37,775 nt of DNA from Campylobacterales bacterium (GTDB lineage: Bacteria > Campylobacterota > Campylobacteria > Campylobacterales > Nitratiruptoraceae): NCBI GenBank assembly GCA_027024145.1, contig JALVTF010000040.1, positions 1 through 37,775 of the forward strand. Direction: 5' to 3'. Below, piece after piece: positions 1-37,775 of the stretch (position 1 is its first letter; each line of letters opens with the position of its first letter). The notes under the pieces are model-generated. The model was not told the DNA's origin. It searched no databases and saw nothing but the letters and a program-made list of their open reading frames with translations. Both the position numbers and the translations under genes were made by a program.

Positions 1-2
1 CC

Positions 3-1196
3 CAAAACCGCTTCTTGCAAGAGTATATGGACTATTTCGGCGTCCAGTTCCAACGTCTTGGCTCTTTGCAAGAGACACTCGAGAGCGGTAAAAAATCGAA
101 CTTCGCACTTCTTGATTTCGACTACGTCAAGCCCGTGCAGGTCAAACAGTTTTTCATGAACAAAGTCCCCGTAGCGCTCGTCTCCAAAGTCACCAAAAAG
201 CGCACGGTCCAAGAGCTCATGTCCAAACTCATCAAAAACATCAATGAACCCGTCAACTTCACGAAACTCAAAGAGCTGCTGGACTACTACGTCTCACACG
301 CCAAAGAGATCAGCAACAAATCCTCTATCGTGGCACTGCCACAAAACGTCAAGTTCCGCGCTAAGGCACTTGTAGCCGAGGATAATGTCATCAACCAAAA
401 GCTTATCAAAAAGACTCTCGAAGACTATGGCCTCCAAGTAGACCTCGCCGACAACGGCCTCGAAGCGCTGGAGAAATTCAAACAAAACAACTACGACATT
501 ATCTTTATGGATATTCAGATGCCCGTCAAAGACGGTATCGAAGCGATGCAAGAGATACATCTGTACGAAAAAGAGATGAAGCGCATCCCCACCCCTATCA
601 TCGCCCTCACCGCCCATGCGCTCAAAGGCGATCGTGAGCGCTTTATGAATAAGGGCTTCGATGAGTACATCACCAAACCTATCAACAGAAAAGATGTGGA
701 GACGATTCTCAAAGCTTTCTTGCCCGATAAAAAGTACATCCCGCAAGCCGAGGAGATAGAGCAAGAACAGAACACCCAAGAAACTCAAGCAAACGAAGAG
801 CCACGAGAGGTGAAAAAGAGCGGATACGATTTTGACATCTTGCTTTTGAAAAAGAGTCCTCTCGAAGCGAAACTCTTCGCAAACGTGCTCAAATCTTTGG
901 GCTATAGCGTCGATATGGCACTGGATCTCGATGATTTCAAGCAGCGACTCGAGCAGCGCAGATATAAAATCGCTTTTATCGACAAAGAATCGGATGAGTA
1001 CAATTTCCACATCATCCGCGCACTGCGCGAAATCGCACCCGATACGAAATTCGTACTGCTCGTAGAACCAAGCTACGATATCGCATCACTCACTACACTC
1101 GAAAAAGAGTTCTACGACGACGTGATGCGCAACATCATCAAAAAAGATTTCTTCAAAACCGAAATCGAAAAACTCTACCAGAAAGAAGAGGTATGA
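3..1196 (+). CDS. C-terminal part of a multi-receiver (hybrid histidine kinase or multi-REC response regulator) protein, 5'-truncated by the window edge
   Basis: Frame stays open to the window start with only a TTG at 15, so the true start is upstream. Canonical REC domain 'ALVAEDNVINQKLI...DIIFMDIQMPVKDG...PIIALTAHA...DEYITKPI', flanked by two degenerate receiver-like segments. Confidence 0.85.
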   Translation, partial: QNRFLQEYMDYFGVQFQRLGSLQETLESGKKSNFALLDFDYVKPVQVKQFFMNKVPVALVSKVTKKRTVQELMSKLIKNINEPVNFTKLKELLDYYVSHAKEISNKSSIVALPQNVKFRAKALVAEDNVINQKLIKKTLEDYGLQVDLADNGLEALEKFKQNNYDIIFMDIQMPVKDGIEAMQEIHLYEKEMKRIPTPIIALTAHALKGDRERFMNKGFDEYITKPINRKDVETILKAFLPDKKYIPQAEEIEQEQNTQETQANEEPREVKKSGYDFDILLLKKSPLEAKLFANVLKSLGYSVDMALDLDDFKQRLEQRRYKIAFIDKESDEYNFHIIRALREIAPDTKFVLLVEPSYDIASLTTLEKEFYDDVMRNIIKKDFFKTEIEKLYQKEEV

Positions 1197-1567
1197 AAGA
1201 ACAGCTCAAAGTACTCTATGTAGACGATGATCTCATCAATCGCAAACTGCTTGCGAAAATTCTTCATAAAAACCCGGCGATCTATGAAGCTCTCGAAGCA
1301 AAAGACGGACAGGAAGCGCTGGAGATTCTCAACAAAAACCGCGATGTCAACTTCGTACTTCTCGATATCATCATGCCGCGCCTCGATGGCATCGCGACTC
1401 TCGAAGCGATGCGAAAAGATCCGCGCTTCAAAGACATTCCCGTCGTGGTACTGAGCACCGACGATACACAAAAGACACGTGCTATCGAAGCCGGCGCCAA
1501 CGACTTTATCAACAAACCCATCAAAGAATCTGATCTCAATGAGAAAATAGAGAAGTACTCCCTCTAA
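1193..1567 (+). CDS. single-domain CheY-like response regulator
   Basis: REC motifs '[14 protein letters not shown]', '[13 protein letters not shown]', 'VVVLSTDDT', 'DFINKPI'; ATG overlaps the preceding stop (ATGA) and is preceded by a purine-rich RBS (agaagaggt). Confidence 0.93.
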
Positions 1568-3981
1568 AGGAGTGCTTCGGCAAGAACCTCTTCTATCGTC
1601 GTAACGGGAACTATCTTGAGATTTTCCACCACTTCGGCTGGGATATCGTCGAGATCTCTATCGTAGTTTTTCTTAGGAATGAGCACCTTTTTGATCTTCG
1701 CTTTATAGGCTGCGATGAGTTTTTCTTTGAGTCCACCGATGGGCAGCACTCTTCCCGTTAGCGTCAATTCTCCCGTCATCGCCACATCGTTGCGCACCCT
1801 GCGTTCACTGAGAATCGAAGCGATGGATGTGGCCATGGTGATACCGGCACTCGGTCCATCTTTTGGCGTGGCGCCTTCGGGGATGTGCAGATGGATATCG
1901 TAGCGGCGGTACACTTCACTGGCATCGAGCTGTTTCTTCTCCTCTTTCTCTTTGGCCGTTTTGGGAATGACATCTTGTTCGATAGGCAGTTTGCCCTGAT
2001 CAATGAGGACTTTTACCACACTATAGGCTATGCTGGCAGACTCCTTCATCACCTCTCCCAGGCGTCCCGTGAGCTGGAGGCTTCCTTTGCCTTTGATTTT
2101 GATAGATTCGATTCTGAGCACATCGCCGCCTACGGCTGTCCAGGCCAAGCCGTTGACCACACCCACTTGCGGCTCTTTTTCGATGGTCTCTATCTCAAAA
2201 ACCGGTTTTTCGAGATACTTGTCGAGATTTTTGAGGGTTACGGAGACCTTCTTGATCTCGGGATTTTGGAGTATCTCCTTGGCCGCTTTACGGATGATAT
2301 CCGCGATGCGGCGGCGAAGGTTGCGCACACCCGCTTCGCGCGTATACTTTTCGATGATCGCTTCGAGGGCGGATTTACTGATGCTCAGTTCACTACGCTT
2401 GAGACCGTGCTTTTTGAGCTCTTGGGGTATAAGGTAGCGTTTGGCGATTTCGAACTTCTCGCTCGGCGTGTAGGAACTGAGGAATATAAACTCCATCCTA
2501 TCGCGAAGAGGCGCGGGGATATAGCCCACATCGTTTGCCGTAGCGATAAAGATGACGTTGCTCAAATCGATGCTGAAATTGAGATAGTAGTCGCGAAAGT
2601 GCGTATTTTGCTCGGGATCGAGGATTTCTAACAAAGCGGATGTAGGGTCTCCACGCATATTGCGCCCCACTTTGTCGATTTCATCCAGCACCATCACAGG
2701 ATCCATCTCTTTAGCTTCTATGAGCCCTTGGACGATGCGCCCAGGCATCGCGCCTATGTAGGTGCGGCGATGGCCCCTGAGTTCATTCACGTCTTCAAGA
2801 CCTCCAAGTGCTATACGTACCAGCGGACGCTTGAGTGCGGTAGCTATCGAGTTCGCAAGTGAAGTCTTCCCTATCCCTGGAGGTCCTGCGAAGCAGAGGA
2901 TCGCGCCACTCCCTTTTTGCTTCTTGATGCCGCGCAGCTCCAAAAGCTCCTTGACGGCGAAGTACTCCACGATGCGCTCTTTGGGTTTTTCGAGTCCGTA
3001 GTGGTCTTTATCCAGCTCACGCTGCACATCTTCGATATCGAGCTTCTTTTTCGAATACTTGCCAAAAGGTACTTCCAGCACCCAGTCCAGATAGGTCTGA
3101 ATTACCACCGCTTCGGCACTATCTGGATGCATCCTAGCATAGCGATCGATCTGTTTTTTGATCTCTTTATAGGCCTCTTCCGTCAGGTAGGGCTCGATGG
3201 CATCCAGTTTTTTCTGGTACTCCTCGATCTCTTCCTCTTTTTGGGTATCGACACCCAGCTCTTTTTGGATCTGCTTGAGTTGCTCTTTGAGAAAGTATTC
3301 ACGATTGGCCTGCTCGAGGCGGGAGTTGACTTTGCTTTTGATCTCCTTTTGGAGCTTGCTCTGCTCTATCTCTTCGCTCACGGCATCGATGAGGAGCATG
3401 AGACGCTTTTCCACATCCTCCTCGATGAACATCTCATAAGCGCGATCTTTCTTGAGCTTAAGCACGGAGCTCACGAGATCTGCAATGCGATTGGGCTCGT
3501 GGTTCTCTTCGATGGTACGCACCAGATCTTGCGGGAAGGAGCTGTTGACGCTGGCAAGCGTGCGGATCTTTTCACGCAGCACCTCCAAAAGCGCGTCGAT
3601 TTTGATCTCGTTGTAGGGCTTGGACTCGATCACATCCACCACTGCCATGAGCGGCTTTTTGGAGACGTGTTCTATGATGCGCCCGCGTGCAAGCCCTTGG
3701 AAAAGGAGCTTGACACGTCCGTCTGGGAGATTGACCTTGCGCATCACGGAGCCGATGACGCCAGCCGGGTAGATAGCGTCGAAACTACGCTCTCCTTCAT
3801 GCCCCTCTTTTGAGGGCACCACGAGGATGAGGCTGTTATCTTGGAGTGCCTTCTCGGCTGCTATGATATTCGCTTCGTCACTAATGAAAATGGGCGAAAT
3901 CATGAAGGGGTATAGAAATATGTCATCCTCTACAATCACGGGAAGTGTCGTAGGAAAAGCACTATAATCACTCAGTTGCAT
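1564..3981 (-). CDS. lon: ATP-dependent Lon protease
   Basis: Walker A '[15 protein letters not shown]', Walker B '[11 protein letters not shown]', Ser-Lys protease motif '[14 protein letters not shown]', 805 aa full length. Confidence 0.98.
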
Positions 3982-3989
3982 ATCTTCTC

Positions 3990-4628
3990 CTACCAGTTGA
4001 TGATATAGTCATACCAGGATTTGGGCACAGAGATCTCGTTTTTGTCTATCCAGTAGTTCTCTATTTTTTGGCGATAGATTTCTGCGGCTTTGGTTTTGCC
4101 ACGACGCTCGTAGAGTTTGGCGATGCTGCTATCGAGGACATACTGAGCCAAATAGAGCTTCGTCAGGATCGTATCCACCAAAGGCGTAAAAGGGCTATCG
4201 GGATAGCGCTGCTCATACTTTTTGGCTTCTTGTATCGTCTCACGCAAAAGCTTTTGGTCGCGATTGATACTCTTAAAGCCCAAAAACGAGGCCTTGATTT
4301 TGAGATATTTCGCAAATTCGGTATCTTCGGCATCGGCATAGCGCTTGATATATTCATCGAGATAGTACTTTGCCAAAAGATACTCCTCCTCATCCATGTG
4401 CGCCATCGCAAGCATCAGCGTCGCCTCTTTGAGCAGCGGCGAAGCGAAGTGTTCGCTCTGGAGCGAAGTGTAGTACTCGTCCGCTTTGTCGAGGTTTTCG
4501 TTGCTTACATAGTAGAGTATTTTTTGATACCAGTAGATATCGGATTTATTGTATTCGGGAGCCTCTTTTGTCGAACAGCCTGCAAAAAAGAGCAAACCCG
4601 TAAACACCACAGCGAAGATTCGTTTCAT
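3990..4628 (-). CDS. bamD: outer membrane assembly lipoprotein, BamD-like (TPR)
   Basis: Lipobox '[18 protein letters not shown]', TPR-like helices, '[14 protein letters not shown]' typical of BamD/ComL. Confidence 0.8.
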
Positions 4629-4654
4629 TTATCCTCTTTTACGAAATTTGCACA

Positions 4655-4660
4655 ATTATA
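4655..4660 (-). promoter_or_regulatory. candidate -10 box (TATAAT) for the bamD-lon transcript
   Basis: Minus strand TATAAT 27 nt upstream of the bamD-like ATG; no clear -35. Confidence 0.5.
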
Positions 4661-4706
4661 ACAAATTTTGTCTGCCTGTGATAAAATTGTGCAAAAAGGA
4701 TATACG

Positions 4707-5450
4707 ATGGCCACTATCACCATCATCGGCACCGGAAAAATGGCAGAAGCCATCATCGCCGGCCTGGCTGGCTCGTATGAGACGATCGAAGTCGTGGGTA
4801 GAAACGCCCAAGCACTCCAAAATCTCGCAAGCAAATATCCTATCCAGACAGCTCCTCTCGAAAACTTCGATATCGAGGGCAAAACTGTCATCCTCGCCGT
4901 CAAACCCTATGCACTCGAAGAGGTACGAAAACAGCTTTGCGGTAAAGCCCATATCCTCATCTCCATCCTGGCGGGCACATCCCTCGAAGCACTTCGTAGT
5001 ATCGATGCCCAATACTATGCTCGTGCCATGCCCAATATCGCCGCCTCAAAAAAAGCCTCCACAACGACGATAATGGGAGATAGTGAGGCCAAAGCGAAAG
5101 CTCTTGAAATTTTCGAAAAAATTGGCAAGACTATCGCGGTAGATACCGAAAAAGAGCTTGACATCGCCACGGCTATCGCAGGCAGCGGCCCTGCCTTTTT
5201 GGCACTTGCAGAAGAAGCCATCGTCGATGGCGGTGTAGCATGCGGCCTTACAAGAGAGAGCGCGAAAGCGCTGACCAAAGGCCTCTTTGCCAGCTACGCG
5301 GCACTTGCAGATATGCATCCGGCCGCTATCAAAGAGAGCGTCATGAGTCCGGGAGGCACCACCGCTGCCGGCATCAAAGCTCTGGAAGCGAAAGCCGTAC
5401 GCGCCGCCTTCATCGATGCGATCACCGCGGCATATGAAAGGACAAAATGA
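4707..5450 (+). CDS. proC: pyrroline-5-carboxylate reductase
   Basis: 'TIIGTGKMAEAII', 'RAMPNIAA', 'AGSGPAFLALAEEAIVDGGVACGL', 'VMSPGGTTAAGIKALE'. Start moved from 4668 to ATG at 4707 (MATITIIG). Confidence 0.96.
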   Translation: MATITIIGTGKMAEAIIAGLAGSYETIEVVGRNAQALQNLASKYPIQTAPLENFDIEGKTVILAVKPYALEEVRKQLCGKAHILISILAGTSLEALRSIDAQYYARAMPNIAASKKASTTTIMGDSEAKAKALEIFEKIGKTIAVDTEKELDIATAIAGSGPAFLALAEEAIVDGGVACGLTRESAKALTKGLFASYAALADMHPAAIKESVMSPGGTTAAGIKALEAKAVRAAFIDAITAAYERTK

Positions 5451-8400
5451 GAAGTTATTTGTTTCTAGTCTTTGTAATAATATTCAACACAGTATTGACT
5501 CTTCCTATTTTTGGTGGTGAAGATTACAACAAAGAAGCAGAGTTTCAATCTGTTTTTTCGCAAATGGTGCGAGGCGACATTAGCGCTACCGGTGCACCTG
5601 TTATCTGCGCCGACAACGGAAATGGACAGTGTGATTGGAATTACGATGGATATCTCTTTGACATCGACCCTTTACCATATAATGAATTAAATAGACCGAA
5701 CTTTTTCAATTCATCCGCAGCGGTGCTCAATCTTCCAGCAGGCGTTACTGGTTCAGATATCATATGGGCAGGGTTATACTGGCAAGGACATATCTTTGGG
5801 CTCGGTTCTCAACAGGATTTCAACAATGCCATTCAAGATTATGACAAAGTAATTTTTATAGACCCCAAAGGGAATTCCCACAATATCACTGCAAATAGAA
5901 CCTATTATTACGGCTATACAGAACGCGAAGTGCTTGAAACGGGAAAAAAAATGGATACAGATTCTTTTATGAAGGCGTAGCAGATGTTACCGATATAGTC
6001 CGGAATACTCTCGACCCTTCTAATCCAGTTTTTGCAGTAGCAAACATAAAAACAACAATGACGAAAGACTACTATATAGACGATAAAAAACTTCACGACT
6101 ATTTTGGTCACGCTGTCAGAGTGCGTTGGGGAAACTGGGGTGGCTGGTCTCTTGTAGTGGTATATAGAAACAGCAACGACCCTTTACAATTTATCTCACT
6201 TTACGACGGATTTAAATTTTTGATTCCTCCTTTTGGATATAAGGCAGAATTGGAAATCAAACTCCCAGATAATAGTTTTTATACACCACCATATGGAGAT
6301 ATTAAATCCAAAACAATTATTTTTAGTGCAGGTGCCGAAAGAAAAATCGATACAGATTATCTCTATATCTATAACAAAGACGAAGGTTACAAAACCGTCA
6401 GTAATGCCAAAAACCCCGAAAACAATATCATGAACGACACGATATCATATTTAGGACAAAATATTTCAAACTTTCGTGACTTTAACCCCGGGATAGATTT
6501 AGATGTTTTTGATACGTCAAACATTCTTGCACACGGACAGACAACCACGAAAATCAAAATCACTATGAAAGCGCTTAAAAGTATGGCGGATCAAACGTTT
6601 GTAGGATTTGTGGGCATTGCAAACGAAGTGTACGAACCAAAAATCTGCTATCTTGAGACTCTGTACGACAAAAACGGAAACGAAATCAATGGAACTTCCA
6701 TTGTAAAAATAGGCGACACTCTTACAGCCGAAATGACATTGCGCAATATCGATTACGAAACGGCACGCAATGTCCGTATCATCCGAACGTTTGACGATAA
6801 CGAGACATCGTATGTGACAAACAGTGTTCAGATTAAAGACCTGGGGTATCATAACCTTATACATATAGCAGATAATCACCAGTTAAGCAACGACAATTTA
6901 GAAGTCACCATCGATCAAGGCACAGTAGGTGATGTAAATGAAACCAATGTCACAATCGGTCCGTTCGGTCTAGGAGATGATAATGAGTTTCCACCTTGGG
7001 AATCAAGTTATCCAGTGTATAAAAAAGAAGCTATACTACGGTATCAATTCCATGCTGAAACAAGTGGCGCGTTAGAAAATATTTACAATACACATTACTA
7101 TTTCAATATTTTCGGATACACAGGTACCGTAGAAGGAACATTGCCGAAATGTACCGACTTCAACAATACCTACATCATCTACGAACCCAATACAGGTGTC
7201 ATCAACGTCACCAATCCAAATTTCTCAGGCTCGCAGGTCTCCACAGACGCCAACAGTTCCCAAAACGCGCTCTATACGCAAGTAGCGGGGACTTCATTTG
7301 CAACTAAAGCAATCGCACTCAAACACCCTCCAGCCCTCAACGAAACGAGCGTACCTCTCAAAAGAAGTCATGCACTCGCGGAACTCGAACTCGTCAAAGC
7401 CATTGGCAATACCGCTTGTAAAAACGCCATCGGCGTACATGTCACGCAAAACGCCAAACAACTTATCTATTTCAATGACCATAACAGCGTCGCAACGACG
7501 TTTACCGCAAAGAAAGCCTCCAGAGGTGTGCGTTTTCGTGCACGGTATTTCAAATGGATCAATCTCATGTCCGACCACTCTGTGCACTGTTTGCACCCCA
7601 ATCAATATAGCTCGCGTTTCCCCGGTGTCCCACAGTGTCTCGTGCGGGGAAACAGCAGATTGAAAGTACGCAAACTCAAAAAGATTTTCGGTCAGAACAA
7701 TCCATGCTTTACAAACGCTCTGGGAAATCCTTGCCGATCCAGCGGTAGAGGCTCACGAGCCCCATACAACAAACACGACGGTACCGACTGTCTGGCATGT
7801 CTAATGGATCACAGCGATCAGGTCTCCTATTCATGCTCTATGGATGCGTTCGCTATCAGACCTGCTACGTACGCGATCGACGTGAACGACACGTTCTTGA
7901 TAGGAAAGCGCTCCTATAGACTCGACATCAATGCCACACCCCTTGGATCGACGCAAAATCTCGCAGACTACAACGTCACTTTTACAAGTTCCAACGCCGA
8001 TACGAACATCACCACAAAACTCTTGCCAAAACCCGGCTGCCAAGGACCGGCCGATGCCAACGAAACCAACAACCTTTCCGGCACGAACGTCGTTTTTTCC
8101 GACGGCGCAGCCTCCACAAACAGCTACACGTTTCATGATATCGGAGAGGTCAATCTCTCCATCGTAGACAACTACTGGACCAAAATCGACCAAAACAAAC
8201 GAGATAGACACAACAATATCGTCAACGACTGTATTCCCAATAGCGCATCCAACTCTCCTTCCAGTGGTAAAGTGGGATGTATGACACGAGGATGGAAAAA
8301 ACTCGAATTTCATCCAAAAGATTTCAATCACACCGTGGCACTGACAAACTTCATCCCGGCTGCATCCTTTACCTATCTCTCGAACGATCCGAACATGTAC

Positions 8401-9381
8401 GCTCGCTATGATATCACCATTACGGCCAGACTCGCTGACGATTCTGCTGCACGTAACTACGTCAAATCCTGCTATGCAAGGGATATCAACTCTACCTTGA
8501 ATCTCCTTAGCAACCAGACGTTGGGCTGGTCGGATATGGCGCATCGCCTCATCTTTTTCGACGATCCTGCACACTACTCTTTGCACGGCCTTGGAGCCGG
8601 AAACAATTATGTGCGTGCAAGCAGCGTCACTTTCGATGTCAAAGAATCTAACTTCACCACAGGCAGCATGGCGACGATTCCTTTGCGTTTCAATATCGAA
8701 CGCAATGTCTCTATACCGGATCTACCAATCATTTTTCATAAAAACGACTACAACATCTCCACGAGCGAAAAACCCTATACAGGCGCCATCAAACTCGTAC
8801 ATGGCGAAGACTTCGATAGAAGCAGCGATACCAATATTACCTTCGTCTATGGAAGGCTCGATACGAACAACGAAGAGCAAAACACTATCACGGGCAGCGA
8901 CGGTAACGTGACCGTGCTCTATGAAATTTACAATCCTCTCTCCGTTGACGCGACGGGCAATATCGTCCCCAAAGTCAATCTCCCGCTTTTTGGCAGCATG
9001 ACGCGCAGTCCCAACAACCCCAACTGGCTCATCAACAATCAACACACACTCGCCGAAGGTAATATCAACAACATCTACTATCAAGGTACCAACGTATTCG
9101 AAACGGGTGCGGGAACGGTACGCATAACCCAAGATAGCTATGCAAACGGTAAACACGCACTCAAGCTTCACTACGGGGGCTCCAATTATCCATATCTTGC
9201 CACGATGGATGTGAATACATCCGACTGGCTCGTGTACAACAAATACAATCAAAATGCTGCAACGGTACCTTTGCATACCAAATTCATACGAGCCGGAAAA
9301 TGGATGGGTGTAGGAAGCGACATCAACGGTACGATAGAATCGAACCAGAGCCAGATAAACAGATATAGGATAGACTGGTGA
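5447..9381 (+). CDS. giant secreted/surface protein, MshQ-like (DUF6701-type 'FAIRP' region), encoded in two frames (5447..5980 and 5950..9381) joined by a -1 frameshift at an A8 tract
   Basis: N-terminal signal peptide 'MRSYLFLVFVIIFNTVLTLPIFGG'. Frame continuity across 5944-5951: '...REVLETGKK|NGYRFFYEGVADVTDIVRNTLDPSNPVFAVANIKTTMTKDYY...' reads as a continuous domain ('WAGLYWQG', 'ADVTDIV', 'GGWSLVVVYRN', 'LYDGF'). C-terminal part 'YSCSMDAFAIRPATYAIDV'. Spliced product would be 1311 aa. Confidence 0.75.
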
Positions 9382-10058
9382 GAAACGCATTCGGCCTTAT
9401 CGAACTGCTGTTTGCCATCATCGTCATGAGTGTGGCGATGCTGGCTATTCCACCGATTCTCGAGCAGACCACATCGAATATCAACGAAATTCTCAAGCAA
9501 GAAGCGATATTCCAGGCTTATCGTACCATCTACACAATAGAGACATACAAATGGGATGAAAAGACCACCCTCGAAGGTTCCACTTCTACCGGAGTGATCA
9601 ACATTCCCCACATTCTCGATACCACCAATGGCGATACTGAACTCAACCGCACCAACCCCGCTTCCGTCGTGCGCCAAGGCAATTTCAATGTATTTACACG
9701 CCGTACCTTCTTCCCCAGTCCCACCTATGCATCCACTACTCTTGGTCTTGATGCAGGAGAGACACAAAAAGACGATATCGATGATTTTAACGGTAATATA
9801 GACATTATCAACAAAAGCACCGGCAACTTCGTTATCGATATGCGCATCAGACAAAATATCTACTACATTAGCGATAACACCAACTACAGTGCGAACAATA
9901 TAAACATCAATATCAACGCAACACCTGCCACAGCTTCCACAAATATCAAAATGATCGACATCAACGTCACGGACGCAAGCGGCGGAGCCATTCTCGTCAT
10001 GCGTGGGTTTACCTGCAATATCGGTGCAGCACCTCTTTTGAAGAAGGATGCACTGTGA
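9378..10058 (+). CDS. prepilin-type protein (type IV pilus minor pilin-like, MshD-like position)
   Basis: N-terminal methylation-type segment 'MRNAFGLIELLFAIIVMSVAMLAIPPILEQ'; GTG start overlapping upstream stop (GTGA). Confidence 0.8.
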   Translation: MRNAFGLIELLFAIIVMSVAMLAIPPILEQTTSNINEILKQEAIFQAYRTIYTIETYKWDEKTTLEGSTSTGVINIPHILDTTNGDTELNRTNPASVVRQGNFNVFTRRTFFPSPTYASTTLGLDAGETQKDDIDDFNGNIDIINKSTGNFVIDMRIRQNIYYISDNTNYSANNINININATPATASTNIKMIDINVTDASGGAILVMRGFTCNIGAAPLLKKDAL

Positions 10059-10948
10059 GAAAAGGGCTCACTCTCATAGAACTCGTTTTTGTCATCGTGG
10101 TGTTTGGTATATTGGCAAGCATCGGAAGCGAAGTCATTGCCAAACTCTACGAAAACCGCCTCATCGCCCAAGCCACACAAGAAGCGAGCGACCGTGCACA
10201 GTTTGGACTAGAAACCATCGCCAAAAGATTAATGTATCGCGTCAAGGATAGTGAAATAGCACGTAAAAGCAGCAACCCTCTCGGCACGGCGATTACACTG
10301 AGTTCCACCGTCACCGATAGGGACATTTTAGAGTGGATTGGGTACGCATTCGAAGCGATGCGGGGCAATTGGAACGCGACACTTTCATACAACCAACCGG
10401 GATTTTCGGGACTTTGCGATCTCAATACGAGTGATAAAACCAAACTCGTCTCTCCGGGAAGCGATTTTTCTAAAGCGAGGTCTATCATCCTCAGCACCTC
10501 CTATAACAGTGTCGATCTCAACAATAATAACAGTGGAGCCGCCGTCATTTTCAAAGGAGGATACGTTGCGGGTCACGACCCTTTGACGGGGTATTTCACA
10601 TCACCCTATCCGGATGTTTATAAAGTGCATCGTCGCAATAACACATCGCTCACGTTCGAAAACACAGGATCGAAAACACTCTATGAACACTACTACCTCG
10701 TCTACTCGGCTTATGCAATAGTCCCGAGACTTACGGCACAGGGGGATTACAATCTCACACTGTACTATGACTATCGACCTTGGATGGGACAAAACTACAC
10801 GCAGGGCAAACATAAACTTCTCTTGGCACACGTCTCACGTTTCAAATTTCGCAAAATCGACAAAGCCGTCGAACTTTTACTATGTGCCACGAAAAAAATT
10901 TCAAACGATTTCAATGTGACTATATGCGGTAAAAAGGTGGTGTTTTGA
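10055..10948 (+). CDS. prepilin-type N-terminal cleavage/methylation domain protein (MshO-like position)
   Basis: 'MRKGLTLIELVFVIVVFGILASIGSEVIAKLYENRLIAQ' classic class III signal; GTG start in GTGA overlap. Confidence 0.88.
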   Translation: MRKGLTLIELVFVIVVFGILASIGSEVIAKLYENRLIAQATQEASDRAQFGLETIAKRLMYRVKDSEIARKSSNPLGTAITLSSTVTDRDILEWIGYAFEAMRGNWNATLSYNQPGFSGLCDLNTSDKTKLVSPGSDFSKARSIILSTSYNSVDLNNNNSGAAVIFKGGYVAGHDPLTGYFTSPYPDVYKVHRRNNTSLTFENTGSKTLYEHYYLVYSAYAIVPRLTAQGDYNLTLYYDYRPWMGQNYTQGKHKLLLAHVSRFKFRKIDKAVELLLCATKKISNDFNVTICGKKVVF

Positions 10949-11379
10949 GAAGAGCCATTTCAATGCTGACGGCCATTATATTCATACTACTTGTTGGTTT
11001 ATTGCTGGCATTTGCCATCAACTCTTTGACCACATCGGTCAAACGTACTACCGATATCTACACCATCGAACAGGCGCAGATATTGGCCAAAAGCGGCACG
11101 GAGTATGCCATCCTCGCGGCCCAAGGACACAATTTCACTTCAGGCTGTTTGCAACATATCAATATCAACTACCAAAATACCTACGATATCAACATCACGA
11201 TTCACTACATAGGCAAAGGCTTTCCCGCCGGTTGCGGTCCATACATTCTTTCGAACTCTTTGCAGACGAAGGACTCCAATGGAACCGCTATTATCGATAC
11301 CGTCGTCAGCCTCAAACCCTCTCTCCAGACGGACGAAACACATATCTCCTACGCTCGCCGCACCATCCAAAAACTATAG
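10945..11379 (+). CDS. PilX/MshP-like pilus assembly protein
   Basis: Hydrophobic N-terminus 'MRRAISMLTAIIFILLVGLLLAFAINSLTTSVKRTTDIYTIEQAQILAKSGTEYAIL' resembling PilX-N/MshP proteins; TTG start in TTGA overlap. Confidence 0.7.
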   Translation: MRRAISMLTAIIFILLVGLLLAFAINSLTTSVKRTTDIYTIEQAQILAKSGTEYAILAAQGHNFTSGCLQHININYQNTYDINITIHYIGKGFPAGCGPYILSNSLQTKDSNGTAIIDTVVSLKPSLQTDETHISYARRTIQKL

Positions 11380-11430
11380 TTTAAGCTAATAGGTGTTACA
11401 ATAAGAAAAACCATATAAAGGAAGGTGCGT

Positions 11431-11973
11431 ATGGATTACCTACACATCTATGGCAAAAATTTCGACCTCACCGACCCGATCAAAGAGTATATTGCAGAGG
11501 CTGCCGAATCGCTCAAAAGATTTGGTCTGGATATCACCGGGATCAATGCTACCGTCTCAGCCGACGAACGTGACGGCAAAAAGGGTTTTACCTTCGAATT
11601 CGACATCCACGTGGCCAAAAAAGGCAACGTCGTCATCACCCAAAAAGACAAAGACGTCTACGCAGCCATCGACTTGGCTCTCGCACGTGCCAAAAAGGTG
11701 CTGCGCCGCTACGCAGATAAGGTCAAAAACCATAAAAACGTCTCTCTCGAAGAGATCATGGCCGCACCCATGATCGAAGAGGAGATCCAAGAAGCCCTCA
11801 ACTACACCGACGAAATCGTCCCCACACCCTTTGATATCGATAAGCCTGTCAGCGTCGAGGAGGCTCTCGAAATCCTCAAAAATTCCAACAAATACTTCAT
11901 CGTCTTTGAAGATAAATCGGGCAAAACCCGCGTACTTTATAAACGCACCGACGGAAAATTCGGTCTCTACTAA
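11431..11973 (+). CDS. hpf: ribosome hibernation-promoting factor, long form (HPF/RaiA family)
   Basis: 'LHIYGKNFDLTDPIKEYIAEAAESL', 'KGNVVITQKDKDVYAAIDLALARAKKVLRRYADKVKNH', C-terminal 'PVSVEEALEIL...FIVFEDKSGKTRVLYKRTDGKFGLY'. Start set to ATG 11431 behind aaggaagg. Confidence 0.95.
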   Translation: MDYLHIYGKNFDLTDPIKEYIAEAAESLKRFGLDITGINATVSADERDGKKGFTFEFDIHVAKKGNVVITQKDKDVYAAIDLALARAKKVLRRYADKVKNHKNVSLEEIMAAPMIEEEIQEALNYTDEIVPTPFDIDKPVSVEEALEILKNSNKYFIVFEDKSGKTRVLYKRTDGKFGLY

Positions 11974-13754
11974 GATAGCAGGGCTTTCGCCCTCGCTACG
12001 ATCTCTTTATCCTCAGCCATATTCAAAAAGCGAAACGCTTTGCCGCTTTGCTCTTTGCCTGTAAGGATATCGCCGCTTCTACGAAATGCTAGATCCAATT
12101 CCGCCACTTCGAAACCGTTTGTAAGCTTTGCAAACTTTTGGAGACGCTCGTTGTTTTTGTCGTTGGTGTATAAAAAGCAGTAGCCTTTGAGCCCCGTGCG
12201 CGAGACGCGGCCGCGCAGCTGATGGAGTGTCGCGAGGCCCAAGTTTTCGGCTCCTACGATGAGAATGGTAGAGAGCTTTGGCAAGGAAATCCCTACCTCC
12301 ACGACGGTGGTGGCCAAAAGTATTTTTCCTTTATCGCGGAACTCCCGCAGGACCTCGTCTTTTTGTTTATCCTTACCATGTGTCACATAGACGCCATCGA
12401 AGTGCTCTTGCCAAAAGTGTGCCGCCTCTTCTAAAGATTTATAGCCATAGTTCTCGCTCTCTTCTACGAGAGGATAGATGATGAGCACCTGATGATCTTG
12501 TGCAATCTCTCGTGCGATATGTGCGATGATATCTTTGAAATCCTCTTTGGAGACTATCTTCGTGGTAATGTCCTTTCTATAAGGCGTTTGGCGAATGAAG
12601 GAAAAATCCACGAGATTGCTCTCCATCATCGCCTGGGTGCGAGGGATAGGAGTAGCCGAAAACTGGAAGAAGTGGGGGACTCTCTCACCCTCTTGGGTGA
12701 GTTTTTTGAGGCGGTTGCGCTGCTCGGTCCCAAAGCGATGCTGCTCATCCACCATAATGACGCACGCTTTAGGGAGTTTGCGATAGAGCAGCGCGTGGGT
12801 GCCGATGATGAAATTATAGCTCTCGAGGTCCTCCTCTTTATTCGTAGAACTCACCAGTACGGTGGGGATATCCAGATACTTTTTAGCTTCTTCGTAAAGC
12901 TGTGCAGCGAGGATGGTAGTGGGCGCCATGAGGATCGCTCTGCGTTTGCCGGCCATGAAAGCGGTGGCGAACATCACCATCGACTTGCCACTGCCCACAT
13001 CTCCTACTACCACACGTTTAGCGGCGATCGGTTTGCCAAGATCGCGGCGGATATCTTCGATAGCAGCTTTTTGATCTTGTGTCAGCGCAAAAGGAAGTGA
13101 TGCGATGAAAGGGGTGGGATCGGCAGTGATGCTACAAAGAGCCGGCAGGTTCTTTCTTTTTACTTTGAGGCCTCGCATGTAGCGATAGGCTTCGGTGCAT
13201 TTCAGCGCTTCGAGGTATCTGCCAAAAAACTCACCCTGCTTTTTGAATTCTTTATAAAAAGCCTCGTCGGGATAGTGGATGCGCAGCAGCGCATCTATGA
13301 TATCTTCCGGCAGCCCCTCCTCCAAAAGCGCTTCGCGTGTGAGGTAGCGCCGCTTGAGCTCTTCGAAGATATCGCCGCGTATAGGAACTTTATAAGAAGC
13401 AAATATACGCCCCACCTTGTAGGCCGCGATTTTTTGGGGCTGGATGAGCTGGATTTTGCCATAATTTCTTTGCACCCGGCCGGCGACGTAGAGTTTGGCA
13501 CCTTGGGTGAAGATTTTGTCGTGGGAGGAGCTTAGATGAAAAAAGATGAGTTCTATCTCTTGGGAGATGTTGTGAGCGTAGGCACTCCATTTGGTAAGGC
13601 GCGCGAGTTTCGTCTTGGCCCCCACCGTCACTTCAAAGAGCATCTCGCTCTCGTCGATGCGCTCTTTGATGCGATAATCGTAGTAGCGATGCGGCACGCA
13701 AAGCGCGAGATCCAGCACATCACGGATCCCCGCTTTGCGTAGTTTCTCGGTCAT
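11970..13754 (-). CDS. recG: ATP-dependent DNA helicase RecG
   Basis: 'VVGDVGSGKSMVMFATAF', 'VDEQHRFGTEQR', 'FSATPIPRT', 'LRGRVSRTGLKGYCFLY'. Confidence 0.96.
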   Translation of the reverse strand: MTEKLRKAGIRDVLDLALCVPHRYYDYRIKERIDESEMLFEVTVGAKTKLARLTKWSAYAHNISQEIELIFFHLSSSHDKIFTQGAKLYVAGRVQRNYGKIQLIQPQKIAAYKVGRIFASYKVPIRGDIFEELKRRYLTREALLEEGLPEDIIDALLRIHYPDEAFYKEFKKQGEFFGRYLEALKCTEAYRYMRGLKVKRKNLPALCSITADPTPFIASLPFALTQDQKAAIEDIRRDLGKPIAAKRVVVGDVGSGKSMVMFATAFMAGKRRAILMAPTTILAAQLYEEAKKYLDIPTVLVSSTNKEEDLESYNFIIGTHALLYRKLPKACVIMVDEQHRFGTEQRNRLKKLTQEGERVPHFFQFSATPIPRTQAMMESNLVDFSFIRQTPYRKDITTKIVSKEDFKDIIAHIAREIAQDHQVLIIYPLVEESENYGYKSLEEAAHFWQEHFDGVYVTHGKDKQKDEVLREFRDKGKILLATTVVEVGISLPKLSTILIVGAENLGLATLHQLRGRVSRTGLKGYCFLYTNDKNNERLQKFAKLTNGFEVAELDLAFRRSGDILTGKEQSGKAFRFLNMAEDKEIVARAKALLS

Positions 13755-15037
13755 TTCGTAACGATGGAGAAGCTCAGTTTCGTAATTTCCGGATGGCTTT
13801 TGATGTAGGCATTGAGTTTGTCGAGGGTCAGCTTTTCGATGTTTTCGAGATCTTTTTTATACGATCCCAAAGGCTTGCCTGCATAGTACTCGCTAAAAGC
13901 ACGTGTCAATCGCTGTGCGAGCGTCTCATTGCGTAGAGGCTCGCTGCCGAGCAAAAACTGCTTGGCACTTGCAAGCTCCTCGGCCGTCGCTCCGTGTGCT
14001 ACGAAATCCTCGATCACTTTTTTGACCAGCTTCTTCGCCTCATCTTGCGACTCGATCTTGGTCTGCAGATACCCCGTAAAGTAGGCGTTGGATTTGTTGA
14101 TGCGTCCCAGGCAGTAGGCGCTATAGGCGAGGCCCCGCTTGACGCGGATCTCCTCCATCAGACGGCTGCCAAAGCCTCCAGCACCGAGGATATACATCGC
14201 TACGCGCGAGATATACAGATCCGGTGAATCGATCTTCTCGTAGTAGGGAGCACCGAAATAGATGTAGGCCTGTTTGGTCTGCTCTTTGTGGGTGACGAGC
14301 TCTTTTTGCGCATCGCTCGCCTCGTAAAAGGGGAGTTTTTCATTCTCTCCCACTGCCAGTGGCTCGAGGAATTTTCGCACCTGCTCCAGCGCCGTATCTT
14401 TGTCGATATCCCCACCGATCACCACGATAGCGCGAGCGAGCACGAGATGTTTGGCCGCGAAGGCTTTGATGTCACCCAGAGTGATCTTTTGGATACTCTC
14501 TATCGTCCCGTCGCTTGGGTTTTGCAAAGGCGTACCTGCAAAGAGGAGCTTTTTGAGCCCCACGCTTGCTACGTAGTCGTAATCATCTTGCTTGCGTTGC
14601 AGTGCGCCGATGGCAGTGGTCTTGACCTTTTGGAGGGTTTCTTCGGTGAAGTTGGGATCGCTGAAGATCTGTCTCACCAGATCCAACCCATACCCAAACT
14701 GCTCCTTGAGGCTGCTGAGCTCCATCACCATCGTCTCGGTGCCGCGATGCACCCCAAAGCGAATCGCCCTATCTTCGAGCTTCTTGGCAAAGCCCACGTT
14801 GCCCAGAGTCTTCGTACCTTGTGAAAGCATTGCAGCTGTGAGTTTCGCTAAGCCCGGCAGCTTGCCATCTTCGATGCTGCCGCTCTTTTGAAAAACCACC
14901 TGCATCGAGACGATGGGTAGTGTGGTCTCTTTTTCGTAGATGACGGGAATATCTACATTTTTTACTTTAACGTGCAGTAGTTCGGCACTCATCAAAACCC
15001 CTTGCAAAAAAAGAATTATAAAAAAAGCTATTCTCAT
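13751..15037 (-). CDS. M16 family peptidase-like protein, probably non-catalytic (no HxxEH)
   Basis: M16 architecture ('VSMQVVFQKSGSIEDGKLPGLAKLTAAMLSQGTKT', C-terminal 'GFGSRLMEEIRVKRGLAYSAY'); N-terminal signal peptide; zinc-binding HxxEH absent at the expected position. Confidence 0.88.
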   Translation of the reverse strand: MRIAFFIILFLQGVLMSAELLHVKVKNVDIPVIYEKETTLPIVSMQVVFQKSGSIEDGKLPGLAKLTAAMLSQGTKTLGNVGFAKKLEDRAIRFGVHRGTETMVMELSSLKEQFGYGLDLVRQIFSDPNFTEETLQKVKTTAIGALQRKQDDYDYVASVGLKKLLFAGTPLQNPSDGTIESIQKITLGDIKAFAAKHLVLARAIVVIGGDIDKDTALEQVRKFLEPLAVGENEKLPFYEASDAQKELVTHKEQTKQAYIYFGAPYYEKIDSPDLYISRVAMYILGAGGFGSRLMEEIRVKRGLAYSAYCLGRINKSNAYFTGYLQTKIESQDEAKKLVKKVIEDFVAHGATAEELASAKQFLLGSEPLRNETLAQRLTRAFSEYYAGKPLGSYKKDLENIEKLTLDKLNAYIKSHPEITKLSFSIVTK

Positions 15038-16080
15038 TCATAGACCTCCAGGATCTCGTAGGCGGTATTGCGCTTGGCGGGGATTTCGCCCACATCTTTG
15101 ATGAGGCGTATCATCTCCTCTTGGTTCATCCTGTTTTGCGCACCCGCTGCACGCACCACATTTTCCTCCATCATCGTCGATCCCAAGTCGTTGGCTCCAT
15201 AGAGAAGTGCTAACTGTCCGATATGGCTGCCTTGGGTGACCCAGGAGCTTTGAATGTTTTTGAAATTATCCAAAAAGAGCCTGCTCACTGCTAAGAGACG
15301 CAGATAGCGGTTGGAACTGGTTTTGTGCGTCACGATTCCCTTTTTTTGAAGCTCTGTATTGTGCGGCTGAAAACTCCACATGATAAAAGCGCGAAAACCG
15401 CCCGTTTCATCTTGCAGATCGCGGATCTTTTGCCAGTGCTCCACGATCTCCTCATCGCTCTCCACGGTGCCGTACATCATCGTAGCCGTCGTCTTCATCC
15501 CGATTTCGTGCGCCGCACGGTGGATGTCGAGCCACTCTTGGGAACTGAGCTTTTTGGGACTGATGATTTGACGCACCCTGTCGCTGAGGATCTCTGCCCC
15601 CGCACCGGGAATCGAACCAAGCCCCTTTGCCTGGAGACGCCGTAAGACCTCCTTGTAGGAGAGTTTACTCACTTTTGCGATATAGGAGATCTCTACGGCG
15701 CTAAAGCCGTGGATGGTGATCTGAGGGTATTTTTTGTGAATATGCTCTACCAGATCTTCGTAGTAGTCAATCTTGAGCTTGGGATGGACTCCACCTTGGA
15801 AGAGTATCTGCGTCCCGCCGATTTCGAGGAGCTCTTCTATCTTTTTATCTATCTCTTCATAGCTCAGGATATACGCATCCTCATCTTTTGGCTTGCGGTA
15901 AAATGCGCAAAAATCGCAATCCACCCAGCAGATGTTGGTGTAGTTGATGTTGCGATCCACGATAAAAGTGGTGATGCGCTTGGGATGGAGCTCGCGCTTT
16001 TTGGCCAGCGCCATTTGTCCAAGTTCTTTAAGATCGGCATTACGGATCAGATCCAACGCCTCTTTGGTACTTAGTCGCAC
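15034..16080 (-). CDS. mqnC: cyclic dehypoxanthinyl futalosine synthase (radical SAM, menaquinone biosynthesis)
   Basis: Radical-SAM cluster motif 'CWVDCDFCAFYRKP', 'ILFQGGVHPKL', 'GLGSIPGAGAEILSDRVR', 'TATMMYGTVE'. Confidence 0.95.
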   Translation of the reverse strand: MRLSTKEALDLIRNADLKELGQMALAKKRELHPKRITTFIVDRNINYTNICWVDCDFCAFYRKPKDEDAYILSYEEIDKKIEELLEIGGTQILFQGGVHPKLKIDYYEDLVEHIHKKYPQITIHGFSAVEISYIAKVSKLSYKEVLRRLQAKGLGSIPGAGAEILSDRVRQIISPKKLSSQEWLDIHRAAHEIGMKTTATMMYGTVESDEEIVEHWQKIRDLQDETGGFRAFIMWSFQPHNTELQKKGIVTHKTSSNRYLRLLAVSRLFLDNFKNIQSSWVTQGSHIGQLALLYGANDLGSTMMEENVVRAAGAQNRMNQEEMIRLIKDVGEIPAKRNTAYEILEVYE

Positions 16081-16096
16081 TCCACTCTCCCCCTCT

Positions 16097-16500
16097 TTAA
16101 TTCTTTTTCTCTTTGGCTATGGCATCGAGCACGCCGTTGACAAATTTGGGACTTTGATCGGTACCAAGTCTTTTGGCCAGTTCCACAGCCTCGTCGATCA
16201 CGATAGCGGCATCGAGATCGCTAAAGAGGAGCTCATAGGCTCCCAAACGCAAAATAGCGCGCTCGATATGGCCCAATCGATCCATATCCCAGCTCTCGAG
16301 ATGCTTGGCGATCTCTTCGTCAATTTTTTCTAAATTTTCCACCACCCCGTTGAAGAGCCCCAATGCGAATTCACGCTGCTTGTTGCGTATCTTTTTATCC
16401 TCTAAGATCTCTTCGGCAAACTTTTTGATCTCAGGATTCCCCAAATCATAGGCATACAAAAGCCCGATCACCGCCTCTCTGGCTTGATGTCGCGTCGCCA

Positions 16501-16504
<4 letters not shown>
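16097..16504 (-). CDS. nusB: transcription antitermination factor NusB
   Basis: '[21 protein letters not shown]', '[33 protein letters not shown]'. Confidence 0.96.
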
Positions 16505-16965
<461 letters not shown>

Positions 16966-16973
16966 TTACACTC

Positions 16974-17138
16974 CTACATTGGATTTGACTTGTCGTAAAA
17001 ATTCTTTAACAGATCGGAGGTTCTCTTCCCTTTTGTTACAGAGACACGATTTTTATCTATCTCATCGTATTGATGCGCCAAAAAATTATGAAATTTTGCA
17101 ATATCTGCGCATTTGTATGCAAACTTCTTATCAAGCAC
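16974..17138 (-). pseudogene. HepT/DUF86 (HEPN)-like C-terminal remnant or 54-aa mini-protein
   Basis: Hand translation on the minus strand: (V/M)[53 protein letters not shown]. 'KFHNFLAHQYDEID' resembles the HEPN Rx4HxY motif context of HepT-like proteins, with R replaced by H. Below the ORF-track length cutoff. Confidence 0.55.
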
Positions 17139-17931
17139 GCAGCGCCCTTTGGATTTTGAATATATCGTCGATGATGGCGTCCAGCTCGGTAGGGGTCACC
17201 ATATTGGGTCCGTCACTGAGCGCACAGCTTGGATCGTAGTGCGTTTCGAAGAAAAAGCCGTCCACGCCCACGGCCGCCGCCGCGCGGCTCAGGGGTGCGA
17301 CGTACTCGCGATTGCCGCCGCTTTTTCCGCCGGCGCCTCCTGGCATCTGCACACTATGGGTCGCATCGAAGATAACGGGAGCGAACCTTCGCATAATCAC
17401 GAGGCTTCGCATATCCACCACCAAGTTGCCGTAGCCGAAGGTAGTGCCCCGCTCGGTGAGCCACACGCCCGCTTCTTTACTGGCTTCATAGCTACACTCC
17501 TGCACGCCTTTGGTTTTGAGAACCTTGAGGACGCTATATTGCATATCTACGGGGTTCATAAACTGCCCCTTCTTGATATTTACGATGCGATTCGTCTTGG
17601 CCGCAGCTACCAAAAGATCGGTCTGGCGACAAAGAAACGCTGGAATCTGGATCACGTCTGCAACTTCGGCCACCGGTGCTACTTGGTAGCTTTCATGAAC
17701 ATCTGTGAGTATCTTGTAGCCAAACTCCTCTTTGATCTCGGCCAGCATCGCGAGGCCCTTTTCGAGCCCCGGTCCTCGGTAGCTCTCCAGGCTCGTGCGG
17801 TTGGCCTTGTCGAAGCTTGCTTTGAAGTAAAAATCGATCTCTGAGGAATTATGGTATTTTTTAAGATCACTCGCGATGATTTCGAGCTGCTCTTTACTTT
17901 CTATGACACAGGGTCCTGCTATCAAAATCAT
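17131..17931 (-). CDS. kdsA: 3-deoxy-8-phosphooctulonate synthase
   Basis: '[16 protein letters not shown]', '[25 protein letters not shown]', '[17 protein letters not shown]', '[18 protein letters not shown]'. Confidence 0.97.
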
Positions 17932-18470
17932 TCAAACACCTTTGCAAAATCTATTGTAGCGGCACAATCTTCCCACTCGAAACGAAACTCCCCTTTGCCT
18001 TGGAGCTCTCGCACCATTGTGTACTTACCGTTTTCGAGCTTGAAGATCTCCAGCTCTTCGGTGGAAGGATTGATAATGACATAGTAGAGCACGCCGGCGC
18101 TCTCATAGAGATGAAACTTCGTAGTCAAATCCTTGAGCGCTGTTGCAAGGCTGAGAACTTCTACGATGATAGTAGGCGCTTTGCGCAAAAACTTCGCATC
18201 CTCTTCAAGCTCTTCGCAGCTTACCATCACATCGGGTTGCACAACATTATGCTCATCGATCACCCAATCCACCGGAGAGATGTAAACTTCACACTCCTCG
18301 CACTCCAAATTTTCATCCAATTCTCTTGCTACGGCGAATACTACTCTTTGGTGCTTCACCACAGGAGCGGGACTCATCGCATAGGCTACACCGTCGATGA
18401 GCTCCCACCTACCATCCCACTTTTTATACTCTTCATAGGTATGCTTTTGTAGCATCTCCAAAGCGCCCAT
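17928..18470 (-). CDS. Uma2/DUF820-type PD-(D/E)XK putative endonuclease
   Basis: '[25 protein letters not shown]', 'VVQPDVMV...[38 protein letters not shown]' matches the Uma2 layout (PD...ExL...K...Y..GV.YY). Confidence 0.85.
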
Positions 18471-18471
18471 A

Positions 18472-19368
18472 CTACTTCCTTGCCACTAAAATACCGCTAA
18501 GAACTATAAGGATTATACCCAAAATTTTGACACTATCGGGAAACGGGTCGCCCAAAAAGATGATCCCCAAAATGATGGAAAAGAGGATATTGCTGTAGCT
18601 CACCGTCCCTACGATGCCGGCTTTCGTGGCGCCGTAGGCCTTGGTCATATAGATTTGCGCTAATGTGGCCAGCACCCCCATCGCCAGCACATAGAGCCAT
18701 ACGATCCCCTGAGGCATCACGAACTCGGCGAAGACAAAATCGAGCCATGGCGCATCGATGTATGGTGCAGCCACCATCAAAAGAAGCGGCCCCACTGTCC
18801 CCACACCCATGAAAGAGAGCACGATAGCGCGTGTGTCGTAGTAGCGTTTGAGCTCGCGAACGCTGGTATAGGCCAGTGCTGCGCCGATACCGCTGAGAAT
18901 CCCCAATATATCGTACTTATCGAAGGGGGTGCCGAAGGGATCGGTAATGAGCACGATGCCCAAAAATCCGATAAACACGGCAAACCAGGCGCTCTTTGGC
19001 AGATGCTCGCCAAGCAGGAGCGCTGCAAAGATCGCCGTCCATATAGGAGAAGTCTTGGAGTAGGTCATCGCTTCGCCCAGCGGAATATGCGCGATATCGT
19101 AAAAAAAGCACAAAAGTGCCAAAAACCCGGTAATCCCTCGAAATAGGAGCAAAAAGGGTCTGCCACCCTCACCTTGCATCGGACGGTGTAAGAGCGAAGC
19201 GGAGACCGCGAAGACTCCGAAGACGTTGCGAAAAAAGACTACTTCGAGACTCGGCAGCTGCTGGCTGGCTAATTTCGCAAAGACCCCCATCCCCGCAAAG
19301 AGGATGGAAGCAAAAAGCATATAGGCTACACCTCTATCAATACTCTTGTTTGCCAACCAGTTTTCCAA
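18472..19368 (-). CDS. EamA/DMT-family permease
   Basis: Ten-TM-like pattern, 'LFAGMGVFAKLASQQLPSLEVVFFRNVFG', 'TYSKTSPIWTAIFAALLLGEHL', second repeat near the C-terminus. Exact start uncertain (TTG at 19368 or downstream). Confidence 0.85.
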   Translation of the reverse strand: MENWLANKSIDRGVAYMLFASILFAGMGVFAKLASQQLPSLEVVFFRNVFGVFAVSASLLHRPMQGEGGRPFLLLFRGITGFLALLCFFYDIAHIPLGEAMTYSKTSPIWTAIFAALLLGEHLPKSAWFAVFIGFLGIVLITDPFGTPFDKYDILGILSGIGAALAYTSVRELKRYYDTRAIVLSFMGVGTVGPLLLMVAAPYIDAPWLDFVFAEFVMPQGIVWLYVLAMGVLATLAQIYMTKAYGATKAGIVGTVSYSNILFSIILGIIFLGDPFPDSVKILGIILIVLSGILVARK

Positions 19369-20068
19369 CGATGTCTCCGAAGAAGATCACGTCTTTGAGC
19401 AGCCCTTTTTTCGTCACCCCATCTTTGTCCAAAACGATATAGAGCTCGCCTTTCTTGCTCGCGAAAATCTTGTGATGCAAAAGCACACGCAAATAGGTAC
19501 CATCAACGCCCATCAATTTTTTGATCTTTCCGGGATGACGTAAAATCTCGATATCTACGGCTCCGTCGGTTTCATTGCCACCCACTGCATAAAAGCGATA
19601 CTTCGTCCGGGAGGGTTTGAAATAGTTCTTGAGATTAAAATAGAGCGTCAAAAGGTCATCTTTTGCATAGTAGTTCAGAGGATGCGTCACATGCACATGG
19701 AATACGCCGTATTTGTTCTTGTCCGTTGTCACGATGACCTTTTTATGGATATGGTCAAAAACGTACTTCTTATCGTCGCGACGCTTCTTGGACTCTTTGA
19801 TTTTTTCGAAAAATCGGGGTACAAAAACACCGTTTCGAATGAACCCTTCGCTGACGTAGTGCTCTCGTCTGTTGCCGCTAAGAATCTTGGCCAAGCCAGC
19901 CGTGGCTACCTCAATCTCGATCTTATAGTTGGTCGCGTTGGTCTCGAGCTTCGCCACTGCCGTACCTACACGACCGAAAACTCCGTAAGTGACATTGTAT
20001 TTTGCGATGATGGTTTTGGCGTTGGCGATGTGTATCAAAAAAGCAAAAAGCACAATCAAATATCTCAT
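19337..20068 (-). CDS. DUF3108-like periplasmic protein
   Basis: Signal peptide, 'AKYNVTYGVFGRVGTAVAKLE', 'YVSEGFIRNGVFVPRFFEKIKESKKRRDD', 'HPLNYYAKDDLLTLYFNL' consistent with DUF3108. Confidence 0.7.
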   Translation of the reverse strand: MRYLIVLFAFLIHIANAKTIIAKYNVTYGVFGRVGTAVAKLETNATNYKIEIEVATAGLAKILSGNRREHYVSEGFIRNGVFVPRFFEKIKESKKRRDDKKYVFDHIHKKVIVTTDKNKYGVFHVHVTHPLNYYAKDDLLTLYFNLKNYFKPSRTKYRFYAVGGNETDGAVDIEILRHPGKIKKLMGVDGTYLRVLLHHKIFASKKGELYIVLDKDGVTKKGLLKDVIFFGDIVGKLVGKQEY

Positions 20069-20135
20069 AGCGCCTCTTTACCTGGATTTTGATAGAATTG
20101 TAACAAATATTTCGTGAGCGGATTGTGAGGTAGGA

Positions 20136-22103
20136 ATGCGGTTCATCTTTGTAGCTTTGCTCTTTTTTTGTTTCGCTTTTGGCGATATCAACAAAACCAT
20201 TATTTATGAGAACAACATCACTCTTTACCAAAATCTCACAAAAGAGCTCAATGCAAGCGACCCCGCGTATGCGCTGCAAAAAACCCTCTTGCGAAAAATC
20301 GTTCAAATCCTCACACCCAAAAAGAGCACACTCTTCGCTCCCCAGACGAAAGACGCGCAAAAATATATAGCAAGCTTCATGCAGCTCAATGCACTTTTGG
20401 CCAAAGCTTCACAGGCTCAAGAGGAGATAGGCCGCATCGATGCGATGCTCGAAGATATCAAGAGCGATATGGAAAACAATTCCACCCTCACCACGCAGTT
20501 GGAATACGCCTACTATCTCAAAAGGCGCAAAGCCTTGCAATCTTTTATCCAAAAGGTACAACAACATCAAAAAGCGTGGCTCTCTGAGTTTATAGCACCC
20601 CTCAATAGACTCTCCTTCGCCCCCTCAGCCAAAAAGCTCCAGGCTCTCACCAAAGAGCTGGCAGCATTCGATGCCAAACTCAAAAGACTGGATTTAGAAT
20701 ATAAACGCTGGGAGATACTTCAAGACAAGGCCAAAATGGCCCGCACGCAAAAGTACATCGCGCTCTATCGTAAAAAAAAGCTCGCCACCGCTAAAAAAAT
20801 CCTCTCCTTGCAGTTGGCATCTTTTTTCCACGCCTTGCGTGCCAAAGACCCACAGGCTGTCCAAATTGCGCACCGCATCACCGATTTTGTCCGCAAAGAA
20901 CTAGGCGACAAAGCATTGGCAAAGAGCTATGAGGAGAGTTTTGCTTATCTATTGAGCGAGCGCATCGGCAGCTGGCAGATGCGGCTTTTGCAGCTAAAGA
21001 CCCAAGCATGGGCATTTTTGCATCAAAACACCTTTTTGGGAATGCCTCTGTACAAGTTTGCCGAGGCTTTGGGGATATTTTTACTCTTTTTGCTCTTTCG
21101 CAAAATCTTCGCCCTCATTATCCTTGCCACACTCAAAAAGGCAGCGACGCTCACCAAATCGCAATTTGACGACAAACTCATCGAAATCATTGAAGGCCCT
21201 CTCAAATTTTCCTTCATTATTTTGGGACTCTTCTTCGCCTTTTACATCGCAGACGTATCGAGCCCGTTCGTCGATAGACTCATCAAAAGTCTCATCATCT
21301 TTACACTCTTTTGGCTTTTGTACAATGCGGTGGTAGTCTTGGACGAAGCGATTTACGCCTTTGCGAGAAAATTTGGCCGCGAGCTCTATCGTGAAATCGG
21401 TGCTTTTTTCATAAAGACGCTCAAAATCTTCATCATCGCCATCGGTCTTGTGTCGATCCTGCAGATTTGGGATATCAACGTTAGCGCCTTTTTAGCCTCA
21501 CTGGGTCTGGGCGGTTTGGCGTTTGCACTTGCGGCCAAAGACACGGCGGCCAATCTTTTCGGGGGCCTGAGCATCCTCGCCGATCGCGCACTCAAAATAG
21601 ATGATTGGATCAAAGTGGGCGATGTAGAAGGGACTGTGGAGGAGATAGGATTGCGAACCACCAAGGTGCGCACCTTCGAAAAATCTCTCATCACCGTCCC
21701 GAACCAGATCATCGCCAACAACCCCATCGAAAACTTCTCGCGCCGCAATATTCGCCGCATCAAGATGCGCATAGGCCTCGTGTACTCCACCACACACGAG
21801 CAGATGGAAGCGATCCTAAACGGCATCAGAAATATGCTACAATCGCACCCGGGAATCGCCCAAGACGCCACGCTTCTCGTTAATTTCGACGAGTTTGGTG
21901 CAAGTGAACTCAGTATATTTATCTATTGCTTTACCAATACGGCGGACTGGGCGAAGTATCTGGCGATCAGAGAGGATATCAATCTCAAAATTATGGAGAT
22001 CGTCCAGCGCCATGGCAGCGATTTTGCGTTCCCGAGCGAATCGATCTATATAGAAAAACTCCCAAAGAACGAAGCAGATGAAAAAAATAGCGATAATCGG
22101 TAA
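20136..22103 (+). CDS. mechanosensitive ion channel, MscS family with long N-terminal coiled region
   Basis: 'FLASLGLGGLAFALAAKDTAANLFGGLSILADRALKIDDWIKVGDVEGTVEEIGLRTTKVRTFEKSLITVPNQIIANNPIENFSRR'. Confidence 0.94.
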   Translation: MRFIFVALLFFCFAFGDINKTIIYENNITLYQNLTKELNASDPAYALQKTLLRKIVQILTPKKSTLFAPQTKDAQKYIASFMQLNALLAKASQAQEEIGRIDAMLEDIKSDMENNSTLTTQLEYAYYLKRRKALQSFIQKVQQHQKAWLSEFIAPLNRLSFAPSAKKLQALTKELAAFDAKLKRLDLEYKRWEILQDKAKMARTQKYIALYRKKKLATAKKILSLQLASFFHALRAKDPQAVQIAHRITDFVRKELGDKALAKSYEESFAYLLSERIGSWQMRLLQLKTQAWAFLHQNTFLGMPLYKFAEALGIFLLFLLFRKIFALIILATLKKAATLTKSQFDDKLIEIIEGPLKFSFIILGLFFAFYIADVSSPFVDRLIKSLIIFTLFWLLYNAVVVLDEAIYAFARKFGRELYREIGAFFIKTLKIFIIAIGLVSILQIWDINVSAFLASLGLGGLAFALAAKDTAANLFGGLSILADRALKIDDWIKVGDVEGTVEEIGLRTTKVRTFEKSLITVPNQIIANNPIENFSRRNIRRIKMRIGLVYSTTHEQMEAILNGIRNMLQSHPGIAQDATLLVNFDEFGASELSIFIYCFTNTADWAKYLAIREDINLKIMEIVQRHGSDFAFPSESIYIEKLPKNEADEKNSDNR

Positions 22104-23460
22104 ACCAAACGTAGGTAAAAGCAGCCTCTTTAACCGCATCCTCAAGCAGCGCGATGCCATCATCAGCGACCAGGCAGGCACCACCAGAGATCTCAAGCGA
22201 CGCATCGTCACCATCGGCGAAAAGGAAGCCGAACTCATCGATACGGGAGGTCTCGAGGACCGCGACGAGCTTTTCGAAAAAGTAAAACAAAAGAGCCTCG
22301 AAGCCGCCAAAGATGCCGACATCATCCTCTATATGGTGGATGGTAAGATGCTGCCTGATGAAGAGGACAAAAAGATCTTTCGCTCTTTGCAAAAACTGGG
22401 TAAAGAGTTGGCACTGGTAGTAAACAAGATCGACAACGACAAAGAGGAAGAAAACGTCTGGAACTTCTACGAATTCGGCGCCGAGCATATCTTCCCCATC
22501 TCAGTGAGCCACAACCGCAAGGTCAAAAAGCTTTTGGAGTGGATAGAAGCACGGCTGCCAGCTTCAAAGACCATCCAGCTCGAAGTCGACGAAGAGCTGG
22601 ATCTGGATGAAATCCTCGCGATGGCCGAAGAAGGTCCCAAAAAAGAGGAAGAGAGAGAAATTCGCGTAGCGATCCTGGGGCGCGTGAACGTGGGAAAAAG
22701 CAGCCTGCTCAACGCACTGCTCAAAGAGGAGCGCTCGATTGTTAGCGACGTAGCGGGCACCACCATCGATACGGTGGATGAGAGCACCATCTACGAAGAT
22801 AAGGTCATCACCTTCATCGACACAGCAGGTATCCGCAGACGCGGCAAGATTGTCGGCATCGAAAAGTATGCCCTAAATCGCACCCAAAAGATGCTCGAGC
22901 GCGCCGACGTAGCGCTCTTGGTGCTCGATGCCAGCGAAGGAATAACGGAGCAGGACGAGCGCATCGCGGGCTACATCGACAAGTACAAGCTCGCTTGCAT
23001 CATCGTGCTCAATAAATGGGATATCGCCAAAAAAGAGTACAAAGAGGCCGTCCAGGAGGTACGCGATAGGCTCAAATTCCTCAGCTTCGCTCCCGTCATC
23101 ACACTCAGCGCCAAAACGCGAAAACGGGTGGACAAACTCTACGATCTCATTCTGGGGGTTTATCGCAACTACGCCAGCTGGATACCAACCGGCCAGCTCA
23201 ACCGCGTGATCAAAGAGGCGCAAATGCGCCACCAGATTCCGGCGTTCAAAGGCAAACCGGTCAAAATCCTCTATGCCACCCAGTACGATACCAAACCGCC
23301 CAAGATAGCGCTTATTATGAACAGACCCGAAGGCTTGCACTTTAGCTACAAGCGCTATCTGGTCAATACGCTAAGAGAAAATTTCGATCTGGAGGGCACA
23401 CCGGTGATTCTCAGCCCTCGCAAACGCGGAGAGCGGGAGAGCGAAGAGGAATTTGAATAA
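22078..23460 (+). CDS. der: ribosome biogenesis GTPase Der (EngA), two tandem G domains
   Basis: 'IIGKPNVGKSSLFNRI' and 'ILGRVNVGKSSLLNALL', 'DTGG' and 'DTAGIRRRGKI', 'NKID' and 'NKWD'. Confidence 0.97.
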   Translation: MKKIAIIGKPNVGKSSLFNRILKQRDAIISDQAGTTRDLKRRIVTIGEKEAELIDTGGLEDRDELFEKVKQKSLEAAKDADIILYMVDGKMLPDEEDKKIFRSLQKLGKELALVVNKIDNDKEEENVWNFYEFGAEHIFPISVSHNRKVKKLLEWIEARLPASKTIQLEVDEELDLDEILAMAEEGPKKEEEREIRVAILGRVNVGKSSLLNALLKEERSIVSDVAGTTIDTVDESTIYEDKVITFIDTAGIRRRGKIVGIEKYALNRTQKMLERADVALLVLDASEGITEQDERIAGYIDKYKLACIIVLNKWDIAKKEYKEAVQEVRDRLKFLSFAPVITLSAKTRKRVDKLYDLILGVYRNYASWIPTGQLNRVIKEAQMRHQIPAFKGKPVKILYATQYDTKPPKIALIMNRPEGLHFSYKRYLVNTLRENFDLEGTPVILSPRKRGERESEEEFE

Positions 23461-23476
23461 AATTTCTATACAATTA

Positions 23477-23653
23477 TGCAAAACTCTTTCGACTCGCTCA
23501 TGCGAGTTGCAATCTCTTGTGCCAAACGCTTTTGTTTCTTGCTAAAAAGCACGAACGCAAGCGCCCTTCGGGTTGAGCGTGCTTTTTTGGCTGCGCCACC
23601 GCAAGAAGCAATCGCTGAGATTGCAAAGCATTCGCTCGCCGAAAAGTTTTGCA
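23477..23653. repeat. ~177-bp interrupted inverted-repeat element (MITE/REP-like candidate)
   Basis: Terminal arms TGCAAAACT(23477-23485)/AGTTTTGCA(23645-23653), then TTTCG(23487-23491)/CGAAA(23640-23644), TTGCAATCTC(23507-23516)/GAGATTGCAA(23617-23626), TTCTTGC(23536-23542)/GCAAGAA(23601-23607), AAAAAGCACG(23544-23553)/CGTGCTTTTT(23578-23587). Confidence 0.8.
23544..23588. terminator. bidirectional intrinsic-terminator-like hairpin at the core of the inverted repeat
   Basis: 10-bp stem AAAAAGCACG/CGTGCTTTTT with inner CCC-TTC-GGG, followed by T6 on the + strand and preceded by A5 (T-tract on the - strand). Confidence 0.65.
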
Positions 23654-23693
23654 CTTAGACTATTTTCGATTGCACAACTGCACAAGGAGTCCT

Positions 23694-24686
23694 ATGCGAA
23701 TAGTTAGCGGAATGCGTCCGACTGGAAAACTGCACTTGGGTCACTACTTGGGAGTGCTTAAAAACTGGGTAACACTGCAAGAAAACAACGAATGCCTCTT
23801 TTTCGTCGCCGACTGGCACGCGCTGTCGACCAGCTACGAAGACAAGCTCAATCTACGCCGCCTGAGCACAGAGCTCGTACGCGACTGGCTGGCAGCCGGC
23901 ATCGATCCCGAGCGCGCCACCATCTTCATCCAAAGCCACATCAAAGAGCACGCCGAGCTCTATGTGCTCCTCAATATGATCACGCCTCTTGGATGGCTGG
24001 AGCGCAACCCCACATACAAAGACCAGCTCGCACAGATCAAAAACAAAGATATCCATACAGCAGGCTTTCTTACCTATCCCGTATTGCAAGCGGCTGACAT
24101 CATCCTCTACGATGCCGACGCCGTGCCTATCGGCGAAGACCAAAAGCCGCACCTCGAGATCACCCGCGAGATCGTGCGGCGTTTCCACCATCTCTTCGGC
24201 TGCAAAATCTTCAAAGAGCCCAAAGAGCTGCTAAGCGCCACGCCACGGCTGCCGGGTCTGGATGGCCGCAAGATGAGCAAAAGCTACAACAACGCCATCT
24301 TTCTCAGTGACACCCCCGAAGAGGTATGGACGAAACTGCGCGGCGCCAAGACCGATCCCCAGCGTGTCAAGCGCACCGATCCAGGCAACCCGGAAGTGTG
24401 CCTGATCTACGAATACCACAAGGCCTTCAGCGACGCAGAGACCATCAAAAAAGTGGAAGAGGGATGCCGCACAGCGGGTATTGGCTGCGTAGAGTGCAAG
24501 AAGTGGTGTATGGCCTCCATCGAAAAAGTCCTGGAGCCCATGCGCGAACGGCGCGAGGCGGTGAGCGAGGATATGATCGCCGAGGTGATAGCCAAAGGCG
24601 AATCTAAAGCCAAAGAAGCGGCATCGGCCAAAATGCAAGCTGTCAACAAAGCAATCTTCGAAATCCAATGCGAGGTGCAATCATGA
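23694..24686 (+). CDS. trpS: tryptophan--tRNA ligase
   Basis: 'VSGMRPTGKLHLGHYLGVLKNW', 'GRKMSKSYNNAIFL'. Start set to ATG 23694 with aaggag upstream rather than 23649. Confidence 0.96.
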   Translation: MRIVSGMRPTGKLHLGHYLGVLKNWVTLQENNECLFFVADWHALSTSYEDKLNLRRLSTELVRDWLAAGIDPERATIFIQSHIKEHAELYVLLNMITPLGWLERNPTYKDQLAQIKNKDIHTAGFLTYPVLQAADIILYDADAVPIGEDQKPHLEITREIVRRFHHLFGCKIFKEPKELLSATPRLPGLDGRKMSKSYNNAIFLSDTPEEVWTKLRGAKTDPQRVKRTDPGNPEVCLIYEYHKAFSDAETIKKVEEGCRTAGIGCVECKKWCMASIEKVLEPMRERREAVSEDMIAEVIAKGESKAKEAASAKMQAVNKAIFEIQCEVQS

Positions 24687-25030
24687 AACGCTATTTAGGA
24701 AGCAGAAAGAAACTCAAAATCTACATCGACAACGACGATCGCTATGACGGCAAACCACTGTGGCAAGCGATTTTGAACGAAGCCAAGGAGTACGGTATGG
24801 CGGGAGCCACCGTGTGTGAAGCCGTAGCCGGCATGGGAGCCCATAGCGAAATCCACACCTTTAATGTCTGGATTACGGGCCAAAAACTCCCCCTCATCAT
24901 CACGATGATCGACACCGAGGCCAAGATCCGAGGGTTTCTCTCCGCTATCGAGCCGATGCTCGAAGAGGCCTTGGTCACCCTCGAAGACATCGAGGTACTG
25001 CTCTATAAACATCCAAAGTTTGGCCAATGA
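24683..25030 (+). CDS. DUF190 domain protein
   Basis: 'LKIYIDNDDRYDGKPLWQAILNEAKEYGMAGATVCEAVAGMG' typical of DUF190; directly precedes crcB; ATG at 24683 overlaps the trpS stop. Confidence 0.9.
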   Translation: MKRYLGSRKKLKIYIDNDDRYDGKPLWQAILNEAKEYGMAGATVCEAVAGMGAHSEIHTFNVWITGQKLPLIITMIDTEAKIRGFLSAIEPMLEEALVTLEDIEVLLYKHPKFGQ

Positions 25031-25413
25031 ACGGTGCAACGATTCTTGCCGTAGGCATAGGGGGATTTTTTGGAGCAATCGCACGCTTTCTCATAGCCGG
25101 CTACGTACAAAAACTCAGCGGCATCTTCTTCCCTGTGGGGACACTTACGGTAAACGTCTTAGGGAGTTTCATCATAGGACTGCTTTTTATGTACTTCGAG
25201 CAGACCATCCACCCCACGGCCAAAGCGATGCTTGTGACAGGGTTTTTGGGTGCGCTCACTACCTTTAGCACCTTCAGTCTCGAAACCTATCTGCTCATCG
25301 AACAAGGCCTGGTAGCGAAAGCGCTTTTGAATATCGCATTAAATATAATCCTAACCCTCTCTTCAACATTTGCGGCTATAATGCTCTTCAAAAAAATCTA
25401 TGGAGGTATCTGA
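25027..25413 (+). CDS. crcB: fluoride channel CrcB (Fluc)
   Basis: 'AVGIGGFFGAIARFLIAGYV', 'FPVGTLTVNVLGSFIIGLLF', 'GFLGALTTFSTFSLE'. Confidence 0.95.
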   Translation: MNGATILAVGIGGFFGAIARFLIAGYVQKLSGIFFPVGTLTVNVLGSFIIGLLFMYFEQTIHPTAKAMLVTGFLGALTTFSTFSLETYLLIEQGLVAKALLNIALNIILTLSSTFAAIMLFKKIYGGI

Positions 25414-25646
25414 TGTACAAAATCGAAATGGACAAACTCTGCGGATGTGCCAAAAAAGATGAAAAACTCCATCCCGAGTGGCTCGACAAAGAGTACGCCA
25501 CCAAAGAAGAGGCGGAGCTTGCGGCCTTGCGCTTAGCCAACCACGCAAACGCCACCTGGTGCAAAAAGCACCGCTTCTACGCCTACGAAGATGGTGATAG
25601 CATCATCCGCATCGCAGTGGAGATGAGCTGCCCCAAAGAGGCGTAA
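25413..25646 (+). CDS. 77-aa Cys-containing conserved-looking hypothetical protein
   Basis: 'MYKIEMDKLCGCAKKDEKLHPEW...TWCKKHRFYAYEDGDSIIRIAVEMSCPKEA'; ggaggt RBS; 1-nt TGATG overlap upstream and TAATG overlap downstream. Confidence 0.8.
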   Translation: MYKIEMDKLCGCAKKDEKLHPEWLDKEYATKEEAELAALRLANHANATWCKKHRFYAYEDGDSIIRIAVEMSCPKEA

Positions 25647-26605
25647 TGTTCCGGCTGCCGCCACGCCTCCACAATCCCGAAGGTCAGCTGCGCAAGGCAG
25701 GCTTCGAGATCGAATTCGCAGGCCTGCGCCCCATCGAGGCGGCCTCGGTGGTGGTGGAGCTCTTTGGCGGCCAGACAAAAGTGATAGACGAGTATGAAAC
25801 CGTCGTCGAAGATACCCGCTACGGTCAATTTTCCATCTACCTCGATTCGGTCTATCTGCGCAAAGACAACAAGCACTACATCTTCCGTGATAGCGATCTT
25901 TTCAAAGAGCTCGTCTATACCCTCTCCGAGCTCGTGGTACCCTACGAGATCGTCACGCCGCCCATTCCCTTCGACAAGCTCGAAGATGTGGAGCGCGTGC
26001 GCCAAAAATTGCGAGCCAGAGGAGCCCTCGGCACCAGTGCTTCGATTCTCTACGCTTTTGGGATGCATATCAATATCGAAACCTTCTCTTTCGAGGTGCA
26101 CGACCTTTTGGCTATTTTGCAGACCTTCGTGCTGTTACAAGACTACATCATTGAAAAGATTGACGTGGATCTTACGCGCAAGCTCACCTGGTTTATCGAT
26201 CCCTTCGATAAGGAGTATATCGATCTGATCACGAAACCTGATTACAGCCCCACCAAAGAGCGCTTCATCGAAGATTACATCCTCTACAATCCCACGCGCA
26301 ATCGCGCGCTGGATATGCTCCCACTCCTTGCCTATATCGAGCCAAATATCATCCAAAAACTCCCGCCCCAAAAGCTCGCACCTCGTCCCGCCTTTCACTA
26401 TCGCTTGCCCAACTCCAAAATCGACGAAGATGATTGGTCGATAGCCTTCGAGTTCAACCAATGGAGCCTGGTAGAAAAGATAGCCTGTGATGAAGAGCGG
26501 CGCAAAGAGATCTTAGAGCTCTACCGCGATTTCCAGGATTCACCCTTTTGGTTTATCAAAGAGCTCTGGGTCGAGGCGGTGAAGAAATGGCTCGAAGAGT
26601 CGTAG
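25646..26605 (+). CDS. putative amidoligase (glutamine synthetase/GCS-like fold, Amidoligase_2-type)
   Basis: N-terminal 'GFEIEFAGLRPIEAASVVVELFGG', 'ETVVEDTRYGQFSIYLDS', 'ELVVPYEIVTPPIPFDKLEDVERVRQKLRARGALGTSASILYAFGMHINIE' as in Amidoligase_2 proteins. Confidence 0.8.
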   Translation: MFRLPPRLHNPEGQLRKAGFEIEFAGLRPIEAASVVVELFGGQTKVIDEYETVVEDTRYGQFSIYLDSVYLRKDNKHYIFRDSDLFKELVYTLSELVVPYEIVTPPIPFDKLEDVERVRQKLRARGALGTSASILYAFGMHINIETFSFEVHDLLAILQTFVLLQDYIIEKIDVDLTRKLTWFIDPFDKEYIDLITKPDYSPTKERFIEDYILYNPTRNRALDMLPLLAYIEPNIIQKLPPQKLAPRPAFHYRLPNSKIDEDDWSIAFEFNQWSLVEKIACDEERRKEILELYRDFQDSPFWFIKELWVEAVKKWLEES

Positions 26606-27231
26606 TTACTGGTTCGGAGCACAAAAGCCGCACGGCTTGGCTCTTCCTGCGATTCATCCTCAGGCTCCTTGGTGCCAAGCCGAATTTCGTCCACCCAGGA
26701 AGTGCTTCCATCCCTTCTTTCGACGCGCTGATCATCAGCGGCGGCATCGATATCTGCTCCACGCTCTACGGCGCACAGCATGAGACGCCTTGCGACGCTG
26801 CGAGAGATGCGCTGGAGATGGAGCTTTTGCAAAAAGCCATACAAAGAAACCTCTCCGTGCTCGGAATCTGCCGTGGGATGCAGCTCATCAACGTCGCCTT
26901 TGGCGGCACGCTCCATCCAGACCTATCAGCCATAGATATCGACAATCCCAACACCCCCCTTCCCCTCAAGCGCGTCCATATCATAGAACACACCAGACTC
27001 CATGCGATCCTGGGGCGCAAAACCATCCGCGTCAACTCTTTGCACCATCAGGCCATCGATAAGCTAGGAGAGAGTCTTCGCATCGCAGCATACGACGACA
27101 ACCGCATCATCCAAGCGATCGAGCACGAAACGCTCCCCATCATCGGCGTACAGTGGCATCCCGAATATCTCCCCTACTCCGCTATCCAGCGCCGCCTTTT
27201 GGGTACATTTATCCAAAATTTACCAAACTAA
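26587..27231 (+). CDS. class-I glutamine amidotransferase-like gamma-glutamyl hydrolase (peptidase C26 / PuuD-like)
   Basis: '[11 protein letters not shown]', nucleophile '[23 protein letters not shown]', '[23 protein letters not shown]', 'GVQWHPEYL'. Start at ATG 26587 (MARRVVVTG), overlapping the amidoligase end by 19 nt. Confidence 0.88.
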
Positions 27232-27234
27232 GAC

Positions 27235-27240
27235 TATAAT
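27235..27240 (+). promoter_or_regulatory. candidate -10 box TATAAT for serS
   Basis: TATAAT 22 nt upstream of the serS ATG, immediately after the preceding stop codon; RBS GGAGG at 27254-27258. Confidence 0.5.
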
Positions 27241-27262
27241 CAACAAAAACTACGGAGGCAAG

Positions 27263-28507
27263 ATGCTCGACCTCAAGGCAGTGGAGAAAAATTTCGACGA
27301 GATTGCAGCGAGACTTCGCACCAAAGGCGTGGACGAAAAGCTATTAGAAAAGCTCAAAGAACTCTTCGAAGAGTACAAAAAGCAAAAACGTGTTTTGGAA
27401 GACTTGCAAGCCAAACAAAACAGCTTCTCCAAGCTCTTTGGCCAGTATAAACGCCAAGGTAAGGATATCAGCGAACTGCGCCAAGAGCTGGAAGAAAACA
27501 AAGCCAAAATCGCGGCGCACCAAGATATCGTGCGCAAGCTCTACGAAGAGCTCGAATCCTTGGCCTTGCAAATCCCCAACGTACCAGATCCCGACGTACC
27601 CGTGGGTGAGAACGAAGAGGACAACGTGGAGATCAAGCGCGTCTTGGAGCCAAGAGCGTTCGACTTTACGCCCAAAGAGCACTGGGAATTGGGTGAAGCG
27701 CTGGATTGGATCGATTTCAAGCGAGGCGTCAAGCTGGCCAAGAGCCGCTTTAGCGTCCTCAAAAACGAAGCGGCAAGGTTAGAACGCGCCCTCATTAACT
27801 TCATGCTCGATCACAATCGCGAGTATGGATTTGAAGAGGTGTGCGTCCCTTTTATGGCAAATAGCGCCACCCTTTTGGGAACGGGACAGCTGCCAAAGTT
27901 CGAAGAGGATCTTTTCAAAGTGTGCGACGAGGATCTCTACCTCATCCCCACCGCCGAAGTACCGCTGACAAACCTCTATCGCGACGAGATCATCAAGGAT
28001 ATGGACAAGCCTATCAAACTTACAGCCTATACCCCCTGCTTTCGCAAAGAGGCCGGTAGCGGCGGCAAGGATATCAGAGGCATGATTCGTCAACACCAGT
28101 TTGACAAAGTGGAGCTCGTAGCCATCACCCGCCCCGAAGAGAGTGACGCGGTCTTCGAAGAGATGGTGGAGTGCGCCAGCAGTTTGCTTACCAAGCTGGG
28201 TCTGCCTCATCGCCACGTGATGCTCTGCACAGGGGACTTGGGTTTTAGCGCGGCCAAGACGATCGATCTGGAAGTGTGGCTTCCCGGACAGGGCAAGTAC
28301 CGCGAAATCAGCTCTATCTCCAATACGAGAGATTTCCAAGCCAGACGCGCCAAGATTCGCTTCAAAGAGGGCAAACGCAATCGTCTCGTGCATACACTCA
28401 ACGGCTCCAGCCTCGCCGTGGGCCGCACACTCGTAGCGATCATGGAAAATTATCAGACAAAAGATGGTAGGATAGAAATACCCAAAATCCTCGAAACCTA
28501 TATGTAG
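27263..28507 (+). CDS. serS: serine--tRNA ligase
   Basis: N-terminal coiled coil, '[13 protein letters not shown]', '[18 protein letters not shown]', '[26 protein letters not shown]', '[21 protein letters not shown]', '[20 protein letters not shown]'. Confidence 0.97.
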
Positions 28508-28516
28508 GATAGCACT

Positions 28517-29443
28517 ATGAAGATCAACACCTTCCTCGTCAAAACCATTCGCGATATGCTGAGCCTCGATACCATCAAACTGGCACTCCTCACCGGAGTG
28601 CCGCTGCTTTTTTTATGGATCGGGCTGGGCTGGCTCTTTTGGGATCCTGTGGTGGCACTCACGACCAAAATCATCACCTGGATACCATTTTCCATCGTGC
28701 GCGCCAACGGTGCTTTCATCATCACCTTTTTCATCTGGTTCGTAGCGGTCCTTGTGAGTTACGCCATCTTCATAGGCCTCTTTAGCGGCTTTTTACTGGG
28801 CGGCAAAAAGGAGAGTCGCTTCGAAGCCATCAACTTCACGCTGGTCTTCATCTTCTCTATTCTTTGGGCAGTGGTGATTTTATTGGAGTGGCCTACTATT
28901 AACCACGAGATTCAGCGCTTTTTGACGATTTTGCCTTTCGATACCGTGGCAAAAGGGATGGCCTGGCTGCTGGCCTTTTATCTTTTTTACAATCTCTTTT
29001 TAGTGAGCGAATACTTAGTGATTTTCGCTTTTCGCGAAGCTTTTATAAAAGCTATGATGGAGAGGCACCTTGGAGACATGGAGATAGCAAAGAGCGACAT
29101 TTCCCAGACAGCCACCTATGCGAGGCTCTATTGGAATATCTTTTGGTTTTTCATAGCATCCATCCTCATCGTGCCGATCCTCTTCATCCCTATCGCGAAC
29201 TTCTTGGCCATTTGGTTCGTCTGGGCGTGGCTCTATAAAGAGTCGGCATTTATGGGAGTATGCAGCATATTGTGCACGAAAGAGCTCTACGAAAAGATGC
29301 GCGAGCACAAAGCCTATCTCATCAGTGCCTCCCTCACGGCAGCACTGCTCAACTTCATCCCCATTATCAGCTTCTTTACGCCCTTTTTCGTGATGGATCT
29401 CTACTTTCACTGGATCATGGAGAGCAAAGCGAGCGAGGCTTAA
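28517..29443 (+). CDS. EI24-like multi-pass membrane protein
   Basis: Several TM segments; '[28 protein letters not shown]', '[19 protein letters not shown]'. The EI24 family assignment is by resemblance only. Confidence 0.6.
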
Positions 29444-30996
29444 ATATCCTCGCCGCTTCCTTTTTTAGTGCGGAGCATATCCTTCATAGAGATGTAACTA
29501 TTGAGGGCACTCACATACGCCTTGGCGCTGGCTATCATCGTATCGATGCTCAGACCATGGCCGATGACGGCCGGTTTGTTCTCGTCAAACACCACCTTCA
29601 CCACCACTTTTGCCAGCGCATCCTTGCCTTTGCTCACGGCAGTGACTTGGTAGTCGTTGAGGGTGCCTTTGTAGCCGCTGATGCGATCGATCGTCTTGAA
29701 AATCGCATCGATCGTTCCATCACCGATGCCGGCATCGGTAATCTCTTTGCCCTCGAACTCGATAGTCACCGCAGCGCTTGGCACACCTTCGCTACAATCA
29801 TTAATCTGCAGTTTTTTGAGCTTATAGACCTCCGGTGCGCTGCTGAGTTCGTTTGTAATAAGCACGCGGATATCATCATCAGTGATCTCTTTTTTCTTAT
29901 CGGCCAAGATTTTGAAGCGTTCAAAAGCTTTGTTGAGCTCTTCATCACTGAGATTAAACCCGAGCTCCTCCGCTTTGTTTTTAAAGGCATGGCGGCCTGA
30001 GTGCTTGCCGAGGACGATGGCGTTGCGATCGAGGCCGATATCTTCGGCACGCATGATTTCGTAGGTCTCTTGGTGCTTGAGCACGCCGTCTTGGTGGATA
30101 CCGCTTTCATGTGCGAATGCGTTTTTGCCCACGATCGCCTTGTTTGGCTGCGGCTCGATGCCTGTGATGGCGGCCACGAGGCGACTGGTGGGATAGATCT
30201 CTTTGGTGTTGATATTGGTATCGATCTTTCCGAAGATATCCTTGCGCGTCTTGATAGCCATCACGATCTCTTCGAGAGCGGCGTTGCCGGCGCGCTCACC
30301 GAGGCCGTTGATGGTACACTCCACTTGCCGTGCGCCGTTAAGCACGCTATAGAGCGAATTGGCCACAGCGAGGCCCAAATCGTTGTGGCAGTGCACGGAT
30401 ATGATCGCCCGTTCACCTATGAACTCCTTGAGCTCCTTGATCATTTCGCCCATCTCGTGGGGGAAACGATAGCCGACGGTGTCGGGGATGTTGATGGTTT
30501 TGGCGCCTGCAGCGATGACGGCATCGATGATCTCTTTGAGAAAGCTCATCTCACTACGCCCCGCATCTTCGCAGCTAAACTCCACATCATCCACGAAGGT
30601 CTTTGCATACTCCACAGCCGCCACCGCCTTTTTGATCACTTCCTCCGGCTCCATGCGCAGTTTGTATTTCATGTGGATCGGGCTCGTAGCGATAAATGTG
30701 TGGATGCGTTTTTTGGCTGCAGGTGCGATCGCTTCGCCTGCCGCTTTGATATCTTTTTCCAGCGCACGTGCCAGCGAGCAGACGGTACTTTTGCTCACCA
30801 CTTCGCTAATTTTTCGAATCGCTTCGAAATCCCCGGGACTCGCGGCAGCGAAGCCTGCTTCGATGATGTCTACCCCGAGCTTTTCGAGTTGCTTGGCGAT
30901 TTGAATCTTCTCTTCTGTATTCATCGAAGCACCGGGACTCTGCTCCCCATCACGCAACGTAGTATCGAAAATCTTTACGACATCTTTCATTTTCAT
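29440..30996 (-). CDS. leuA: 2-isopropylmalate synthase
   Basis: '[51 protein letters not shown]', '[14 protein letters not shown]', '[14 protein letters not shown]'. Confidence 0.96.
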
Positions 30997-31034
30997 TCCT
31001 TTGGAATTTCGGTTTTTTACATAAATTTAGTGCA

Positions 31035-31040
31035 ATTATA
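31035..31040 (-). promoter_or_regulatory. candidate -10 box TATAAT for leuA
   Basis: Minus strand TATAATTGCAC 39 nt upstream of the leuA start. Confidence 0.5.
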
Positions 31041-31128
31041 CTATGAAGAGGTGCTTAGAGGCATAGGAGGAGGTTGCGGATCTCGATTTTGGGCAAATAT
31101 TTACGTGCCTTGATCACTCCGATTTCAC

Positions 31129-31878
31129 TCAATTTTTATCCTTCGAAAAACTTTTTCCACTATTATAGCGTATTTTTTTCGTCATGAGGTAGTAGCCTGC
31201 TCGCACAATCCCTACAACCACATAGAGCGTCACGATGAGCGTGACGAATTCGGCAGGATACAAAAAGAGCAGCGCTACGATAAAAATCATCAAAATCAAA
31301 ATCTTAAAGACATGGGATTTTTGCAGGTCGATCTTTTTGAAGCTGGGATAGCGCACATTGCTCACCATCAAAAAGGCTACCCCAAGCGCCATGAGCATGA
31401 TAAGCAGTGTGATAGAATCGAGTGCATATTTACGATAGAGCAGCACCCATCCGGTGACAAACACTGCAGCTGTGGGAATCGGCACGCCTATAAAGACACT
31501 GGGCTCGCTGTTTGGCGCCATGACATTGAAACGCGCCAGACGAATAGCACCGAACACCACGAAGAGCGCAGTTACCAGTGAGCCGAATTTCCCATACTGG
31601 TGCCCGATGGCCTGATAGAGCAAAATCGCGGGCGCTACGCCAAAGGCCACGATATCGGCCAAAGAGTCGAACTCCACGCCGAATTTACTCGTGGCATTGG
31701 TGAGCCTCGCCACGCGACCATCGAGACCGTCGAGGATAAGTGAAATGAAAATGAGCCACGCGGCTTTATCAAAATTACCCTTGATGGAGGCCAGCACACT
31801 GATCACGCCCAAAAAGGCGCTGAGTGCGGTGAAAAAGTTGGGAAAGATGTAACGAATATCAAAGGTGCGTTTCTCCAC
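31129..31878 (-). CDS. pssA: CDP-diacylglycerol--serine O-phosphatidyltransferase
   Basis: CDP-alcohol phosphotransferase motif 'DGLDGRVARLTNATSKFGVEFDSLADIVAFGVAPA'. Confidence 0.95.
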   Translation of the reverse strand: MEKRTFDIRYIFPNFFTALSAFLGVISVLASIKGNFDKAAWLIFISLILDGLDGRVARLTNATSKFGVEFDSLADIVAFGVAPAILLYQAIGHQYGKFGSLVTALFVVFGAIRLARFNVMAPNSEPSVFIGVPIPTAAVFVTGWVLLYRKYALDSITLLIMLMALGVAFLMVSNVRYPSFKKIDLQKSHVFKILILMIFIVALLFLYPAEFVTLIVTLYVVVGIVRAGYYLMTKKIRYNSGKSFSKDKN

Positions 31879-31880
31879 GC

Positions 31881-33878
31881 CTACGATTCCTTCTGCTCTT
31901 GTGTCTCTTGCTGTTCTTTTTCGTGGGCCTCTTTGGCTTGTTCTATATCGTCATGGGTCTCTTCGACCAGCAAGCTCACTTTGCCCTCTTTCTCTTCGAA
32001 CTCCTTGATAATCTCGCGCACCTCTTTGCCTTCGATTACCTCTTTTTCGAAGAGCACCTTCACCATCTGTTCGATGGCAGGAGCATACTCTTGGAGCCTG
32101 TTTTTGACATGTTTGTAGCGGTTTTGCAAGAACTCCTTGACAAATTCGTCGATCTCTTCGGCAAGCTTTTCGCTGTACTCTTTGACGGTCTGCCCGCCGC
32201 CGAGGAAGAGATTTTTCTGTTTTTCCAGCACCATAAGACCCGCTACATCACTCATCCCGTACATACTCACCATCGCCTTGACGATGTCGGTGGCACGTTC
32301 GAGGTCGTTGGAAGCACCTGTGGTGATCTCACCGATAAAGACCTCCTCTGCGGCGCGGCCTCCAAGAAGTGTATCTATTTCAGCCACCAGCTCGCTCTTT
32401 TTCATTAGATACTTGTTCTCTTCAGGTGTATTGAGCGTATACCCCAGCGCTGCAAGACCGCGCGGAATGATAGAGACTTTGGTCACTTTGCGTGCTCCCG
32501 GCGTGGTCTCTGCGATGAGGGCATGACCGCTTTCATGGTAGGCTACGATGCGTTTTTCTTCTGGGCTGATGCGGCGGCTCTTCTTCTCAAGTCCAGCGAT
32601 TGCACGCTCTACCGCTTCGAGGAGATCCTCTTGCTCCACCTGCTGTTTGTTCTTACGTCCTGCTAAGAGCGCCGCTTCGTTGACGATATTGGCCAGATCC
32701 GCTCCAGCGAGGCCTGCAGTGAGGCGCGCGATTTCTCTTAGATCCACATCGGGTGCCAGCTTGATATGTTTGACATGGACTTTGAGAATCGCCAGACGTC
32801 CTTCGAAGTCGGGCTTATCCACCACGACAGTCCTATCGAATCGTCCCGGACGCAAGAGGGCCGGATCGAGAATTTCGGGACGGTTGGTGGCAGCAAGGAC
32901 GATGACGGGAGATTCGGAGCTATCGAATCCATCCATCTCTGCCAAAAGCTGGTTCAGGGTCTGCTCGCGCTCATCGTTCCCCCCGATAGGACCGCTATCG
33001 GCACGGCTTTTACCGATGGCGTCGATCTCGTCGATGAAGATGATGCTGGGCGCTTCCTTTTTGGCCTGCTCGAAAAGATCGCGCACACGCGCGGCACCCA
33101 CACCCACGAACATCTCGATGAAGCTACTGCCGCTTACGGCAAAAAAGGGCACATCCGCTTCGCCGGCCACCGCTTTGGCCAAAAGGGTCTTACCGGTTCC
33201 AGGAGGTCCCACGAGAAGCACCCCTTTGGGGATTTTGGCACCCAGGCGGATGTAGCGCTGCGGATGTTTGAGGAAGTCCACGATCTCCTTGACCTCCTCC
33301 TTGGCCTCTTCTACACCTGCTACGTCACTAAATTTCACTTTGGGACGCTCGGAGTTGATGAGCTTCTTGGCGCTTCCCATACCGAGGATTCCACCACCGA
33401 CGCTCTTTTGCATGCGAGATGCGAGAAACATCCAAATAGCGAAAAAGATAAATATCGGGATAATCCATCCAAAGAGCATCTCCGTCACCCAGTTGCTCTC
33501 GCTAAAACCGCCATAATCGATGTGTTTCTTTTCAAGAAGTGGAATGAGGGAGGTATCGCCAGGCACACGATTGGCAAAGTATATGATTTTATAGCCCTCT
33601 TTGTTGGCTATCGATTTGATGGTCTTTTGCCCGATAGCCACATACTGCACCTTGCCCTGCTCGATGAGACGCTTGAGTTCGCTATAGCTGATCTCTTTGG
33701 TCTTTTGGATGGGTGCACCCACCATGTAGCTCTTTGCACCCTGCCCCATATTGTTGGCCGGCTGCAAGAGTGTTTTGAAAAGCAAAATCAAGATCACTGA
33801 AAAGATCGCAAAAGTCAGCAGCGGATTGCGATTGAAAAAGTTGTCGTTTTGCGGCTTTTTCTTCTGGTTATTGGCCAT
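31881..33878 (-). CDS. ftsH: ATP-dependent zinc metalloprotease FtsH
   Basis: '[66 protein letters not shown]', zinc motif 'HESGH', SRH 'LLRPGRFDR'. Confidence 0.98.
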
Positions 33879-34707
33879 TGTCTCCCCTGTTTTTTAGTAT
33901 CAGTGTCCGCCATTCTCCCTCTGCTACCTCTTCGAGGATGGGAAGAGCGAAGCGGTCCACCACTTTGTCGCGATATTTGTCGATGATACCAGAAAGCACG
34001 ATGATGCCGTCCTCTTTGGCCGCTCGGATCAAATCGGCGGCGATGAGCACCAGCACATCGGCTACGATATTGGCTATTACTATATCATACTTTTTTTTAG
34101 CGCCTGCTGCCGAGCCTATCCAGGCATCACGAAATTTAGCTTCGTTTAAGGCAAAATTCTTCTTCGCTTCACTGATGGCCAGCTCGTCGGTATCGCAGAT
34201 GTCCACCGTAGCACCAAGTTTATTGGCCGCTATCGCCAAGATACCGCTGCCGGTGCCCACATCGAGCACCTCTAAGCCTGGCTGCACGTAGCGCTCGATA
34301 GCCTGCAGGCAGCCTCTGGTGGTCTCGTGATGACCGCTGCCAAAAGCGAGTGCCGGGTCGATTTGGATATTGATCTTTCCCTCTTTTGCATTATGCCAGC
34401 TTGGATAGATATAGAAGCTTCCCACCTCCACGGGAGTGATGGAACGCTTATAGTTTTCTATCCAGTCTTCGTTGCGTTTTTTTTCTTGCTCGATTGTGAT
34501 ATTGATTTTTTCGCCAAATATTTCGGAAAGCTCCTGCACATACTCGCGCAGCTTCGCTATCACCGCATCCAAAGGTTCTTCGCTACGCAGTATCAGCGTG
34601 CCTTTGTGCTCTTCGATACCGTTGTAGAAGTGATCGAGCAAGAAGTTCTCTATCGCTTCGATGTGGCCAGAAGGTGTGATGCGCACCTCGTAGTAGAACT
34701 CTTTCAC
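33868..34707 (-). CDS. prmA: ribosomal protein L11 methyltransferase
   Basis: '[52 protein letters not shown]', '[10 protein letters not shown]'. Confidence 0.95.
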
Positions 34708-35423
34708 GCCGCACCTCGCACGAGCCTAAAGGCCTCTTCGAGATCGATCGTACCTTCATAGAAGGCTTTGCCCACGATCACGCCGGCCACTTTGTGGGTG
34801 TCTAAGAGCCTTTTGATATCTTCGATACCCCGCACACCGCCGCTGGCGATAGTGGGGATGCCGCTGGCTTCGGCTATCGCGACGGTAAACTCTACATTCA
34901 CGCCACTGAGCGTCCCATCCTTACCCACATCGGTGCAGATGATCGCCTCCACGCCACTTGCAGCGAACTCCTTGGCAAGCTCCGTGGCTTGCATCTGGGA
35001 CTTTTCGGCCCAGCCTTCCACCGCCACATAGCCATCGATCGCATCGATTCCCACGGCAATAGGATATTTGGCCGCCATCTCCTTGACGAATGCGGGGTTT
35101 TTGAGTGCTATGGAGCCAAGGATAAGTCTATCGATACCGAGATCTCTGTAGCGTTTGATGGTATCCTCGTCGCGGATCCCGCCGCCCAGTTCCATCTTGA
35201 GATTTGTCTTTTTACGTATCTTTTCGATCTGTTCGATATTTTTAGGCTCTCCTGCAAACGCGCCGTTGAGATCCACCACATGGAGCCACTTCGCACCCAT
35301 CTCTTCGAAACGCTTGGCTATCTGCCATGGCTCGTCGCTATAGATCTTGGCACTCTCCATGAGGCCTTTAGTAAGGCGTACGGCCTTGCCCTCTTTGAGA
35401 TCGATCGCTGGAAGTATCTCCAT
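34704..35423 (-). CDS. hisA: phosphoribosylformimino-5-aminoimidazole carboxamide ribotide isomerase
   Basis: '[19 protein letters not shown]', '[33 protein letters not shown]', '[14 protein letters not shown]', '[12 protein letters not shown]'. Confidence 0.97.
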
Positions 35424-36038
35424 TTACAGCTCCATAAAATTTTTCAAGATTTTCAGCCCGTTTGCATGAGATTTTTCCGGATGGGGCTGCAGTCCGTAGA
35501 TATTATCTTTTTGCACGGCACTTACGAATTCGTAGCCATACACCGTCTTACCGATGGCGTAGGCATCGTCACACACCACATGGTAGCTATGGACGAAGTA
35601 GAGGTAAAAAGCCTTAGGAAGGCCGGCAAAGAGCGGCGTCTCTTTTTGGACGAAAAGCTCGTTCCATCCCATGTGGGGGACTTTGAGAGGATGGGGAAAT
35701 CTACTTTTGTCAAATGGCACCACCTCTCCGGGGATGAGTCCCAGCCCTTCATGCTCGCCAAACTCACTGCTCTTGTCAAACAGAAGCTGCATCCCTAAGC
35801 AAATCCCCAGCATCGCCTTGCCGCTGGCAGCAAACTCCCTAATGGCTTCCAAAAGCCCGGAGCTGCGCAGATGTTCCATCGCATCACCAAACGCGCCGAC
35901 GCCGGGAAGTATCATTTTGTGATAGTGCAACAACTTTTCGGGATCTTTCTCGATCACGGCGTCGGCACCGATTTTGTCGAAGGCGTTCTTGACACTGCGA
36001 AGATTTCCCATATTGTAATCGACGATGGCTATCTTCAT
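35424..36038 (-). CDS. hisH: imidazole glycerol phosphate synthase, glutaminase subunit
   Basis: 'IVDYNMGNLRSVKNAFDKIG', 'LPGVGAFGDAMEHL', 'MLGICLGMQLLFDKSSEFGEHEGLGLIPG', 'YGLQPHPEKS'. Confidence 0.97.
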   Translation of the reverse strand: MKIAIVDYNMGNLRSVKNAFDKIGADAVIEKDPEKLLHYHKMILPGVGAFGDAMEHLRSSGLLEAIREFAASGKAMLGICLGMQLLFDKSSEFGEHEGLGLIPGEVVPFDKSRFPHPLKVPHMGWNELFVQKETPLFAGLPKAFYLYFVHSYHVVCDDAYAIGKTVYGYEFVSAVQKDNIYGLQPHPEKSHANGLKILKNFMEL

Positions 36039-36943
36039 TCCTCTTCTTTCATTGCGCTAATGGATTTGAGATAAAAGGATAGGCCAAAAAGCAGCAGCGT
36101 AACGGCTGCAATCAAATAGACCGCATAGAGTATCTTTTCGGGGCCGATTATAGCGAATTTGAATACCAGCATCAACGCTTCGATAGAAAGCGCAATCACG
36201 ATGGAGCCCAAAAAGCGAATCATTGTCTTATGGATGTCGCTAGCGGCCTGTTTTTTGTGATGCCCGAGCACCTCCTCTTCAAAAAGCGTTTTTACGAGAT
36301 CGAAGATCGCCAGCGATAGCGTGATCAAAATGGTCGATTCGAAGATCTCCTTGATATCGAGGTTGGTAAAGTGGATGCCGTATGCCAAGACGCTCATGGC
36401 ACCTTTGACGAAAAGCAGAATCGCCACCACGAGAAGTGCGAGTGTAAAGAGTGCGTAGCTTACTTTGGAGAAAGAGCCGAAGTAGGAGTCGATAGAGCTT
36501 GGGTGAAACATCTTCAGCAGCGACTTGAGGCTGATATCGACACAGATGATGAAGATGAGCTGCTTGTTTTCATTGTAGACCGGATAGGAAGCCGTTACGG
36601 TCAGTTCGTGCGAGAGCAGTGATGGATAGGGGTCTGTGAGAATGCAGCGCTTTTCACGCACGGCACGGTAGTAGTAGGCGCGCATGCTGCGGTTGATCCC
36701 CTTGCCGCGGCGGTATTCTGGGTTGTTTGAGATCGCGTCTATAATTTGGTTGCCCATCTTATCCAAAATATAGAAAGCTTCGGCCTGGGGCAGCTCCTTT
36801 TTGAGGATCTTGAGAGCATTGACGATATTGTCCAAAGAGGGCTCGGGTACATAGTTTGGAATATAACGCTGGAGTAAAAAACACAGATACGCCCTCGCTT
36901 TGGTCCGTATCTCGGAAAATTCCTGAATCTCAGTCACTACCAT
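36035..36943 (-). CDS. PDC/Cache-like sensor domain membrane protein
   Basis: N-terminal PDC-like 'AEAFYILDKMGNQIIDAISNNPEYRRGKGINRSMRAYYYRAVREKRCILTDPYPSLLSHELTVTASYPVYNENKQLIFIICVDISL', followed by several TM helices; no recognisable output domain. Confidence 0.75.
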   Translation of the reverse strand: MVVTEIQEFSEIRTKARAYLCFLLQRYIPNYVPEPSLDNIVNALKILKKELPQAEAFYILDKMGNQIIDAISNNPEYRRGKGINRSMRAYYYRAVREKRCILTDPYPSLLSHELTVTASYPVYNENKQLIFIICVDISLKSLLKMFHPSSIDSYFGSFSKVSYALFTLALLVVAILLFVKGAMSVLAYGIHFTNLDIKEIFESTILITLSLAIFDLVKTLFEEEVLGHHKKQAASDIHKTMIRFLGSIVIALSIEALMLVFKFAIIGPEKILYAVYLIAAVTLLLFGLSFYLKSISAMKEEE

Positions 36944-37715
36944 AAGCTTCCTTTAGTAGATATGCTGCAAATGTCTCGCTGTAGCCGCGATCCTTGGGCA
37001 AATTCTCGGCCATATCGCGCAAAATGGTACGATAATCCTCTACTAAAAGCGAGCCTTTGAGGAGTTCGTATTTGAGATAGAGCAAATAGGTATTGAGCAC
37101 GTCACTTTCGCAGTACTCCTGTATCTTGGCGATTTCTCCAGCAAAATAGAGATCCATCACCTGATCGCCGCTGACGTCGAATTTCCCTGGAATCCCCATC
37201 ATCTGGCACAGCGTATCGAGTTTGAGAGCACGCACGGCACCGTAGTGCCCTATCACTTCCAAAAGGTCCACATGGAACTGCTCGGAGTAGCGAGCGCGGT
37301 AGTTCTCCCATTTGGTCTTGTTGAGCATCTGGTTGTCCTGCTCGAAATAGGCTGGGCAGGAAAGGTTGTAGCGCATCGCACGCATCAAGATCACGGGGAT
37401 ATCGAAGCTGCGGCCATTGAAGGAGACCAGTTTGGGGTTTTTGCGATCGATATAGCGTAAAAACCCCTCGATGATCTCTTTTTCATCGTTGCCTGGAAAG
37501 GTTCCTACTTTAACGAAGCGCCCCTCCTCGTCGGCAAAGACCGCACTGATGGCCACGATTTTGTGATAGGGATGGGGCATGAAAGCGCTGCCGCTTTTTT
37601 GCTCCTGCTCCAAAAGTGCCTGGTGCGCCACTTCGGCATCACTTCCTTCCAGGCCGTGGGTTTTGCGAATTAACTGGGTATCTGGTATAGTTTCACAATC
37701 AAACACGCATATCAT
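36930..37715 (-). CDS. predicted 3'-5' exonuclease related to PolB exonuclease domain (DNA_pol_B_exo2-type)
   Basis: 'ICVFDCETIPD', 'HKIVAISAVFADEEG', 'LVSFNGRSFDIPVILMRAMRYNL', 'YRARYSEQFHVDLLEVIGHYG'. Start placed at the internal ATG 37715 because a TATAAT overlaps the annotated ATG at 37733. Confidence 0.85.
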   Translation of the reverse strand: MICVFDCETIPDTQLIRKTHGLEGSDAEVAHQALLEQEQKSGSAFMPHPYHKIVAISAVFADEEGRFVKVGTFPGNDEKEIIEGFLRYIDRKNPKLVSFNGRSFDIPVILMRAMRYNLSCPAYFEQDNQMLNKTKWENYRARYSEQFHVDLLEVIGHYGAVRALKLDTLCQMMGIPGKFDVSGDQVMDLYFAGEIAKIQEYCESDVLNTYLLYLKYELLKGSLLVEDYRTILRDMAENLPKDRGYSETFAAYLLKEAYGSD

Positions 37716-37775
37716 ACCAATCCTTTGCGCCATTATACTGAAAGGTTGATTAGTCGATGGTAAAAAGACTCTTGC

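Follow-up and report, generated by a model that had tools for sequence, protein, structure and literature searches.

The window analysed here is a stretch of 37,775 nucleotides from a Campylobacterales bacterium (contig JALVTF010000040.1 of assembly GCA_027024145.1). The closest named relative is Nitratiruptor sp. MAG S143_89 (WGBB01000018), and we infer that the source organism is a Nitratiruptor of vent-type habitat. The gene order is lon, a bamD-like gene, proC, a gene for a giant protein, three pilin-like genes, an hpf-like gene, a helicase gene and an M16 peptidase gene (Table 1), and the neighbourhood from lon to the M16 peptidase gene is kept throughout the family and even in Sulfurospirillum. 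The ATG of the giant gene at 5447 overlaps the proC stop codon (ATGA, 5447-5450), with AAAGGA visible upstream by eye, and at its other end the giant gene shares its stop with the start of the first pilin-like gene (GTGA, 9378-9381). These two overlaps suggest translational coupling in an operon.

Table 1. Features of the giant gene and its operon (positions in the window)
Feature	Position	Strand	Evidence
proC (pyrroline-5-carboxylate reductase); overlaps giant gene start; intact despite an in-register A7	4668..5450	+	Pfam P5CR_dimer, 5e-29
Giant gene, 5' fragment: signal-peptide-like N-terminus and N-terminal domain, 177 aa, out of frame past the A tract	5447..5980	+	homologous to ortholog N-termini
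Giant gene, 3' part, -1 frame: probable diverged MshQ/DUF6701-type secreted beta-rich protein	5938..9381	+	DUF6701 match below cut-off; low-confidence model
Two-frame open interval containing the frame change	5938..5977	+	stop codons: 5935 in the -1 frame, 5978 in frame 0
A8 tract at the frame break	5944..5951	+	only homopolymer of at least 7 in the gene; missing from seven orthologs read as DNA
Pilin-like protein 1; GTG overlaps giant gene stop	9378..10058	+	N-terminus AFGLIELLFAIIVMSVAMLAI; conserved downstream neighbour
Pilin-like protein 2 (N-methylation motif)	10055..10948	+	PF07963, 7.6e-5; conserved neighbour
Minor-pilin-like small protein (PilX/MshP-like by eye)	10945..11379	+	conserved neighbour

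Neither fragment of the giant gene passes a cut-off in Pfam or NCBIfam. In a profile search of the family genomes, DUF6701, which we take to be the MshQ domain, scored 18.4 bits at 7984-8499 of the window copy, below the cut-off of 27; the nearest ortholog scored 23.1, and scores above 27 were reached by several other family members, among them the G012 ortholog. Three pilin-like genes lie directly 3' of the giant gene, as in the minor-pilin operons of MshQ-like DUF6701 proteins, which likewise combine a large exported beta-rich protein with pilin-like genes. The locus differs from those systems in the sub-cut-off score of the window copy, in that the giant gene precedes the pilins and in the placement of the operon between proC and hpf. 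Our best functional guess from these sequence features is that the giant protein may be an MshQ-like pilus-associated or surface protein. Its AlphaFold2 model has a mean pLDDT of 56 and matched only generic multi-Ig or beta-sandwich proteins among PDB structures; given the poor model, we conclude nothing from it beyond “beta-rich”. Searches for sequence relatives of the giant protein in the PDB and for viral relatives found none, and an initial single-protein scan of the genome contigs gave no match.

A second DUF6701 protein is encoded in the same genome (G000:C32, L068:6643-9517) by an intact open frame of 1156 aa with two pilin-like neighbours, forming a paralogous operon. In one family member (G012:C3, L061), the giant gene is tandemly duplicated between proC and the pilin-like genes, with frames of 1327 and 1252 aa. 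Some orthologs (L073, L071) carry Calx-beta domains near the N-terminus, which indicates that the N-terminal architecture has been swapped between lineages.

Frame break at the A8 tract

The original prediction described a giant surface-protein gene split at an A-rich tract, and the sequence bears out its stops and frames. From ATG 5447, frame 0 reads GGA AAA AAA ATG GAT across the tract and ends at TAG 5978-5980, both as predicted. The -1 frame is preceded by an in-frame TGA at 5935-5937 and runs open to the TGA at 9379-9381, leaving about 40 nt within a 3.9 kb gene in which the frame can change. The A8 run, with GGG (5941-5943) before it and T (5952) after it, lies inside this interval, a placement expected by random coincidence in about 1% of cases. 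Because the break is confined to these few nucleotides and they hold the gene's sole run of at least 7, a slippage-type event at the tract is its natural cause.

Read-through would give a product of 1311 aa (168 + 1143, the latter counted from 5950), matching the predicted length. Homology backs the join: on the upstream side, frame 0 can be aligned to orthologs over residues 5-145, and past the break FFYEGVADVTDIV of the -1 frame is aligned with YTYAAFSDITDIV. The heptamer A_AAA_AAA (5944-5950) is in the predicted register; this is weak evidence, as an in-register heptamer is expected for any A8 with a probability of 2/3. An arrangement as two separate proteins was rejected, since the candidate start ATG 6058 has neither a Shine-Dalgarno sequence (by eye) nor a signal peptide.

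Matches to the giant protein occur in 18 of 22 genomes of the family, and the proC-linked family copies each run as one open frame, 932-1732 aa long and free of internal stops. Across the class, 130 of 298 genomes have a match, with no internal stops among the matches listed. We fetched the short class copies (frames of about 1040 aa or less) from eleven genomes together with one contig-edge fragment, and in none of those fetched does a separate N-terminal piece lie in a different frame. For the most part they are architecture variants, each beginning directly behind a signal-peptide-like sequence of its own; one includes masked N's, and the N-terminus of another was not resolved. A further copy (G247) lies at a contig edge. 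The window copy is the only split one found among the family and class copies examined. Read at the DNA level, none of the seven nearest orthologs has an A tract at the homologous site, and sequence conservation near the break is low among orthologs in general. The comparison of tract and frame in orthologs, proposed with the original prediction, shows the split in the window copy only and no conserved slippery site among the orthologs read.

Possible causes of the break

We favor, with a probability of about one half, a real lineage-specific change in tract length that silences the giant gene, possibly reversibly. The break falls within 40 nt around the only run of at least 7, the copies of the same genus, the family and the class are single open frames, and the seven nearest orthologs lack the tract. 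The other window genes tested are full length even with three further A8/T8 runs among them, and A runs of at least 9 are nearly absent family-wide, a pattern that instability of long runs, or selection against them, would produce. All 1143 downstream codons are open and all invariant residues are aligned, which suggests that the lesion, if real, is recent. However, the still open 3' part could also mean continued expression, the only G8 run in the genome splits a second gene (hypF-like) by a shift of the same sign, and from the draft consensus alone a real indel and a miscall look alike.

Under a tract-length indel, the minor-pilin operon would encode a large MshQ/DUF6701-type protein, beta-rich, exported and probably displayed at a pilus tip or on the cell surface, whose gene has been interrupted in this genome by a one-off length change of the poly-A run. 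Translation would stop after 177 aa and yield no more than a signal peptide and a portion of the N-terminal domain, a product that is probably non-functional. The next 3.4 kb would go untranslated, and expression of the coupled pilin-like genes would probably be lowered as well. Rare slippage of polymerase or ribosome on A8 might still provide traces of full-length protein, without being selected.

The next candidate, which we consider unlikely though a good deal less so than those that follow, is a draft consensus off by one base in a homopolymer, with the gene intact in the organism. The genome is a draft of 1.53 Mb in 102 contigs (91.8% complete). On both strands of the whole genome there are 120 A runs of length 8 and 3 of length 9, and this low A9/A8 ratio (0.025) could point to miscalled runs. 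However, runs of at least 9 are sharply depleted in the 21 relatives too, with a ratio of about 0.01-0.14 in those for which it was computed and of 0.057-0.102 in near-closed genomes of the same genus; the drop from 8 to 9 is slightly less steep in the relatives, and the deficit here is borderline (binomial P 0.015-0.07). Long A runs are therefore avoided across the family, and the drop is in itself no sign of a bad assembly.

A systematic homopolymer error was rejected. The Pfam-scanned window genes are full length, including those that hold the other three A8/T8 runs. Of the 95 A/T runs of at least 8 fetched from the genome, the six strongest candidates besides the giant gene were read and turned out to be chance frames or boundaries between genes, which leaves the giant gene as the only convincing split of one protein among those read. 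A screen run automatically over A/T runs of this length was uninformative by itself, because random positions gave hits in 110 of 773 cases.

The hypF-like gene bears on the same question. It is split at C58:13358-13365 (G000; L119:377-2169, minus strand), with zf-HYPF in the 5' part and a weak HypF_C_2 in the 3' part, and in most relatives the protein of about 590 aa is a whole single frame, with no G tract where it was read. This second split at a long homopolymer makes homopolymer miscalls more probable, and its shared sign fits either error or a slippage bias. In a Nitratiruptor genome consisting of one contig (G001, L172), frame changes likewise disrupt a hypF-like paralog located upstream of a true hypF; that break is at another place and has no homopolymer. 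Natural decay of the hypF-like gene is therefore also possible.

Phase variation, with the A tract as a hypermutable on/off switch of a pilus-associated surface protein and its coupled pilin-like partners, seems to us improbable. It would suit a surface protein at a strongly diversified locus that is broken at its longest homopolymer, and the in-frame allele could rank among the longest A runs of the genome, which has only three runs of 9. On the other hand, contingency tracts are usually longer than A8, the seven nearest orthologs read lack the tract, no OFF copy turned up among the class copies checked, and intact housekeeping genes in the window carry runs of at least 8, which argues against high instability of A8. 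The analogy drawn in the original prediction with homopolymer switching in Campylobacterota does hold in that a homopolymer marks the frame break of a gene for a surface structure; it is weak for A8, since the Campylobacter cases described in PMC8355987 mainly involve G/C tracts, long ones as opposed to an unconserved A8. More speculative still, and improbable, is a scheme in which a free-living vent member of the Campylobacterota uses a short poly-A run to switch a fast-diversifying pilus-adhesin gene on and off: residual slippage would give a little full-length protein beside a secreted 177-aa form, and coupling would switch the minor pilins too.

Least probable, in our view, is recoding, in which A8 would let the ribosome shift to the -1 frame or RNA polymerase slip, giving a useful full-length fraction, with both forms in use. 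The heptamer is in register and the downstream frame is intact over its 1143 codons, and poly-A slippage has a clear bacterial precedent in Citrobacter rodentium tssM1, the clearest such case, where an 11-A run gives 20-25% frameshifting (PMC4256274). That gene, too, is a large cell-envelope gene with an early stop just past poly-A in which slippage could restore the frame (PMC4256274), yet its use is proven and its tract has 11 A's, compared with 8 in the giant gene, whose orthologs were read intact without the tract. Insertions by transcriptional slippage are reported to climb steeply with run length (PMC5574713), and E. coli RNA polymerase, as characterized in PMC6260861, requires a run of 7 T or more and has little propensity to slip on A runs. 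Little transcriptional slippage is thus expected at A8.

Classical programmed -1 frameshifting was the headline of the original prediction, and it finds no support here. The in-register A-rich heptamer resembles bacterial -1 sites (dnaX, IS elements, the A_AAA_AAR of magnesium chelatase), but the window site is unconserved and without their stimulators. We found no Shine-Dalgarno-like stimulator upstream of A8 by eye, and in pseudoknot-free folding the RNA that follows the tract does not exceed shuffled sequences in stability (z-scores 0.14, -0.32, -1.23 and 0.88), giving no sign of a stem-loop stimulator. A_AAA_AAA, moreover, is the weaker variant in E. coli, described as far less shift-prone than A_AAA_AAG (PMC5009743), and it also occurs in register in the intact proC and, within an A8, in the intact prmA of the same window. 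Given the non-conserved site, the absence of RNA structure in these folds and the heptamers in intact genes, we rejected programmed frameshifting; indel, phase variation and sequence error had been offered as alternatives in the original prediction. As a recoding finding, the split gene adds little.

Divergence of the surface locus

Relative to the closest relative in our comparison (G006), the flanks of the operon are 95-98% identical in amino acid sequence (Lon 97%, hpf product 98%, helicase 95%). Within the operon, identity is only 30-79% (proC 65%, giant protein 30% in its N-terminal part and 60% in the rest, pilin-like proteins 73-79%). Over 5501-7000, DNA identity with the relative is 53-61% with many gaps, and the GC content of this diverged stretch is 0.33-0.44, with a dip at 5801-7000. 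From these patterns, the proC-giant-pilin locus (4668-11379) looks like a diversifying or partly exchanged (mosaic) surface-structure island. A loss-of-function allele inside such a diversifying island would not be surprising.

If the break is real, one lineage of a widespread vent chemolithoautotroph would have lost, or would be switching, a surface protein associated with the pilus. The divergence of the operon relative to its flanks is more interesting than the frameshift: an operon that apparently occurs throughout the Campylobacterota, encodes pilin-like proteins and a giant MshQ-like protein and is set between conserved lon/bamD and hpf/helicase genes outpaces its surroundings in divergence, as would be expected of a surface structure on which phages, for example, exert diversifying pressure.
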